From assembly GCA_033344915.1 (NCBI GenBank), contig JAWPML010000001.1:906369-970368 (forward strand): a stretch of DNA of 64,000 nucleotides. The letters are read 5' to 3'. Under the pieces are notes generated by a model. It was not told where the DNA came from and did not search any database. It saw only the letters and a program-made list of their open reading frames with translations. Numbering within the stretch: position 1 is the stretch's first letter; the number at the start of each line of letters is the position of its first letter. This DNA is from Acidimicrobiales bacterium (GTDB lineage Bacteria; Actinomycetota; Acidimicrobiia; Acidimicrobiales; Aldehydirespiratoraceae). Below are positions 1 through 64,000 of this stretch, in pieces. Both the position numbers and the translations under genes were made by a program.

Positions 1-410
1 TCGGCCCAGAGACGGCGCATGAGCGGCATCGCCTCGTTCAGCCATGGCGCCCGTTCCTTGCGGTCGACCTGGAACGCCTGGTGTTCGGCGGTGTTGGCGA
101 TGCCGAGCCCGAGAGCGGGGAGGCAGCGACCGCCGGAGACGACGTCGAGGCTCGCCAGCATCTTCGCCATGAGCACCGGGTTGCGGCCGGGCACGACGGA
201 GACGGCGGGTCCGAACTTGAGGCGCGTGCTGCGGCCGGCCACGTAGGACATCGCGACGATCGGGTCGAGCTGCGGGCTGTTGATCCGCTCCGGGAACCAC
301 AGCGAGTCGTAGCGCAGCCGGTCCAGGTCGTCGATGACCCGACCGAACCCGTCGGGGGTGCCCATGAGCTTGGGCACTGCGCCGATGCCGTATCCGATGC
401 GAACCTTCAT
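1..410 (-). CDS. LLM-class (F420-dependent type) oxidoreductase, 3' end cut by window edge
   Basis: The reverse strand reads MKVRIGYGIGAVPKLM from an ATG at 410 and stays open to base 1, giving the first 136 residues of a luciferase-like monooxygenase. Typical family features are visible: an N-terminal beta strand, 'YDSLWFPERI', 'DPIVAMSYVAG', 'LKFGPAVSVVPGRNP' and 'DVVSGGRCLPALGLG', matching the first half of the TIM barrel. In actinobacteria most relatives use coenzyme F420 as hydride carrier; the cofactor here is inferred from the family. The C-terminal half is outside the window, so substrate cannot be guessed. It is divergent from the HNH gene, about 55 bp away. Confidence 0.8.
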   Translation of the reverse strand, partial: MKVRIGYGIGAVPKLMGTPDGFGRVIDDLDRLRYDSLWFPERINSPQLDPIVAMSYVAGRSTRLKFGPAVSVVPGRNPVLMAKMLASLDVVSGGRCLPALGLGIANTAEHQAFQVDRKERAPWLNEAMPLMRRLWA

Positions 411-451
411 CCGGTCAGCGTCGCACAACGGTGAGTGTCATACCCCTTCGC

Positions 452-457
452 TACACT
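452..457 (+). promoter_or_regulatory. Candidate -10 element (TACACT) of the DUF222-HNH gene
   Basis: TACACT fits the actinobacterial TANNNT consensus and ends 8 nt before the ATG at 466, which would give a leaderless or nearly leaderless transcript. No clear -35 box is seen. Confidence 0.45.
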
Positions 458-458
458 A

Positions 459-472
459 CGAACGTATGTTCG
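459..472. promoter_or_regulatory. SOS-box-like palindrome overlapping a start codon
   Basis: The sequence CGAAC-GTAT-GTTCG matches the Gram-positive/mycobacterial LexA site (CGAAC-N4-GTTCG) in every fixed position. It begins just after the candidate -10 and covers the ATG of the DUF222-HNH gene, so bound LexA would block initiation. LexA control is inferred; several 13E12/DUF222 genes in mycobacteria are known to be LexA-regulated. Confidence 0.6.
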
Positions 473-1734
473 ATGGCGATGCGGGTTTGGCACAACTGAA
501 CGAGACTCTCGACACTCTCGTCGATGGGGAGTGGGTGTTGGGTTCGGCGCGTGACGCGGCTGTGGTGTTGGCGGGGTTGGAGTCGGTGGCGCGGCGGGTG
601 CGGGCGGTGCAGACGCGGGTGCTCGATGAGGTCGACCGGTCCGGTGTGTATGTGTCCGATGGGCATGGTTCGGCGAAGGTGATGGTGCGTCATTGCGGCC
701 GGTTGTCGCCGGGGGCGGCGGCGGGTCGGGAGCGGGGGGTGCGGATGTCGCGGGCGTTGCCGGAGGTGTTCGACGCCTTGCGGTCGGGGTCGTTGGGGGT
801 CGATCAGTTCGATTTGTTGGGTCGGGTGTGGGCGAACCCGCGGGTGCGTGAGGCGATGGTGGATGCCCAGCGGTGGTTCCTGCGTCTGGCGGGCCGGTTG
901 TCGTATGCCGATTTCGAGGTCGAGGTGCGCACCTGGGAGCGCTACGCGGACGAGGACGGGCCCGAACCGGCCAACAGCCGATCGCACGAGTTGCGGGATT
1001 TCTCGTTGGTGCAGGACCCGATCGGGTTGGGGTGGACGTTCGCCGGCGGCTCCGGCGCGATGCAAGGCGCCCAGATCGACGAGATCTTCGAGCACTATGT
1101 CTCCGCGGAACGACTCACCGATTGGGAGAAGGCCCGCGCCGAGCATGGCGATGAGGCGAACCTGTCGCATCTGCCCCGCAACGAACGCCAACGCCGCGCC
1201 GATGCGTTCTGGCAGATGTGTCACGACGCCGCCGCGAACCCGCACTCGGTCGTGCCCGACATGGTCCACAACATCGTCTGGAACCAAGCCACGTTCGAAC
1301 ACGCCGCGGCCCGTCACGCCGGCACCAACCCGGCCCCGTTGGACCCCTCCGATGTCGAGTGCCGCACCCTCGACGGCGCACCGCTCGACCCGACCGAAGC
1401 GTTCGCGACCGTGTTCCTCGACCGGCTGCGCCGCGTCGTCATCGACGCCGCATCCGTCGTCATCGATCTCGGCCGGGCCCGCCGCTTCACCGGCGGCGCC
1501 CGCCTCGCCGCCCAACTCGGCGACACCCACTGCCCCTGGCCCGGCTGCACCGTCCCCACCACACAATGCGAAATCGACCACAGCATCGACCACGCCCACG
1601 GCGGCGACACCAACCCCACAAACGGCGGCCCCTACTGCGGCAAACACAACCGCTGGAAACAGAAAGGCTACGCCGTCTGGCGCGACCCCCAAGGGGTATG
1701 GCACACCTACCGACCCGACGGGACGGAAATCTGA
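466..1734 (+). CDS. DUF222 (13E12 repeat) HNH endonuclease
   Basis: A 422-residue protein with the N-terminal helical DUF222 region (13E12 repeat family) and a C-terminal HNH nuclease domain. The C-terminus shows the zinc-binding and catalytic pattern CPWPGC...CEIDHSIDH...GG.TNP.NGGPYCGKHNRWK. The start MFDGDAGLAQ is chosen because a -10 box and an SOS-box-like site sit directly on it; the upstream in-frame extension lies over the divergent oxidoreductase gene. These proteins are numerous in actinobacteria, often as multi-copy families, and their DNA target is unknown. Codon use changes within the gene (GTG/TTG-rich first third, strongly C-ending last third), which may reflect recombination between family copies. 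Confidence 0.9.
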   Translation: MFDGDAGLAQLNETLDTLVDGEWVLGSARDAAVVLAGLESVARRVRAVQTRVLDEVDRSGVYVSDGHGSAKVMVRHCGRLSPGAAAGRERGVRMSRALPEVFDALRSGSLGVDQFDLLGRVWANPRVREAMVDAQRWFLRLAGRLSYADFEVEVRTWERYADEDGPEPANSRSHELRDFSLVQDPIGLGWTFAGGSGAMQGAQIDEIFEHYVSAERLTDWEKARAEHGDEANLSHLPRNERQRRADAFWQMCHDAAANPHSVVPDMVHNIVWNQATFEHAAARHAGTNPAPLDPSDVECRTLDGAPLDPTEAFATVFLDRLRRVVIDAASVVIDLGRARRFTGGARLAAQLGDTHCPWPGCTVPTTQCEIDHSIDHAHGGDTNPTNGGPYCGKHNRWKQKGYAVWRDPQGVWHTYRPDGTEI

Positions 1735-1751
1735 AGGGCACACTGGTCGCC

Positions 1752-2396
1752 GTGCCTGGTGGGTTCGCGCTGCATGGAGTGACGGTGGACGGGGTCGACC
1801 GTCCGCGCCTGGACGATGTCGAGCTCGAGATCGCGGCGGACGGCATCACGGTGCTCGCCGGCGAGTCGGGGTCGGGGAAGTCGACACTGTTGCGGCTGCT
1901 GAATCGGCTCGATGTGCCGGACCGGGGCACGGTTACCTGGCAGGGCGAGAACCTCGACGACGTCGACGTGCTGCTGCATCGGCGTCAGGTCGGCATGGTG
2001 TTCCAGACGCCGGCGGTCGCGCCCGGCTCCGTGTTCGACAATCTGCGGATCGGAGCGATCGACCTCGACGAGGAGAGCGCCGCCGATCTGGTGCACCTCG
2101 TCCATCTCGACCCGGGCTATCTGGATCGCACGGCGAGTGAGCTCTCGGGCGGCGAGAAGCAGCGGGTCTGCCTGGCCCGCACCCTGGCGACCGGGCCGGA
2201 CGTGATCCTGGCCGATGAACCCACGTCGTCGCTCGATCCGGAAGCGACTGCGGTCATCGAACAGCTCGCCCGTCGCCTGGCCGCCCCGGACAGTCCGCTG
2301 CGGGTCGGCTGGGTCTGGGTGTCGCACGATCCCGGCCAAATCGAGCGCATCGCCGACCGCGTCGTGCGAATGCGGGCCGGCCGCGTGGTGTCCTAG
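1752..2396 (+). CDS. ABC transporter ATP-binding protein, FetA/YbbL-like
   Basis: 214 residues with Walker A GESGSGKST, Q-loop 'MVFQTPAVAPG', signature LSGGEKQR, Walker B VILADEPTSSLD and the H-loop SHD. The short size and the 'LLRLLNRLDVPDRGTVTWQG' region resemble FetA/YbbL, the ATPase of a putative iron exporter, and a FetB-like membrane partner is encoded at 6930-7721. The start is uncertain; GTG at 1752 is the first start codon after the HNH stop, with a weak AAGGG 13 nt upstream. The gene lies 17 bp after the HNH gene. The fet function is inferred from the pair, which is interrupted by one large gene. Confidence 0.8.
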   Translation: MPGGFALHGVTVDGVDRPRLDDVELEIAADGITVLAGESGSGKSTLLRLLNRLDVPDRGTVTWQGENLDDVDVLLHRRQVGMVFQTPAVAPGSVFDNLRIGAIDLDEESAADLVHLVHLDPGYLDRTASELSGGEKQRVCLARTLATGPDVILADEPTSSLDPEATAVIEQLARRLAAPDSPLRVGWVWVSHDPGQIERIADRVVRMRAGRVVS

Positions 2397-2430
2397 CCCC
2401 AGCGTTCGACCGCGCAGAGCGTTTTCGGTA

Positions 2431-2455
2431 CCGTTTCCGGTCGTTGGCGAAACGG
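2431..2455. terminator. Small inverted repeat between the ATPase gene and the SGNH gene
   Basis: CCGTTTC and GAAACGG pair as a 7-bp stem with an 11-nt loop, located 34 nt after the ATPase stop and 10 nt before the next ATG. There is no T tract, so it may be a weak terminator or a regulatory hairpin. Confidence 0.3.
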
Positions 2456-2465
2456 CGAGGGTGAC

Positions 2466-5400
2466 ATGGGGCGAGTACGGGCAGTACTGGTGGTTCTGGC
2501 GGTCGGAGCGGCCGGCATCTCGGTCGCGCCGGGTGGCACGTCGCGGGCCGGCGCGACCGAACCCGTGCCCCAGCCCCGACCCGAGTGCGGCGAGGACACC
2601 TACACGTGTCCGACCGACCATGCCGAGAACGAGGTCACGGTGTCAGGTCAGGTCATCGACGGTGCCCCTGTGAACGTGGTGATGGACCCGGTCGTGCCCG
2701 CCTGCAACCGCAATGTCGGTCCGGTGGCGGGCGGATGGGAGAACGCCCCGTGCTACTCGTCGATCTCGTTCGGCGGGTCGCCCTCGCTGTGCCTGACGAT
2801 CGACACGTTCGACGACGACAGGATTCGCACCGGGTCGTGCAGCGCCCTGCTCTACGAGGACGGCACGACCGCCCGGTTCGAACTCGCGAGCGAGGATGCA
2901 CGAAACCACGATTCGGAGACGCCGAGAGCGAGCTGTGGGTACAACTCCGCGTTCGGTGTCTATGTCGAGGGCGGCCCCTCGAACCGCGACTACGGGCCGT
3001 GGGCGGCCAAGGCCGCGACCATGCTCGATTGTCGCTACACGCTCACGTCCGGTCGACCGAACGGGCTCTACGGCCCGACCTGGGCGTACTTCCCGGCTTC
3101 CGTGTCCGTGCGGGACAACGGCGCGAGCTCGACCTACTCGGGCTACGCCGCCGCCGACGGTGGATGGGCCTATGTCATCGGCGATCTCCGAGACGGCGGT
3201 CTCGAAGCCGATCTGGAAGCGATCGAGAACGCCGTCCTCGGGGGCGCCGCCGAGTACACCCTGGACGCGTCCGGGTCGACAGAGCCGACCGACGACCCGA
3301 TCGTCAGCTACGACTTCGAGGTCACGGCTCCGGACGGCAGCACCGACACGCGTTCCTCGGGTTCGGACACCTGGGACGTCCAACTCCTCCAGGACCCGGA
3401 GGGCGGATCGACGTACACCGCGTCCGTGACCGTCACGAGCGAATCCGGGGCGACCGACACGGAGACGGTCGAGATCGAGCTCCCCGCAGGGATCAACATC
3501 GAGGAGTTCGCTGCGGTCGTGCATCCCGAGCCCGACGGCGAGGATCCCGGAGGCGAGCACCCCGAACCGGAGGTCTCGACCAAGGTCGACATCAATCTGC
3601 TCGGTGTCGACCACGACATCTTCATGGAAGAGGGTGACTACACGATCGAGCTCGAATGGCTCGAACCCGTGCCCGGCGAGGGGCCGGGGATCTCGCTCGG
3701 GGCGCCGACGGAGATGTTCCGCACCGCGGAGGGCCCGTACGGCGACGAAGATCCCTTCGACGTCTTCTACATGTGGGAGCCGCCGACCGAAGCCGGCACC
3801 TACCGGGTCCGCGTCAACCTCGACCTGACCACCTCGGACGGCACGCATGCCCGGGCATCGCGCACGACGTCGCCGTTCGACGTGATCGGTGGCGAGATCG
3901 ACGCCCAGCTGTCCGAGGAAGTGTCCGACAGCGACGAGCCTGCGTTCGGCATCGTCGACCAGCTGTTCGAGTTCGACCTGACGCTCCAGAACATCGGGTG
4001 GGACGACGCGACGATCGTGTCGGTCGAGTTGACGCGCGAGGTGGAAGGCGTCGACATCGACTTCGAGCCACCGGACGACGAGACGATCGTGCCGGAGGGG
4101 GAGACCGTCGTCCCGGTGACCGTGTCGTCCTCACAGCCGGGTGAGGCGGAGATCCCGTTCACGGTCACCTATCAGGACACGGCCGTCGGCGAGGACAGTG
4201 AGCGGAAGATCGAGCTCTCCGCCCACCTCAACTTCCTCGGCGACTTCGAATGGCGGGTGCCGGATCGCATCGTGCGTCCGACCGGTGGTGGGTCGCCGGA
4301 CATCCCCGATTCGGCCGGCGATGTCGACGACGTGCAACACGACAGCTATCCCGTCGACATCACGATCGTCGCCGAGGATTGCCTGACCGACTACGACTGG
4401 ACGGCGAACGGCGAGGAGATCGACGACCCGGAGCCGACGCCCGACCGGGAGGACCCCTGCCAGTTCCGCTTCGAGTTCGAGGACGAGGGCGAGTACGAGT
4501 TGATCGGTTCGGACGGAGCGGCCGAGGTGCTCAAGGGCACCGTGACGGTGGAGGACATCCTCTGGGTGGTCGTCGGCGACTCGGTCGCCTCGGGCGAAGG
4601 AAACCCCGACGGCGGGTCCGGCGGCGGGTGGATGGACGCGAAGTGCCACCGGTCGGCGAACTCCGGCGCCGTACAGGCGGCCTTCGACTACGAGGAGGAG
4701 TACGAGCTCTCGTCGGTCACCCTCGTCCATGTGGCGTGTTCCGGCGCGACGACGTTCAGTGGCGTCATCGGGCCCCAGCTGCACAACCCGTTCTACGGCG
4801 CCGACGCGTCGGCCCATCAACTGGCCGTCGTGGACTCGCTCGTCGGCGACCGGGAGATCGATGCCCTGGTGATGCACGTCGGCGGCAACGACATGTTGTT
4901 CGGGCCGGCCGCGAAGTTCTGCTTCGCCAATGGAGCGCCGGGCAATCCGTGCAACAAGATCGGGTTCGCCTCGGAGCTGAGCATCCAGTCGGGCAACGTG
5001 ACCCAGGTACGGGGCATTCCGGTGCCCGAGGTGCTGGATCCCTTCGTCGGGTCGGTCTGTCGCGACGCGTCCGCCGGTGAGCGCGAGATCAATGCCGCCG
5101 GCGACGGAGATATCGAGGCGTCGACGGCGTCGGAGTGGCACATCATCATCAACGACGAGAACATCGACTGGACGGGACGTACCCCAGTCGACATCGATGA
5201 ACCCGGCGCGCTGCCGACCGACTGGGAGCAGTCCGACATCGAGAGCATCGCGCCGAGGCTGTGTCCGGGGGACTGGGCCGAACGCGTGCTCTCCGGTGGG
5301 CACAGCGGAGCGTCCTCGCTCAACTTCGTTCTCGAGGATGAGCTGGAGGAGAACCACTTCTCCGGTTATCTCCCCACCCGGGCGCCGAACCCGCTCAGGG

Positions 5401-6887
5401 AACCGGAGCCGCTCACCGAGATCGTGAAGGCCACGGGACCCGACCTCGACGACGCGATCGACCGCCGGGTGGAGGCCTTCGAGCAGAATCTCGCCGCGCT
5501 CGACAGCCGCGTCGACCTGATGAACGTCGATCCCGCCAACGTCTTCATCGTCGAGTACTACAACCTCACCCGGGGCAGCGACGGGGAGACCTGCGACGCG
5601 ATCCTGGGTGTCCCGCTCACCGGCCTCGGGATCGACGAGGCCGAGGCAATGTGGGCGGAGGCGAAGATCCTCGACCCGCTGAATCGCGAGATCGCGGCGA
5701 CCCGGTCGCGCTTCGGATGGACGGTCGTCGGTGGAGTGGCCTCCGCCTTCACCACCCACGGTGCCTGTGCAGACGAGTCGTGGGTCATCGGCCTGGACGA
5801 CGACACCGGTGCCGGCAACGCGGGACTCCTCCACCCGAACGCGGCGGGCCACGAGGCCATCAAGGACCTGGTGATGGCAGCCGTCGACGGCGTGGTCGAA
5901 GATCCGTCGGATGCGCGGGGATCGGACCCGACGGCCTCCGATCGTCTCGCCCAGGCGGCCGCGGAGGGAAGCAACGTGCTCCGGTTGGCCGGCGACGGCG
6001 ATCTCGCTCCGGCGGCAGCCTCGGCGTCGTTGACCTTGACCGCGGCCGGCGATGAAGCCGAACTCGCAGTCGGCGACTGGCTGCTGGTCGGCGCGGGCAA
6101 CGAGCGGACCGCCGACTACGCGTTCCCCCTGCCGGCGCCGCAACTCGTCGAAGTGACGGCCATCAACGGTCGGAGGATCACGTTCGAGCCCGCGCTCGAC
6201 CAACGTCACGGAGCGAGCACGCTGGTGGTCCGGGTGCCGGACGTGAGTCGTCAGCATCTCGAGGATCCGTACGATCCGACGCAGGTGGCGGGGCCGACGA
6301 GCGAGCTGTTCTCGTGTGACCCGGATGCGACGGCGCCGTTCGTCGACCTCCCGGGCACGAAGTGGGGCGATCCGGCGATCATCTGTCTCTACGACATCGA
6401 CGTCACGACCGGCACCTCGCCGACGATGTTCTCACCGGACGACGTGGTCACCCGGATGCAGATGGCCGCCTTCATGGCCCGCCTCTACGAGGTCATGGTG
6501 GGCGAGCCGTGTCCGGTCGCAGACACGCCGTTCACGGATCTCCTCGGTAGCCCCTGGGGTGACCCGGCGATCGGCTGCATCTACGGACTCGACGTCACGA
6601 CGGGCACGTCGCCCACGACCTACTCGCCGAACGATGTCGTCACCCGCATGCAGGTCGCTGCGTTCCTGGACCGCCTGTGGCAGGCGATCCGGGGGGAGAA
6701 GGCCCCCAAGGTCCCGACGCCGTTCATCGACCTCCCGGGCAACTACGCCGACAGCTCGATCGCCCGCATCTTCGGTCTCGATCTCACGACCGGCACGTCG
6801 CCGACCATGTACTCGCCCTACGACGACGTCACCCGGGTCCAGATGGCGGCCCTGCTGGCCCGCTTCTACGAAGCCGATCCTCCGTAG
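2466..6887 (+). CDS. Large secreted SGNH/GDSL hydrolase with PKD-like region and three C-terminal SLH repeats
   Basis: A 1473-residue exported protein. Residues 1-30 form a Sec signal peptide (MGRVRAVLVVLAVGAAG, cleavage near GGTSRAGA). A cysteine-containing N-terminal domain is followed by PKD-like and Ig-like beta segments (about 245-690). A SGNH hydrolase domain starts with VVGDSVASGEGN (Ser near 705), continues with HVGGNDMLFG (near 806) and ends with HPNAAGHE (near 1122), so the block I, III and V residues are present. The last 190 residues hold three S-layer-homology-like repeats, each with '(V/L)TTGTSPTxxSP..VTRxQ(M/V)AA'. It probably acts as an esterase or lipase anchored at the cell surface. 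SD-like GCGAGGGTGAC precedes the ATG. It separates the fetA-like and fetB-like genes. Confidence 0.88.
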   Translation: MGRVRAVLVVLAVGAAGISVAPGGTSRAGATEPVPQPRPECGEDTYTCPTDHAENEVTVSGQVIDGAPVNVVMDPVVPACNRNVGPVAGGWENAPCYSSISFGGSPSLCLTIDTFDDDRIRTGSCSALLYEDGTTARFELASEDARNHDSETPRASCGYNSAFGVYVEGGPSNRDYGPWAAKAATMLDCRYTLTSGRPNGLYGPTWAYFPASVSVRDNGASSTYSGYAAADGGWAYVIGDLRDGGLEADLEAIENAVLGGAAEYTLDASGSTEPTDDPIVSYDFEVTAPDGSTDTRSSGSDTWDVQLLQDPEGGSTYTASVTVTSESGATDTETVEIELPAGINIEEFAAVVHPEPDGEDPGGEHPEPEVSTKVDINLLGVDHDIFMEEGDYTIELEWLEPVPGEGPGISLGAPTEMFRTAEGPYGDEDPFDVFYMWEPPTEAGTYRVRVNLDLTTSDGTHARASRTTSPFDVIGGEIDAQLSEEVSDSDEPAFGIVDQLFEFDLTLQNIGWDDATIVSVELTREVEGVDIDFEPPDDETIVPEGETVVPVTVSSSQPGEAEIPFTVTYQDTAVGEDSERKIELSAHLNFLGDFEWRVPDRIVRPTGGGSPDIPDSAGDVDDVQHDSYPVDITIVAEDCLTDYDWTANGEEIDDPEPTPDREDPCQFRFEFEDEGEYELIGSDGAAEVLKGTVTVEDILWVVVGDSVASGEGNPDGGSGGGWMDAKCHRSANSGAVQAAFDYEEEYELSSVTLVHVACSGATTFSGVIGPQLHNPFYGADASAHQLAVVDSLVGDREIDALVMHVGGNDMLFGPAAKFCFANGAPGNPCNKIGFASELSIQSGNVTQVRGIPVPEVLDPFVGSVCRDASAGEREINAAGDGDIEASTASEWHIIINDENIDWTGRTPVDIDEPGALPTDWEQSDIESIAPRLCPGDWAERVLSGGHSGASSLNFVLEDELEENHFSGYLPTRAPNPLREPEPLTEIVKATGPDLDDAIDRRVEAFEQNLAALDSRVDLMNVDPANVFIVEYYNLTRGSDGETCDAILGVPLTGLGIDEAEAMWAEAKILDPLNREIAATRSRFGWTVVGGVASAFTTHGACADESWVIGLDDDTGAGNAGLLHPNAAGHEAIKDLVMAAVDGVVEDPSDARGSDPTASDRLAQAAAEGSNVLRLAGDGDLAPAAASASLTLTAAGDEAELAVGDWLLVGAGNERTADYAFPLPAPQLVEVTAINGRRITFEPALDQRHGASTLVVRVPDVSRQHLEDPYDPTQVAGPTSELFSCDPDATAPFVDLPGTKWGDPAIICLYDIDVTTGTSPTMFSPDDVVTRMQMAAFMARLYEVMVGEPCPVADTPFTDLLGSPWGDPAIGCIYGLDVTTGTSPTTYSPNDVVTRMQVAAFLDRLWQAIRGEKAPKVPTPFIDLPGNYADSSIARIFGLDLTTGTSPTMYSPYDDVTRVQMAALLARFYEADPP

Positions 6888-6929
6888 GACCACGCACCCG
6901 GTCGCGAAGCGCGAGATGGTGGAGTCCGC

Positions 6930-7721
6930 ATGAACGACCTCGCAGACATCGGCCTCGACGGCCTCGCCCTGTCGGGCATCCTGATCGCGGTCGCCTTGGT
7001 GCTGTCCTTCGTCCGTCGACTCGGGCTCGAGAGGGATCTGCTGATCGCGGCCGTCCGGGCGCTCGTCCAGCTGTTGATCGTCGGCTTCGCGCTCCGGATC
7101 GTGGTGGACGGCGACGACCCGCTGATCTTCACCTGGATCTGGGTGGCGGTGATGGTCGTCGTCGCCTCGTGGACGGTGCGACGCCGCGCCCCCGAGGTGC
7201 CGAACGTGATTCCACTCGCGTTGGCGTCGTTCGCGGCGGCGGCCGCCGTGACACTCGGCGTGCTGTTCGGGCTTCGCGTGTTCGAGCCGACCGGTCGGGC
7301 GATCGTGCCGATGGCGGGGGTGATGGTGGGCAACTCGATGACGGCGACGGTGGTCGTCTCCCGCCGTCTGGTGGCCGAGGCCCGCGATCACCGTGGCTTG
7401 ATCGAAGCCCGCCTCGCCCTCGGCCTCTCGTCTCAGGACGCGTTCGCGCCACACCTCCGCGAGGCGCTGCGGACCGGCCTGGTTCCTCAGATCGAGACGA
7501 CCAAGACGGTCGGCCTCATCGCCCTCCCCGGTGCGATGACCGGGCTGATCCTGGCGGGGGTCGAGCCGGTCGAGGCCGTGCGGGTGCAGGTGGCGGTGAT
7601 GTATCTCGTGCTCGGGTCGGTCTCGACCACGGCCTCGGTGATGGCGCTGGGCCTCACCCGGAGAATGTTCACGAAGGACCACCGGCTCGCGGTGGCGGCT
7701 GTGGCACAGTCTCGCCCGTGA
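6930..7721 (+). CDS. fetB: FetB/YbbM-type ABC permease (putative metal/iron exporter)
   Basis: 263 residues with about seven hydrophobic helices and the family's central segment 'GVMVGNSMTATVVVSRRL', then 'ALRTGLVPQIETTKTVGLIALPGAMTGLILAG', which is diagnostic of FetB/YbbM (UPF0014). In Escherichia coli FetAB lowers cellular iron under oxidative stress; that role is taken from the family. A good SD (GGTGGAG) lies 5 nt before the ATG. The matching ATPase is at 1752-2396 rather than adjacent. The last codons overlap the thioesterase start (GTGA), implying translational coupling. Confidence 0.85.
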   Translation: MNDLADIGLDGLALSGILIAVALVLSFVRRLGLERDLLIAAVRALVQLLIVGFALRIVVDGDDPLIFTWIWVAVMVVVASWTVRRRAPEVPNVIPLALASFAAAAAVTLGVLFGLRVFEPTGRAIVPMAGVMVGNSMTATVVVSRRLVAEARDHRGLIEARLALGLSSQDAFAPHLREALRTGLVPQIETTKTVGLIALPGAMTGLILAGVEPVEAVRVQVAVMYLVLGSVSTTASVMALGLTRRMFTKDHRLAVAAVAQSRP

Positions 7722-8503
7722 TCGAAGCGATATTCGTCCCCGAAGGCGACGACCTCATCCCGCAACCGACGGCGTCCGGGCCGTGGTTCCCCGGCGTCCA
7801 GCACGGCGGCGCCATCACCGGCCTCATCGCCCGGGCTGTCGAGCAGGTGCCGAGTGCGACGCCGATGATGCTGACCCGGATGTCGGTGGACATGAGTCGG
7901 AAGGTGCCGATGGGGCGCACGCGGGTGACGGCGGAGGTGTTGCGCGACGGTCGCCGCGTCCAGTCGCTCGGCGTCCGCTACGAGGTCGACGGCGAGATTG
8001 TCGCCCGCTCGACCGCGATGCGGATCCGGATCGACGACTCGGTCGTCGCCGACGAGCAGGTGCCGGACCCGTGGCCGGAGGACGTGCCCCCGGAGGGTCC
8101 TGACGGGCTCGACGACCTCGACATCTCGGTGCAGGGAGCCGACTTCATCCACAACTTCACGATGCGGCGTCGCGAGGACGAAGCTCGGCCGGGCCGGACG
8201 ATCAGCTGGGTCAGGCTGAACGTGCCGTTCGTGCTCGGTGAGGAGACCCGGCCGATGACCTTCGCGGCGGCGGCCGCCGACATGATCCCCAGCGCCGGGT
8301 CGATCATGGACTTCGACCGGTACCTCTCGGTCAACCCCGACCTGTCGATGCAGTTCCACCGGATACCCGAGGGTGCCTGGATCGCGAGCGAGGCGCTGGT
8401 GCGGGTCAATCGCGCCGGTTTCGGTTCGACCGACGCCCAGCTCTTCGACTCGACCGGCTCGATCGGTCGGTCGATGAAGAGCCTCCTGATCGACCCCCGC
8501 TGA
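7718..8503 (+). CDS. Acyl-CoA thioesterase family protein (double hotdog, TesB-like)
   Basis: 261 residues. 'GPWFPGVQHGGAITGLIARAVEQV' at the N-terminus and 'ADMIPSAGSIMDFDRYLSVNPDLSMQFHR...GAWIASEALVRVNRAGFGSTDAQLFDSTGSIGRS' at the C-terminus are the two halves of a double-hotdog thioesterase of the Acyl-CoA_thio_3/TesB-like type common in actinobacteria. The GTG start overlaps the fetB stop (GTGA). It probably hydrolyses an acyl-CoA; the chain specificity is not readable. No functional link with iron export is evident, so the coupling may only reflect gene packing. Confidence 0.8.
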   Translation: MIEAIFVPEGDDLIPQPTASGPWFPGVQHGGAITGLIARAVEQVPSATPMMLTRMSVDMSRKVPMGRTRVTAEVLRDGRRVQSLGVRYEVDGEIVARSTAMRIRIDDSVVADEQVPDPWPEDVPPEGPDGLDDLDISVQGADFIHNFTMRRREDEARPGRTISWVRLNVPFVLGEETRPMTFAAAAADMIPSAGSIMDFDRYLSVNPDLSMQFHRIPEGAWIASEALVRVNRAGFGSTDAQLFDSTGSIGRSMKSLLIDPR

Positions 8504-8515
8504 CCCGCGATCTCG

Positions 8516-9601
8516 TCAGCCGAGGAACTCGGCGGCGTCGTGGTCCTCGATCGCGGCCATGCAGCGGTTGAACAGGTCGACGACGAGTTGGCGGGCCCGC
8601 TCGTCGTCGACCACGAGCGCGCCTCCCGACTGGAGCGGGTAGCAGAGGCAGAACATGACGACCCGGCGGTAGTCCTCCATGAAGGCGTCGCGGTCGTCGG
8701 TGCCGCCGGCTGCCTCGAAGCCCTCGAACCAGGCGTCGATGATCGCGTCCTCGTGGGCGCGGCGGTCCTCGACGGTGAGGCTCTGGGAGACGAAGTAGCC
8801 GAGGTCGTAGGCGGGCGTGCCCTTGGCGCAGATCTGCCAGTCGATCGCGGTCACGTCGTCGCCGGCGAAGAACAGGTTGTCGAGCCGGTAGTCGCCGTGC
8901 ATGAGCGTGATCGGACGGCCATCGGCGGGTGTCATCAGCGTGTGGATCGAGTCGAGGTAGCGGGGGACGAGATCGCGGATGCGGTCGTCGATCAGCTCGG
9001 GGAACCGCTGCTGGAAGGCTTCCCAGGATCCGCCGACGCCCTGGATCACGCCCTCGGGGAACGGCGTCTCGTGGCCGAACGGCAACCAGGCGAGGGCCGG
9101 CTCCTCGAAGGCCGGACTCTCGAGGAACGTCGCAGCGTGGCGCCCGAGGGCGCGAGCGGCGGTGAGGGCGACGTCCGGCGGGCAGCCTTCGGTCTGGGAG
9201 TAGACGACGCCGCGGTCGGCGATGTCCTCGAGCAGGAGCGCGAAGTCGTCGGAGTCCGCGTCGTGCTGTGCGGCGTAGACGGCGGGCGTGCCGAGCGACG
9301 AGCCCGCCGCGAGGTCGCGGTAGAACCCGACCTCCTTCTCGTAGAAGCGGAAGGTCTTCGCGACGTGGCGGGTCTCGGCGTGGGGAACGGGAAACTTGGC
9401 GATCGCGGTCGCCGGGCCCGGTGCGCCGTCGTAGTCGAGGGACAGCCGGTGGAGCAGACCCATCAGGCCGACGCCCACGCCGATCGGCTCGCTGTGGACC
9501 GCCCGGACGCGGGCGTCGGCCCCGAGGTCGCCCGAGGCGTGGAGCGCGTCCGTGACCCAGTCGATCGTGACGTCTTCGATAGCCGCCGGGAACGTCGCCA
9601 T
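8516..9601 (-). CDS. APH/choline-kinase-fold phosphotransferase family protein
   Basis: 361 residues with the protein-kinase-like APH fold. The catalytic loop is HGDYRLDNLFF and the metal-binding motif is AIDWQICAKGTPAYDLGYF, both intact; an N-terminal 'AIAKFPVP' strand carries the ATP lysine. Relatives in actinobacteria lie near fatty-acid and acyl-CoA genes and are annotated as aminoglycoside phosphotransferase or ecdysteroid-kinase-like, but most are not resistance enzymes. The start ATG at 9601 is 6 nt after a -10 box TAATCT (reverse strand), indicating a leaderless mRNA. It is divergent from the amidase with only 22 bp between start codons. Confidence 0.82.
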   Translation of the reverse strand: MATFPAAIEDVTIDWVTDALHASGDLGADARVRAVHSEPIGVGVGLMGLLHRLSLDYDGAPGPATAIAKFPVPHAETRHVAKTFRFYEKEVGFYRDLAAGSSLGTPAVYAAQHDADSDDFALLLEDIADRGVVYSQTEGCPPDVALTAARALGRHAATFLESPAFEEPALAWLPFGHETPFPEGVIQGVGGSWEAFQQRFPELIDDRIRDLVPRYLDSIHTLMTPADGRPITLMHGDYRLDNLFFAGDDVTAIDWQICAKGTPAYDLGYFVSQSLTVEDRRAHEDAIIDAWFEGFEAAGGTDDRDAFMEDYRRVVMFCLCYPLQSGGALVVDDERARQLVVDLFNRCMAAIEDHDAAEFLG

Positions 9602-9607
9602 GCGCGG

Positions 9608-9617
9608 AGATTAGTCT
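9608..9617. promoter_or_regulatory. Two overlapping divergent -10 boxes
   Basis: TAATCT on the reverse strand (9613-9608) and TAGTCT on the forward strand (9612-9617) share two bases. Each ends exactly 6 nt from its own start codon (9601 and 9624). Both genes therefore appear leaderless, and RNA polymerase could open only one at a time. Confidence 0.55.
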
Positions 9618-9623
9618 CCTCGG

Positions 9624-11138
9624 ATGTCTGACTGCCCGTGGCTCGGCGATGCGTGCTCCCTGATCGATGCGTTCCGGGCGGGTGAGCGGTCCCCACTCGA
9701 GGAGTTGGACGCCGTCATCGGGGCGATCGAAGGCAGCGATCTGAACGCGTTCGCCCACCTCGATCTCGAGGCCGCTCGGACGCTCGCCGCGGCGGCCGAC
9801 GTGTCGTTGCCGTTCGGCGGGCTGCCCTTCGGGATCAAGGAGCTGGAGCAGGTTGCCGGCTGGCCCTACACGGAAGCGTCGCTGCTCTTCGAGGACCGCG
9901 TCGGTGCCTACGACACGACGCACGTGCAGCGCATCAAAGCCAGTGGCGCGGTGCCGGTCGGCGCGACGACGGCGAGCGAGTTCGGCGGGCTCAACGTGAG
10001 CGTCACGAAGATCAACGGGGTGACGGGCAATCCCTGGGACACGTCGCGCACGGCCGGCGGCTCGTCGAGCGGCAGCGCGGCGGCGGTCGCCGGCGGGCTC
10101 CTCCCACTGGCGAGTGGGGGCGACGGGGGCGGGTCCATCCGCATCCCCGCCGGCTACACCGGCCTGCTCGGCATGAAGGGGACGTACGGACGGATCCCCC
10201 GAGGCCCGCACACCGCGCTGAATCCCCACACGGTGGTGCTCGGCTGTCTGGCACGATCGGTGCGCGACGCGGCGCGGTACTACGACGTGTGTGCCGGTCC
10301 GGATCCGCGTGACCCGACGAGCCTGCCCGCGGTCGGCGGCTGGGAGGCCGCACTCGGCACCCACGATCTGCGCGGGCGTACCGTGATCATCGATCCGACC
10401 TTGGGTGGCGTGGCGATCGACGACGCGGCCCGGGCAGTCGTCGAGGCCGCGGCGGACGAGCTGGTCGCCGAGCTCGGGCTGCGTCGCCTCGATGTGCCGG
10501 TGGCGATTCCCCGCATGGGGGGCGAGTGGATGATGGGCAACATCGCGAGCCTCTACGGCGAGATCGAGGACCGGTGGCCGGCCGGAGCCGGCGACATGAC
10601 GGACGAGATGCGGGTCGCCGTGCAGCTGTCGGAGAATCTGTTCAACTTGCGGGTCGCGGCGGCGGGGGAGATGCTGCGGCGCAGCGCCAACGAGGCGATG
10701 GCGGACCTGCTCGAGCAGGCCGACTTCGTCATCACGTCGACCAACCCCGGTCCGGCCTTCGACGCGACCGCCGGGATGAGCAGCGACGCCAAGACGTTCA
10801 TCGACTACGCCCGGGGCAGCACGGTCGCGCAGCGCATTTTCTCCGGCGTGCTGAAGGCCGCCCGCGCGGTCAGCGGCGTCGCGCCCAAGACGCCGCAGCG
10901 ACTGCTCGCGGCCGGCACGAAGGGATCGCCCGAGCTGCTCGACATGGGTGCCCTCACGATGCCGGCGAACCTCTGTGGCAATCCGGCCGTCTCGATCCCG
11001 GTCGGCGATGTCGGCGGCCTGCCGATCGGTATGCAGGTGATCGGTCGTCACCACGACGATGCGCTGCTGTTCGATGTCGCCGGGCATGTCGAGCGCGAAC
11101 GGCCGTGGCCGCTCGTGGCACCGGGGGCGCCGATCTAG
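9624..11138 (+). CDS. Amidase signature family hydrolase
   Basis: 504 residues, usual size for amidase-signature enzymes. The Ser-cisSer-Lys triad is readable: Lys72 in 'PFGIKELEQ', Ser147 in 'TAGGSSSGSA' and Ser171 in 'GGDGGGSIRIPA', with the normal 24-residue spacing between the serines. The C-terminal 'PANLCGNPAVSIPVG...PIGMQVIG' is typical. It cleaves an amide; the substrate is unknown, and GatA is unlikely because no gatB or gatC is nearby. The start follows TAGTCT by 6 nt (leaderless). Its stop overlaps the start of the next small gene (TAGTG). Confidence 0.88.
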   Translation: MSDCPWLGDACSLIDAFRAGERSPLEELDAVIGAIEGSDLNAFAHLDLEAARTLAAAADVSLPFGGLPFGIKELEQVAGWPYTEASLLFEDRVGAYDTTHVQRIKASGAVPVGATTASEFGGLNVSVTKINGVTGNPWDTSRTAGGSSSGSAAAVAGGLLPLASGGDGGGSIRIPAGYTGLLGMKGTYGRIPRGPHTALNPHTVVLGCLARSVRDAARYYDVCAGPDPRDPTSLPAVGGWEAALGTHDLRGRTVIIDPTLGGVAIDDAARAVVEAAADELVAELGLRRLDVPVAIPRMGGEWMMGNIASLYGEIEDRWPAGAGDMTDEMRVAVQLSENLFNLRVAAAGEMLRRSANEAMADLLEQADFVITSTNPGPAFDATAGMSSDAKTFIDYARGSTVAQRIFSGVLKAARAVSGVAPKTPQRLLAAGTKGSPELLDMGALTMPANLCGNPAVSIPVGDVGGLPIGMQVIGRHHDDALLFDVAGHVERERPWPLVAPGAPI

Positions 11139-11500
11139 TGAAGCGGCCATCGGCGCGGGAGCTGGCCCTCGGGTCGGCCGCAGCCGTGGCGCTGTTCGTC
11201 GTCGCGGTCCTCGCCATCGTGTGGTGGGAGGAGGACGGCTCCTGGGACGCCCGGCCGGCATCGGGCTACGAGCTGGACGACGAGGGGACGAGGCTCGTCG
11301 TGCGGGCCGGCTGCCATCCCGAGATGCGAGCTGAGGTGGTCGCGGCGAACGACGACCGGGTCGAGGTCCTGCTGGAAACGCGCGGGGACGACGTCGGCGG
11401 CGATTGCAGCGGTGGGGCTGCGGTCGCGCTGTCATCTCCGCTGGGGACACGGCGGGTGGTCGACGCGGTGAGCGGTGACACCTTGGACCGGATCGGGTAG
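11138..11500 (+). CDS. Small membrane-anchored hypothetical protein
   Basis: 120 residues starting at GTG 11138, which overlaps the amidase stop codon by one base. Residues 9-29 form one transmembrane helix (LALGSAAAVALFVVAVLAIVW), followed by an acidic extracellular domain with two cysteines (in 'RAGCHPEM' and 'GGDCSGG') that could form a disulfide. I do not recognise the family. Overlap with the amidase gene suggests coupled translation. Confidence 0.65.
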   Translation: MKRPSARELALGSAAAVALFVVAVLAIVWWEEDGSWDARPASGYELDDEGTRLVVRAGCHPEMRAEVVAANDDRVEVLLETRGDDVGGDCSGGAAVALSSPLGTRRVVDAVSGDTLDRIG

Positions 11501-11532
11501 CGGATCCGGCTAGGGGTGGACGCCGTCCGACG

Positions 11533-11556
11533 AACTATCCTAAGGTTAGGATAGTT
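11533..11556. promoter_or_regulatory. Perfect palindromic operator upstream of the MarR gene
   Basis: AACTATCCTAA, two G residues, then TTAGGATAGTT form an 11+2+11 inverted repeat without a mismatch. It contains TATCCT and TAGGAT, both usable as -10 boxes, and ends 36 nt before the marR ATG. This is the expected geometry of a MarR dimer site, so autoregulation and control of the downstream transporter are inferred. Confidence 0.7.
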
Positions 11557-11592
11557 TGAGATCCGAGCAGATCGCCGAGGGGGACCGTCTGC

Positions 11593-12114
11593 ATGCTGGA
11601 GGATTCTGTGAACCGGGGACGACGCCTGGAAGCGGTCGTGCCCGCCTACGTCCTCGAACACGATTCACCCGCGGCGCTGTTCACCCGCCTCCAGCGTGTG
11701 GTGATCTTCCTCGAGTTCCTGCAGCGCGAGGCCGTCCGCGACTACGACATCACGTTCGCCGACTTCGTTCTCCTCGCAACGCTGCGCAAGGAACCCGAAC
11801 CCCACGAACTCCTGGTCGGGCGCATCGCCGAATACGTCCTGCGGCCCACGGGCTCCATCACCCACGCCGTGAACCGGGTCGAGCAACGCGGCCTGGTCCG
11901 ACGGAGGCAGGGCGAGAACGACGGACGCGAAGTCGTCGTGTCGTTGACCCCGACCGGACGGCAGTTCGCCGACGAGGCGCTGGCGTCCTACGACGCCATC
12001 CGCGAGCGCATGTTCGGCCGCCTGAGCGGAGACGAACTCGACATGATCGATCGCTCGGTGATGCTGCTGCTCACCGCGCTCGAAGCCGACTACCGGGAGA
12101 ACGTCGGCGCATGA
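11593..12114 (+). CDS. MarR family transcriptional regulator
   Basis: 173 residues with the winged helix of MarR: 'ITFADFVLLATLRK', recognition helix region 'LRPTGSITHAVNRVEQRGLVRRRQGENDGREVVVSLTPTGRQ', then the dimerisation helices. The ATG at 11593 has GAGGGGGA 8 nt upstream; an in-frame GTG at 11608 with GGAGGA is a possible alternative. A perfect palindrome lies in the promoter. The gene is 64 bp before the ABC importer, so it most likely senses a ligand linked to the transported solute; the ligand is unknown. Confidence 0.88.
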   Translation: MLEDSVNRGRRLEAVVPAYVLEHDSPAALFTRLQRVVIFLEFLQREAVRDYDITFADFVLLATLRKEPEPHELLVGRIAEYVLRPTGSITHAVNRVEQRGLVRRRQGENDGREVVVSLTPTGRQFADEALASYDAIRERMFGRLSGDELDMIDRSVMLLLTALEADYRENVGA

Positions 12115-12178
12115 CGTGCTCCCGGTCGACCGCAAGCAACACAACCCAACCAACAGAAGACAACCGAAGGGGAACAAC

Positions 12179-13870
12179 ATGAGGCAACGGAGCTGGCTCC
12201 GATGGCTGGCCGTGCTCTGCATCGTGGTCGTAGTGGGCGCAGCCTGCTCCGACGACGACAGCGAGAGCTCGGACGGCACCAACGTGGGAGACGACGGGGG
12301 AGGTGACGACAGCAGCGGTGACGACGGAACCTCGGACGGCACCAGCGACGACGGCACGAGCGACGACGGCACCGGCGACGACGGCGGCGAGCCCGTCTCG
12401 GGGTCGTGTGACGCCACCGTCCCCGACACGCAGATCAACTACGGCACGTTCGCGCCGAGCAGCGTTCTCGATCCGACCCGCGCCAGTGGCGCCCTGGTCG
12501 GTGGTACCGAACTCGCTGCGGTCTACGACGTGCTGTTCATCTTCGACCACGAGACCGGCGACTATGTGCCGCACCTCGCCGAGTCGCTCGAGCCGAACGA
12601 CGACTACACCGAGTGGACGTTGACGCTGCGCGACGACATCACCTACAGCGACGGCACGCCGCTCGACGCGCAGATGGTGTCCGACCACATGGATCGGTTC
12701 TTCGACGAGGGCGTTCGCAACACCTCGGCCGGCTTCCTCACACCGATCGTCGAGAAGACGGTCGTCGACGCCACGACGCTCGTCATGACGCTGGATGCCC
12801 CGTGGGTGGAGTTCCCGTTCGTCTTCGCCGACGAGCCCGGCATGGTGGTCAACCTGAACGCGATCGGCGACGACATCGACGCCTTCGGTGCCATGCCCTC
12901 TGATGCCGCGGGCGTGGGCCCGTACGTGGTGGAGCGCAACGCGCCGGGTGAAGAACTCGTGTTCGTCGCCCGCGACGACTACTGGGGTGGCCCGGTCTGC
13001 GTCGAGCGACTCCGCTTCGTGTTCAACCCGGGCACGACCTACGAGTCGTTCCAGGCCGGCGACCTCAACGTGGCCTTCCTGCGCAGCCCGGCGGAGATCT
13101 CGCTCGCCCGCGCCAACGGTGAAGAGGAGTTCTTCGCCAAGCAGGACGGCGGCTCCGTGCTGATCATCAACCAGCGTGAGGACCGACCTGGCAACGATCC
13201 GCGGGTGCGCGAGGCGATCATCCTCGCGATCGACACCGCAGTCGTGAGCGATCGGGCCTACGCCGGTGACCTCACCGAGGGCAAGTCGCTCATCATCGAG
13301 GGATCGCGCTTCTATTCGGACGCGATCGTCGAAGCCGAGACCGACGCGGCGCGAGCCAGCGAACTGCTCGCCGAGGCGATGGCCGACGGCTACGACGGCA
13401 CCCTCGAGGTGTTGTGCTCGACCACGCCGCCGGCGCCGGACACCGCGCTCGCGGTCGAAGCGCTCCTCGAGGGAGCAGGCTTCGACGTGACCGTGGAGAC
13501 GATCGGTCAGGGTGACCAGATCGGTGCCGTCGTGCAGGGCAACTACGACACCGCTTGCTGGGGCTTCAACGCCGGTCCGGCCACCGCGACGACGACGTTC
13601 GGGCGCAACCTGCGTTCGGACAGCGCGTCGAACCGGATGGGCTACGCCAGCGCCGAGATGGACGCCGCCCTGGACGCGATCCTGGGCGCCGAGAGCGGTC
13701 AGGCCCAGCTGGACGCGTTCGCGGAGATGAACCGCATCTTCGTGGAGGACCACGTTGCGGCCGGACTCGGCTCGATCGACGAGGGCATCGTCTTCGCGCC
13801 GGAGGTGGACGGCATCGTCCCCACCGTCGCAACGATCTTCCTCTTCCACGACGCCGTCATCGCCGGCTAG
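12179..13870 (+). CDS. Opp/Dpp-type substrate-binding lipoprotein (SBP_bac_5)
   Basis: 563 residues. A lipoprotein signal ends in VVGAAC with the lipidated cysteine at residue 23, followed by a very acidic Asp/Ser/Gly/Thr linker (about 30-75) and a family 5 solute-binding domain. The segments 'PHLAESLEPNDDYTEWTLTLRDDITYSDGTPLDAQMV', 'AAGVGPYVVERNAPGEELVFVARDDYW' and 'DPRVREAIILAIDT' are typical of peptide/nickel/opine binders. The ATG at 12179 has GAAGGGGA 5 nt upstream, unlike the longer in-frame reading. It delivers an oligopeptide-like or other cationic solute to the permeases encoded downstream. Confidence 0.9.
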   Translation: MRQRSWLRWLAVLCIVVVVGAACSDDDSESSDGTNVGDDGGGDDSSGDDGTSDGTSDDGTSDDGTGDDGGEPVSGSCDATVPDTQINYGTFAPSSVLDPTRASGALVGGTELAAVYDVLFIFDHETGDYVPHLAESLEPNDDYTEWTLTLRDDITYSDGTPLDAQMVSDHMDRFFDEGVRNTSAGFLTPIVEKTVVDATTLVMTLDAPWVEFPFVFADEPGMVVNLNAIGDDIDAFGAMPSDAAGVGPYVVERNAPGEELVFVARDDYWGGPVCVERLRFVFNPGTTYESFQAGDLNVAFLRSPAEISLARANGEEEFFAKQDGGSVLIINQREDRPGNDPRVREAIILAIDTAVVSDRAYAGDLTEGKSLIIEGSRFYSDAIVEAETDAARASELLAEAMADGYDGTLEVLCSTTPPAPDTALAVEALLEGAGFDVTVETIGQGDQIGAVVQGNYDTACWGFNAGPATATTTFGRNLRSDSASNRMGYASAEMDAALDAILGAESGQAQLDAFAEMNRIFVEDHVAAGLGSIDEGIVFAPEVDGIVPTVATIFLFHDAVIAG

Positions 13871-13879
13871 TCCCCGCTA

Positions 13880-13914
13880 CGGTCGGTCCGGGCCACTGAG
13901 GCCCGGACCGACCG
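13880..13914 (+). terminator. 15-bp perfect hairpin between the SBP and ATPase genes
   Basis: CGGTCGGTCCGGGCC and its exact complement flank the loop ACTGA, 9 nt after the SBP stop codon. There is no T tract. In importer operons such a hairpin usually protects the SBP mRNA or causes partial termination so that the binding protein is made in excess; that role is inferred. Confidence 0.65.
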
Positions 13915-13949
13915 CCGGGTTCCGACCAACGCCGAAGGCACCAACCGCC

Positions 13950-15020
13950 GTGAACGGAGAACCGCCTCTCCTCGATGTCTCGTCGCTCTCGACGTCGTTT
14001 TCGACGCCGCGGGGGCTGTTGCGCGCCGTCGACGGGGTGTCGTTCTCGATCCGCGACGGGGAGACCCTCGGCATCGTGGGCGAATCGGGATCCGGAAAGT
14101 CCGTTCTGGTGCGCAGCGTGATGGGTCTGCTCGGACGCAGCGCGACGGTCGACCCCGCGTCACGGGCGTCCTTCGCGGGGCGGGATCTCCTCGCCCTCGA
14201 TCCGATCAGTGCGACCCGCTTCTGGGGACGCGAGATGGCGATGGTGTTCCAGGACCCGCTCACATCGCTCAACCCCGTGCGCCGCATCGGTCACCAGATC
14301 GCCGAACCGCTGCGGCGACATCTCCGGCTCGGTCGAGCCGAGACGCGGCGGCGTTCGCTCGAACTGCTGGACATGGTGGGCATTCCCGACCCGCAGCGCC
14401 GCCTCGACGAGTACCCCCATCAGCTGTCCGGGGGCATGCGCCAACGGGTCACCATCGCCATCGCCATCTCGTGTCAGCCGCGGCTGCTCATCGCCGATGA
14501 GCCGACGACCGCCCTCGACGTCACGGTGCAGAAGCAGATCCTCGACCTGCTCGCGGACGTCCAGGCCGAACTCGGGATGGCGATGATCCTCATCACCCAC
14601 GATCTCGGCGTCGTCGCGTCGTACGCCGATCGCGTGGCGGTGATGTATGCAGGGCGGATGGTCGAGGTGGCCGACACGATCCCGGTCTTCGACCGCACCG
14701 CCCACCCCTACACCGAAGCACTCCTCGGCTCGATCCCCCGCATGGACGGGCACCAGGGCGGCCGCCTGGATGCGATCTCGGGTCGACCGCCGGACATGAC
14801 CGACCCGCCCCCCGGATGCTCGTTCGCCCCCCGGTGCCGCCTCGCCCAGCCGGACTGTCTGGAGACCGAACCGACCCTCGTCCCGCTGGGCGGCCTCGAC
14901 CATTTTCATGCCTGCCACCACCCCGTCGGAACGGACGAGGGTGAACGGGCCCGCGTCCGCAATCGTGAGGCCGGGCGCACCGCCGCCGGCCTCGAACTCC
15001 ACGAAGGATCGTCGCTCTGA
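13950..15020 (+). CDS. Opp/Dpp ABC transporter ATPase (DppD-like)
   Basis: 356 residues with Walker A GESGSGKS, Q-loop 'MVFQDPLTSLNPV', signature LSGGMRQR, Walker B LLIADEPTTALD and H-loop THDLG. The C-terminal oligopeptide_HPY extension 'HPYTEALLGSIP...PPPGCSFAPRC' with several cysteines identifies the DppD/OppD type. A 45-residue tail follows. The GTG at 13950 is the best start; a GAAGG lies 11 nt upstream. The stop overlaps the next ATG (TGATG). Confidence 0.88.
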   Translation: MNGEPPLLDVSSLSTSFSTPRGLLRAVDGVSFSIRDGETLGIVGESGSGKSVLVRSVMGLLGRSATVDPASRASFAGRDLLALDPISATRFWGREMAMVFQDPLTSLNPVRRIGHQIAEPLRRHLRLGRAETRRRSLELLDMVGIPDPQRRLDEYPHQLSGGMRQRVTIAIAISCQPRLLIADEPTTALDVTVQKQILDLLADVQAELGMAMILITHDLGVVASYADRVAVMYAGRMVEVADTIPVFDRTAHPYTEALLGSIPRMDGHQGGRLDAISGRPPDMTDPPPGCSFAPRCRLAQPDCLETEPTLVPLGGLDHFHACHHPVGTDEGERARVRNREAGRTAAGLELHEGSSL

Positions 15021-16003
15021 TGGCCGGCACCGGAACGAGCCATCTCCGTCCGGCGGACGACGCCCTCCTGCGGGTCGAGGACCTCGTGGTCGAGTTCCCC
15101 GTGTCGGGCGGTCGCACGGTGCACGCCGTCTCCGGGATCAGCTTCGACCTCCTGGAGGGCGAGACCCTCGGGCTGGTCGGAGAGTCCGGCTGCGGGAAGT
15201 CGTCGAGCGGGCGCGCCATCCTTCAGCTCCGTCCCCCGACATCCGGGTCGGTCCGGCTCGAGGGCGTCGAGCTCACCGACCTCGACCATCGTGAGCTGCG
15301 GCGGATGCGCACCCGCCTCCAGATGGTCTTCCAGGATCCGATCTCCTCGCTCAATCCTCGCCGCCGGGTGCGCGACATCGTCGCGGAGGGTCTCGACATC
15401 TGGGGTCGCCCCGACGACGCGGACCAGCGGATCGACGACACCCTCCGTGCCGTCGGCCTCGATCCGGACGTCGTCGGCGACCGTCGTCCCCACGAGTTCT
15501 CCGGAGGCCAGTGCCAGCGGATCTCGATCGCTCGGGCGCTGATCATGGATCCCCAGGTGCTCGTGTGCGACGAGCCCGTGTCCGCCCTCGACGTGTCGGT
15601 CCAGGCGCAGATCCTCAACGTGCTCCACGACATGCGGGGTCAGTTCGGCCTCACCATGATCTTCATCGCCCACGACCTGTCGGTGGTGAACCACATCGCC
15701 GACCGCGTCATGGTGATGTATCTCGGGAAAGTCTGCGAGGTGGCGGCCCCTGCGGACCTCTTCCGTAACCCGCATCATCCCTACACACAGCTGCTGATCT
15801 CCTCGATCCCGAAGCCCGATCCCCGGGTGGGACGCAGTGATCCGCTTCCCCCGGGCGAGATGCCCTCGCCGACGGACCCTCCCGCCGGTTGCCGCTTCCG
15901 CACACGCTGTCCCCGGGCCACCGACCGTTGCGCCGACGAGGAACCCGTGCTCGTCGAGATCTCGACGGGCCGCCATGTCGCGTGCCACCACCCGCTGCCA
16001 TGA
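15020..16003 (+). CDS. Opp/Dpp ABC transporter ATPase (DppF-like)
   Basis: 327 residues. Walker A GESGCGKSS, Q-loop 'MVFQDPISSLNPRRRV', signature FSGGQCQR, Walker B VLVCDEPVSALD and H-loop AHDLS are complete. The C-terminus has 'HPYTQLLISSIP' and a cysteine-rich end 'PPAGCRFRTRCPRATDRCADEEP', as in DppF/OppF. It pairs with the preceding ATPase. Its start overlaps the dppD-like stop, and its stop overlaps the RDD start (ATGA). Confidence 0.9.
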   Translation: MAGTGTSHLRPADDALLRVEDLVVEFPVSGGRTVHAVSGISFDLLEGETLGLVGESGCGKSSSGRAILQLRPPTSGSVRLEGVELTDLDHRELRRMRTRLQMVFQDPISSLNPRRRVRDIVAEGLDIWGRPDDADQRIDDTLRAVGLDPDVVGDRRPHEFSGGQCQRISIARALIMDPQVLVCDEPVSALDVSVQAQILNVLHDMRGQFGLTMIFIAHDLSVVNHIADRVMVMYLGKVCEVAAPADLFRNPHHPYTQLLISSIPKPDPRVGRSDPLPPGEMPSPTDPPAGCRFRTRCPRATDRCADEEPVLVEISTGRHVACHHPLP

Positions 16004-16560
16004 CGTTCTTGGCCCGCCTCCGCTCGTCGCTCGTCGCCCGTCGCCTCGCCGCTCGGCTGATCGACGTGTTCACGGTCTTCTTCTGCACGTTCGCGCTCGC
16101 CGTCACCGTCCTCGTGCCGGTGACGGCCCCGCTCACCGATCTCCTCGATCGGGGACCCTGGGGAAGGGCGCTCGGTCCGGCGGTGCTCATCGCCGTCGTC
16201 GGCATCGTCTACGAGGCGGTGTTCACCGCAGCTCGGGGGCAGACGCCGGCCAAGGACCTGCTGTGCATCAAGGTCGTGGCCCGGTCGACGCCCGACACGC
16301 CGACGCCACTGCGGGCGGTTCTGCGGGCCGCCGTGCTGTGGAGCTGGGTCCTGCTCGTGCACCCCGCCCTGATCGCCCTGTTCGCGGTCGGGCTGGCATT
16401 TCGCGGGGGGCACGACCGCCTCTTCGACACCGAGGTGATCCCCTACGACGCCGATGCCGTCGAGGGTCCGATCGTCGCTGCGCCCCCGACCCGTGTGATC
16501 GAGGCCCGCTACGGCGCCCGTTCGTGGTGGCGCTCTCTGACCGGGACCGTCGGCCGATGA
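16000..16560 (+). CDS. RDD family membrane protein inside the importer operon
   Basis: 186 residues. 'RRLAARLIDVFTVFF' near the N-terminus is the RDD signature with its Arg and Asp, followed by three to four hydrophobic helices and 'ARGQTPAKDLLCIKVV', the second conserved RDD block. RDD proteins are poorly understood; some act as Na+(Li+)/H+ antiporters. ATGA overlap with the upstream ATPase and overlap with the downstream permease show that it is translated as part of the transporter operon. Its role in the transporter is unknown. Confidence 0.85.
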   Translation: MTFLARLRSSLVARRLAARLIDVFTVFFCTFALAVTVLVPVTAPLTDLLDRGPWGRALGPAVLIAVVGIVYEAVFTAARGQTPAKDLLCIKVVARSTPDTPTPLRAVLRAAVLWSWVLLVHPALIALFAVGLAFRGGHDRLFDTEVIPYDADAVEGPIVAAPPTRVIEARYGARSWWRSLTGTVGR

Positions 16561-17675
16561 TGCGCGTCGTCGGATCCCGGTTGCTCCGGCTCGCGCCGGT
16601 GCTGTTCCTCGTGTCCGCGGCCACGTTCCTGCTCGTCGAGTTCGTGCCCGGGGATCCGGCCATCAGGCTCCTCGGCCCCGAGGCGACGCCAGAGGAGATC
16701 GTCAGGGTCCGTACCGAGTTGGGCCTCGACCGCCCCTTGTTCGAGCGCTACGTCGACTGGCTGGGTGACGCGCTCCAAGGTGACTTCGGCCAGTCTCTGG
16801 TCCAGCCGGCGTTCAGCGTCAACGAGTTGCTCGTGCAGAGCCTGCCGATCACGCTCCAGCTCGCGGCGATGGGGATCGCCATCGCGCTGTTCGTCTCGAT
16901 CCCGACGGCGTTGGTGGCTGCCTACCGGGAAGGCGGCGCCTTCGACCGGACCAGCAATGCGTTGACGTCGGCGCTCATCTCGGTCCCGAGCTTCGTCGCC
17001 GCCCTGCTCCTCGCGTTCTTGTTCGTCTTTCATCCCGACGTGCCCCGCTACTCCCTGCTCGCCGTGGGGCTCGCGACGGGCGCGTGGGCGCTGTGGACGG
17101 CGCGTCGAGCCCGCCAGCTCGGTCCTGCTCATGGCGTGCGGTGGGTCGGCATCGGCATCGCGATCGTCGCGCTCACCGTGTTCGCCGTCCTGAAGTTCCC
17201 GGACTTCCCCCGCACCGGGTTCTCCCGTCTCACCGCAGACGACGGCATCGCCGAGAACCTCCGGACCGCCTTCCTCCCGGCACTCGCGATCGCCCTCACC
17301 GAGATCGCGGTCTTCACCCGGCTCCTGCGCAGCGACCTCATCGCCACGCTGCAGGAGGACTACATCCTCTCGGCCCGGGCCAAGGGCATGTCGGCGGCCG
17401 AGATCCTCCGCAAGGAGGCGTTGCGACCGTCGTCGTTCTCGCTCATCACCCTCCTCGGGGTGAGCCTGGGCCGCGCGATCGGCGGCACAGTAATCGTGGA
17501 GACGGTCTTCGGCATCCAGGGCGTCGGCCGGCTGGTGGTCGCCGACGGCGTCACCCCGGGCGACTACCCGATCGTGCAGGGTGGCGTGCTCGTGATCGCG
17601 GTTTTCTACGTATTGATCAACCTGCTCGTCGACCTGTCCTATGTCTTCCTCGATCCGAGGGTACGAGATGACTGA
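16557..17675 (+). CDS. Opp/Dpp ABC permease (DppB-like) with enlarged central region
   Basis: 372 residues. The N-terminal helix and 'VEFVPGDPAIRLLGPEATPEEIVRVRTELGLDRPL' are typical DppB, and the EAA loop reads 'YILSARAKGMSAAEILRKEALRP' near the C-terminus. Between the second and third permease helices there is an insert of about 50 residues with its own hydrophobic stretches (about 160-215), making the protein some 40 residues longer than common DppB proteins. Two tandem ATGs (16557, 16560) are possible starts; both overlap the RDD stop. Confidence 0.9.
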   Translation: MMRVVGSRLLRLAPVLFLVSAATFLLVEFVPGDPAIRLLGPEATPEEIVRVRTELGLDRPLFERYVDWLGDALQGDFGQSLVQPAFSVNELLVQSLPITLQLAAMGIAIALFVSIPTALVAAYREGGAFDRTSNALTSALISVPSFVAALLLAFLFVFHPDVPRYSLLAVGLATGAWALWTARRARQLGPAHGVRWVGIGIAIVALTVFAVLKFPDFPRTGFSRLTADDGIAENLRTAFLPALAIALTEIAVFTRLLRSDLIATLQEDYILSARAKGMSAAEILRKEALRPSSFSLITLLGVSLGRAIGGTVIVETVFGIQGVGRLVVADGVTPGDYPIVQGGVLVIAVFYVLINLLVDLSYVFLDPRVRDD

Positions 17676-18696
17676 CACCGCGGTTCCCGTCCAACCGGCG
17701 ACGAAGCCGTCGCTCGTCGCTGGGTTCCTGGCGCTGGTGGGCGGCGTCGCCCTCGTCGTGGTCGCCCTCGAGGTCGACACGTCGATGCTCGCCCGCATCG
17801 TCGCCGGGCTCGCCGGTGGGGGACTGGCGTATCGGGGGCTGGATCGTCTCGTCGCGCGACTGGTCGGCCGGCCGGTGGAGACCGATCTCTGGCTGGCGGC
17901 GGTGTGGGTCGGCCTCGTCGTCGGGGCGGCGATCTTCGCCGATCTGCTTCCGCTGTCCGAGGCGAGTGACACGTCCAAGACCCTGACCGAGCCGAGCCGG
18001 GCCACGCCCGATCTCTGGTCGTCGCACCCGTTCGGCACGGACACCCAGGCCCTCGATGTCCTCGGCGGCGTGATCTACGGCGCCCGGGTGTCGCTGCAGG
18101 TGAGCTTCTTCGCGGTGGCGATCGGCACGGTGGTCGGCGGCCTGATCGGCATCTCGGCCGGCTACTTCGGCGGCCGCCTCGACTCGATCATCGGGGTCCT
18201 CACCGACTCGATGCTGGCGTTCCCGCCGTTGATCCTGCTGCTGGCCGTGGTGACGGCCGTCGAGCCCAACGTCGTCTCCATCGGCCTCGCCCTGGCCCTG
18301 CTGGGCGTGCCGACGTACACCCGACTGGCGCGGGCCAACACCATCTCACTCGTCCACCGGGAGTTCGTCCTCGCCGCGCGGACCCTCGGGGCCGGCCACG
18401 GGCGGATCATCCTGCGCGAGCTCGTGCCGAACGTGATCCGACCGCTGCTCTCGTATTCGTTCATCATCGTGGCGGTGCTGATCGTGGCGGAGGCCTCGCT
18501 CAGTTTCCTCGGTGTCGGCATCTCCCGACCCACGCCGACGTGGGGCAACATGATCAGCGCCGGCCAGGGCGAGATCCGCACCTCACCGCATCTCGTGTTC
18601 ATCCCGTCGCTGGTGATGTTCCTCACGGTGTTCGCGCTGAACCGGATCGGCGATGCGGCCCGGCGTCGGTGGGATCCGCGCGAGAGCGCGATCTGA
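17668..18696 (+). CDS. Opp/Dpp ABC permease (DppC-like)
   Basis: 342 residues. An N-terminal extension with two extra helices (about 15-90) precedes the usual DppC core: 'HPFGTDTQALDVLGGVIYGARVSLQVS', the EAA loop 'REFVLAARTLGAGHGRIILRELVPN' and the C-terminal 'PTPTWGNMISAGQ'. The ATG overlaps the upstream permease stop by 8 nt; GAGGG lies just upstream. It is the last gene of the importer operon and converges on the SRPBCC gene one base away. Confidence 0.9.
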   Translation: MTDTAVPVQPATKPSLVAGFLALVGGVALVVVALEVDTSMLARIVAGLAGGGLAYRGLDRLVARLVGRPVETDLWLAAVWVGLVVGAAIFADLLPLSEASDTSKTLTEPSRATPDLWSSHPFGTDTQALDVLGGVIYGARVSLQVSFFAVAIGTVVGGLIGISAGYFGGRLDSIIGVLTDSMLAFPPLILLLAVVTAVEPNVVSIGLALALLGVPTYTRLARANTISLVHREFVLAARTLGAGHGRIILRELVPNVIRPLLSYSFIIVAVLIVAEASLSFLGVGISRPTPTWGNMISAGQGEIRTSPHLVFIPSLVMFLTVFALNRIGDAARRRWDPRESAI

Positions 18697-18697
18697 C

Positions 18698-19210
18698 CTA
18701 GGACGCCGATCGGCGCGTCTCGACGAGGCGGCCGAACTTCTTCAGCATCCGCTTCACCATGAAGCCCATGACCGGGTTCATCACCTTGCCGCGTAGCGAC
18801 GACCCGTCATCGCCGCTGTCCATGGCCATCGTCCACTCGACGCGGCTTCGGCCGCCGCCGAGGTCGGTGACCCGGTAGTCCTCGGCGAACGCGTTCAGGC
18901 TGTCCTTCGTCGCCGAGTTGAACCGGAACGCCATCCGGGAGCCGTGCTCGTAGGCGAGGAACTCCTCGTCGCCCACGAGGTTGCCCTTCATGTACACCGT
19001 TCGCGTCGACCCTGCCTCGAGGGGGAAGTCGGACGTCCACTCGACGCGGGTGATCGGCATGGCCCACTCGGTCCACGCGTCGGCGTCGAGGAACGCCTCG
19101 AACACGTCGTCCGGCGTGGCGTCGATCTCGACGCTGGCCCGGTGGATCGTCGGCGCCGATTCGAAGAACGTCAGGTCGACCTTCTCGCACTCAAATGTCT
19201 GCTCGCTCAC
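18698..19210 (-). CDS. SRPBCC (START/Bet v1-fold) family protein
   Basis: 170 residues. 'IHRASVEIDATPDDVFEAFLDADAWTEWAMPITRVEWTS' is the standard opening of polyketide-cyclase-like SRPBCC proteins, and the C-terminal helix carries 'NPVMGFMVKRMLKKFGRLVE'. These proteins bind hydrophobic ligands; the ligand here is unknown. The GTG start at 19210 has GAGGGA 6 nt upstream. It lies directly downstream of the fumarase gene on the same strand. Confidence 0.8.
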   Translation of the reverse strand: MSEQTFECEKVDLTFFESAPTIHRASVEIDATPDDVFEAFLDADAWTEWAMPITRVEWTSDFPLEAGSTRTVYMKGNLVGDEEFLAYEHGSRMAFRFNSATKDSLNAFAEDYRVTDLGGGRSRVEWTMAMDSGDDGSSLRGKVMNPVMGFMVKRMLKKFGRLVETRRSAS

Positions 19211-19241
19211 GCTGGGTCCCTCGTCTGGTCGGGATCGGACG

Positions 19242-20876
19242 CTACCGGAGCTTCACCGGGGTGGTCACCTCGGCGTAGAAGTCGTTGCCCTTGTCGTCGA
19301 CCACGATGAAGGCGGGGAAGTCCTCCACCTCGATCTTCCACACCGCTTCCATGCCGAGCTCGGGGAACTCGAGCACCTCGACGTTGCGGATGGAGTCCTT
19401 GGCGAGGCGGGCGGCCGGGCCGCCGATCGAGCCGAGATAGAACCCGCCGTGGGCGGCACACGACTCGGTGACCTGGCGGGACCGGTTGCCCTTGGCGAGC
19501 ATGACCATGGAGCCGCCGGCCGCCTGGAACTGTTCGACGTAGGAGTCCATCCGACCCGCCGTGGTGGGGCCGAACGAGCCGGACGCGTAGCCCTCCGGGG
19601 TCTTCGCCGGGCCGGCGTAGTAGATCGCGTGGTCGCGCAGGTACTGGGGCATGGGCTCGCCGGCGTCGAGACGCTCCTTGATCTTCGCGTGGGCGATGTC
19701 GCGGCCGACCACGAGGGTGCCGGTGAGGCTGAGGCGGGTCTTCACTGGGTACTGCCTGAGCTGGTTGCGGATCGCATCCATCGGCTGGTCGAGGTCCACC
19801 TCGATGACCTCGCTGGAGAGGTCGTCCTCGGACTCCTCGGGAAGGAAGCGGGCGGGATCGGTCTCGAGCTGTTCGAGGAACACACCCTCGGCGGTGATCT
19901 TGGCCCGGGCCTGCCGGTCCGCCGAGCACGACACCGCGATGCCGACCGGGTTCGAGGCGCCGTGACGGGGGAGGCGGATCACGCGGACGTCGTGACAGAA
20001 GTACTTGCCGCCGAACTGGGCGCCGATGCCGAACTCGCGGGTCTGCTCGAGGATCTTCTGTTCCCACTCGAGATCCCGGAAGCCGTGTCCGGTCGCGGCA
20101 TCGCCGGCGGTGGGCAGGGCGTCGAGATAGTGGGCGGACGCGAGCTTCGCCGTCTTGAGGTTGAACTCGGCGGACGTGCCGCCCACGACGAGGGCGAGGT
20201 GGTACGGCGGACACGCCGACGTGCCGATCGCCCGAAGGGACTCGTCGAGGAAGTCGACGAGCGAGGATTCGTTGAGAAGGGCCTTCGTCTTCTGGAACAG
20301 GAACGACTTGTTGGCCGAGCCGCCGCCCTTCGCCATGAACAGGAAGTCGTAGGACTGCCCCGGCTTCGTGAACAGCTCGATCTGAGCCGGCAGGTTGTTG
20401 CCCGTGTTCTTCTCCTCGAACATCGAGAGCGGCGCCAGCTGCGAGTAGCGCAGGTTGGTCTCGGTGTAGGTGTCGAAGATGCCCTTCGAGATCCACTCGG
20501 CGTCGTCGGCGAGGGTGAGGACCTGGTCGCCCTTCTTGCCCATGACGATCGCGGTGCCGGTGTCCTGGCACATCGGGAGCACGCCGGCGGCCGCGATGTT
20601 CGCGTTGCGAAGCAGTTCGGTCGCCACGAACCGGTCGTTCGGACTCGCCTCCGGGTCCTCGAGGATCGAGGCGAGCTGGGTGAGATGCTCGGTCCGCAGA
20701 TAATGCGAGATGTCCCGCATCGCTTCGGCCGTGAGCCGCTGGAGGGCCTCCGGCTCGACCTTCAACAGCGTTGCGCCGTCGATCTCGACGGTGGACACGC
20801 CCTCGGTGGTGAGGAGGCGGTACTCGGTGGTGTCGGGCCCGACGGGCAGCAGATCGGAGTAGGCGAACTCGGTCAT
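19242..20876 (-). CDS. fumA: Class I fumarate hydratase (iron-sulfur, FumA/FumB type)
   Basis: 544 residues, the normal length of single-chain class I fumarases. '[16 protein letters not shown]' supplies a cluster cysteine, '[15 protein letters not shown]' and '[18 protein letters not shown]' hold further conserved and ligand residues, and the C-terminal part has '[16 protein letters not shown]...MLAKGNRS'. It interconverts fumarate and malate with a [4Fe-4S] cluster in the TCA cycle and so depends on the SUF genes in this window. The ATG follows a -10 TAGCGT by 6 nt (leaderless), back to back with the divergent gene at 20909. Confidence 0.93.
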
Positions 20877-20908
20877 GGGGGCACGCTACCGGTCGCTAGC
20901 CTGACGTC

Positions 20909-21163
20909 ATGAGCCGGGACGTCGAGACGACGATCGAGCGTCTTGCCCACGCCTTCGACCCGTCCTCGTGGAAGCGGCGCTCGCTGCTGGTCGTGAGTGT
21001 GGTCTTCGCCCTCGTGGCCACCCTGACGGTCGTGCAGCGGGCTCTCGTCGCTGATTCCACCACGGGCTGGATCATCACCGCCGTCCACGGTGTCATCGTC
21101 GTGATCGCGGTGCCGCTGCTGGTGCGCCACGCGTGGCGCGAGTGGGCGAACGCCCAGGCCTAG
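20909..21163 (+). CDS. Small two-helix membrane protein, hypothetical
   Basis: 84 residues: a charged N-terminus (MSRDVETTIERLAHAF) and two transmembrane helices (about 25-45 and 52-72), with a cytosolic-like RHAWREW tail. No family recognised. TAGCCT ends 6 nt before the ATG, which supports a real leaderless gene. Its stop overlaps the stop of the convergent thioredoxin-fold gene by 4 bp. Confidence 0.65.
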   Translation: MSRDVETTIERLAHAFDPSSWKRRSLLVVSVVFALVATLTVVQRALVADSTTGWIITAVHGVIVVIAVPLLVRHAWREWANAQA

Positions 21164-21639
21164 AGCGGCGTGCCCCCGAACGGCACCGGATCACCGGCGG
21201 CCGGGACGACGGGGCGGCTCCAGCTGCTCATCTCGGCGACGGCCTCGGTGACGCCGCGCCACGTGTCGGGGTCCCACCCTTCCGCCTTGGCGGTGACCTG
21301 ACCGTCCTGGCGCAGCAACAGGATGGCCGGCACCTGCTCGACGCCGAGCGAGGTCGAAATGGCCCGGTCCTCGTCGGCGAAGGTGAGGATCTCGTCGGCG
21401 TAGGGGCCGAGGAACCGCTTCGCGTCGTCGGCCGAACAGGTCAGGATCCAGCAGGTACGGCATCCGGCGTCGCGGAAGTGCTCCAGGATCCGCTTGGCGG
21501 TGTCGAGGAGCCAGGCGCTCTCGTGGGTGAACGGATCGAGGATCACGGGCACGAGCGGGAACGTCGTCAGCCATTCCCCGAGCGGACGGGCGTCGCCGTC
21601 GAGCGGCTGGAGATCGAGGTCGAGAGCAGCGGTCACCAC
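21160..21639 (-). CDS. Thioredoxin-fold protein with CxxC
   Basis: About 159 residues. 'FPLVPVILDPFTHESAWLLDTAKRILEHFRDAGCRTCWILTC' resembles a thioredoxin strand-helix with GCRTC as the redox motif, and 'ISTSLGVEQVPAILLLRQDGQV' contains the cis-proline loop. I chose GTG at 21639 because TAGCTT lies 8 nt upstream; a GTG at 21678 in the same frame would add 13 residues but leaves only 23 bp to the divergent start. The substrate is unknown. Confidence 0.7.
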   Translation of the reverse strand: MVTAALDLDLQPLDGDARPLGEWLTTFPLVPVILDPFTHESAWLLDTAKRILEHFRDAGCRTCWILTCSADDAKRFLGPYADEILTFADEDRAISTSLGVEQVPAILLLRQDGQVTAKAEGWDPDTWRGVTEAVAEMSSWSRPVVPAAGDPVPFGGTPL

Positions 21640-21701
21640 GGGGGAGAAAGCTACCGCACGAGGCGCGTAACGGGTCACATCGGGGGCGATACAGTCGCCC
21701 C

Positions 21702-22490
21702 GTGCATCCGATCGAGCGGCTCCGGTACGTGGCGCGCGCCGGTGACGTGCCGACGGCGCCGCTCGTGCGCGAGGCGGCCATCGCCCTGGCGTCCTTCGCC
21801 CATGATCCCGTCGAGCTGCTCACCGCGTGTCGTCAGCTCGTCGAACGGCGCCCGACGAACGGCCCGTTGCTGTGGGTCGCGGCCCGGATGTTGACCGGCA
21901 CCGACGCGGGCACCGAGGCCTGGGAGGCGGTCGAGGCGTTGGAGCGCGACACCACCGCACGCGAGCTGGCCCACGCATTGCCGCCCGAGAGCAGGGTCCT
22001 GGTCATCGGCGCGTCGGAGCTCTGCGGCGACGCCGTGCTGCGCCGACCCGACGTCGAGGTGCTCGTGGCCGACACCGTGGGGGAGGGGTTCGGCCTGGTC
22101 CGTCAACTCGATGCCCGGGACCATGTCGCGGTGGACGTGCCGTCCGCCGGCGTCGGTGCCGCCGCGGCGGACGTCGACCTCGTGCTCCTCGAGGCGGAGA
22201 TCATGCACGAGGACGGTGCGCTGGCCCGCTCCGGTTCCCTCGCCGCCGCAGCCGTGGCCCACCATCACGCCACGCCGGTCTGGCTCGTCGCCGGCGTCGG
22301 TCGGGTGGTGCCCACCCGCATGTTCGCCTGGGTCGCCGATCGCGGCGACGACGTGGATCCGTGGGACGACGACGTCGAGCTCGTCCCGCTGTCGCTCGTC
22401 GACCGCGTGGTCGGTCCGACCGGGCCCCAGCCTGTGGCCGAGATCCGCTATCGGGTCGACTGTCCGATCGCCCCGGAGCTGTTCCGATGA
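21702..22490 (+). CDS. eIF2B-alpha/MtnA-like family protein
   Basis: 262 residues. A helical N-terminal region is followed by a Rossmann-like half: 'ESRVLVIGASELCGDAVLRR', 'DVDLVLLEAEIMHEDGALARSGSLAAAAVAHHHATPVWLVAGVGRVVP'. This pattern (VLxxAexIxxDGxxxxxGSxxxAxxAxxxxxPVxxVA) matches the C-terminal core of the eIF2B-alpha/methylthioribose-1-phosphate isomerase/ribose-1,5-bisphosphate isomerase superfamily. The exact reaction is not known. The GTG start follows TACAGT by 6 nt. Its stop overlaps the capA-like start (ATGA), so the two are co-translated. Confidence 0.6.
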   Translation: MHPIERLRYVARAGDVPTAPLVREAAIALASFAHDPVELLTACRQLVERRPTNGPLLWVAARMLTGTDAGTEAWEAVEALERDTTARELAHALPPESRVLVIGASELCGDAVLRRPDVEVLVADTVGEGFGLVRQLDARDHVAVDVPSAGVGAAAADVDLVLLEAEIMHEDGALARSGSLAAAAVAHHHATPVWLVAGVGRVVPTRMFAWVADRGDDVDPWDDDVELVPLSLVDRVVGPTGPQPVAEIRYRVDCPIAPELFR

Positions 22491-23695
22491 GTCCGGCCCG
22501 GGTGCGGATGTTCGCCGTCGTCGTCCTCGCCGCGGTCTTCGTGGCGGGGATGTTGGTGGCATCGAGCACCGACGTCGGCGTGGACGACCCCGTGGCGTCC
22601 GACGGGGGCACCGCCGCGGACCCACCACGGTCCACCACGTCCACCACCAGCACGTCCACCACGACCACGACGACGCTGCCACCTCCGCGAACCGCGACGC
22701 TCGCGTTCACCGGCGACCTCCTCCCGCACTCCCCGGTGACGTCGGCGGCCGCCGCGAACGCCGAGACCGGCTGGGACTTCCGGCCGATGTTCGACGAGGT
22801 GCGTCCGGTGCTGTCGGCCGCCGACCTGGCGATCTGCCATCTCGAGTCGCCGGTGTCGGTCGACGACACCAACCTCTCCGGGTACCCCGTCTTCAACGCA
22901 CCCCGGGCACTCGTCGAGGCGGCGGTCGACGCGGGCTACGACGGTTGCAGCACGGCGTCGAACCACTCGTTCGACCGGCGCAGCGACGGGGTGCGCTCGA
23001 CGTTGCAGGTCTTCGAGGAGCTCGGGTTCCCGCAGGCGGGGATGGCGGCGGACGAAACGGCCGACCTCGCGCCGGTCCTGTACGAGGTGAACGACATCAC
23101 GATCGCCCACATCTCCGCGACCTACTCGTTGAACGGGTTCGTCATGCCGGCCGACGAGCAGTACCTCGTCGACCTGATCGAGCCGGCGGAGATCGTGGCC
23201 GAGGCGGCCCTCGCCAAGGAGGCGGGCGCCGAGTTCGTGGTCGTCAGCCTGCACTGGGGCAACGAGTACCAGCACACGCCCTCGAGCGCCCAGGAGCAGT
23301 GGCTCACGGAGATCCTGCCCACCGACGAGGTCGATCTGGTCATCGGCCACCACGCCCATGTCGTGCAGCCCGTCGACCGCGTGGGCGACGAGTGGGTCGT
23401 GTACGGGCTCGGCAACTTCCTCTCGAACCAGTCCGCCAACTGCTGTGTGACCGCGTCCCAGGACGGCATGATCGCGACGGTGACCCTCCTCGAAAATGGC
23501 GCCGGCGAGATCGAGGCGGTCGGCGTGCACATCACGCCGACCTGGGTCGACCGCCAGAACGGCTACGTGATCCGGCGGGCCGACGAGATCGACCCGGAGG
23601 GGGGCCTCGTCGAGACGCTGACCAGCTCGGCGGCCCGCACCTACGAGGTCGTGTCCCGGCGGCTGGGCGACGACCCGGCGCTCACCCTGGGCTGA
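22487..23695 (+). CDS. CapA/PgsA family exported metallophosphatase-like protein
   Basis: 402 residues. An N-terminal transmembrane/signal helix (8-26) and a Ser/Thr linker (about 47-65) lead to a CapA calcineurin-like domain: 'LAFTGDLLPHSP', 'ICHLESPVSV', 'TASNHSFDRRSDG', 'VVSLHWGNEYQ', 'VIGHHAHVVQPV', 'YGLGNFLSNQ'. All metal-ligand positions of the fold are present. CapA-type proteins act in poly-gamma-glutamate or capsule formation; here no pgsBC genes are near, so the role is open. It overlaps the eIF2B-like gene by ATGA. Confidence 0.85.
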   Translation: MSPARVRMFAVVVLAAVFVAGMLVASSTDVGVDDPVASDGGTAADPPRSTTSTTSTSTTTTTTLPPPRTATLAFTGDLLPHSPVTSAAAANAETGWDFRPMFDEVRPVLSAADLAICHLESPVSVDDTNLSGYPVFNAPRALVEAAVDAGYDGCSTASNHSFDRRSDGVRSTLQVFEELGFPQAGMAADETADLAPVLYEVNDITIAHISATYSLNGFVMPADEQYLVDLIEPAEIVAEAALAKEAGAEFVVVSLHWGNEYQHTPSSAQEQWLTEILPTDEVDLVIGHHAHVVQPVDRVGDEWVVYGLGNFLSNQSANCCVTASQDGMIATVTLLENGAGEIEAVGVHITPTWVDRQNGYVIRRADEIDPEGGLVETLTSSAARTYEVVSRRLGDDPALTLG

Positions 23696-23702
23696 CGCCC
23701 GC

Positions 23703-26264
23703 TCAGAACGACACGCCGCTGCGGGACCCGTCGAGGAAGGCGACCAGCTCGTCGTAGGGGAGCGGTGCCGACAGCAGGAATCCCTGGGCGTGGTCGCAGC
23801 CGAGCATCGACAGGCGGGTCAGGGCCGACGGCGTCTCGACGCCCTCCGCGACGACCCGGAGGCCGAGGTTGTGGCCGAGGGCCACGATCGACTTGACGAT
23901 CGTGGCGGCCGCCTCGTCGCCGTCCCCCATGCCCTGCACGAACGACTTGTCGATCTTGATCTCCGACAGGGGGAGACTCTGGAGGTTGCTGAGGCTCGAG
24001 TGGCCCGTGCCGAAGTCGTCGACGGAACCGCGAACGCCGAGACCGCGGAGGCGGTCGAGTACCCCGTGGGCGAGGAGGGGGTCGTCCATCACCTGGGTCT
24101 CGGTCAGCTCGAGGATCACCCGGTCGCCGGGGAACTCGGTCCGCTCGAGGGCACCGCGGATGGCGTCGACGAAGGCCGGTTCGTACAGATTGCGCACGGA
24201 CACGTTCACCGCGAGATCGAGGACATGGCCGGCCCCGCTCAGGCGCTGGGCGTCGCCGGCGGCCTGCTCGAAGACCCAGCGGGTCAGGGGCCGGATGACG
24301 CCGGACACCTCGGCGACGTCGACGAACTCCGCCGGACCGATCACGCCCCGCTCGGGATGGTCCCAGCGGACCAACGCCTCGATGCGCACCACCCGGGCGG
24401 TCGAGAGCTCCACCACCGGCTGGTAGTGGACGAGCAGCTGGCCGCTGTCGAGGGCGTGGCGGAGCTGGCCGACGAGGGTCAACCGGTCCAGGTTGGGACG
24501 ATCTCGTTCGGGGTCGTAGACGGCCACGCCGCCGCCTCGGCGTTTCGCGGCGTACATGGCGATGTCGGCGTGCTTGCGCAACGCCTCGGCGTCGTCGCCG
24601 TGCTCGGGGTAGATGGCGACGCCCAGGCTGGCGCCGCACTGCAGCGACATGCCGTCGATGTCGTGGGGTTCGTCGAAGCAGGCGAGCACCCGCTCGGCGG
24701 CGCGCAGGGTGCGGCGGGGGGAGACGTCGTCGCTCAGCAGCACGGCGAACTCGTCGCCGCCGAGACGCGCCACGGTGTCGACGGCGCGCAGCGCCTCGCG
24801 GAGGCGAATGGCGACCATGCGCAGGAGACGATCGCCCTGGTCGTGGCCGAGGGTGTCGTTGACCTCCTTGAACTGGTTGAGATCGAGGAGCAACAGGGCG
24901 ACCGCGCCATGATCCCGTCGGGCCGCGTCGATGCCGTGGCGGAGGCGATCCTCGAGCAGGGCCCGGTTGGGGAGCCCGGTCAGCTCGTCGTGAAGCGCCT
25001 GGTGCCGAAGTACCCGCGCCGTGATCACCCGGTCCGTGACGTCCATGACGTTCAGCCCGATCAGGCTGTCCGAGATCGGGAAGGCCTCGAGCGAGAGGAT
25101 CCGCTCGCCGTCGCGGCGCAGATCGGCGGCTTCGCTGCGGCGCTGCGCCCGCCCGGTTTCCTGCACGTCGAGGAGGAGGCGGAGCAGCTCACCGGCCCCC
25201 GGACCGTCGAGCGGTCCGGTGATCGACGTGTTGACGAGCGAGGTCGCGGGGCGTTGGGTGATGTCCTCGTACGCCGGGTTGACGGTCACCGTCGTGAACT
25301 CGCCGCTGCGGGCGCTGCGGACCACGACGAGTCCGACGGGAACCCGCTCGACCAGCTCGGCGAGGTTGCGGTTGGACTCCCGGACCCGCACCTCGTCGGT
25401 GATGTCGACCACCACGCCGCGGGTGGTGACCGGTCGTCCGTCCGAGCCGACCTCGACGCGCACGCGATCGCGGACGTGGTGGAGGTCGCCGTTCGCGTCG
25501 GTCACCCGGTAGGTGAGTTCGTGGTCCTCGCCGGCCTCGATGTAGGCCTGTGACTCTCGCACGATCGCGGCACGATCGAAGGCGGGGACGTGCGAGAGCC
25601 ATGCCCCCGGGCCGGACAGGCGGTCGCGGTCGTGGCCGAGCATCGCGCGGGTGTTGCCCGACACCGTCGCGTCGACGAACGGGTAGGGATGGGCCTCCCA
25701 GACGACGGCGTCGATGCCGTCGAGCAGCGATTGGTTGCTCCGGCGCCCGGCCCGCTCCGCGCTGGCGATGACCGCGACGAACACCGTCACGCCGATCGAC
25801 ACGGAGAGGTACGCGAGGAGCTGGGTGACGCCATCGGGGACGTCGTAGGTCACGATCGCGACGAAGAGGATCGGCGCGCCGGCGAGGGTGGCCGGGATCG
25901 TCGTGCGCCAGCCGGACGTCGCCGCCTGGCTGGTCGAGCCGAGCATCACCAGCAGGGCGATCGGCGCGACCGACGGTTGGATCGCGATCGCAACCGCGCA
26001 CAGGGCCGCGTCGGCGATCGGCATCCACCACGGAACGAAGCGCCACCGCGTCACGAGCTCTCGCATGACGACGTTGGCCGGCACCGAGAAGCCGAGGATG
26101 AAGACCGCGATGACGGGCTCGACGCGGGCCGCGGGTACGAACGCGATCACCCCGAGCACTCCGAGCCCGACGATGCGGATCTCGAAGAACAGGCGCCACA
26201 GGCCGATGTCGAAATCGGCCAATCCGCGTTTCTCGGTCCCTGCGCTCACCAACTGCCTTTCCAT
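23703..26264 (-). CDS. Membrane-bound PAS-GGDEF-EAL cyclic-di-GMP protein
   Basis: 853 residues. About six transmembrane helices (25-185) are followed by two PAS-like sensor regions (about 200-330 and 330-440), a GGDEF domain with an intact ARLGGDEFAVLL active site and an EAL domain with IEALVRW, 'NVSVRNL', 'LELTET' and 'VDDFGTGHSSL'. Both a diguanylate cyclase and a phosphodiesterase site look competent, so the balance cannot be read from sequence. The ATG at 26264 has GAGGGAGG just upstream; the much longer frame upstream overlaps mutY and is not used. Confidence 0.92.
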   Translation of the reverse strand: MERQLVSAGTEKRGLADFDIGLWRLFFEIRIVGLGVLGVIAFVPAARVEPVIAVFILGFSVPANVVMRELVTRWRFVPWWMPIADAALCAVAIAIQPSVAPIALLVMLGSTSQAATSGWRTTIPATLAGAPILFVAIVTYDVPDGVTQLLAYLSVSIGVTVFVAVIASAERAGRRSNQSLLDGIDAVVWEAHPYPFVDATVSGNTRAMLGHDRDRLSGPGAWLSHVPAFDRAAIVRESQAYIEAGEDHELTYRVTDANGDLHHVRDRVRVEVGSDGRPVTTRGVVVDITDEVRVRESNRNLAELVERVPVGLVVVRSARSGEFTTVTVNPAYEDITQRPATSLVNTSITGPLDGPGAGELLRLLLDVQETGRAQRRSEAADLRRDGERILSLEAFPISDSLIGLNVMDVTDRVITARVLRHQALHDELTGLPNRALLEDRLRHGIDAARRDHGAVALLLLDLNQFKEVNDTLGHDQGDRLLRMVAIRLREALRAVDTVARLGGDEFAVLLSDDVSPRRTLRAAERVLACFDEPHDIDGMSLQCGASLGVAIYPEHGDDAEALRKHADIAMYAAKRRGGGVAVYDPERDRPNLDRLTLVGQLRHALDSGQLLVHYQPVVELSTARVVRIEALVRWDHPERGVIGPAEFVDVAEVSGVIRPLTRWVFEQAAGDAQRLSGAGHVLDLAVNVSVRNLYEPAFVDAIRGALERTEFPGDRVILELTETQVMDDPLLAHGVLDRLRGLGVRGSVDDFGTGHSSLSNLQSLPLSEIKIDKSFVQGMGDGDEAAATIVKSIVALGHNLGLRVVAEGVETPSALTRLSMLGCDHAQGFLLSAPLPYDELVAFLDGSRSGVSF

Positions 26265-26333
26265 CGGCCTCCCTCGAGTTGAGCATCGGCGGTTTCGGTG
26301 GTCGACCTGAGCGCGTCCTCGTACGATCGCCGG

Positions 26334-27191
26334 ATGCCTCCGCAGTCGCTCGTCGCGACCCTCCTGACCTGGGCGGATGCCTCGCTCCGGGACCTGCCGT
26401 GGCGCCGCACGCGAGACCCCTGGGCCGTGTTGGTGGCCGAGACGATGCTCCAGCAGACCCAGGTGTCGCGAGCCGAGCCCAAATGGCGGGCGTTCCTGGA
26501 CGCGTATGCGGACCCGGCGGCGTGCGCGGCCGCGCCCCGCGCGGACGTGATCCGGCTGTGGGCGGGACTGGGATACAACCGCCGAGCCGTCAACCTGCAC
26601 CGCGCCGCCGAGGCGATCGTCGCCGACCACGGTGGGCGGGTGCCGCACACCCTCCCGTCGTTGCTCGGACTGCCCGGCGTCGGGCCCTACACGGCCCGCG
26701 CCGTGCTCGCCTTCGCCCACGAGCGGCCGGTCGCGCCGGTCGACACGAACATCGGGCGGGTGCTCGCTCGGTTCGCGGGGTCGTCGCTCACCGCCCGGGA
26801 GGTCCAGCAGCGCGCCGACGCGCTCGTCCCGCCGTCCGACCCGTGGCTGTGGAACCAGGGGATCATGGAGCTCGGTGCCCTCGTGTGCACCAAGCGGGTG
26901 CCCGACTGTGCTCGATGCCCGGTCGTGGACCACTGCGCGTGGCACGGTGAGGGCGACGACCCGGCGACGGGGTCCGCCGCGGTCAGCGCGCCCCAGGCCC
27001 GGTTCGAGGGCTCGGACCGTCAGCTCCGGGGCCGGCTGGTCGACGCCGTGCGGGCCGCCGACCTGGCCGTGGCCGACCTCATGACGGTGCTCGGAACCGA
27101 CGATGCCGAGCGCGCCGAGCGGACCCTCGGCGGGCTCGTGCGTGACGGCTTGCTCGAGGTGGAGGCCGGGACGGTCAGGCTGGGCCGGTGA
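26334..27191 (+). CDS. mutY: A/G-specific adenine glycosylase, short form
   Basis: 285 residues with the MutY catalytic domain: 'LPWRRTRDPWAVLVAETMLQQTQV' (catalytic Glu36), HhH motif 'LPGVGPYTARAVLAFA', catalytic Asp in 'APVDTNIGRVL' and a [4Fe-4S] motif C-x6-C-x2-C-x5-C (CTKRVPDCARCPVVDHC). It removes adenine opposite 8-oxoguanine. The NUDIX-like C-terminal domain is missing; a winged-helix-like tail of about 60 residues is present instead. The ATG follows TACGAT by 6 nt. The 3' end overlaps the convergent selenoprotein gene by 17 bp. Confidence 0.9.
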   Translation: MPPQSLVATLLTWADASLRDLPWRRTRDPWAVLVAETMLQQTQVSRAEPKWRAFLDAYADPAACAAAPRADVIRLWAGLGYNRRAVNLHRAAEAIVADHGGRVPHTLPSLLGLPGVGPYTARAVLAFAHERPVAPVDTNIGRVLARFAGSSLTAREVQQRADALVPPSDPWLWNQGIMELGALVCTKRVPDCARCPVVDHCAWHGEGDDPATGSAAVSAPQARFEGSDRQLRGRLVDAVRAADLAVADLMTVLGTDDAERAERTLGGLVRDGLLEVEAGTVRLGR

Positions 27192-27696
27192 GGGCGGCGA
27201 GGAGGTCGTCGATCGCCTGATCGGCGATCGCGGTCATCTCCTCGTCGGTGCGATCCTGGATCGGGTGCGCGGTGAGGACGTGGGCGACGTCCAGACCGAG
27301 GGCCGCGGACTGGGTGGCGGCTGCGTCCTCGAACTCCACGGTGGCCACGAAGACCCCCGGGATGCCACGGCGTTCGAGATCGTTGATGTCGTGCACACTG
27401 CACGTCGTGCAGCTGCCTCAATCGGCGAGGGCTTCGATCACCGCATCACAGCTCGTGGCGATCTCGTGGCGGAGGTCGACCGGAGCCGGTTTCGTGAACG
27501 TCGGCTTGCTGTAGCGCTTCACCGACGCGCCGAGCGCCGAGAGCTTCTGCTCGACCCGGTCGAGGAACACGTTGCCGCGGGGCTTGGAGATGTCGAGCAG
27601 GCCGACGGTGAGCCCGTTCAGGGATTCGGGCCGAGCGACGCGCTCGCGCTGCTCGGGGCGCAGTTCGCCGGTGGGATCCAGGACGGTCGTGGTCAT
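27175..27696 (-). CDS. UGSC-family selenoprotein with in-frame UGA (Sec93)
   Basis: Read through one in-frame TGA at 27420-27418, the gene encodes 173 residues: an N-terminal Rossmann-like half 'LNGLTVGLLDISKPRGNVFLDRVEQKL...CDAVIEALAD', then U-G-S-C-T-T-C, then 'SVHDINDLERRGIPGVFVATVEF' and a C-terminal helix. The order VGDUGSC-SVHD is the defining motif of the UGSC family, in which the U is selenocysteine. Right after the UGA a hairpin CGTGCA-GTG-TGCACG (27404-27390) puts GU at positions 20-21, as expected for a bacterial SECIS. The ATG overlaps the stop of the upstream partner gene (ATGA). Automatic annotation would report two fragments or a pseudogene. Function is unknown but redox chemistry is likely. 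selA/B/C/D are not in the window. Confidence 0.88.
27390..27404 (-). promoter_or_regulatory. SECIS-like hairpin downstream of the Sec UGA
   Basis: CGTGCA and TGCACG form a 6-bp stem with apical loop GTG, beginning 14 nt after the UGA. The G and U of the loop are at +20 and +21 after the stop codon, the same place as the SelB-binding GU in the E. coli fdhF element as I recall it. A second, mutually exclusive stem CTGCAC-GAC-GTGCAG lies at 27412-27398. Confidence 0.6.
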
Positions 27697-29132
27697 CGGG
27701 TGATCTCCTTGGTGACGGTGACACTACCCATCTCGCCGGTGACCCAGCCACCGATGGCCGAGGAGAACAGACCGGCGCCGCTGCCGCCGTGGACGACGTG
27801 GATGCCGCCCGGTGGGTACTTCGACAGCTCCATGTCGGCGATGAAGTCGGGCATGCCCTCCTCGATGCCGTCGGCACCGGAGATCACGTCGGCGCCCTTG
27901 ACCGTGAGATGGCCGTTGAGTTCCTCCAGGAAGCGAGCCCGATCCCAGCCCGCATCGCGATAGCGGGCCATGTGCTCGGGGGAGATCACGACGATCGTTT
28001 CGAACTGCATGATCATCCGCGGGCTCGCGTAGGACATGAGCATCTGGGCGAAGTGCTTGGTCAACGACTCGGCCGACCGTGACTTCTGGTCGAACAGGAG
28101 CCGCGGCCCCTCGCCGGGGAACAGCGTGACCGTCGAGACGTCGGAGGCGAACCCGCGGGACTCGGCGAAGGTGTCCCACGGAGTTCCTTCCTCGTCCTCG
28201 GCGAAGCACAGGCCGTACTTCGACGGGTTGCCCTGGGTGGCGCGGTCGACGCCTCCCGGCTTGCCGCCGCCGACGTTGCGAATGGTGAGCTGCAGAGCCC
28301 GGCCGATGGTCGAGTTGGCCCGGTTGCCCTGACCGAGGAGATTCAGCCCGGCGTTCATGCCGATCTCGTTGCGGATCGGTCCGTTGACGATCATCACCGG
28401 GCCGACGGGCATCGTGGTGGCGAGCAGGCCGTGCATGTTGAACTCGTCGGTGCAGGCGGCCTCGACCGCGGCGAGCACGACCGGCAGGTACTCCGGCTTG
28501 CAACCCGCCATCACCGCGTTCACCGCGACCTTCTCCACGGTGCACTCGACGAGGTCGGGGGGCACGACGGCGACGATGTCGTCCGGCGCCCGGGTCGTGC
28601 CCTCGAGCATGCGCAGCACCCGCGCCTCGGTCGGGGGGACGACGGGGAGTCCGTCGCTCCACCCCCGATCCCACATCGCCTCCCACTCGTCCTCGAGGTC
28701 CGCGATCTCGATGCGGCGGCTGTGGAGCGTCGATCCGGAGAAGCGGACGGCGAGCTCGTCGGTGAGGGTCGGGTCGACGCTCAAGGACCCACAGCCGGGC
28801 CGCATGTCGGGCAGGTCGGCGCCCAGGCCGTCGACGCCGGTGAAGGCCTCCCACTGGTCGCGCGACCACCCGACGGTCGTCTCCACGGCCGAGCCGTCGG
28901 TGACCTTCAACAGGGTGGGCACGGTTTCGATGTCGTGGTGCCAGGAGAGCGCGAGGTCCGCGTCGTGGACGACCCAGGGCGCGTCGGCCGGGAACCCGGC
29001 GTCGTCCTGGGTGATCACCGTCAGGTCGGCGCGCGAGGCGAGATCCTCGAGCACCGGAGCGACGAGGACGCACGTCGGACAGTCCTTCTTCACGACGGCG
29101 ACGAGTCCGTCCGGCAGGGGTGGTGCGGTCAT
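27693..29132 (-). CDS. Thioredoxin-domain protein partnered with the UGSC selenoprotein
   Basis: 479 residues. Residues 8-95 form a thioredoxin-like domain with CPTC at 18-21 and the cis-Pro segment 'IETVPTLLKVTDG'. The remaining ~340 residues belong to an uncharacterised family with 'GWSDGLPVVPPTEARV', 'AVMAGCKPEYLPVVLAAVEA', 'HGLLATTMPVGPVMIVNGPIRNEIGMN' and 'IRNVGGGKPGGVDRATQGNPSKYGLCFAEDEE'. Gene overlap (ATGA) with the selenoprotein shows joint expression, so I infer a two-component redox enzyme in which this CPTC domain may reduce the Sec protein. The ATG lies 6 nt after TAACAT, indicating a leaderless operon mRNA. Confidence 0.8.
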   Translation of the reverse strand: MTAPPLPDGLVAVVKKDCPTCVLVAPVLEDLASRADLTVITQDDAGFPADAPWVVHDADLALSWHHDIETVPTLLKVTDGSAVETTVGWSRDQWEAFTGVDGLGADLPDMRPGCGSLSVDPTLTDELAVRFSGSTLHSRRIEIADLEDEWEAMWDRGWSDGLPVVPPTEARVLRMLEGTTRAPDDIVAVVPPDLVECTVEKVAVNAVMAGCKPEYLPVVLAAVEAACTDEFNMHGLLATTMPVGPVMIVNGPIRNEIGMNAGLNLLGQGNRANSTIGRALQLTIRNVGGGKPGGVDRATQGNPSKYGLCFAEDEEGTPWDTFAESRGFASDVSTVTLFPGEGPRLLFDQKSRSAESLTKHFAQMLMSYASPRMIMQFETIVVISPEHMARYRDAGWDRARFLEELNGHLTVKGADVISGADGIEEGMPDFIADMELSKYPPGGIHVVHGGSGAGLFSSAIGGWVTGEMGSVTVTKEITR

Positions 29133-29138
29133 GTCGCC

Positions 29139-29144
29139 ATGTTA
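29139..29144 (-). promoter_or_regulatory. -10 box (TAACAT) of the selenoprotein operon
   Basis: On the reverse strand TAACAT ends 6 nt before the ATG at 29132, matching the spacing at many other genes in this window. Confidence 0.5.
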
Positions 29145-29243
29145 CGTCCACCCGACTGGTGGCAGTCCAAGTGTCAGAAGGCAGAGATATCCGTCACACG
29201 CCTCTCGACGCTCGCGGCGCCAGGGTTTAGGTTCGCGATCGTC

Positions 29244-30110
29244 ATGGGGGACAACTACACGTCGGTCGACGTCGCCTTTCACGGTGTCCGCGGGTCAACA
29301 CCGTGTTCCTGCCCGACCGTCCAGCGCTACGGCGGCAACACGAGTTGCGTCACCATCGAGTCGGAGGGACAGGACCCGATCATCCTCGACCTCGGCACCG
29401 GGCTGCGGCCCTGGGGCTGCTCGATGGAAGCCGGGTTGCCGATCACGTTCCACGCCCTCGTCACCCACATGCACTGGGACCACGTCCAGGGATTGCCCTT
29501 CTTCACCCCGCTGCAGTGCGCGGGCACGGCGCTCAACATCCACGGGCCGGGCGATGGCGAACGCACGATGGCGTCGACGTTCGAGCGGTTCATGAGCCCG
29601 CCCTACTTCCCGATCCGGTCGTGTGACCTGCCGGCGACGGTGCGGTTCCACGACACCCACCACGACGAGTTCGACATCGGGGAGACCCGGGTCATGTCCC
29701 GGCCGGTGCCCCACACCGGCAAGACCAACGGGTACCGGATCACCCGCAACGGCGTGTCGGTGGCCTACGTACCGGATCACCAGGAGCCGATCGGTCGGCC
29801 GACCGATGTCGACGAGGCGGTGCTCGAACTCTGCGACGGTGTGGACCTGCTCATCCACGACGCCCAGCTGTGGCAGGACGAACTGGCCGCGAAGGCCACG
29901 TGGGGGCACTGCACGCCGGAATATGCGGTGGAGGTCGCGGCGCAGGCCGGCGTGCGCACGTTGGCGCTGTTCCACCACGACCCGTCCCACACGGACGAGG
30001 ATCTCGACGAGATGACCGAGCGCATCGGCGAGCTGGCGGCGGCGCGCGGCGTGCAGACCGTCGTCTGTGCGACCGAGGGCCTGAAGCTCTCCGTCGCCGC
30101 CCGAGCCTGA
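29244..30110 (+). CDS. MBL-fold metallohydrolase
   Basis: 288 residues. It begins 'VAFHGVRGSTPCSCPTVQRYGGNTSCVTIE', which is the start of a family of metallo-beta-lactamase-fold phosphodiesterase-like enzymes, and has the zinc motif THMHWDHVQG, a later 'PVPHTGKTNGYRI', 'DHQEP' and 'HDAQLW'. Substrate unknown; relatives include cyclic nucleotide phosphodiesterase-like and PqqB/RNase Z-like members. TAGGTT lies 10 nt before the ATG; no SD is seen. Confidence 0.82.
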   Translation: MGDNYTSVDVAFHGVRGSTPCSCPTVQRYGGNTSCVTIESEGQDPIILDLGTGLRPWGCSMEAGLPITFHALVTHMHWDHVQGLPFFTPLQCAGTALNIHGPGDGERTMASTFERFMSPPYFPIRSCDLPATVRFHDTHHDEFDIGETRVMSRPVPHTGKTNGYRITRNGVSVAYVPDHQEPIGRPTDVDEAVLELCDGVDLLIHDAQLWQDELAAKATWGHCTPEYAVEVAAQAGVRTLALFHHDPSHTDEDLDEMTERIGELAAARGVQTVVCATEGLKLSVAARA

Positions 30111-30165
30111 CCGGGCGCTACCGTGCGCTGAGCACGTCGGGCGAGTGCCCGGGTCAGGAGGAGAC

Positions 30166-30666
30166 GTGTCCGATTCTGCAGCGATCGACGGCGCCGAGTT
30201 CCGTCGTGTTCTCGGTCATTTCCCGACCGGGGTCACGGTGGTCACGGGCGTCGATGCCGACGGCCCCACCGGGATGGCGATCGGGTCGTTCGCGAGCGTG
30301 TCGTTGGACCCGCCGCTCGTCATGTTCTGTCCCGGCAACACGTCCGCGACATGGCTGCGCATCAAGGAGACGGGATCGTTCTGCGTGAACGTGCTGGGCG
30401 AGGACCAGAAGGACACCTGCGGCATCTTCGCCGGGAAGTCCGACGACAAGTTCGCGGGAATCGAGTGGACGACCCACGCGACGGGGTCGCCGGCGATCCC
30501 CGGCTCGCTCGCGGTGATCGACTGTGCGGTCCACGCGATCCTCGACGGCGGCGACCACGACATCGTCGTCGGTCTCGTCAAGTCGCTGTGGACGGCCGAC
30601 GACGCGGACACGCGTGGTCCGTTGCTCTTCTTCCAGGGCGGCTACGGGCGCTACGAGAGTCTCTGA
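30166..30666 (+). CDS. Flavin reductase-like, FMN-binding domain protein
   Basis: 166 residues with 'RRVLGHFPTGVTVVTGVDADGPTGMAIGSFASVSLDPPLVMFCPGNTSATWLRI', the FMN-binding split-barrel typical of the reductase component of two-component flavin monooxygenases (HpaC/ActVB type). GTG at 30166 is the start, with AGGAGG 4 nt upstream. No oxygenase partner gene is adjacent. Two bases separate it from the carbonic-anhydrase-like gene, so they are probably co-transcribed. Confidence 0.88.
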   Translation: MSDSAAIDGAEFRRVLGHFPTGVTVVTGVDADGPTGMAIGSFASVSLDPPLVMFCPGNTSATWLRIKETGSFCVNVLGEDQKDTCGIFAGKSDDKFAGIEWTTHATGSPAIPGSLAVIDCAVHAILDGGDHDIVVGLVKSLWTADDADTRGPLLFFQGGYGRYESL

Positions 30667-30667
30667 C

Positions 30668-31186
30668 ATGGCGATCTACGCCCTGGGCGACCGGGTTCCC
30701 GAGATCCACGAGACGGCCTACGTCCACGAGCAGGCGACCGTCATCGGCAGTGTGACGCTCGGACCCGGCGCATCGGTGTGGCCCCAGGCCGTCATCCGCG
30801 CCGACGACAACGTCATCAGCATCGGCGAGGCGACGTCGATCCAGGACGGCGCCGTCCTGCACTGCACGCCGGTCCACGCGACCACGGTGGGCAACTTCGT
30901 CACCGTCGGTCACCTCGCCCATCTCGAGGGCTGCACCGTTCTCGATCACGCGCTCATCGGCACGGGATCGATCGTGTTGCACGACGCGCTGATCGGCGAG
31001 CACGCGCTCGTCGGTGCCGCCGCGATGGTGCCCGGCAAGGTCGAGGTACCGCCGCGGGCGATGGCGCTCGGCGTGCCGGTCAAGATCCGGGAGGACGCCC
31101 TCCCCGAGGGACACGCGCAGATGAACGTCGATGCGTATCTGCGCCGCGGCGAGCAGTTCGCCGCCGAGCTCCGCCGGATCGACTAG
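30668..31186 (+). CDS. Gamma-carbonic anhydrase family protein (left-handed beta-helix)
   Basis: 172 residues of hexapeptide repeats forming a left-handed beta-helix: 'ETAYVHEQATVIGSVTLGPGASVWPQAVIRADDNVISIG', 'SIQDGAVLHCTP' and 'VGHLAHLEGC'. His residues at the usual metal-ligand positions (HC, GHLAHLEG) are present. This is the YrdA/PaaY subgroup, often called gamma carbonic anhydrase but with unproven activity in many cases. It starts immediately after the flavin reductase gene and ends 7 bp before the phosphatase gene. Confidence 0.85.
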   Translation: MAIYALGDRVPEIHETAYVHEQATVIGSVTLGPGASVWPQAVIRADDNVISIGEATSIQDGAVLHCTPVHATTVGNFVTVGHLAHLEGCTVLDHALIGTGSIVLHDALIGEHALVGAAAMVPGKVEVPPRAMALGVPVKIREDALPEGHAQMNVDAYLRRGEQFAAELRRID

Positions 31187-31193
31187 AGCCTGC

Positions 31194-31757
31194 ATGGCCC
31201 CACCGTTTCGCTTGTTGGTGGTCTGCACCGCCAACATCTGCCGCTCGGTGATGGCCGAGCGGCTGCTGCGCCGGGCGGTGGCCGAGCGCGGTCTCGCCGT
31301 GGAGGTCTCGTCGTGCGGGCTCCTGTTCGACGGCGAGCCCGCGTCCGACACGGTCATCGCCGTGTTGGACGAACGGGGCATCGACGCACGGGACCATCGC
31401 TCGCGGCGGTTCACGCCCGCCCTGCTGGCGGACATCGATCTCGTCGTCACCATGGAACGGATGCACGCCCGCGAACTGGCCGTCGCCCTGGACGGTGCCT
31501 CGCCGCGTATCCACACACTCGGCTCGATCGTCGCGTGGCTCGATCAGCAGGAGGCGGACGATCGTTCACCGGCGGACCTCGTGGCCGCGTTCGCGGCCGA
31601 ACGGAAGTCGAGCGACCTGCTCGGCGGTGGTCCCGACGAGGTCGATGATCCGCACGGCCGGTCCAAGCGGGTGCACCGCCGGACGGCCGAGCGACTGGAA
31701 CAACTCACGGGATCACTCGTCGACGGTCTCTTCGGTGCAGCGCCGATGGTCGACTGA
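31194..31757 (+). CDS. Low molecular weight protein-tyrosine-phosphatase-like protein
   Basis: 187 residues. The P-loop CTANICRS (Cys11, Arg17) fits C-x5-R-S, and 'DEVDDPHGRSKRVHRR' holds the general-acid Asp. A ~25-residue insert 'DQQEADDRSPADLVAAFAAERKSSDLLGG' before the Asp loop is unusual. It may remove phosphate from tyrosine on capsule kinases, or act as an arsenate reductase-like enzyme. It is the last gene of a three-gene run with short spacing. Confidence 0.85.
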   Translation: MAPPFRLLVVCTANICRSVMAERLLRRAVAERGLAVEVSSCGLLFDGEPASDTVIAVLDERGIDARDHRSRRFTPALLADIDLVVTMERMHARELAVALDGASPRIHTLGSIVAWLDQQEADDRSPADLVAAFAAERKSSDLLGGGPDEVDDPHGRSKRVHRRTAERLEQLTGSLVDGLFGAAPMVD

Positions 31758-31768
31758 GTCGATCGGAT

Positions 31769-31784
31769 CAGGCCCGGCGGCCTG
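31769..31784 (+). terminator. Short GC-rich hairpin after the phosphatase gene
   Basis: CAGGCC-CGGC-GGCCTG forms a 6-bp stem with a tetraloop, 11 nt after the stop codon. There is no T tract; terminator function is tentative. Confidence 0.4.
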
Positions 31785-31831
31785 GGTCGAAATGCCTACA
31801 GGTCACCCCCTGACCAGCCGAAACACCGGCC

Positions 31832-33778
31832 GTGGAGCCTCCTCTTCTGCCGCGGCATCGCCCCGCCGATCACGAGATCCCGGACGGGATGCGGTTGTTG
31901 TACGCCGACCTCCCCGATCGGCCGGAACCGGCGGCCGACCCGGACCGGGGCCGCGTCGAACTGATGGTCGGCGGGATGGTCGCCGCGGTCGGGGTCGCCG
32001 TGGTCGGCAGCGGGATCATCGGCGATCTCCTCGCCCGGTCGGAGCCGGAAGCAGCCGATGGACCGGCGCCGCCTCCGCCCCCGTCGACGGTGCCGGGGAC
32101 GTTCACCGGGGTGGAGCGCACGGTCGGGCCGGTGGAGACCACGGAGGGGGCGGAAGTGGCGGTCGCCGAGGTCGTGACCGCGCCGGAGCTCGAGTTCGCG
32201 CCGCCGCCGGAACCCGTCGTCGATCCTGACGTGCTGTCCGCGCCCGGACCCGAACACCGCCTGGTCGCGCCGCGAACCGAGCCGGCTGTGCCCGCGCCCC
32301 CGGCCGCGACCACCACCACCACGGTCCCGCCCTCGACCACCACGGTGCCGCCGACCACCACCACGACGGTGCCCACCACCACGACCCGTCCATCCGACGA
32401 CACACCGGAGGTCCGGGCCCTTGCGGCCACGACCGGGTTCGTGGCGACGGTGGCGATGCGCGAACAGGTCGCGGCGATCGGGATCGACGGTTGGATCGAG
32501 GCCCAGCTCCGTCCCGACGACGTTGCCGACCCCGACGTGACAGCGGCCCTCGAGGGTTTCGACCTCCTCGATGTCGACGCCGCGGCGCTGGCCGACGAAG
32601 CGATGACCGCTCGGGCCCACGCCCAGATCAGCTGGGCCGGGTTCACCCGCGCCTATGTGAGCGAGAAGCAGGTGCTGGAGGCGGCCACGGCGACCTGGCG
32701 CGAGCACTTCGCCCTCGCCCTCACGTCCGCCGAATCGATCGCGTTCGAGCAGACGATCCGTCGTCACGCGCTGGGCGACTATCGAGACCTGCTCGTCGCG
32801 GTCGCCCGCACGCCGGGGGTGCTGCGGGTCGGCCGTGCGGGTTCCGTGGACGGCACGGCGACGCGGCCCCTGTCGACGGCGTACGCCCGGCTGATCGCCG
32901 AAGACTTCGGACCGGGCACGCTCACGGTCGAAGAGATCCGGGCCGTCGCGACCGTGCTGAGCGGCTGGGGACTCGACGATCGTGGCCGATTCCGGTTCGA
33001 CGCGGCGCGTCACGCCGCGGCTCCGGCGCGGGTCGGCGGCTGGATGACACCGGGCCGCGCCGGCGAGGCCGGGCTGGACGACGGGGTCTCGTTGATCCGC
33101 CATCTCGCCGCGATGCCGGGTACGGCGCAGCGGGTGGCGACGCTGCTCTGCCGTCGGCTGGCCGGTGACGGTGCCGACCAACGGGTGGTCGACCGTGCTG
33201 CGTCGGCGTACGGCGCGGAGCGCACGGGCATCGGCGCCGTGGTCCGGACCGCGCTGCTGCACGCGGGTGACGGGCGGGCGACGGATCGGACGGGCGACGA
33301 GTGGCTCCTTGCCGCCTTGCGGGCGCTCGGCGCATCGGTCGACATCGGGATCCCCTGGGACCGGCGGCAGGCCGGATCCGTGCCTCACGAACTCCGCCAG
33401 GTCGGGGCGGAGGCCGCGTCGGCCCGGCGCCGCCGCGAGCGGGGGCACCCCGGCGACTGGTGGACGTCGCCGAGCGCGGTGAGCGCCCGGTGGGCGTCGG
33501 CGCGGCGCCTCACCGAGGGCGCCGCGGGCGTGCAGGTCGATCTTGGCCGCTTCGCGCCCGGCACGGAGACGGCCGCCCACGCGTTCATCGACGCACTCGC
33601 CGCCGGGCTCGACGGCACGTCGCTCACCGTCGACGAACGGGATGCGCTCCTGGCCTACCTCGGGGTGGGGGCCGACGACCTCGTGGGTCCCGAGGACGAC
33701 CTTCCGCTCGCCGATCTCGTGGCCCTCGTGCTGAGCTTCCCCTCGTTCATGCGCCGTGACCGGGGAGCGACGCGATGA
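31832..33778 (+). CDS. DUF1800 family protein with membrane anchor and Thr-rich linker
   Basis: 648 residues. One transmembrane helix (about 46-64), a Pro/Thr-rich stretch (TTTTVPPSTTTVPPTTTTTV, about 150-190) and then the DUF1800 domain: 'ATTGFVATVAMREQVAAIGIDGWIEAQLRPDD', 'TWREHFALAL', 'LGDYRDLLVAVARTPGVLRV', 'LCRRLAGDGADQRVVDRAAS'. DUF1800 proteins occur beside DUF1501 proteins and have unknown function, probably outside the membrane. GTG is the start, with no SD. Its stop overlaps the DUF1501 start (ATGA). Confidence 0.82.
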   Translation: MEPPLLPRHRPADHEIPDGMRLLYADLPDRPEPAADPDRGRVELMVGGMVAAVGVAVVGSGIIGDLLARSEPEAADGPAPPPPPSTVPGTFTGVERTVGPVETTEGAEVAVAEVVTAPELEFAPPPEPVVDPDVLSAPGPEHRLVAPRTEPAVPAPPAATTTTTVPPSTTTVPPTTTTTVPTTTTRPSDDTPEVRALAATTGFVATVAMREQVAAIGIDGWIEAQLRPDDVADPDVTAALEGFDLLDVDAAALADEAMTARAHAQISWAGFTRAYVSEKQVLEAATATWREHFALALTSAESIAFEQTIRRHALGDYRDLLVAVARTPGVLRVGRAGSVDGTATRPLSTAYARLIAEDFGPGTLTVEEIRAVATVLSGWGLDDRGRFRFDAARHAAAPARVGGWMTPGRAGEAGLDDGVSLIRHLAAMPGTAQRVATLLCRRLAGDGADQRVVDRAASAYGAERTGIGAVVRTALLHAGDGRATDRTGDEWLLAALRALGASVDIGIPWDRRQAGSVPHELRQVGAEAASARRRRERGHPGDWWTSPSAVSARWASARRLTEGAAGVQVDLGRFAPGTETAAHAFIDALAAGLDGTSLTVDERDALLAYLGVGADDLVGPEDDLPLADLVALVLSFPSFMRRDRGATR

Positions 33779-35010
33779 CGGGTCCGACCCGCCGCGGCTT
33801 CCTTCGTGGGGTCGTCGGGACGGGCGCGCTCGGTGTGGGCACGGCGGCTGCGGGGATTCCCGTGGCGGGCGCCGAGGGCCGGGGCGTCGCCGAGCCCGGC
33901 GGTACCGTGGTCGTGATCCATCTCGTGGGCGGGGTCGACGGCCTCAGCGTCCTGGTCCCGTACGGCGACGAGGGTTACCAGCGACGACGACCGTCCGTCG
34001 CCGTCGCCGCGCCGGGCGAGCGGTACGGGGCGATCGAGCTCGATCGCGGCCTGGGTCTGCACCCCGCGCTCGCTCCGCTGTGGAACCGGCTCGGACCGAC
34101 GGACCGGCTGGCGGTGATCTGTGGCGTCGGGGTGCCGGACGGCGACGACGGGAACCGCAACCACCTCCCGTCCCGCGACTTCCTGTATCGGGGCGGGCGC
34201 CACGAGCCGGAGGGCTGGGCCGCCAGGCTGCTCCGCTTCGAAGGCCTCGACGGCGCCGCGGTCTGGTCGTTCGGGCCGGGTCCGCATCCGATGTTCGACG
34301 GCCTCGCCGGCGCCGTGGCGGCCCCTCGCCCGACGGTGTCGATCGGGCCCCATCGCGATCCGGCCGGGGCATTCTCCGCGGTCGGTCGGGCCCACGGCGG
34401 GGGCAGCGCCGTGGGTCGGGCCGGTCAGGCGGCACTCGCGGCATCGGGGCGGTGGTCCGACACGGCTTGGACCTCCGCCGCCGACCGTCTCGCCCGCGGG
34501 TATCCCGAGGGACGGCTCGGGCGGTCCCTCGCGGTCACGGCCGACATGATCCGCGAGGAGCGCGGCCTGCGGCTCGTGGCGATCGACCATGGCGGCTACG
34601 ACACCCACGTCGACCAGGGCGACGGGAAGGGCGGCGTGCTGGCCCACCGGCTGGACCGGCTGGCGCGCGGCGTGTCCGCATTCTGGGACGACCTGGACGG
34701 GGTGGACGAGCGACCGCCCGTGACGGTCGTCGTCGTGAGCGAGTTCGGCCGGGCGATCGACGAGAACGGCAGTGGCGGCACCGAGCACGGTCGGGGCGGT
34801 GTCGCGCTGGCGCTGGGTGACCGTGTGGTCGGCGGCGTCCACGGCGATCTCCCCGATCTCGACCGCGACGACGTCTGGCCGGTGTCGGTCGATGTCCGGC
34901 GTGTGTGCGCCGATGCGGTGTCCAGCCACGGCTTCCGACCGTGGCGCGGTGGGGTGTTTCCGGGCCTCCCGCTGCCGAACCGGTCGCTGGGGTTGTTACT
35001 ATCTCCATAG
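33775..35010 (+). CDS. DUF1501 family protein with Tat signal
   Basis: 411 residues. A twin-arginine signal TRRGFLRG at residues 5-12 precedes a hydrophobic stretch and Ala-Gly-Ala cleavage region. The body has '[30 protein letters not shown]', '[12 protein letters not shown]', '[21 protein letters not shown]' and '[32 protein letters not shown]', which are the DUF1501 metal-site blocks. It is exported folded, likely with a cofactor. The stop codon lies inside the palindrome that precedes sufB. Confidence 0.85.
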
Positions 35011-35011
35011 G
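34998..35011. promoter_or_regulatory. suf palindrome, copy A (upstream of sufB)
   Basis: ACTAT-CTCC-ATAGG, continued by AGAAA on the right, has the same CTAY-N4-RTAG core as two other sites in front of suf genes. It overlaps TACTAT (34997-35002), a good -10 box, and the stop codon of the DUF1501 gene. It is 57 nt before the sufB start. Confidence 0.65.
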
Positions 35012-35068
35012 AGAAAGGGCGTTGTCGTCGCTGCATCCGCAGACCGCACGCTCGGTTCGGAGCCTCAC

Positions 35069-37627
<2,559 letters not shown>

Positions 37628-37667
37628 GGCAGTGTCGGGTAGAAGCGCCCTGGCGTAGTCTCGGCCC

Positions 37668-38165
37668 ATGAGCGACGGCGAGGAATGGGTCGAGGTGATC
37701 GTCGAGATCCCCAAGGGCTCGCGGAACAAGTACGAGATCGATCACCACAGTGGTGATCTCTGGCTCGATCGGCATCTCTTCACCGCGACCGTCTACCCGG
37801 CGGACTACGGGTTCGTGCCCGACACGTTGGCCGAGGACGGCGACCCGCTCGACGTGCTGGTGCTCCTCGACGAACCCACCGTGCCGGGATGTCACATCAA
37901 GGCCCGCCCGATCGGCGTGTTCTGGATGACCGACGAGGCGGGCCCCGACGCCAAGGTGCTCGCGGTGCCGTCGGGTGACCCCCGTTGGGATCACCTCGGT
38001 GACCTGGGCGACGCCCCCGAGCACCTGTTGTCGGAGATCCGCCACTTCTTCGAGATCTACAAGGCGCTCGAGCCGGCCAAGGACACCGACGTGGGTCGCT
38101 GGTCCGGTCGCGACGAGGCCTGGGCCGAGATCGCGGCCGCGCGGGAACGGTTCGCCGGCGCCTGA
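37668..38165 (+). CDS. ppa: Inorganic pyrophosphatase, family I
   Basis: 165 residues, standard for bacterial family I enzymes. 'VIVEIPKGSRNKYEID', 'YPADYGFVPDTLAEDGDPLDVLVLLDEP' with the D-x-D-P-L-D metal signature, and 'EIRHFFEIYKALEPAKD' are present. It hydrolyses PPi in the cytoplasm. The ATG follows TAGTCT by 6 nt (leaderless), so it has its own promoter although it sits between sufB and sufD. Confidence 0.94.
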   Translation: MSDGEEWVEVIVEIPKGSRNKYEIDHHSGDLWLDRHLFTATVYPADYGFVPDTLAEDGDPLDVLVLLDEPTVPGCHIKARPIGVFWMTDEAGPDAKVLAVPSGDPRWDHLGDLGDAPEHLLSEIRHFFEIYKALEPAKDTDVGRWSGRDEAWAEIAAARERFAGA

Positions 38166-38207
38166 CCCGGCATGGATTCCGCACTCCGGTGCGGCACAAT
38201 GGACGCC

Positions 38208-38660
38208 ATGCCGATGCGTCAGGACTGCAAGTTCTTCGAGTCCCGCAGCTACCCGAACGGCGACACGGTTCGGAAGTGCGATCTCGACCTCGCCCCCGAG
38301 GCACCGTGGCGGTGCCCGGACGACTGTCCGAAGTACACCCGGCGCATGGCGGACGTGAACTGGGCCCATGGCTCGCTCGTCACCCCGGAGACCCCGGCCG
38401 AGCCGGAGAGCCTCGGCGACGACGACAGCATCGCCGCGCTCTTGGACGCAGCGGAGGACATCATCAACGAGGCGGCACCGAGCGTGCTGGCCGATCTCGA
38501 CGCCGAGCGCCGCAAGCGGGGCGGGCGTCGAGCTCGCCGCGACGCCAAGCGAGCGAAGAAGGACGCGTCCAAGCCGTCGAAGCCGTCGAAGCGGTCCAAG
38601 CCGAGCGGCGAGAGCCTGGCCGACAGGCTGCGGCGTCGGTACCGCGAGGGCGGCCGCTGA
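38208..38660 (+). CDS. Small cysteine-containing basic-tailed protein, hypothetical
   Basis: 150 residues from MPMRQDCKFF. The N-terminus has four cysteines (DCKFFESRSYPNGDTVRKC, RCPDDCPKY) that could bind zinc or a cluster; the C-terminus is a Lys/Arg/Ser-rich tail with SKPSKPSKRSKPS repeats that may bind nucleic acid. Upstream in-frame ATGs at 38172 and 38199 are possible, but CACAAT lies 7 nt before 38208. I do not recognise a named family. It lies between ppa and sufD. Confidence 0.65.
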   Translation: MPMRQDCKFFESRSYPNGDTVRKCDLDLAPEAPWRCPDDCPKYTRRMADVNWAHGSLVTPETPAEPESLGDDDSIAALLDAAEDIINEAAPSVLADLDAERRKRGGRRARRDAKRAKKDASKPSKPSKRSKPSGESLADRLRRRYREGGR

Positions 38661-38676
38661 GGGCGTTGGCGATTTC

Positions 38677-38692
38677 TCCTACCTCGGTAGGA
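38677..38692. promoter_or_regulatory. suf palindrome, copy B (upstream of sufD)
   Basis: TCCTAC-CTCG-GTAGGA is a perfect 6+4+6 inverted repeat preceded by TTTC. It contains TAGGAT (38688-38693), a -10 box ending 10 nt before the sufD GTG, so a bound repressor would cover the promoter. Same core as copies A and C. Confidence 0.7.
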
Positions 38693-38703
38693 TTTATTCC
38701 GCT

Positions 38704-39981
38704 GTGACCGACTTTTCCCCTGCCTCCGCCCGCGCCCTCGCCGGTCCGTCCTGGCTCGTCGATCGACGAGTCGAGGCGGCCGAAGCCTTCGCGGCGGCGG
38801 CCATGCCCGTCGCGAGCGCCGAGGAGTGGCGCTACAGCCCGATCGGCGACCTCGACCTCGCTCGCTACCAGCCCGGCGCCGGGATCGGCGACGCACCCAT
38901 GCCGCGGCTCGACATCGAGCCGGCGGCCCTGGTGCGCACGGTCAACGGTCGGGTGGTCGCCATCGACGTCGACGACGAACTCGCTGCGGCCGGCGTGCAC
39001 GTCGGGCCGCTCGTCGACCATCCCGACGGCGCCGAGCGCCTCGGGTCGATCTCGACCGGTGCACCGGATCACTTCACCACCCTCAACGACGCGTTCGCCG
39101 GCGACCCGATCCTGGTCTCGGTCCCGCGCGGTGTGGTCGTGGATCGCCCGATCGTGGTCACCCACCACGCGGCGGGTGACGGCACGGCCGCATTCCCCCG
39201 CCTGGTCGTGGCGGTCGGCGAGAACGCCTCCGTGGAGGTGCTCGACCACCACACGTCCGACGACGAGGGCGCGATCCTCGTGTGCCCGGTCGTCGAACTC
39301 GATGTCGATGCGGCCGGACGGCTCGGCTATCTCAACGTGCAGGAACTCGGCCGGACGACCTGGCAGATCGGGTCGCAGCTCGCCCGCGCCGAGCGCGACG
39401 CGACGCTGACCGCGGCCACGGCGGCATTCGGCGGGAGCTACGCCCGCACCCGGGCCGACACCCGCCTCGTCGGCCGGGGCGCCCACGGCGACCTCCTCGC
39501 GCTGTACTTCGGCGAACAGGACCAGACGCTCGACTTCCGCACCTATCAGGACCATGTCGCCCCGGACACCACCAGCAACCTGCTCTACAAGGGGGTCGTC
39601 GCCGGCGCGTCGCGCAGCGTCTACACCGGCCTGATCCGGGTCCGGCCCGACGCCCGGGGCACCAACGCCTTCCAGACCAACCGCAACCTGAAGCTCGGCG
39701 ACGACGCCTGGGCCGAATCCGTCCCGAACCTCGAGATCGAGAACAACGACGTGCGCTGCAGCCATGCGTCCACGGTGTCGCCCGTCGACGAGGACCAGCG
39801 TTTCTACCTGGAGAGTCGCGGTGTCCCGTCCGCCGAGGCCGAGCGGCTCATCGTCGCCGGTTTCTTCGCCGAGGTGCTGGAGGCGATGCCCGTCGCCGCC
39901 GCGGCCCACAAGATCCGCACCGGCATTGCCGCCAAGCTCGCCCGCCAGGTGGCCGCCGACGCCGAGGCCGAGGCGGCGTGA
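38704..39981 (+). CDS. sufD: Fe-S assembly protein SufD
   Basis: 425 residues. 'AEEWRYSPIGDLDL' at the N-terminus and the beta-helix with 'LDFRTYQDHVAPDTTSNLLYKGVVAGASRSVYTGLIRVRPDARGTNAFQTNRNLKLGDDAWAESVPNLEIENNDVRCSHASTVSPVDEDQRFYLESRGVP' identify SufD. It pairs with SufB in the SufBC2D complex. The GTG start follows the copy B palindrome closely. The stop overlaps the Rieske gene (TGATG), and a Rieske gene between sufD and sufC is a recurrent actinobacterial arrangement. Confidence 0.94.
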   Translation: MTDFSPASARALAGPSWLVDRRVEAAEAFAAAAMPVASAEEWRYSPIGDLDLARYQPGAGIGDAPMPRLDIEPAALVRTVNGRVVAIDVDDELAAAGVHVGPLVDHPDGAERLGSISTGAPDHFTTLNDAFAGDPILVSVPRGVVVDRPIVVTHHAAGDGTAAFPRLVVAVGENASVEVLDHHTSDDEGAILVCPVVELDVDAAGRLGYLNVQELGRTTWQIGSQLARAERDATLTAATAAFGGSYARTRADTRLVGRGAHGDLLALYFGEQDQTLDFRTYQDHVAPDTTSNLLYKGVVAGASRSVYTGLIRVRPDARGTNAFQTNRNLKLGDDAWAESVPNLEIENNDVRCSHASTVSPVDEDQRFYLESRGVPSAEAERLIVAGFFAEVLEAMPVAAAAHKIRTGIAAKLARQVAADAEAEAA

Positions 39982-40313
39982 TGCCCACCCATCCGCTCTT
40001 CGCACTCGACGAGATCGAGGCCGGCACGGCCCGCAAGGTCGTCATCGGGGACCGCGAGATCGCGCTCGTCCGCATCGACGACGACGTCTACGCCATCGGC
40101 GACACCTGCAGCCACGACGACGTCTCCCTCGCCGAGGGCTTCGTCGAAGCCGACGACTGCATGATCGAGTGCTTCCGCCACGGCGCCCTGTTCAATCTGA
40201 AGACGGGTGAGCCCGAGTCACTTCCGGCGGTCCGTCCGGTGCCCGTCTACGACGTCAGCGTGGTCGACGGCCAGGTCGTTCTCACGATCGACGAACCGGA
40301 GGACGACGCATGA
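39981..40313 (+). CDS. Rieske-type [2Fe-2S] ferredoxin in the suf operon
   Basis: 110 residues with the two-loop Rieske motif: CSH in 'GDTCSHDDVSLAEG' and CFRH in 'CMIECFRHGALFNLKTGEP', giving Cys2His2 ligands. It is a small non-haem ferredoxin of the dioxygenase-ferredoxin type. Overlaps with sufD (TGATG) and sufC (ATGA) make it part of the SUF operon, where it may donate electrons during cluster assembly. Confidence 0.9.
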   Translation: MPTHPLFALDEIEAGTARKVVIGDREIALVRIDDDVYAIGDTCSHDDVSLAEGFVEADDCMIECFRHGALFNLKTGEPESLPAVRPVPVYDVSVVDGQVVLTIDEPEDDA

Positions 40314-41098
40314 GTGAGCTCGTGATCGAAGGGCTCCGGGCCGCCGTGGACGGCCAGGAGATCCTCAAGGGCGTCGACCTGACGGTGCGGTCGGGTGAGG
40401 TCCATGCGGTGATGGGCCCGAACGGCTCGGGCAAGTCGACGCTGTCCCACGTGCTCGCCGGTCGACCCGGCTACGAGGTCCTCGGCGGGTCGGCCCGCAT
40501 CGACGACGTCGAGCTGCTGTCGCTTCCGGCCTGGAAGCGGGCAGAGGCCGGCCTGTTCCTCGCCATGCAGTATCCGACCGAGGTGCCGGGCGTGGCGCTG
40601 CGCGATCTGCTGCGGGCCTCGGCTCGCACGTCCGACGATGCCGAGGAGATCGAGGAGGCGATGCTGGCGGAAGCGGCCCGCATCGGTTTCGGGGCGAAGT
40701 TCCTCGAACGGCCGCTCAACGTCGATCTCTCGGGCGGCGAGAAGAAGCGCAACGAGACCCTGCAGATGGGTGTGTTGCGTCCCGCGTTCGCCGTGCTCGA
40801 CGAGTTGGACTCCGGGCTCGACGTCGACGCGCTCCGACTCGTGAGCAGCCGGGTGGAGGAAGCCACCGAGGAGGATGGCCTCGGGGTGCTCGCGATCACC
40901 CACTACAGCCGCCTGTTCCAACAGCTGCAGCCCGACCGGGTCCACGTGTTCGCCGGTGGCCGGATCCAGGAGACGGGCGGCCCCGAGCTGGCCGCCGAGC
41001 TCGAGAAGACGGGCTACGAGCGCTGGGCCGAACCGGTGGCCGCCAAGGCATCGGCCGCCACGTTGCCGGACGACCCGTTCGCGGATCCGCTGGCGTAG
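40310..41098 (+). CDS. sufC: SufC ATPase, copy 1
   Basis: 262 residues. Walker A GPNGSGKST, Q-loop 'AMQYPTEVPGV', signature LSGGEKKRNE, Walker B 'FAVLDELDSGLD' and H-loop THYSR match SufC. The Walker B region reads DELDSGLD rather than the usual DETDSGLD, but the catalytic Glu is present. It energises SufB/SufD. It overlaps the Rieske gene by ATGA. A second sufC is encoded at 44821-45582. Confidence 0.93.
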   Translation: MSELVIEGLRAAVDGQEILKGVDLTVRSGEVHAVMGPNGSGKSTLSHVLAGRPGYEVLGGSARIDDVELLSLPAWKRAEAGLFLAMQYPTEVPGVALRDLLRASARTSDDAEEIEEAMLAEAARIGFGAKFLERPLNVDLSGGEKKRNETLQMGVLRPAFAVLDELDSGLDVDALRLVSSRVEEATEEDGLGVLAITHYSRLFQQLQPDRVHVFAGGRIQETGGPELAAELEKTGYERWAEPVAAKASAATLPDDPFADPLA

Positions 41099-41102
41099 CG
41101 AC

Positions 41103-41387
41103 ATGGCCGGCACCCTGCTCACGACCGCCGAGATCGACGACTTGCTCGCCGACCACCCGGACTGGCGACGCGACGGAGACGGGCTCGTCCGCTCGCTCGA
41201 GTTCGCGGACTTCCCCGCGGCCTTCGGCTTCATGACCAAGGTCGCGATCGTGTCCGAGAAGCTCTTCCATCACCCGGAGTGGAGCAACGTCTACAACCGG
41301 GTCGAGCTGCGGATCACGGACCACGACGCCGGCGGCATCTCCACGAACGACCGCGACTGGATCGCCCGCGTCGATCAGCTGGTCTGA
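41103..41387 (+). CDS. Pterin-4a-carbinolamine dehydratase-like protein (PCD/DCoH)
   Basis: 94 residues with 'LVRSLEFADFPAAFGFMTKVAIVSEKLFHHPEWSNVYNRVELRITDHDAGGISTNDRDWI', containing the conserved HHPEW..VYN..L.TDHD.GG pattern. It dehydrates 4a-hydroxytetrahydrobiopterin in animals; in bacteria without phenylalanine hydroxylase the role is unclear and it is often found in suf or molybdopterin settings. It lies 4 bp after sufC and overlaps the convergent membrane-protein gene by 13 bp. Confidence 0.9.
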   Translation: MAGTLLTTAEIDDLLADHPDWRRDGDGLVRSLEFADFPAAFGFMTKVAIVSEKLFHHPEWSNVYNRVELRITDHDAGGISTNDRDWIARVDQLV

Positions 41388-42358
41388 ACGTCGAGCTCGG
41401 GGTCGAGCGGCCCTTCCAGATACTCGTAGAGCGCCACGTTCGTCGCGATCTGGTAGGCGTAGATCGCGAAGGCCATGGCGATCACGACGAACAGACCGAG
41501 GATCGGCACCAGGGCGACGATGTTGCTCGCGAAGTTGAGTCCGAAGACGACGAGGTTCACGAGGAGGATGCGCCCGGCGATCCCGGGCCATCGCGGGGTG
41601 ATGAGGGCCACCGTGCGGCGGAAGGGCCCGCGGTCGCGCGGGGAGAGGATGAGGGTGACACCCGCCATCGCGCCGAACGGCCATGCGTAGATGACCAGTC
41701 CGATGTCCACCGGGATCAGCAGGATCAGGAACGCCGGGCTCACCGCGACGAGGAGGATGTGGATGCCGGCGAGCGCGGCGAGCGCCAGTGAGGCGACGAG
41801 CGCCCAGAGCAGGGCGATGCCGACCCACCGGGGGACCCGGCGGATCGCGAAGGAGAAGCTCTCGCCGAGCGACCGCTCGGCGCCGCGGTTGTGGGCGCCG
41901 ACGAAGACCGTGGCCACCGCGAAGCCGATCATCATCACGGCATAGGCGATGAGCGTGCCGACGATCATCAGCACGAGCGGGCCGATCTCCCAGTCGAAGG
42001 TGATCGAATCGAGGTAGGCCTGGTCCTCCGGGAAGCGGTCGGGGTCGAACCCGGGTTCCGTGATGCGTTCGAAGATGTCCAACGGATTCGGGTCGAGGCC
42101 GGTGACGAAGCCGGCAACGGCCATCGCCCCGCCGGTGACGATGCCGATCGCCGCCAACGCGGCGATGGCCAGCTGGCGGGTCCACGTCTCCTTCAGGAGA
42201 TCGAAGCCGCGGGACACGACCGCCGTCGCGTCGGCGTTGGCCATGCTGGGCTTGATGGCCTTCGGCGCTCGGTGTTCGGTCCACACCGTGCCGTCCCAGT
42301 AGCGGAATTGTGTGGCGTTCTCCGGATCGTCGTACCAACCCGCGGGGATCTCGGTCAT
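41375..42358 (-). CDS. DUF2510 multi-pass membrane protein
   Basis: 327 residues. An N-terminal DUF2510 domain ('AGWYDDPENATQFRYWDGTVWTEH') is followed by six or so transmembrane helices separated by short loops, with a long loop around residues 90-130 rich in Asp and Pro. The helix pattern resembles glycerophosphoryl-diester-phosphodiesterase membrane-domain or DUF4013 proteins. Function unknown. The ATG lies 8 nt after TACGGT (reverse strand); divergent from the gene at 42393 with 34 bp between. Confidence 0.8.
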   Translation of the reverse strand: MTEIPAGWYDDPENATQFRYWDGTVWTEHRAPKAIKPSMANADATAVVSRGFDLLKETWTRQLAIAALAAIGIVTGGAMAVAGFVTGLDPNPLDIFERITEPGFDPDRFPEDQAYLDSITFDWEIGPLVLMIVGTLIAYAVMMIGFAVATVFVGAHNRGAERSLGESFSFAIRRVPRWVGIALLWALVASLALAALAGIHILLVAVSPAFLILLIPVDIGLVIYAWPFGAMAGVTLILSPRDRGPFRRTVALITPRWPGIAGRILLVNLVVFGLNFASNIVALVPILGLFVVIAMAFAIYAYQIATNVALYEYLEGPLDPELDVQTS

Positions 42359-42392
42359 CGGCGTCGACCGTACCGCCTCGTAGCCTCAGGGC

Positions 42393-43055
42393 ATGGTCAC
42401 TGAGCGCTTCGAGGAGTTCGTCGATCCCGTCGACGGCACCCGCTGGACCGTCGATGTCGGCTTCCTCGGGTCCCGCTGGCGTTGCGTCTGGGGCGACGGC
42501 TGTCAGGGCATCCTCGACCATCCGGCCGAGGAGCTGAACCACGGCTGCTGCTCCGTCGGCACCGAGTTGCTCGACGAGGACGAGGCGATGGCGATCTCGG
42601 CCCACGCAGCCCTGCTCGACGCCGACCTCTTCCAACATCAGGCGTGGGCGCAGGAACACGGGATCTACGAGGACGAGCGGCGGGCCCGCACCGCGACGGT
42701 CGACGGGGCGTGCGTGTTCCTCAACCGGCCCGGGTTCGCCGGCGGCGCCGGTTGTGCGTTGCACCTCCAGGCGGTGCGCGACGGCGAGCGTCCGATCGAC
42801 GTCAAGCCGTCGGTGTGCTGGCAGCTCCCGTTGATCACCGAACACGGGGACGACGGCACGGCCCGTCTGCGGCGGTGGGGCCGAGAGGACCGGGGACCCG
42901 ACGGCGAGACGATGGCCTGGTGCTGCACCGAAGGCGACAACGCACAGGTCGGGTCGCAGACGACCGCCGACGAATTGGCCGACGAACTCCAGGCGTTGGT
43001 GGGTCCCGAGGTCGCGGTGGCGATCCGCGACCGGGTGCGAGATCAGCCGGGCTGA
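42393..43055 (+). CDS. Cysteine-rich protein, possibly DUF3109/YkgJ-like metal-binding
   Basis: 220 residues with nine or more cysteines grouped as 'WRCVWGDGCQGILDH', 'NHGCCSVGTEL', 'ACVFLNRPGFAGGAGCALHLQAV', 'SVCWQLPL' and 'AWCCTEG'. This spread resembles proteins of the YkgJ/DUF3109 zinc or iron chelating type, but I cannot confirm the family. It might bind an Fe-S cluster, which fits a position between the two suf clusters. TAGCCT is 6 nt before the ATG. The 3' end overlaps sufU by 13 bp. Confidence 0.7.
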   Translation: MVTERFEEFVDPVDGTRWTVDVGFLGSRWRCVWGDGCQGILDHPAEELNHGCCSVGTELLDEDEAMAISAHAALLDADLFQHQAWAQEHGIYEDERRARTATVDGACVFLNRPGFAGGAGCALHLQAVRDGERPIDVKPSVCWQLPLITEHGDDGTARLRRWGREDRGPDGETMAWCCTEGDNAQVGSQTTADELADELQALVGPEVAVAIRDRVRDQPG

Positions 43056-43564
43056 GCCTCGTCGAGCGCCTGGGCGAGGGTGTTCCAACCGAGGGTGGCG
43101 CACTTGATGCGCACGGGGAACTTCACAACACCCTTCAACGCCTCGAGATCGCCGAGGCTGACGTCGTCGGTGTTGTCGATGCTGAACGTGTCGTCCTCGA
43201 GGGAACGGTCGTCGATGCCCATCTCGGACTCGCTGCCGTCGCCACCGATGTCGCTCTCGTGGATCGACATGAGGCCCTTGAACGCCGCGATCAGGTGGCG
43301 GGCCTCGGCCACGGACTTGCCCTTGATCGCGGCGGACATCATGGAGGCCGACGACTGGCTGATCGAGCAGCCCTGACCGCCGATGGCGACGTCGCTGATG
43401 GTGCCGTCGTCGGCGACGTCGATGTAGACGATGATCTCGTCGCCGCACAACGGGTTGAAGCCGTCGGCGCGCACGGCCGGGGGCGTCTCGAGCTCGCCCC
43501 GGTTCCGGGGGGAGCGGTAGTGGTCGAGGATGATCTCTCGATAGAGGTCTTCGAGGCCGGGCAT
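43043..43564 (-). CDS. sufU: SufU-type Fe-S assembly sulfur acceptor
   Basis: 173 residues. The three ligand cysteines are visible in 'NPLCGDEIIVYIDVADDG', 'GGQGCSISQSSASMMSAA' and 'RIKCATLGWNTL', with the SufU-specific region between Cys2 and Cys3 enlarged. SufU is a zinc-dependent sulfurtransferase that accepts persulfide sulfur from SufS. GAGGAG lies 7 nt before the ATG. It is the last gene of the reverse-strand operon sufC2-sufS-sufU. Confidence 0.92.
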   Translation of the reverse strand: MPGLEDLYREIILDHYRSPRNRGELETPPAVRADGFNPLCGDEIIVYIDVADDGTISDVAIGGQGCSISQSSASMMSAAIKGKSVAEARHLIAAFKGLMSIHESDIGGDGSESEMGIDDRSLEDDTFSIDNTDDVSLGDLEALKGVVKFPVRIKCATLGWNTLAQALDEAQPG

Positions 43565-43582
43565 CTCAGGCTCCTCAGGCGG

Positions 43583-44820
43583 CTAGAACGAGAACAGGTC
43601 GTCGGCGGCGCCGAGGGCGTCCGTCAGCTGATCGATGTCGGCCTCGTCGTTGTAGACGTAGAGCGACACACGGGATGTGGCGTTGGCGCCCAGCACGGTC
43701 ATCAGCGGCTTGGCGCAGTGGTGACCGGCGCGTACGCAGACGCCGGCCTGGTCGAGGACCTGGGCGATGTCGTGGGGGTGCACCTCGCCGGCTTCGCCCT
43801 CGAAGACGAACGACAACACGCCACCCCGCTCGGCGGGTTCGGTCGGTCCGTGGATCGTGATCTTGTCACCGTGGACCTCCTTCAGCTTGCGCATCGCGTA
43901 GGCCGTCAGCTCGACTTCGTGTTGGCGGACGTTGTCCATGCCGAGGTCGGTGAGATAGTCGATCGCGGCGCCGAGCCCGACGGCCTCGGCGACCATCGGT
44001 GTGCCCGCCTCGAACTTCCACGGGATCTCGGTGGTGGTGAAGCCCTCTTTGGTGACGTTGAGGATCATCTCGCCTCCGCCGAGGAAGGGCGGCATGGCCT
44101 CGAGGATCTCGGCGTGGGCCCACAGCACGCCGATGCCCATCGGCCCGAGCATCTTGTGGCCGGTGAACACCACGAAGTCGGCGCCCATCGCCTGCACATC
44201 GGTGGCCAGATGGGGCACGTACTGGCTGGCGTCCACCGCCAGCAGGGCGCCGGCGGCGTGGGCGGCCTCGGCGAGCCGGGGGATGTCGTTGAGGGTGCCG
44301 AGCACGTTCGACATCGCGGTGATCGACACGAGCTTGGCCCCGTCGAGCAGGCGATCGAGATCGGTGAGGTCGAGGTGGCCGTCGGCGCCGACGGGAATCC
44401 AGCGCAGCTCGATGCCCTTGTCCGCGACGAGCATGTGCCAGGGGACGATGTTCGCGTGGTGCTCCATCTCGGAGATGACGACCGCGTCGCCGGCCTGGAG
44501 GTTGGCACCGCCCCAGGCCCGGGCGATCAGGTTCATCGACTCCGTCGCATTCTTCGTGAAGACGACTTCGGAGACGGACGGGGCGTTGATGAAGCGGGCG
44601 ACCTTGGCCCGCGCGCCCTCGAGCGCGTCGGTGGCCCGCACCGCGAGTTCGTAGCTCCCGCGGTGGACGTTGGCGTTCGTGGTCTCGTAGTAGTCCGCCA
44701 TCGCGTCGATGACCGACTGCGGCTTCTGCGAGGTGTTGCCGGAATCGAGATAGACGAGCCGGGAGCCGTGGAACTCCTGGCGCAGGACGGGGAAGTCGTC
44801 CTTGATGTCGGCGGGGAGGG

Positions 44821-44824
<4 letters not shown>
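43583..44824 (-). CDS. sufS: Cysteine desulfurase SufS
   Basis: 413 residues. PLP lysine in 'FVVFTGHKMLGPMGIGVLW', catalytic cysteine in 'VCVRAGHHCAKPLMTVLG', 'NATESMNLIARAWG' and 'ISEMEHHANIVPWHML' are typical group II desulfurase blocks. It removes sulfur from cysteine for the SUF scaffold, passing it to SufU. The ATG overlaps the stop of sufC2 (ATGA); sufU follows 18 bp downstream. Confidence 0.94.
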
Positions 44825-45582
<758 letters not shown>

Positions 45583-45614
45583 GCGCGAAAGTCTACGACT
45601 CGCACGGGGTTTGC

Positions 45615-45628
45615 CCTACCGCCGTAGG
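45615..45628. promoter_or_regulatory. suf palindrome, copy C (upstream of sufC2-sufS-sufU)
   Basis: CCTAC-CGCC-GTAGG is a perfect 5+4+5 inverted repeat. On the reverse strand it reads TTCTCCTAC-GGCG-GTAGG, the same left arm as copy B. It lies about 20 nt upstream of the -10 box TAGACT (45595-45590), at the -35 region of the operon. Confidence 0.7.
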
Positions 45629-45656
45629 AGAAAGGTGGAGCTTCCCCGGTCGCTCT

Positions 45657-47903
45657 TCATTCGGGCGTGCGTTCGGTGATCGTGCCGTCCGCGGTGCGGA
45701 CCGCGACACGGATCTCGTTGCCCTGCTCGGCCAGCGCGTCGGCCGGGAGGAGGACCACGAAGTTGTCGGCGGTGTCGCCGCGCCGATACAGCGGCGAGAC
45801 CCCCACGATCCGGTCGTCGACGGCGACGAGCACCGTGGCGTCGTCGGGTGCGCCCGGCGCGATGCCGGCGACCTCCGCGAACCAGAGCGCCGTTCCCGGG
45901 TCGCGGAGGCGGTCGAGTTCGGCGACGACGGCGCGGCCGTCCGCGGGACCGAAGTGGTCGGCGGGGTCGGCACCGAGCAGCTCGGCGCCGGGAAGGCCGA
46001 CGTAGAGCGCGTCGATGCGGTCGTCCTCGGCGGTGACCGGATCGAAACGGCCCTCGAGGATGCGGGCGAACGCCTCGTCGCCGTCGAACTCCCGCTCACC
46101 GAGGAACGTGTAATCGAAGGCGTCGGTGTAGTCGTAGATGTACTTGGCGGTGCCTCTCGCCGCGATCTCCGGGGAACCGACCGGGTGGCCGTCGGCCTCC
46201 CAGGGCAGCTCCAGGCCGAGCATCCGGGCGATGGTCGGCGTGACATCCGTGATGTTGACGTTCTGGTCGTCGATGGCGCCGTCGAGTTGACCCGGTGCCT
46301 TGATCAGCAGCGGCGCGAGCGCGATGGAGGCCACGTTGTCGTCGGTGAGGGAGCGACTGGACTGGCCGGCCCGAAACGACGCCCCGTGGTCGCTGACCAC
46401 CACGATCACCGACTCGTCGTAGAGATCGATCTCTTGGAGGCGGGCCAGCACGGCGCCGAGGAGCCGGTCGGCGTACTCCGCCTGGAGCAGGTGGCGCTGG
46501 CGGAACACGCGGACCGGCCACTCGTGTCCGGAGTCGTCGGCGTAGTCGGTGCGGCCGGCGGGGAACGCGTAGGGCGTGCCGTCCTCGCGCAGGGTCCACG
46601 GCTGGTGGGGCAGGATCAGATGCAGGTAGCCGAAGACGGGGTCGTCGGTGGGTTGGAGGGCATCGAGGAAGAGCTGGTGGCGGCCGGGCTGGCGGTTGAC
46701 CTGCGTTGCGAAGAACCGTTCGTAGCGACGCTCCTCCTCGGTGAGGCCGTCGTCGACCCGGTCCGGGGGCACCGTGCTTGACGGGACCGAGGTGGTCGTG
46801 GACGAGGGAGGCGTCTCCGGCGCGGCCGGCGTCAGGTCCTCCGTGAAGTCGTCGAACGTCTCCGCCGGTTCGCCGGGGGCAGGGCGCACCCGCTCGATCC
46901 AGGTGTCCCACGTCGTCGAGAGCAGGTCGCCCCACCGTGGGCCCGTGTCCACGCGGGGCTGATCCGGACGCGGGGTCGTGGTGGTCGTAGGCGTGCCGTC
47001 ACGCCCGCTCTCATCCAGCCCCGGGGGCGACGGCGGCTGCGGGTCACCGAGGCACGCCTCGAAGCCGCACATGCGGGTCAGCACCTCGGACACGACGAGC
47101 TGGTGGCTGCCCGCGAGCAGGCTGAACAGGTTGTCCGGGTGGTCCTGCCAGGTCGCGTCGCCGTAGGGGTTGCGGCCGTCGAGCAGCGCGGGCACGGCGC
47201 CCTGGGTGAACGGGTTCACCGTGGAGAACCGGCGGTACCAGGTGGCGTCGTCGGCGAACCCGGCCAGGTTCGGGAAGCGCACCGGGTCGATCTGCCCATC
47301 GGCGGTGAGGAGCGACTCGGTCGGCAGCTCGTCGAACACGAGCATGATCACCGACGGTTCGTCGAACTCGGGTCCGTCACCGCCCTCGGCCTCGTCGTCG
47401 GGCGTGAGGCGGACCGGCTCGAGTGCGACCGCCCCGGCGCTGCCGCTCGCCATCCAGTCCGCCGCGGGCGACGCGAAGGCGAAGAGGAACAGGAACAGGA
47501 GGTTCGCCGCGGCGAGGATCTGGATCCAGCTCCGCGCGCCCTCGAATCGCCGATACGCGGTCGCGGCGCCGATGCCGACGGCGGCGCCGATCAGCAGGTT
47601 GAGGGCGCCGGTGTCGGAGAGTTCGCGCGCGAGGAGGACACCGAAGAACACACCCAGGACGGCGATCGTCGCGAGATGGAGGCGATCGCCGATCGACTCG
47701 TCGACGCGGCGGACCGCTTCGCCGACCGACCAGAGCACGAGCGGCGGCACGACGACGAGGAGCACGGCGAAGAGCAGGATCGACCGGCCCTCGATCCGGT
47801 GCACACCGAACGTCGCCGCCGGCTCGTTGCCGAAGAGGTCGAGGATCGGCTGGGCGACGACCAGCGCGGTCAGGCCGGCAACGGCCAGGAATCGTCGGAG
47901 CAT
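45657..47903 (-). CDS. Membrane-anchored sulfatase/LtaS-like phosphatase-fold enzyme
   Basis: 748 residues. Five transmembrane helices in the first 160 residues resemble an LtaS-type anchor. The extracytoplasmic domain has 'PSVIMLVFDELPTESLL', a candidate Thr nucleophile in 'TVNPFTQGAVPALLDGRNPY', 'YLHLILPHQPW' and 'VIVVVSDHGASF', matching the alkaline-phosphatase superfamily metal site. A Pro/Thr linker (about 305-395) is inserted in the domain. It may transfer or hydrolyse phospho- or sulfo-ester groups on surface polymers. It follows a small gene and an arylsulfotransferase-like gene on the same strand. Confidence 0.82.
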   Translation of the reverse strand: MLRRFLAVAGLTALVVAQPILDLFGNEPAATFGVHRIEGRSILLFAVLLVVVPPLVLWSVGEAVRRVDESIGDRLHLATIAVLGVFFGVLLARELSDTGALNLLIGAAVGIGAATAYRRFEGARSWIQILAAANLLFLFLFAFASPAADWMASGSAGAVALEPVRLTPDDEAEGGDGPEFDEPSVIMLVFDELPTESLLTADGQIDPVRFPNLAGFADDATWYRRFSTVNPFTQGAVPALLDGRNPYGDATWQDHPDNLFSLLAGSHQLVVSEVLTRMCGFEACLGDPQPPSPPGLDESGRDGTPTTTTTPRPDQPRVDTGPRWGDLLSTTWDTWIERVRPAPGEPAETFDDFTEDLTPAAPETPPSSTTTSVPSSTVPPDRVDDGLTEEERRYERFFATQVNRQPGRHQLFLDALQPTDDPVFGYLHLILPHQPWTLREDGTPYAFPAGRTDYADDSGHEWPVRVFRQRHLLQAEYADRLLGAVLARLQEIDLYDESVIVVVSDHGASFRAGQSSRSLTDDNVASIALAPLLIKAPGQLDGAIDDQNVNITDVTPTIARMLGLELPWEADGHPVGSPEIAARGTAKYIYDYTDAFDYTFLGEREFDGDEAFARILEGRFDPVTAEDDRIDALYVGLPGAELLGADPADHFGPADGRAVVAELDRLRDPGTALWFAEVAGIAPGAPDDATVLVAVDDRIVGVSPLYRRGDTADNFVVLLPADALAEQGNEIRVAVRTADGTITERTPE

Positions 47904-47930
47904 CTGGGGCCGGATGCTACTGAGGTCCGC

Positions 47931-48332
47931 TCAGCCGTCGGCCGCGGCTCGCCCCAACAGGTCCTGCTTCCACGCCCGAAAGCGGGAGTGGCGTGCGCCC
48001 GACGGCCCGGTGCCGGTGCCGGTGCCGTCGGCGAAGAGCCGGAACTCGTGGTGCGTCGAGAGGTCGTCGTGGCGGACGGCGACGTAGCGGGCATCGGCGC
48101 GCCGGGCCGGGCCCGCCCGCCAGAGCAGCCAGGGGCCGATGCGGCGCTTGTAGGCGACGCGGACGCCGCCGAGGTCGTCGCCGGCACGGCGGACGGACGG
48201 CGGCGCCTCGACCCATGCCTCGGCGGAGATGTTGCGGTCGCGCGTGGGGGTCGCCGGGAGGTCCGCGGTGTGGATCGGCGTGTCGTCGAAGGGGCGTTCG
48301 TCGGCGGGGAGCGGTGTCACCCGTCGGCCCAC
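47931..48332 (-). CDS. Hypothetical protein between arylsulfotransferase-like and sulfatase genes
   Basis: 133 residues, basic and Arg-rich, without signal peptide or membrane helix: 'AYKRRIGPWLLWRAGPARRADARYVAVRHDDLSTHHEFRLFADGTG'. No known domain recognised. Its ATG overlaps the end of the upstream arylsulfotransferase-like gene by 16 nt, and 27 bp separate it from the sulfatase gene, so all three are likely one operon. Confidence 0.65.
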   Translation of the reverse strand: MGRRVTPLPADERPFDDTPIHTADLPATPTRDRNISAEAWVEAPPSVRRAGDDLGGVRVAYKRRIGPWLLWRAGPARRADARYVAVRHDDLSTHHEFRLFADGTGTGTGPSGARHSRFRAWKQDLLGRAAADG

Positions 48333-50035
48333 AACGCCCCGAAGTAGAGCGTCTCCCAGCGGTCGGCCCGGTACATCGAGACGGATTCCTCGGCGTCGCC
48401 GAGGCTCAGCTGCCAGACGATGTCGCCGCCCTCGTCACCACCGTTCTCGGCATCGGGGACGATCTCGACCACGTGCACGTGGCTGTTGAGGAAGTTGTTC
48501 GGATCGACGGCTGCGCCCCCGTGGGTGACGAGGATGTTCCCGTTGGCGAGCTCGTCGGCGTCGCTGATGAACGGCGCGTACAGCAGCTCGTCGGTGACGG
48601 GATCGATCATCCGGTGGTCCCACACCTGGGTTGCCGTCCACTCCGACGGGTCGTCGCTGCTGTCGTCGACGCGGACGCGGACCGCCCGGCTGTAGTTCGG
48701 GTCCGTGCCGCCGGCGGACAGGGTGCCGGGCCGGAAGTTGCCGTTGTCGTAGAAGAGGATGTCGCCGTTGCTCACGGTCTTCACCCCGTGCGTGTGATGG
48801 AACGATTCCCCGTCGTACGGCATCGTGGCGTCGTTGCCCAGGATCCAGCGAACGCCGGTCTGCGGGCCGGTCTCGTCCGTCATCGCCAAGGCGACGATCT
48901 GGTCGGTGTGGCGGGAGGAGACGAGGATCGCGTCGCGTTCGGCGTCGAACCACATGGCGTTGGCGTGGCTCCAGTCGCGACGTGTCGGGGTGACGCTGAG
49001 GCCCTGGACGTTGCACAGGAACTCACCGGGGTGATCGTCGAAGCTGAGGATGTCGTAGAGGTCCCAGGTGCGCAGAACGGTGCCGTCGGGCTCCACGTGC
49101 ATGATCACATCGGAGAAGATGTTCCACTCCTCGTCGTCGCCGGGACACAGTTCGGCCCGGCGTTCGGCCGGCACCGGGTGTTCGGTCGTCGAGAGCCCGA
49201 GCAGCGTGCCGTCGGCCATCGGCACGAGGTCGTGATGGACGGCGCCGAGGTCGACCCAGTCGGCGTAGTACGGGAAGTACTCGACGCCGGCATCATCGGA
49301 GGAGGGTTCGTCGGCCCCGGTCGGGTCCGGGTAGTACTCCGCGATTCGGCGGCTCGTGATGTCGTTGACGCTGAAGGCGAAGGGGTCGTGCTGGAACGCC
49401 ACCCCACCGGCCGGTGTCCGCTGGGCAGCACCGGAGAAGGTGCCCGAGTTGTAGTACCAGACGTATTCGCCGTCCTCGTCCACGCCCACGATCGGGGCAC
49501 CGAGGCCGTCGAAGATCGACGAGACCGTGTTCAGCTCGAGGATCGTGATGCCCGGCGATGAACGTTCGGGGTCCGACACGATGTCGAGGACCGGCAACAT
49601 GTCGGGCAGCGGGCCGGTGGTGGCGCTCGCGGTCACGGTGGTCTCGTTGCCCGCGACGTCGGTCAGGGTGAGCGCGAGGACATAGTCGCGATCCGCCCGC
49701 ATGCCCACGAGCGGTAGGTCGTGGGTCGTCGCCGAGGCCGCGGTGACGGGCGTCGCGACCTCATGGTCGTCCGCGGTCGCGGTGATCTGCACGGTCACGG
49801 GCACCGTGCTCTCGATCGTCACCCGAGCCGCCAGCGGGCTCGTGTCGACGCTCTCGACGCCGACCGTCACCGTGATCGCGTCGTCGGGCGGCGTGGCATC
49901 GTCGCCCGACGCGGCGGTGGTGGTCGACGTGGTCGTGGATGTGGACGACGGTGGTTCGGTGGACGAGTCGTCGTCGGCACAGCTCGCGGCGACGAGCGCG
50001 GCGGCGAGGAGGACGGCGGAAAGGCGGCGGAGCAT
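48317..50035 (-). CDS. Arylsulfotransferase (ASST)-like lipoprotein
   Basis: 572 residues. A lipoprotein signal ends in LVAASC (Cys19), followed by a Ser/Thr/Asp linker, a fibronectin-III-like beta domain (about 55-140) and a six-blade beta-propeller: 'GAPIVGVDEDGEYVWYYN', 'AVHHDLVPMADGTLLGL', 'DWSHANAMWFDAERDAILVSSRHTDQIVAL', 'HHTHGVKTVSNGDILFYDNGN', 'NGNILVTHGG'. The conserved His residues of bacterial ASST (in HHD, SHAN, THG) are present. It may transfer aryl sulfate groups outside the cell, and it lies with a sulfatase-like gene. Confidence 0.82.
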   Translation of the reverse strand: MLRRLSAVLLAAALVAASCADDDSSTEPPSSTSTTTSTTTAASGDDATPPDDAITVTVGVESVDTSPLAARVTIESTVPVTVQITATADDHEVATPVTAASATTHDLPLVGMRADRDYVLALTLTDVAGNETTVTASATTGPLPDMLPVLDIVSDPERSSPGITILELNTVSSIFDGLGAPIVGVDEDGEYVWYYNSGTFSGAAQRTPAGGVAFQHDPFAFSVNDITSRRIAEYYPDPTGADEPSSDDAGVEYFPYYADWVDLGAVHHDLVPMADGTLLGLSTTEHPVPAERRAELCPGDDEEWNIFSDVIMHVEPDGTVLRTWDLYDILSFDDHPGEFLCNVQGLSVTPTRRDWSHANAMWFDAERDAILVSSRHTDQIVALAMTDETGPQTGVRWILGNDATMPYDGESFHHTHGVKTVSNGDILFYDNGNFRPGTLSAGGTDPNYSRAVRVRVDDSSDDPSEWTATQVWDHRMIDPVTDELLYAPFISDADELANGNILVTHGGAAVDPNNFLNSHVHVVEIVPDAENGGDEGGDIVWQLSLGDAEESVSMYRADRWETLYFGALWADG

Positions 50036-50045
50036 GCCCGACGTT

Positions 50046-50459
50046 CTAGCGCGCCAGCGGCGCGACGAGGTCGAATCCGAGCGCGGATGCGGCCGGGATC
50101 TGATGACGATCGAGGGTGAGGTAGCGCACCGGCCGGGGAAGTCGGTCGGCGGCGGCGAGGTGAATCGCGTCGACGGTCCGGAGTCCGAACTGCGATCCGA
50201 GCTCCGTCGCCCGGGCGATGCATCGGTCGTCGACGGGCACCGTGACGAACGCGTCGAGGTCGGCGCGCGCCGCCGCGCGCAGGTCGTTCGAGAGCACCTC
50301 GGCGCCGGCGATGCGGTGCAGCGCGAGCATCAACTCCGTGCGGGCGAGGTCGCTCGCACACCAGGTGTCCTCGGCCGCCATCGTGGTGTTCACCAGGGCG
50401 CGGTCGGGGCCGGGCACGTAGCGGGCGATGAGCGCCGACGGATCGATGGCGAGCGTCAT
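50046..50459 (-). CDS. PIN-domain toxin, VapC-like
   Basis: 137 residues. PIN acidic residues are visible: Asp6 in 'LAIDPSALIARYV', Glu in 'LARTELMLALHR', Asp in 'LRTVDAIHLAAA' and Asp in 'RYLTLDRHQI'. Such proteins cleave RNA and are held inactive by the paired antitoxin. The ATG overlaps the antitoxin stop (ATGA). The arylsulfotransferase-like gene starts 11 bp downstream. Confidence 0.85.
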   Translation of the reverse strand: MTLAIDPSALIARYVPGPDRALVNTTMAAEDTWCASDLARTELMLALHRIAGAEVLSNDLRAAARADLDAFVTVPVDDRCIARATELGSQFGLRTVDAIHLAAADRLPRPVRYLTLDRHQIPAASALGFDLVAPLAR

Positions 50460-50737
50460 CCCGCCTCGCCCCGGAGTTCGGCGATCACGGCGGGGAGACG
50501 CACGTCCACCGGCACGGCGAAGGGTTCGGGCGGCCCGGGGCGGTCGGTACGGCCCGGGAGGCGCACGAGACCCGCCGCCGCGAGGTCGTCGAGCGTCGGT
50601 TCGCCGGCCGGCTCCAAGGGCCCGAGTTGGGCGACGGGGACCCCGTCGACCGTGATGATCAGCCGTTCGCCGCTCCCGGCCCGCCGCACGACGGCCGCGA
50701 CCTGGTTGCGGAGTTCCCGCACACCCACTCGATCCAT
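50456..50737 (-). CDS. Phd/YefM-like antitoxin of the PIN toxin
   Basis: 93 residues. 'MDRVGVRELRNQVAAVVRRAGSGERLIITVDGVPVAQLGPL' is a Phd/YefM-family DNA-binding domain, and the C-terminal Pro-rich part would neutralise the toxin. The ATG at 50737 lies 7 nt after TACGAT on the reverse strand, so I prefer it over longer in-frame readings. A palindromic operator lies just upstream. Confidence 0.85.
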   Translation of the reverse strand: MDRVGVRELRNQVAAVVRRAGSGERLIITVDGVPVAQLGPLEPAGEPTLDDLAAAGLVRLPGRTDRPGPPEPFAVPVDVRLPAVIAELRGEAG

Positions 50738-50755
50738 CTCGCCGATCGTAGCAGG

Positions 50756-50776
50756 ACGTGTAGCACACGTGTACAC
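50756..50776. promoter_or_regulatory. Candidate operator of the toxin-antitoxin pair
   Basis: ACGTGT-AGC-ACACGT is a perfect inverted repeat, overlapped by ACACGTGT and by GTGTA-N9-TACAC. It lies 19 nt upstream of the antitoxin start, at the expected autoregulatory position. Confidence 0.55.
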
Positions 50777-50820
50777 ATCCCGAATTGGACGATCGCCACG
50801 ATCTCGGTAGGTTCTCGGCC

Positions 50821-51936
50821 ATGAACTTTGCATTCTCCGAAGAGCAGGAGCAGCTGCGGGAATTCGTTCGCAGCTTCCTCGAAGACAAGTCCGCTGAAGA
50901 CGCCGTGCGCGAGCAGATGGACACCGAGCAGGGCTACGACGAAGCCGTCTGGAACCAGATGGCCGAGCAGATGGGCCTTCAGGCGCTGGCGATCCCCGAG
51001 GAGTTCGGCGGTCAGGGCTTCGGCTTCGTCGAGCAGGTCGTGGTGCTCGAGGAGATGGGCCGTGCCCTTCTCTGTGCCCCGTACTTCTCGAGCTGTGTGC
51101 TCGCCGCGAACGCGATCCTGCACTCCGGCGACGACGACGCGAAGAAGAACATCCTCCCGGGCATCGCGTCCGGTGAGACCCGCGCCGCGCTCGCCTTCAC
51201 CGAGGAGAGCGGCCGCTGGGACGAGGGTGGCATCACCCTCCAGGCTTCCGGTGGCGGTGACTCCTGGACCCTCGACGGCACGAAGATGTACGTGCTCGAC
51301 GGCCACACCGCGAACCTGATCATCGTGGCCGCCCGTACCGACGCCGGCGTGTCGCTCTTCAGCGTCGACGCCGATGCCGACGGCCTGACCCGCACCGCCC
51401 TGTCCACCATGGATCAGACCCGCAAGCAGGCGAAGCTGGAGTTCTCCGGTGTCTCGGCCTCGCTCATCGGTGACGACGGTGCCGGCTGGTCGACCATGGA
51501 GACCGTGCTCGACCTCGCGGCCGTGGCCCTCGCGGCCGAGCAGGTCGGCGGCGCCCAGATGTGCCTCGACATGTCGGTCGAGTACGCGAAGGTGCGCGTC
51601 CAGTTCGGGCGCCCGATCGGCTCGTTCCAGGCCATCAAGCACAAGTGCGCCGACATGCTGCTCGAGGTCGAGTCGGCCAAGTCCGCCGCCTACTACGCGG
51701 GCTGGTGTGCCGCCGAGATGAACGACGAGCTGCCCCAGGTGGCCTCGCTCGCCAAGAGCTACTGCTCGGAGGCGTACTTCCACGCCGCGGCGGAGAACAT
51801 CCAGATCCACGGTGGCATCGGCTTCACCTGGGAGCACCCGGCCCACCTGTACTTCAAGCGGGCCAAGAGCTCCGAGCTGCTGTTCGGCGATCCCACCTAC
51901 CACCGCGAGCTCCTCGCCCAGCGCATCGGCATCTGA
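50821..51936 (+). CDS. Acyl-CoA dehydrogenase
   Basis: 371 residues. 'MNFAFSEEQEQLREFVRSFLEDKS' is the N-terminal helical domain, 'ALAFTEESGRWD' begins the flavin/substrate middle domain, and 'YAKVRVQFGRPIGSFQAIKHKCADMLLEVESAKSAAYYA' with 'IQIHGGIGFTWEHPAHLYFKRAKSSELLFGD' is the C-terminal domain with the FAD-binding region. It oxidises an acyl-CoA, possibly of a branched or steroid-like substrate. TAGGTT is 7 nt before the ATG. A large inverted repeat follows. Confidence 0.92.
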   Translation: MNFAFSEEQEQLREFVRSFLEDKSAEDAVREQMDTEQGYDEAVWNQMAEQMGLQALAIPEEFGGQGFGFVEQVVVLEEMGRALLCAPYFSSCVLAANAILHSGDDDAKKNILPGIASGETRAALAFTEESGRWDEGGITLQASGGGDSWTLDGTKMYVLDGHTANLIIVAARTDAGVSLFSVDADADGLTRTALSTMDQTRKQAKLEFSGVSASLIGDDGAGWSTMETVLDLAAVALAAEQVGGAQMCLDMSVEYAKVRVQFGRPIGSFQAIKHKCADMLLEVESAKSAAYYAGWCAAEMNDELPQVASLAKSYCSEAYFHAAAENIQIHGGIGFTWEHPAHLYFKRAKSSELLFGDPTYHRELLAQRIGI

Positions 51937-51968
51937 CTTCCCCACGAGGAATCTTCCCCACGAGGAAT
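51937..51968 (+). repeat. Tandem 16-nt direct repeat
   Basis: CTTCCCCACGAGGAAT occurs twice head to tail (51937-51952 and 51953-51968) immediately after the acyl-CoA dehydrogenase stop codon and partly overlaps the following inverted repeat. Confidence 0.75.
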
Positions 51969-52038
51969 CTCTGGTCACGAAAGGGTCGCTTCGGCGGCCC
52001 TTTCGTCGCGTTTTGCGACCCTTTCGTGACCAGAGATT
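51966..52038. terminator. 24-bp perfect inverted repeat with 25-nt loop
   Basis: The arms at 51966-51989 and 52015-52038 (starting AATCTCTGGTCACGAAAG) are exact complements over 24 bp. A nested alternative pairs CGAAAGGG (51978) with CCCTTTCG (51998). The loop ends with TTTT (52011-52014). It could be a strong terminator of the dehydrogenase transcript, or the footprint of a REP-like or mobile element; the arms are far longer than normal terminators. Confidence 0.7.
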
Positions 52039-52081
52039 GCGGTGGGAGGGGGGAGGCGAAACGGGCGCATAGGGTTGGGGG

Positions 52082-52519
52082 ATGACACTCGTCGTGTTCG
52101 TCGTCGGTGCGGTCGTCGTGGTCGCCATCGCGTTCATCGCGATCGGTCGGGTGGTCGGCGACCTTGCGGTCGAACGTCCGCCGGCGGTCTACGACCTGCA
52201 CGACGCGGCCCACTGGATCGGCGATCGCCTGCCGGACGAGGTCACGGCCCGCCTCAGCTACGAGGACGTGGCGGAGGTGCTCGGGTGGCATCTCGACTGG
52301 TTCTCCGAGGTCGGCGCCGCGTCGCGCTACGGCGAGGAGCTCGCCACGGACGCCATTCGAACGGACGGCGCCGTCGCCCCGGACGAGGCGGCGGTCGACG
52401 CGGTCGTCGCCCGGTCGCTCGCCACGGGCGGGCCCGACGCCGTCGATGTCGTGTGCGTGCTCGACCTCCAGATGAAGTATCTCGTCGCCATCGGGGCGGT
52501 CGGCGAGCAAGCCGACTGA
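52082..52519 (+). CDS. Hypothetical protein with one N-terminal membrane helix
   Basis: 145 residues. One transmembrane helix (3-25, VVFVVGAVVVVAIAFIAIG), then a cytosolic domain with 'PPAVYDLHDAAHWIGDRLPDEVTARLSYEDVAEVLGWHLDWF' and 'VCVLDLQMKYLVAIGAVGE'. I do not recognise a named family. TAGGGT lies 6 nt before the ATG (leaderless). Confidence 0.7.
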   Translation: MTLVVFVVGAVVVVAIAFIAIGRVVGDLAVERPPAVYDLHDAAHWIGDRLPDEVTARLSYEDVAEVLGWHLDWFSEVGAASRYGEELATDAIRTDGAVAPDEAAVDAVVARSLATGGPDAVDVVCVLDLQMKYLVAIGAVGEQAD

Positions 52520-52567
52520 AACGGCTCCCACACCGTTCGCGAATGTGGTTCACTGGGTCCACCAAGG

Positions 52568-52577
52568 AAAGGAGGTG
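52568..52577 (+). promoter_or_regulatory. Ten-base Shine-Dalgarno (AAAGGAGGTG)
   Basis: This matches the anti-SD of 16S rRNA over ten bases, the strongest ribosome binding site in the window, and lies 8 nt upstream of a GTG that begins a 13-codon ORF. Confidence 0.7.
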
Positions 52578-52585
52578 GTCAGACA

Positions 52586-52627
52586 GTGAGTAGTAGATCT
52601 GTGACCTTGGAGGTGGCTGGCCGCTAG
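52586..52627 (+). CDS. 13-codon ORF in a small structured transcription unit
   Basis: GTG to TAG encodes MSSRSVTLEVAGR. A ten-base SD sits 8 nt upstream. The last codons (GGTGGCTGGC, 52612-52621) can pair with GCCAG-CT-CCACC (52659-52670), while CTTGG (52606) can pair with CCAAG (52655) in a competing fold, so translation could switch RNA structure. The peptide may be a leader peptide or a small protein; the region has no longer ORF. Function unknown. The unit is closed by a hairpin at 52774-52803. Confidence 0.55.
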   Translation: MSSRSVTLEVAGR

Positions 52628-52773
52628 CTACGGCCGCTGGACCACTGGCGCAAACCAAGCCAGCTCCACCCCTGGGACCCGTGGGACGGGACACGTCACG
52701 CCTGTCGGCGTGCGGATCGTGAGGTTCGTGCGCGACCACCCCCAGGATCCAGCAACTGTGTATCAACAGGGGT

Positions 52774-52812
52774 CGTCCCGGGGTCCGTCAGGGCCCCGGG
52801 ACGGCTCGTTTT
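52774..52812 (+). terminator. Rho-independent terminator of the small unit
   Basis: CGTCCCGGGG (52774-52783) and CCCCGGGACG (52794-52803) form a perfect 10-bp stem with a 10-nt loop, followed after 5 nt by TTTT (52809-52812). Confidence 0.65.
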
Positions 52813-52818
52813 CCCGGC

Positions 52819-52824
52819 TATATT
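52819..52824 (+). promoter_or_regulatory. -10 box (TATATT) of the gene at 52833
   Basis: TATATT ends 8 nt before the ATG at 52833 and directly follows the terminator, so the next gene has its own leaderless promoter. Confidence 0.5.
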
Positions 52825-52832
52825 CCGAGGTC

Positions 52833-53024
52833 ATGGAGCGACCCACCCGTTTCGAACACTTCCGGTTCCTCGGCGACAAGCGGACCCAGGTCGTCTACGA
52901 CGTCGACGACGTGACCGACGAGTCGGTCATCGAGGAGTTGGCCGGCGGCGCCCACGCCCAGACCTTCGGGCCGGATTCGCTCGCCGAGGCGCGCAACCGG
53001 GGCTACCGCCTCCGGAAGATCTGA
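52833..53024 (+). CDS. Small conserved-looking hypothetical protein
   Basis: 63 residues: 'RFEHFRFLGDKRTQVVYDVDDVTDESVIEELAGGAHAQTFGPDSLAEARNRGYRLRKI'-like composition with no signal or membrane helix. The alternating pattern suggests a small alpha/beta protein. Function unknown. Its ATG has a TATATT box 8 nt upstream. The next gene starts 4 bp after its stop. Confidence 0.7.
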   Translation: MERPTRFEHFRFLGDKRTQVVYDVDDVTDESVIEELAGGAHAQTFGPDSLAEARNRGYRLRKI

Positions 53025-53028
53025 CCGG

Positions 53029-53796
53029 GTGGACCGCCGCTTCACGGTCGACGGCGTGGAGCTCGCCGCGCATCTGGCCCGCCCCGCCCAGCTCCATCCG
53101 ACCGCTCAACCGGCGCTCGTGATCGCCCACGGGTTCCCGGCCGAGGCCGGCGGTGGAATCAACTCCACCCGCAGTTTCCCCGAGCTCGCCGACCGCGTCG
53201 CCACCGAATCCGGGTGGGCGGCGCTCGCCTACGCGAGCCGCGGCGTCGCCGAGTCGGGTGGCAACTTCTCGCTCGGCGGCTGGCTGCGGGATCTGGCGGG
53301 CGCGGTCGCGCACCTGCGCGAGTCGGTCCCCTGCGACGGTGTGTGGATCGTCGGATTCGGCACCGGTGGCGCGTTGGCGATCGCCGCGGCGGCGGCCGAC
53401 CCCGACATCGACGGCGTGGCCGCGGTCGGTTCGCCGGCCGACTTCAAGGACTGGGCGCGCAGCCCCCGCAAGCTGCTCGTGCTCGCCCGCGACATGGGCG
53501 TGATCCGCGACGAGACCTTCCCCCGTTCGATGGACGACTGGGCCGGCGAGCTGGGCGAGATCAGCGCCACCCGGGCGGCCGAGCAGATGGCGCCGCGCAG
53601 TCTCATGCTCGTGCATGGTTCCGACGACGAGGTGGTGCCGCCGCTCGACGCCCGCGTGGTCGCCGACGCCCACGGCGACGCGGAGTTGCGCATCATCGCC
53701 GGCGGGGGGCATCACCTCCGGCACGACCCCCGGGCGATCGCGGTGCTCGGTGGCTGGCTCGATCGCCAGCGCAACGCCCTGCTCGGGGTGGCCTGA
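53029..53796 (+). CDS. Alpha/beta-hydrolase-fold protein lacking the nucleophile serine
   Basis: 255 residues. The fold is clear: 'LVIAHGFPAEAGGGINSTRSFPELADRVA' (oxyanion region), 'GWAALAYASRGVAESGG', 'HGSDDEVVP' (acid) and 'AGGGHHLRHDP' (His). At the nucleophile elbow, however, the sequence is VGFGTGGAL, so G-x-G-x-G replaces G-x-S-x-G. It probably does not act as a serine hydrolase and may be a binding protein. GTG start, 4 bp after the previous gene. Confidence 0.8.
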   Translation: MDRRFTVDGVELAAHLARPAQLHPTAQPALVIAHGFPAEAGGGINSTRSFPELADRVATESGWAALAYASRGVAESGGNFSLGGWLRDLAGAVAHLRESVPCDGVWIVGFGTGGALAIAAAAADPDIDGVAAVGSPADFKDWARSPRKLLVLARDMGVIRDETFPRSMDDWAGELGEISATRAAEQMAPRSLMLVHGSDDEVVPPLDARVVADAHGDAELRIIAGGGHHLRHDPRAIAVLGGWLDRQRNALLGVA

Positions 53797-53800
53797 GCGT

Positions 53801-54379
53801 TCAGTCGGTCTTCGTCTTCCCGGCTTCCTTCATGGCCCGCCGCTTGGCCCGCAGCGCGGCGAGCGCCTCGGTGGAGTCGAGGTCGGCCACCGAGCGGAGC
53901 TCGTCGTCGGCGAACGCACCTGCCACCGCCTGCCAGCCGGCGGGGCGACGACCGAAGCGCTTCGCCAACACCGCGGTCAGGATCCTGACCTTCTCGGGCC
54001 CGAAGCCGGGCACGGCCAGCAGCCGCGACTCGAGCACTTCCGCTCGGCGCACGCGGCGCCAGATCGCGCCGGCGTCGCCGTCGTAGGTGTCGACGATGTG
54101 CCGGCACATCTCCTGGATGCGCCCGCCCATGGCGGCCGGGAAGCGGTGCAGGGCGGGCTTGGTCCGGGCGATCTCCGCGAACGTGTCCGGGTCCATCGCC
54201 GCGATCGACCCGGCGTCGAGCTCGCCGCCCAGTCGCTCGGCGAGCCGCGCCGGGCCCATGAACGCGAGCTCGATCGCGATCTGCTGGTCGAGCAGCATCG
54301 CGATCATGAGCGCCAGCGGGTCGGTGTTGACCAGGTGGTCGGCCGTCGGGTCGCCGGTGACCACGAGGGTTCCCGGCAC
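53801..54379 (-). CDS. HhH-GPD-type base-excision DNA repair protein (TIGR03252-like)
   Basis: 192 residues. 'TADHLVNTDPLALMIAMLLDQQIAIELAFMGPARLAERLGG' and the helix-hairpin-helix 'LLAVPGFGPEKVRILTAVLAKRFG' identify the actinobacterial HhH-GPD family. The usual catalytic Lys/Asp after the HhH is not obvious. It likely recognises damaged bases. GTG at 54379 with GGAG 5 nt upstream, 2 bp after the aceE stop, suggests co-transcription with aceE. Confidence 0.82.
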   Translation of the reverse strand: MPGTLVVTGDPTADHLVNTDPLALMIAMLLDQQIAIELAFMGPARLAERLGGELDAGSIAAMDPDTFAEIARTKPALHRFPAAMGGRIQEMCRHIVDTYDGDAGAIWRRVRRAEVLESRLLAVPGFGPEKVRILTAVLAKRFGRRPAGWQAVAGAFADDELRSVADLDSTEALAALRAKRRAMKEAGKTKTD

Positions 54380-54381
54380 CG

Positions 54382-57102
54382 TCAGCTCCCGGTGTCGGGG
54401 TGGGCCGGATCCGGTCGGTAGGGGTCGATGCCGTAGGTGCGGATCGCGGCGGCGACCTCGGCCTTGTCGATGGCACCCTCGTCGGCCAGCGCCGACAGGA
54501 CGGAGATCACCACGTGGAAGGCGTCCACCTCGAAGAACCCACGGAGGTTCTCGCGGGTGTCCGAGCGGCCGAATCCGTCGGTGCCGAGCACGTGCATCGT
54601 GCGCGGTGTCCACTTGCTCACCTGGCCGGGCACGAGCCCCATCCAGTCCGACACGGCGATGATGGGCCCCTGGCTGCCCTCGAGCAGGCGGGTGACCCGG
54701 GGGACCTCCGGCGTCGACTCCGGCTGCAACCGGTTGCGCCGCTCGATGTCGAGCGCGTCCGTTCGCAGGCGCTTGTAGGAGGTGGCGCTCCACAACTCGG
54801 CCGAGACGTCGTGGAACTCGGCGAGGATCTGCTGTGCCTCCCGGGCCGCGAGGTTGGACGGTCCGGAGAAGAGGATCGTGGCCCGATGCGTCTTGTCGTC
54901 GGGTCCGTCGTCCCACTTGTAGAGGCCGCCGGTGATGTCACGGTCCTCGACATGATCGGGCCGCGGGGGCTGCTCGTAGTTCTCGTTGTAGATCGCGAGG
55001 TAGTAGAAGACGTCCTCGCCGTCGATCGCACTGCCGTTCGGGTACATCCGGTGCAGGCCGTCCCGGACGATCGTGCTGAGCTCGTACGCGAAGGCCGGGT
55101 CGTACGCCTCACACGCCGGCACCGTCGCCGCGAGCAGCATGCTGTGGCCGTCCTGGTGCTGGAGCCCCTCGCCCATGAGCGTGGTGCGGCCCGCCGTTGC
55201 GCCCATCAGGAATCCACGGGTGCGGGCGTCGGCCGCGAGCCAGATCGAGTCACCGACCCGCTGGAATCCGAACATCGAATAGAACGTGTAGAACGGCACC
55301 ATCGGCACGCCGTTGTTGGCGTAGGCGGTGCCCGCGGCGATCCACGACGCCGTCGAGCCGCACTCCGTGATGCCCTCCTCGAGGATCTGGCCGTCCTCGC
55401 TCTCGGTGTAGGAGAGCAACAGGTCGTGGTCCACCGGCTCGTAGAGCTGACCCATCGGGGCGTAGATGCCGAACTCCCGGAACAGCGAGTCCATGCCGAA
55501 GGTGCGGGCCTCGTCGGGGATGATCGGCACGACGCGCTCGCCGAACGCCTCGTCGCGCAGCAGGTCCCGCAGCAGCGAGGTGAAGGCCATCGTCGTCGAC
55601 ACCTCACGGCCCGACGACCCCTTCTGGAGGTCGAGGAACGGCGACTCGCCCGGGAGCTTGAGGGGACGACGGTCGCGAACGATGCGGCTCGGGAGCGGCC
55701 CGTCGAGGGCGCGGCGCCGCTCCATCAGGTACTCACGCTCCGGCGAGTCGGGTGATGGCCGGTAGTAGGGCGGGATGCCGTCGGCCAGTGACTCCTCGGG
55801 GATCTCGTCCTCCATGTGGAGCCGGGACCGGAGTTCGATGAGCTGCGTGCTCGTCATCTTCTTGATCTGGTGGGTGGCGTTGCGGCCCTCGAACCCCTCG
55901 CCGAGGGTCCAGCCCTTGATGGTCTTGGCGAGGATGACGGTGGGTTGATCCGTCGTCTCCGCCGCGGCCTTGAAGGCGGCGTAGACCTTTTGGTAGTCGT
56001 GCCCGCCGCGGGGGAGGTCGCGCAACTCGTCGTCGGTGAGGTGCTCCACGAGCTTGCGTAGCCGCGGGTCCGGTCCGAAGAAGTGTTCGCGGATGTAGGC
56101 GCCGGTCTCGGTCGCCGCTCGCTGGTACTCGCCGTCGACGGTCTCGCTCATCTTGTTGAGGAGGACGCCGTCCACGTCGCGGTGGAGCAGCTCGTCCCAC
56201 TTGCTTCCCCAGATGACCTTGATGACGTTCCATCCGGCGCCGCGGAAGACGCCCTCGAGCTCCTGGATGATCTTCCCGTTGCCGCGGACGGGGCCGTCGA
56301 GGCGCTGGAGGTTGCAGTTGATGATCCACTTGAGGTTGCCGAGCCCGGACCGGCCGGCGAGCGAGATCGCGCCGAGCGTCTCGGGTTCGTCGCACTCGCC
56401 GTCGCCGAGGAAGCTCCACACGTTGCTCGCGGAGGTGTCGTCGATGCGGCGCTGGTGCAGGTACTTGTTGAACCGGGCCTGGTAGATCGAGTTGATCGGG
56501 CCGAGGCCCATCGAGACGGTCGGGTACTCCCAGAAGTCGGGCATGAGCCGGGGATGGGGATAGCTCGAGAGCCCCCCGCCGCCGACCTCCATGCGGAAGC
56601 GATCGAGCTGGCCTTCGTTCAGTCGCCCTTCGAGGTAGGCGCGGGCGTAGACGCCGGGTGCGGCGTGACCCTGGAAGTAGACGTGATCGCCGGGGAGCCC
56701 GTCCTCCTTGCCCTTGAAGAAGTGGTTGAACCCGACCTCGTAGAGCGCGGCGCTCGAGGCGAATGTGGACAGATGCCCGCCGATGCCGTCGGCGGCCTTG
56801 TTCGCCCGGATGACCATCGCCGCCGCGTTCCAGCGGATGAACGCGCGGATGCGTCGCTCGACGAGCTCGTCGCCGGGGAAGAACGGCTGCTCCTCGGCCG
56901 GGATGGTGTTGATGTAGGGCGTACTCGTGGTGGGCGGAACGCCGAGCTGGAGCTCGTTGGCCCGCTGGAGGAGCCGGGCCACGAGGTAGCGGGCCCGCGC
57001 CTGGCCCTGCGCGCCGTGGACGGCATCGAGCGAATCGATCCACTCCTTCGTCTCCACCGGATCGATGTCGGGAAGTTGCCGGCTGAAGTGGTCTGCTGCC
57101 AT
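54382..57102 (-). CDS. aceE: Pyruvate dehydrogenase E1, homodimeric type
   Basis: 906 residues, standard length. 'DHVYFQGHAAPGVYARAYLEGRL', the ThDP/Mg motif 'FLGDGECDEPETLGAISLAGRSGLGNLKWIINCNLQRLDGPVRGNGKIIQELE' near residue 230, and 'EFGIYAPMGQLYEPVDHDLLLSYTESEDGQILEEGITE' are present. It decarboxylates pyruvate in the PDH complex. I use ATG at 57102 (MAADHFSRQ); an in-frame TTG at 57111 would add three residues. It is divergent from the RNase H gene with about 11 bp between starts. Confidence 0.94.
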   Translation of the reverse strand: MAADHFSRQLPDIDPVETKEWIDSLDAVHGAQGQARARYLVARLLQRANELQLGVPPTTSTPYINTIPAEEQPFFPGDELVERRIRAFIRWNAAAMVIRANKAADGIGGHLSTFASSAALYEVGFNHFFKGKEDGLPGDHVYFQGHAAPGVYARAYLEGRLNEGQLDRFRMEVGGGGLSSYPHPRLMPDFWEYPTVSMGLGPINSIYQARFNKYLHQRRIDDTSASNVWSFLGDGECDEPETLGAISLAGRSGLGNLKWIINCNLQRLDGPVRGNGKIIQELEGVFRGAGWNVIKVIWGSKWDELLHRDVDGVLLNKMSETVDGEYQRAATETGAYIREHFFGPDPRLRKLVEHLTDDELRDLPRGGHDYQKVYAAFKAAAETTDQPTVILAKTIKGWTLGEGFEGRNATHQIKKMTSTQLIELRSRLHMEDEIPEESLADGIPPYYRPSPDSPEREYLMERRRALDGPLPSRIVRDRRPLKLPGESPFLDLQKGSSGREVSTTMAFTSLLRDLLRDEAFGERVVPIIPDEARTFGMDSLFREFGIYAPMGQLYEPVDHDLLLSYTESEDGQILEEGITECGSTASWIAAGTAYANNGVPMVPFYTFYSMFGFQRVGDSIWLAADARTRGFLMGATAGRTTLMGEGLQHQDGHSMLLAATVPACEAYDPAFAYELSTIVRDGLHRMYPNGSAIDGEDVFYYLAIYNENYEQPPRPDHVEDRDITGGLYKWDDGPDDKTHRATILFSGPSNLAAREAQQILAEFHDVSAELWSATSYKRLRTDALDIERRNRLQPESTPEVPRVTRLLEGSQGPIIAVSDWMGLVPGQVSKWTPRTMHVLGTDGFGRSDTRENLRGFFEVDAFHVVISVLSALADEGAIDKAEVAAAIRTYGIDPYRPDPAHPDTGS

Positions 57103-57113
57103 ATCTTCCAATC

Positions 57114-58172
57114 ATGGCAGGATCTCGGGTCATGGACGTCTACACCGACGGTGCGTGTCGCGGAAACCCCGGTCCCGGCGGCTGGGGATGGATCGTGCCG
57201 GATGGTCCGTGGGCGAACGGTGCGGATCCGGACACCACGAATCAGCGGATGGAGCTCCTGGCGGTGCTCGATGCCCTGCGCTCCCTCGAGGGCGCGGTCG
57301 AGGTCGTGTCGGACTCCACCTACGTCGTGAACTGCTTCAACGACGGATGGTGGAAGGGGTGGCTGAAGCGGGGCTGGAAGAATTCGAAGAAGGAGCCGGT
57401 CGCCAACCGCGATCTCTGGGAGCCGCTGATCGAGCTCTACCGGTCCCGCGAGGACGAGATCACCTTCCGCTGGGTCAAGGGCCACGCCGGCAACGAGTGG
57501 AACGACATCGCCGACCGGCTCGCCGTCGAGGCGTCCCACACCCAGGTCGGTCGAACGGGGACGGGAATCCCCGACGATCTCGGCCCGCCGGACGAGATCA
57601 CCGCCGGATCGTCGACGGCCGCTCCCGCAGCCGCCGACGCGAACGGACGGTACGGGGCGACGTGGCGACCGTCCGGGCGGGCGGTCGCGGTGCTCGGTCT
57701 GCAGCCGCCCGGTCTCGGCGGTTACGACGACAACGCGATCGCGGACGATGCCCGCCGCCGGCTCGCCGAGGTGTTGGCCGCGAAGCGCGAACTCGATCCC
57801 GGGCTGGTGGTGCTGTCGGGCCTGCGCCTCGGGGCCGAGACCCTCGGGGCCGAAGCCGCACGCGAGGCGGGCGTGCCGTATGTCGCGGTGCTCCCGTATC
57901 CCGATCCCGACGCCAAATGGCCGGCGGAATCCCGGCGCCGCTTCGCCGACCTGGTCGAGGGGGCCGACGCGGTCGTGCAGCTCGAACGCAAGGTGCCCGA
58001 CAACGCCCAGCGGGCCGGCCAGGCGCTCGACCGTCGCAACGGGTGGCTCCGCAAGGTCGCCGACGAGGCGGTCATCGTGTGGGACGGCCGGGAGCGACGG
58101 GTGGGGGAGGTTGTCCGCCGGTTCGAACAGGAGATGCCCGACGACGTCTGGGTCATCGCACCGCCGGAATGA
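57114..58172 (+). CDS. RNase HI fused to a SLOG/DUF1273-like domain
   Basis: 352 residues. Residues 1-145 are RNase HI: 'VYTDGACRGNPGPGGWGW' (Asp12), 'NQRMELLAVLDAL' (Glu), 'VVSDSTYVV' (Asp) and 'RWVKGHAGNEWNDIADRLA'. After a linker, residues 188-352 read 'VLSGLRLGAETLGAEAAREAGVPYVAVLPYPDPDAKWPAESRRRFADLVEGADAVVQL...RRNGWLRKVADEAVIVWDG', the YpsA/DUF1273 (SLOG Rossmann) pattern. It removes RNA from RNA-DNA hybrids; the second domain may bind a nucleotide ligand. TATCTT is 6 nt before the ATG at 57114; ATG 57132 is an alternative. Confidence 0.88.
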   Translation: MAGSRVMDVYTDGACRGNPGPGGWGWIVPDGPWANGADPDTTNQRMELLAVLDALRSLEGAVEVVSDSTYVVNCFNDGWWKGWLKRGWKNSKKEPVANRDLWEPLIELYRSREDEITFRWVKGHAGNEWNDIADRLAVEASHTQVGRTGTGIPDDLGPPDEITAGSSTAAPAAADANGRYGATWRPSGRAVAVLGLQPPGLGGYDDNAIADDARRRLAEVLAAKRELDPGLVVLSGLRLGAETLGAEAAREAGVPYVAVLPYPDPDAKWPAESRRRFADLVEGADAVVQLERKVPDNAQRAGQALDRRNGWLRKVADEAVIVWDGRERRVGEVVRRFEQEMPDDVWVIAPPE

Positions 58173-58182
58173 CCTCGGCGCG

Positions 58183-59085
58183 TCAGGCGGGGCGGTCGAG
58201 GATCGCCCGCAGCGCCGGCTCGAGCTCGGCGTGGATGAACCGGTAGCCGCCCTCCAGCAGTGCGGTGGGCTTCACCCGTTGGGACGCGAGCAGCACCTCG
58301 GCCGTCAGCTCCTTGCCGAGTTTGGCGTGGAGCGCCAGCTTCGGCACCGGGATCACCGTCGGTCGCCGCAGCACGCGTCCGAGGGTGGCGGTGAAGTCGG
58401 CGTTGGTCTGCGGGTTCGGTGCGGTCATGTTGACCGGGCCGTGCACCTCGTTCTCGAGGAGCCACACCAGCGCGCCCACCATGTCGTCGATGGAGATCCA
58501 GCTCCACCACTGCCGGCCCGAGCCGATGCGTCCGCCGAGTCCGAGTTTGAACAGGGGCAGCTGAGGGCCGAGCGCACCGCCCTTCGGGGCGAGCACGATC
58601 CCGGTGCGGAACAGCACCGTGCGGGTCGGCGGCTCGGGAACATCGGCGGCGCCCTCCCAGGCGGCGACGACGTCGGCGAGGAAGCCGTCGCCGCGCTCGC
58701 TGACCTCGGTGAGCACCTCGTCGCCGCGGTCGCCGTAGGCGCCGATGGCCGATCCGCTGAGGAACACGGCCGGTGGCGTCGTCGCCCGGGTGATCGCCGA
58801 CGACAGCAGGGTCGTGCCGTTCACCCGGCTGTCGAGGATGCGTTGCTTCTGCGCGTCCGTCCAACGACGGTCGGCGACACCCTCCCCGGCGAGATGGATC
58901 ACGGCGTCGATGCCGTCGAGGGCGTCGTCGTCGATCTCGCCGGTCGCCGGGTCCCACCGGCGCGACGGCAGGTCGCCGGGTTCACGACGACGGACCAGGC
59001 GTACCGGTTCGTGACCGGCCTCCGGGAGCGCGGCGACGAGCGCCGACCCGATGAGTCCGGTGGAGCCGCTGACGAGAACTCGCAT
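58183..59085 (-). CDS. TIGR01777 family NAD-dependent epimerase-like protein
   Basis: 300 residues. 'MRVLVSGSTGLIGSALVAAL' is the Rossmann start, 'VIHLAGEGVADRRWTDAQKQRILDSRVNGTTLL' and 'GALVWLLENEVHGPVNMTAPNPQTNADFTATLGRVLRRPTVIPVPKLALHAKLG' are specific to the TIGR01777/YfcH subgroup of extended SDRs. The reaction is unknown. It converges on the RNase H gene (10 bp apart). Confidence 0.9.
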   Translation of the reverse strand: MRVLVSGSTGLIGSALVAALPEAGHEPVRLVRRREPGDLPSRRWDPATGEIDDDALDGIDAVIHLAGEGVADRRWTDAQKQRILDSRVNGTTLLSSAITRATTPPAVFLSGSAIGAYGDRGDEVLTEVSERGDGFLADVVAAWEGAADVPEPPTRTVLFRTGIVLAPKGGALGPQLPLFKLGLGGRIGSGRQWWSWISIDDMVGALVWLLENEVHGPVNMTAPNPQTNADFTATLGRVLRRPTVIPVPKLALHAKLGKELTAEVLLASQRVKPTALLEGGYRFIHAELEPALRAILDRPA

Positions 59086-59154
59086 GCCTCATCGTGCCAC
59101 GCATTCGCGCGCCGTCGGGGTTCAGGACCCGGCGGCGTCGTCTAGAGTCGCGCC

Positions 59155-59406
59155 ATGAGCGAGGAAACCGTATCCGAGGAGTCCAGCGAGTCGACGGGCC
59201 TGGCGACGGTGGTGTCGGCGGCCGTGGTGGCCATCGCCCTCATCGCCTTCATCGTGCAGAACCGCTCGGACACCGAAGTCTCCTGGCTCTTCATCGACGG
59301 CACATGGCCTTTGTGGGTCGTGATCGTCATCGCCGCGGTCGCCGGCGCGGTGCTCAGTGAAGTCGTCGGCTGGATGTTGCGCCGACGGCGCCGGAACAAG
59401 GGCTAG
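59155..59406 (+). CDS. LapA-domain (DUF1049) small membrane protein
   Basis: 83 residues with two transmembrane helices (about 17-34 and 52-74) and the loop 'FIVQNRSDTEVSWLFIDGTWPLW', characteristic of LapA/DUF1049 proteins, with a basic C-terminus RRRRRNKG. E. coli LapA acts in LPS biogenesis with LapB; here the role is unknown. TAGAGT lies 6 nt before the ATG. Confidence 0.85.
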   Translation: MSEETVSEESSESTGLATVVSAAVVAIALIAFIVQNRSDTEVSWLFIDGTWPLWVVIVIAAVAGAVLSEVVGWMLRRRRRNKG

Positions 59407-59416
59407 CGAACAGGGG

Positions 59417-60121
59417 CTAGCGGACCCGGGCGGGTACCGGGTCCGGATCCCGCCGCCGGCGGGCGAGCAGGACGACGAAGCCACCGATCGCCACGAGCGT
59501 CGCGCCGAGCTGGGCGGCCTGTTCGACGAAGGTCGCGCCGGTCACGGCGAGATCGGGCGTGTCCCCGCCGCTGCCGTCGCCGCCGGCACTGTTGTCCCCG
59601 GTGCCTCCGTTTCCGGAGCCGCCGGTGGTGCCACCGGGCACGGTCGTCGTCGTCGAGGTCGTGGTGGTCGTGGTCGCGTCCGGATCCTCGCCACCGAGCG
59701 TCGCCCCGTCGGGGCACTCGCCGTCGACGGGGAGGTCCCCGCCGTTGCACACCGCGGTGATGGTCGTGAAGTGCTCGACGCCGTTGCACGTCGCCCGCAC
59801 CGTGTAGCCGTCGCCGGCCACGACGCCGTCGGGCAGCCCGACACCGGATCCCGAGTAGGTCGAGTCGTCCCCGGCCGTCGTGCTGTCGAGGGTGTCGGCG
59901 AAGCCGTCGATGGTGATCTCGACCGTCGAGCCACCGGCGCAGCCGCTGCCGAGATAGCTGAAGTCGCCGTCGATCTCGACCTCCACGGGGTTCACCGTCA
60001 GGTTCGCACCGCCGCCGTACTGGGCGCCGACCGGTGCAGCGAGCGCGAGGACGCCGCTCACCACGACGGTGATGGCGAGGCGCCTCGAGGAGCGCAGGGG
60101 GCGGGAATGTGCGGGTGTCAT
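59417..60121 (-). CDS. Secreted protein with C-terminal LAVTG sorting signal
   Basis: 234 residues. Signal peptide (about 13-34, LAITVVVSGVLALAAPVGA), a small beta domain with two cysteines, a Thr-rich and then Gly/Ser/Asn-rich spacer (about 148-193), then LAVTG followed by a hydrophobic helix and RRRRD. This is the tripartite sorting signal of the class E sortase type (LAxTG), common in actinobacteria. It is probably linked to the cell wall. No sortase gene is in the window. Confidence 0.82.
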   Translation of the reverse strand: MTPAHSRPLRSSRRLAITVVVSGVLALAAPVGAQYGGGANLTVNPVEVEIDGDFSYLGSGCAGGSTVEITIDGFADTLDSTTAGDDSTYSGSGVGLPDGVVAGDGYTVRATCNGVEHFTTITAVCNGGDLPVDGECPDGATLGGEDPDATTTTTTSTTTTVPGGTTGGSGNGGTGDNSAGGDGSGGDTPDLAVTGATFVEQAAQLGATLVAIGGFVVLLARRRRDPDPVPARVR

Positions 60122-60207
60122 GGGGTCGGTGAAGACACGGGTTCACCCCCACGATCGGCAGCACCGGGTCGCTCTTGAGCCACGCGCGGACCGCGGGTCG
60201 GCGTGGG

Positions 60208-62391
60208 TCAGTCGGTGGTCGCCGTCAGCAGCAGGTCGCGGTCCTGCGTCAGCGGCGTTCCCAGGTCCAGGACCCGTCCGTCGACGGTCGCGCTGACCGA
60301 GACGAGGTCCTGGTTCACGAGCGGCTGGTGGGGGATGACCAGGCGGTAGCCGTCCGCATCGGCTGTCACCGTGCCGGCGACCTGCAGCTCGACGACCCGC
60401 GTCTCGCCGGCGGGTACCTCGACGATCACGGTGGCGACTTCGCCGCCGAAGGCCGGTTGCCGGTTGAACCCGACCTCGACGCCGTCCACCGACAGCGATC
60501 GGCTCGTCAGGCCGGTGTGGATGCCGAGACGCACGACATTCGTTCCTCGTGCGAAGGCCTGGTCGTTGCTCGCCACGATTGCATCCGGCAGGCTCAGATC
60601 CGTCAACCGGTTGTGGAGTGTCGCGGTGATGGTCGCCTCGGCCACGCCATCGGTGATCACCACGTCGTACGCGAGCTCTCGCTCGAGATGGGTGTCGAGC
60701 TTGTTCTGCCCGGCGTTCTGGTGGACGAGCCCCACGAAATCCGCGCCCACGGTGTCCGGCCAGGCGCCGTCGAGCCCGACGACGTCGATCAGCTCGGTGG
60801 GACCGCCACCGTCGCGCCACCACACGCCGAGCCGGTCCTGTTCGACGATCGGCCCGAACTCGCGGGTGACGGCGCGCGGGCCGGGGAGTGCGCCGCGGGT
60901 CAACGACTCGAAGGCGCCCTCGACGAGCTCGCCGAGCGCGAGCGCGCGGCCCGCCTCGTCGCCCGCGAACGCCACGTACTGCTCGGTGAGCAGGAACGGG
61001 ATCAGCGTGTCGGCGGTGAGTCGGCGGTCGCCGGTCTGGACCGGACCACCGAGTTCGAGCACCGCCTGCAGGGCGTAGGGGTCGAGCACGATCACACCGT
61101 CGACCGTCTCGTCCATCGCCGCCGCGAACAGGTCAGCGGTCACCGTGGCGACCATCGGGAGATCGGGCGAGAGGGTCACGTCCTGGAAGAACTCGTTCGG
61201 TCGGAAGCTTCCCCAGCGCTCGACGTACTGCTCCGGTCCGCTCAGCGCGACGCCCGCGGCGCGCAGCTCGGCGTTCACGTCCTCGTTGCGGCCGTGGCGG
61301 ACGATCTCGACGGCGCCGGCGTCGGCCCGCACGAGCACCCAGTTGCCGAGGAGGCCGCCGAGACCGCGCGCCTCGGCCGGGGTGGTGAGGGCGACGAGCC
61401 AGTGCACCGGACCGTCCGCACCCAGCATCTCGGGGAGATGGGTCACCGTGAGCGACGCGGCTTCGGCGGACGGGCGGGCGTCGTCGAGTTCCGTGAGGAG
61501 CCGATCCATCCGATCGGCAAGCGGTGCGACCAACCAGGGGCTCCTGGTCTCCGTGATCCGATCGTGGGCCCGGTCGAGCGCCCGTTCGGCCCGGTCGAGC
61601 ACCGGCTGGAGGTCGTCGAGCAGCTCCAGGTCGAGGCGGCCGTCCACGAAGCGGACATCATCGGGGTCGACCGACAGGGCGGTGTCCGTTGCCGCCTCGG
61701 AGAGCGCGACGCCTTCTGCGGCGGTCACCTGGATGGCGCGCACCTGCTGGGCGACGACGGGCACGAGCCGGGCCGGGAGGGTCCAGAAGCCGCTGACCTT
61801 GCCCCGGGCCCGCTCGAATGCCGCGGTAGCGGCGTCGAACGACTGCCCGGCGTCCGTCTGGTTGCCGTCGGACGCATCGTCGAAGCCGCGGTTGGCGGCG
61901 TCGACGCCGTCGCCCACGTCGCTGATCGAGAGCAGCGCGGCGAGGCCGAACACCAGCGTCGCCAGCCCGGCGGCGGCGGTCGCGGTGCTCACCGCCAGGA
62001 CCACCGGCCGCCGCCAGGCCGCCGGCATGCGCCGGGCGCCGCTGATCAGGATCGGGGCGGCGGCGACCGCGGCGTAGAGCATGGTCGCGCCGTGGAACGG
62101 TCCGGCGCCGAGATCGCCGAGCACGAGCGCCAGCGCCGCGCCGACCAACGCGCCGACCACCCGTCGCCGTTCGGTCGCCACCGCGTGGATCACGGCCACG
62201 ATCGCGAGGATCGAGACGATGCGGCCGAGGGTCGACGGGGTGACCCACAGGGCGATGGTGGAGGAGAGGAGCCAGGCCAGTCGGCGCGAACGACCGCCGG
62301 CGAAGGCGAGCGCCGCACCGGCGCCCGCCGTGTACACGACATCGATCAGGAGAAGGCCGGTCGGGGAGGCTCCGCCGAGGGTCGCAAGCAC
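60208..62391 (-). CDS. DUF4012 family membrane protein
   Basis: 727 residues. Several transmembrane helices in the first 170 residues, then a large extracytoplasmic DUF4012 domain with 'WLVALTTPAEARGLGGLLGNWVLVRADAGAVEIVRHG', 'DVTLSPDLPMVATVTADLFAAAMDETVDGVIVLDPYALQAVLELGGPV' and 'GPTELIDVVGLDGAW'. DUF4012 proteins lie in polysaccharide gene clusters, and a dehydratase for nucleotide sugars is encoded just beside it, so a role in surface polysaccharide is likely. The first usable start is GTG at 62391; the reading frame opens further upstream without a start codon. Confidence 0.82.
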   Translation of the reverse strand: MLATLGGASPTGLLLIDVVYTAGAGAALAFAGGRSRRLAWLLSSTIALWVTPSTLGRIVSILAIVAVIHAVATERRRVVGALVGAALALVLGDLGAGPFHGATMLYAAVAAAPILISGARRMPAAWRRPVVLAVSTATAAAGLATLVFGLAALLSISDVGDGVDAANRGFDDASDGNQTDAGQSFDAATAAFERARGKVSGFWTLPARLVPVVAQQVRAIQVTAAEGVALSEAATDTALSVDPDDVRFVDGRLDLELLDDLQPVLDRAERALDRAHDRITETRSPWLVAPLADRMDRLLTELDDARPSAEAASLTVTHLPEMLGADGPVHWLVALTTPAEARGLGGLLGNWVLVRADAGAVEIVRHGRNEDVNAELRAAGVALSGPEQYVERWGSFRPNEFFQDVTLSPDLPMVATVTADLFAAAMDETVDGVIVLDPYALQAVLELGGPVQTGDRRLTADTLIPFLLTEQYVAFAGDEAGRALALGELVEGAFESLTRGALPGPRAVTREFGPIVEQDRLGVWWRDGGGPTELIDVVGLDGAWPDTVGADFVGLVHQNAGQNKLDTHLERELAYDVVITDGVAEATITATLHNRLTDLSLPDAIVASNDQAFARGTNVVRLGIHTGLTSRSLSVDGVEVGFNRQPAFGGEVATVIVEVPAGETRVVELQVAGTVTADADGYRLVIPHQPLVNQDLVSVSATVDGRVLDLGTPLTQDRDLLLTATTD

Positions 62392-62585
62392 GGCGGCCGC
62401 GGCCGCGAGGACCAGGATCGCCTGCCGCTCGTCTCGACCGGTTCGCCGAACGCGGGCGGACCGAGTGGTGCTCGCGTCGATGGTCCGGCTCCTTCGCAGC
62501 GACCGCGGAATCGCTCATCACCGTACAAATCGTGCCGACGGTGCGGGTGGAGGCTCGCACGGTCTCCGAGGGAGGAAGACGGACG
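62392..62585. other. Divergent intergenic region between the DUF4012 and dehydratase genes
   Basis: 194 bp with no gene. It contains the in-frame upstream extension of the DUF4012 gene (open without a start codon) and the SD of the dehydratase gene. I see no palindrome that stands out. Confidence 0.5.
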
Positions 62586-64000
62586 ATGTCCATCAACATG
62601 CGGGGTGGGGACCGTGAGCTTCGGCTCCGGGGACCCGGCATGGTGCTCATGGCGGTGGATGCACTTGCGTGGGGTGGTGGCGTCTTCGCGGCCATGGCCC
62701 TGCGATTCGACTTCGCGTTCGAGGCGTGGTCGCACGCGAACCTCGGCGTCGCGATCGCCCTCGCGGTCGTCTTCCAGATGCTCGGCGGCGTGATCTTCGG
62801 TCTGTATCGCGGCCGGTGGCGACGGGGCAGCCTCGACGAGGGCCTGGCCCTGGCCCAGACGATGATGGTCGCGTCGGCCGGACTCTTCGTGCTCAACAAT
62901 GTCCTGCTCGACAGCCGGCTGGTGCCGACGAGCGTCGTGCTCGCCGCCGCGCCGGCGGCGTTCTGTGGTGCCGGTGCGGCTCGCTTCGTCGAGCGGCTCG
63001 TGCAGTTCCACCGCACCCGAGCCAGCCGTGGTGACGGGGTGCCGGTCCTGATCTTCGGCGCCGGTGACGGCGGCTCACGCGTCGTCACCTCGATGCACTC
63101 CGACGCCGCATGCCGTTACCGCCCGGTCGGGCTGGTCGACGACGACCCCGCCAAACGCAACCTGCGGGTGAGCGGCGTGCCGGTGCTGGGCAACCGGGAC
63201 CGGTTGGCGACCATCGCCGCGGCGTCGAAGGCCGAGATGCTGATCGTCGCCGCCCCGTCCATCCCCTCCGACAGCCTGCGGGACCTGTCGACGCGGGCGC
63301 TCGCCGCCGACCTCGACATGCGAATCGTGCCCCACGTCTCGGAGCTCATTGACGGGAAGGTCGGCGCCGACGACGTGCGTCCGCTGACCGAGGCCGACCT
63401 CCTGGGTCGACACCAGATCGACACCGACATCGCGGCGATCGCCGACTACATCACCGGCCGACGCGTCCTCGTGACCGGTGCCGGCGGGTCGATCGGGTCG
63501 GAGCTGTGTCGTCAGCTCCACCGCTTCGGTCCCGACTCGCTGATCATGGTCGACCGCGACGAGTCCGCCCTGCACGCGGTGCAGATGGCGATCGAGGGCC
63601 GCGCCCTGCTCGATTCCGAGTGCCTGGTCGTGGCGGACATCCGCGACGGCGAGCGGATGAAGGAGGTGTTCGCCCGGCACCAGCCTGACGTCGTGTTCCA
63701 CACGGCGGCGCTGAAGCACCTTCCCCTGCTCGAGCTGCACCCCGCCGAGGCGGTCAAGACGAACATCCAGGGCACGCTCAACGTGCTGGAAGCAGCCGCG
63801 CTGAGCCGGGTCAGCCGGTTCGTGAACATCTCGACGGACAAGGCCGCCGACCCGACGAGCGTGCTCGGGTACACGAAGCGCATCGCCGAACAGCTCACGT
63901 CCTGGTACGCGGCCCGTGAGGACGGTGTCTACCTGTCGGTCCGCTTCGGCAACGTGCTCGGGTCGCGCGGCTCGGTGCTCGGTGCGTTCGAACGACAGGT
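62586..64000 (+). CDS. Polysaccharide biosynthesis nucleotide-sugar dehydratase (CapD/FlaA1-like), 3' end cut
   Basis: 471 residues are seen, open to the window edge. The first 125 residues contain about four transmembrane helices; then a CoA-binding-like Rossmann domain ('VPVLIFGAGDGGSRVVTSMHSDAACRYRPVGLVDDDPAKRNLRVSGVPVLG'), then an SDR dehydratase domain ('RRVLVTGAGGSIGSELCRQLHRF', 'DVVFHTAALKHLPLLELHPAEAVKTNIQGTLNVLEAA', 'NISTDKAADPTSVLGYTKRIAEQL', 'RFGNVLGSRGSV'). It is a membrane UDP-GlcNAc 4,6-dehydratase-like enzyme. GGGAGGAA lies about 9 nt before the ATG. Confidence 0.92.
   Translation, partial: MSINMRGGDRELRLRGPGMVLMAVDALAWGGGVFAAMALRFDFAFEAWSHANLGVAIALAVVFQMLGGVIFGLYRGRWRRGSLDEGLALAQTMMVASAGLFVLNNVLLDSRLVPTSVVLAAAPAAFCGAGAARFVERLVQFHRTRASRGDGVPVLIFGAGDGGSRVVTSMHSDAACRYRPVGLVDDDPAKRNLRVSGVPVLGNRDRLATIAAASKAEMLIVAAPSIPSDSLRDLSTRALAADLDMRIVPHVSELIDGKVGADDVRPLTEADLLGRHQIDTDIAAIADYITGRRVLVTGAGGSIGSELCRQLHRFGPDSLIMVDRDESALHAVQMAIEGRALLDSECLVVADIRDGERMKEVFARHQPDVVFHTAALKHLPLLELHPAEAVKTNIQGTLNVLEAAALSRVSRFVNISTDKAADPTSVLGYTKRIAEQLTSWYAAREDGVYLSVRFGNVLGSRGSVLGAFERQ

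Follow-up and report, generated by a model that had tools for sequence, protein, structure and literature searches.

A UGSC-family selenoprotein gene and its thioredoxin-bearing companion in an acidimicrobial genome: a possible two-component selenoenzyme

Introduction

The described systems closest to the locus reported here are the UGSC selenoprotein family and the GrdB and PrdB proteins, in which the selenocysteine (Sec) gene is likewise paired with a large-subunit gene. GrdE, found alongside GrdB, forms a pyruvoyl group. The portions consulted of the GOS survey (PMC2398784) place UGSC among the commonest selenoprotein families, with 255 sequences tabulated; they propose a thioredoxin-like (Trx-like) fold for it and describe a conserved domain, "Unknown_1," fused to UGSC. 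A 2026 review (PMC13188914, in excerpt) counts UGSC among families of largely uncharacterised function and names thioredoxin as the reductant of the glycine reductase complex. Literature searches for the name "UGSC family," for Acidimicrobi- selenoproteins or selenocysteine, and for Microthrix selenocysteine retrieved no paper.

Here we analyse a UGSC gene and the gene next to it within a 64,000-nt stretch of an Acidimicrobiales genome (the window), starting from an earlier note that had read a Sec codon and a hairpin from the sequence.

Results

The UGSC gene lies on the minus strand at 27175..27696; its 173-aa product carries Sec as residue 93, based on the joined translation and family profile matches. 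Read from 27696 to 27175, the strand gives ATG ... ALAD-TGA-GSCTTCSVHDINDLERRGIP ... TGA, with the terminal TGA at 27177-27175 (minus strand); the same-frame segments join across the internal TGA as ALAD-U-GSCTTC-SVHDINDLERRGIP. The earlier note had described one TGA at 27420-27418 (minus strand) between two segments of a 173-aa frame, and translation reproduced this. A conventional ORF call halts at 92 aa (27418-27696). The joined protein scored 154.3 bits against NF041046 (cut-off 125) and 150.8 bits against PF24696 (cut-off 25), both above the curated thresholds, and it carries the motif of that family (Sec or Cys, then GSC). The family assignment made in the earlier note therefore holds: the gene is a correct additional member of the known UGSC family. 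Cys96 (27409..27411, minus strand) is the likely redox partner of Sec93 in a UxxC arrangement. A mutY-like gene (26298-27191) is convergent with the UGSC 3' end and overlaps it by 17 nt.

A scan of species genomes yielded 223 confirmed places for UGSC relatives. The best 80 of these come mainly from actinobacterial MAGs, many with Acidimicrobi- titles, and without exception (80/80) they carry TGA where the window gene has its Sec93 codon (27418..27420, minus strand). We also built a broad alignment of 37 rows, comprising 28 paralogous or plasmid sequences (17 TGA, 11 Cys), the window sequence and eight close relatives; five short or weak matches were excluded beforehand. As the earlier note had anticipated for homologs, the Sec position is TGA or Cys in 37/37 rows, and Cys96 is Cys in 37/37. 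The window shares with the UGSC family the scores above cut-off, the UGSC motif and the presence of Sec or Cys in it; its subgroup differs in having a third Cys (UGSCTxC), at a position that is Trp in 16 and Cys in 14 of the 37 broad rows.

UGSC was found in 138 of 395 genomes of the class (above cut-off in 102), with up to 8 matches per genome, and at least eight paralog rows without a stop in the class are Cys-type or otherwise sense. The genome that contains the window has a second UGSC gene, also TGA-type (L104:9506-10009; G000:C1:2075574-2076008, plus strand), with a Trx-less companion in front and an SDR gene behind. TGA-type UGSC also occurs on plasmids. It stands ahead of a companion (L132:5428-5916) on p2-T1, an IncP plasmid from Acidovorax sp. 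T1 that is typed as conjugative; its first part alone is annotated there, as a hypothetical protein. The large Paracoccus plasmids pFER4 and pTAV4 (L158, L126) carry a TGA-type UGSC with a companion; on pFER4, selB is annotated 3.3 kb past the companion, and the UGSC frame, which contains a TGA, is given as two hypothetical proteins, an instance of the split annotation that the earlier note had predicted for such genes.

The sequence after the UGSC TGA contains a SECIS-like hairpin, CGTGCA-GTG-TGCACG (27390..27404, minus strand; loop GTG at 27396-27398), delimited by comparison of relatives. A position check confirmed the hairpin and its loop where the earlier note had placed them: the stem starts at the 14th nt past the TGA, and the GTG loop occupies +20 to +22. 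This element agrees with the description of bacterial SECIS elements in the excerpted text of PMC1088965, a stem-loop close 3' of the TGA whose small apical loop includes a G. The loop is GTG in 81/81 sequences (the window and 80 relatives), and where codon 98 is TCG or TCA, as in some relatives, the stem can be extended to the counterpart of 27388-27406.

Isolated folding of this region, a check that the earlier note had proposed, did not bear the hairpin out: the 61 nt from the TGA were no more stable than shuffled sequences (z +1.51), and the lowest-energy RNAfold structure of the window stretch is another hairpin that overlaps the drawn one. We rejected this other hairpin as the conserved element; across 64 distinct sequences, 86.7% of its cells are paired and covariation is not in excess. 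The drawn stem, lengthened to 8 pairs, is paired in 92.4% of cells in the same number of distinct sequences, and 36 of its 39 misses are a single A.A mismatch beyond the original six pairs. The number of cells changed on both sides of this stem (5) and the covariation score were matched by 0/500 shuffles; the covarying-pair and pair-type counts were matched by 248/500, because one pair alone covaries. Since the rows are related, these shuffle figures are not true probabilities. The covarying pair changes from G-C to A-T in seven sequences through two synonymous third positions. Six of these seven are on the companion tree, where they fall into three separate groups (L076 beside L069; L078 and L087 with L073; and L079, L084 and L090), two of which hold an adjacent G-C row.

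Synonymous choice across the 81 sequences is free at most surrounding codons and scarce in codons 4 to 10 past the TGA (nt +12 to +32 when numbering starts at its T). Near-fixed codons are Ser AGT (81/81), Val GTG (80/81), Asp GAC (81/81) and the first Thr ACG (75/77); the His codon of this stretch is CAC in 72/81 and CAT in 9/81, and GAT directly precedes the TGA in 80/81. Based on these comparisons, a SECIS-like element for UGSC, with its hairpin in a stretch poor in synonymous change, is supported.

The window belongs to a 4.48-Mb genome on one contig. The earlier note had held that the organism makes selenocysteine, and a genome search located all four components. SelA was identified at 2.0e-95 and scored 385.7 bits against TIGR00474 in a separate profile match, with selB directly downstream (289 bits; cut-off 242.25); tRNA-Sec scored 64 bits and has the anticodon tca according to ARAGORN. 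Seven more tRNA-model matches fell below the cut-off and were taken for other tRNAs. The selD match (359.8 bits; L092, G000:C1:1225971-1226897) has one internal TGA, and SelD of this genome is therefore probably a selenoprotein itself. Among class genomes with UGSC, SelA is present in 118/138 at E ≤ 1e-30; at this threshold SelA was tallied in 260 genomes, and at E ≤ 0.001 in 276. The 20 UGSC genomes without SelA include some of low completeness and some with Cys-type UGSC (G316, G342, G145 and G218). Two genomes (G292 and G364) are 96% complete and have TGA-type UGSC, yet SelA was not found in them at E ≤ 1e-30. Taking the frame, the relatives, the hairpin and the machinery together, we regard it as almost certain that the window TGA is decoded as Sec in the UGSC protein.

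The gene upstream of UGSC, which we call the companion, occupies 27693..29132 (minus strand) and encodes 479 aa, based on the ORF listing and the loci of relatives. The earlier note had described it as a Trx-domain gene coupled to UGSC through ATGA; the ATGA overlap stands, but the Trx part covers the first ~100 aa alone and the remainder is a separate domain. Foldseek and VIA identified residues 1-100 (28833..29132, minus strand) as a Trx-fold domain (VIA Z 8.6 over 84 residues), with CPTC at residues 18-21 (29070-29081), and CxxC is present in 77/77 companions covering that stretch. Compared with thioredoxin, only this N-terminus shares the CxxC and the fold; it is fused to a core of ~330 aa and scores 17.1 bits, under the NCBIfam cut-off of 96.8. 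The core (residues ~147-479; 27696..28694, minus strand) is shared with Trx-less companions, as defined by profile scans and a broad alignment, and has near-invariant DGxP, AGC and GR motifs. Cys114 (PG-C-GSL; 28791..28793, minus strand) lies between the two domains. Within the core, Cys211 (28500-28502, minus strand) is Cys in 46/46 rows and Cys309 (28206-28208, minus strand) in 43/45.

Profile scans covered the window companion and Trx-less relatives. The window core had no match above cut-off in Pfam or NCBIfam; at looser thresholds, Pfam (E up to 10) returned a single weak row, to HEAT repeats (E 0.2), and NCBIfam (E 1) gave none. For the cores of Trx-less relatives, two had no Pfam rows at E 0.1 and two had no NCBIfam rows at E 1. 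Foldseek gave good probability for the Trx domain only, and Trx-domain rows took up the VIA list. Class I fumarase was considered as kin of the companion and not accepted (Foldseek probability 0.25-0.38, TM about 0.2).

Pairing of the two genes is nearly constant. Among the best 80 of the 223 UGSC relatives, the companion is upstream of UGSC on the same strand in 80/80 loci, three of which are cut by a contig end and one of which has a 1.1-kb gap. With companion presence set at E ≤ 1e-40, 133 of the 395 class genomes have both genes, five have UGSC only and three have the companion only. The pair is also present in a relative that has been cultured, Ilumatobacter nonamiensis (L064). At 19 paralogous loci, the genes are side by side in 16, within 4 kb in two (L106, L107) and at a contig end in one. 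We found no Trx part in the companions of these fetched loci (18/18 without), a further difference from the Trx-fused companions of the window's subgroup, and the Trx fusion thus belongs to that subgroup. Of 24 plasmid records with a companion-like protein, 13 were inspected; ten have UGSC next to the companion, two have both in a fusion, and in one UGSC was not found.

Neighbouring genes of the pair vary from lineage to lineage. At paralogous loci they encode SDR, zinc-ADH and 2-hydroxyacid dehydrogenase proteins, and on plasmids CoA-transferases and TRAP and tripartite tricarboxylate transporters. In three of 11 annotated plasmid regions (Arthrobacter, which also has trxA, Roseovarius and Variovorax), a trxB gene lies no more than 3 kb from the pair; with the Arthrobacter proteins as queries across all collected loci, trxB was found in only five and trxA in only two. 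Two companion-core genes accompany one UGSC at some loci, in tandem after UGSC (L108:8866-10992) or flanking it on both sides (L131, L161).

On plasmids of Vibrio europaeus and Sporomusa termitida, UGSC-like and companion-core sequences form a single chain (L130:5401-7086 and L129:5329-7053), near aconitase X and DUF126 genes. These far-diverged relatives lack both redox residues, with Met at the Sec site and Ser in place of Cys; the pairing of the domains is thus possible without the redox pair. In being fused to UGSC, the "Unknown_1" domain described in the consulted portion of PMC2398784 is similar to these proteins.

At 12/81 loci the companion gene has a single in-frame TGA, at the codon for Cys114 (L026, L038, L040, L044, L045, L049, L051, L052, L054, L056, L086 and L089). 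In the companion alignment, the 92 rows covering position 114 have Cys in 79, TGA in 12 and an ambiguous TGN in one. A companion TGA occurs in at least nine class genomes, all of family f12 and all SelA-positive, which overlap in part with the 12 loci. A thirteenth TGA (L104, query position 127) precedes that gene's start codon and was dropped.

Downstream of the companion TGA is a second potential hairpin, GTCGACCC-CGGGC-GGGTCGAC. It forms 7 or 8 of 8 pairs in 12/12 TGA loci, whereas among 78 Cys loci none has 8 pairs and eight have 7; the mean 28-nt folding energy is -12.2 kcal/mol for TGA loci versus -6.2 kcal/mol for Cys loci, and with related rows the p-values of this comparison are a guide only. 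Covariation was computed on 16 distinct of 21 rows. In 3/16 distinct rows one pair is U-A instead of C-G, a change of both partners; the number of both-side-changed cells was matched by 3/500 shuffles and the covarying-pair count by 314/500. In a phylogeny of 52 companions, the eight included TGA rows (of 12) make up one side of a branch with support 100/99 and are nested among Cys rows. A single branch within Cys rows means that one Cys-to-Sec change is enough. In its consulted portion, the 119-family selenoprotein table of PMC13188914 lists UGSC and has no entry fitting the companion, and the excerpted literature passages that mention UGSC describe no companion selenoprotein. We therefore regard the companion of this one clade, which is of Microthrix type, as a candidate for a new selenoprotein family equipped with a separate SECIS-like hairpin.

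The UGSC protein has weak local matches around Sec to the NCBIfam models for GrdB (TIGR01917, E 3.2e-5) and GrdF (E 8.9e-5). With 23 bits against a TIGR01917 cut-off of 602.2 it does not reach the family threshold, and Pfam GRDB (PF07355) gave no match at E 0.001. In hhalign comparisons, the broad UGSC profile aligned with a PrdB-like actinobacterial set (P 2.8e-5, probability 74%) and with a GrdB-like set (P 1e-4, probability 58%), keeping the register at Sec in both. The narrow UGSC alignment gave P 7.4e-4 (GrdB-like) and 4.8e-3 (PrdB-like) at low probabilities of 26% and 7%. Three other pairings (companion-GrdE, P 0.62; companion-GrdB, 0.2; UGSC-GrdE, 0.1) showed no kinship of the companion to GrdE or GrdB. 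We found no match to GrdE (PF09338) in the window's genome; full-length GRDB and PF09338 co-occur in an identical set of 7 of 149 phylum genomes.

All 21 checked actinobacterial PF07355 matches stop at a TGA in the standard reading. Read through, seven full-length GrdB-like proteins have U-GTGTR(C/S)G in a loop ending ER.GIPT, and 14 short PrdB-like proteins mostly have U-PxC. CxxCxxC is not at the expected place in the GrdB-like frames because the TGA breaks those frames there. A PrdB-like gene of the window's own genome (L156:1540-2628; match at G000:C1:331479-331901) reads LLTPV-U-PLCTRTV across its TGA, and its product is probably another selenoprotein. In the Sec loop and the next helix-strand, UGSC is similar to the GrdB/PrdB proteins (ADUGSCTTC..LERRGIPGVFVAT versus TGTUGTGTRCG..FEREGIPTVFVTA of L136). 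It differs from the seven GrdB-like proteins in having Cys and not Gly at Sec+3, though PrdB-like proteins have U..C, and it falls far under the family cut-off; the companion takes the place of GrdE without visible kinship to it. Judged by these alignments, UGSC may resemble GrdB/PrdB to a moderate degree, in its Sec loop and in the C-terminal half of the protein.

In the AlphaFold model of UGSC (pLDDT 90.5), helices alternate with five strands, and Sec lies between strand 3 and helix 3. Foldseek and VIA returned general alpha/beta folds; the best Foldseek row was a flavodoxin, with a TM under 0.5. We did not accept the top VIA row (Z 11.6), one chain from the activation complex of methyl-coenzyme M reductase, which is tied with unrelated rows such as a de novo design (Z 11.0), or KaiC, the sole match of a PDB sequence search (E 0.08-0.17), which was judged to be chance. 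The alternating alpha/beta model does not favour the Trx-like fold proposed for UGSC.

Discussion

We lean, by a little, towards a reading in which the two proteins are the components of a single selenoenzyme that draws on thioredoxin and resembles GrdB/PrdB in its mode of action, while its partner subunit is unrelated to theirs. What the sequences contribute to this reading is the family membership, the recoding signals, the near-constant pairing, the Trx fusion, the TGA at companion position 114 in one clade and the profile similarity to GrdB/PrdB; from these we infer a UGSC-companion complex, the direction of electron flow, a reductive chemistry and a role for Cys/Sec114. UGSC would be the Sec subunit, one half of the enzyme, in which Sec93 and Cys96, located where a helix of the alternating alpha/beta domain begins, would act as nucleophile or redox couple in the manner of the GrdB/PrdB Sec loop. 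The companion core would bind the substrate and build the active site together with UGSC. The fused Trx domain would re-reduce the oxidised Sec-Cys bond, either directly or via Cys114; this residue, on the stretch between the companion's two domains and with a TGA codon (so presumably Sec) in one clade, would be the likely shuttle. In other lineages, a separate trxB (and trxA) near the pair may replace the fused domain. A small metabolite that is reduced or reductively cleaved would fit both the GrdB/PrdB-like loop and the metabolic neighbours, varied as these are. Because the genome has no GrdE match and the companion no GrdE or GrdB kinship, the chemistry of GrdB would not be transferable as a whole. 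The moderate to low profile probabilities, the missing Pfam GRDB match, the Gly at Sec+3 of the GrdB-like proteins, the few loci with trxB or trxA, and the Vibrio and Sporomusa fusions without either redox residue speak against this reading.

The same cysteines and selenocysteines could instead serve thiol/selenol redox repair or detoxification, with the pair acting as a peroxide or disulfide reductase in which the companion Trx domain and the UGSC Sec feed electrons to oxidised proteins or peroxides. UxxC, CxxC and a third Cys/Sec are a typical electron relay, and the consulted portions of PMC2398784 and PMC13188914 group UGSC with Trx-like redox proteins. However, a core of ~330 aa with near-invariant DGxP, AGC and GR motifs exceeds what a relay needs, the UGSC model has no evident Trx fold, and the combination of up to eight UGSC matches per genome with SDR, zinc-ADH, dehydrogenase, CoA-transferase and transporter neighbours resembles substrate-specific metabolism; we consider redox repair rather unlikely, at about one chance among four.

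Another arrangement would make the companion the enzyme and UGSC mainly a structural or regulatory subunit whose Sec protects or senses and does not catalyse. The Vibrio and Sporomusa plasmid fusions, which keep both domains although Sec is replaced by Met and Cys by Ser, speak for such a role, and the weak class I fumarase rows for the companion (probability 0.25-0.38) could hint at a lyase-type enzyme. The constancy of Sec/Cys93 and Cys96 in 37/37 broad rows and the cost of maintaining recoding argue against this arrangement, which we judge improbable. That the TGA is a true stop, and that what follows it is a gene in decay or arises by re-initiation, accords with the standard reading ending at 92 aa and is nevertheless extremely improbable, given the TGA with an intact downstream frame in 80/80 (best 80 of 223), synonymous sites almost fixed exactly at the hairpin, compensatory changes at one stem pair and Sec machinery in the same genome.

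The pair may represent a further GrdB/PrdB-type class of selenium enzyme, spread over actinobacteria and proteobacteria and reaching haloarchaea as Cys-type proteins. The partner in this class would have no relation to GrdE and would contain its own thioredoxin in the window's subgroup; in one acidimicrobial clade it would be a second, so far undescribed selenoprotein, giving two Sec per enzyme from neighbouring genes. We put this wider proposal forward tentatively, as somewhat less probable than its opposite. As far as the sequences go, what appears new beyond the known UGSC family is the companion's own TGA, the near-constant pairing and the link to GrdB/PrdB. A Trx-bearing partner, itself apparently selenium-containing in some relatives, suggests a thioredoxin-fed enzyme. 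With a fixed partner, a built-in electron donor and the GrdB/PrdB link, UGSC becomes part of a well-delimited gene pair open to expression and assay, and the companion, as a candidate new selenoprotein family with a single Cys-to-Sec switch within one clade, offers a handle on the benefit of selenium.
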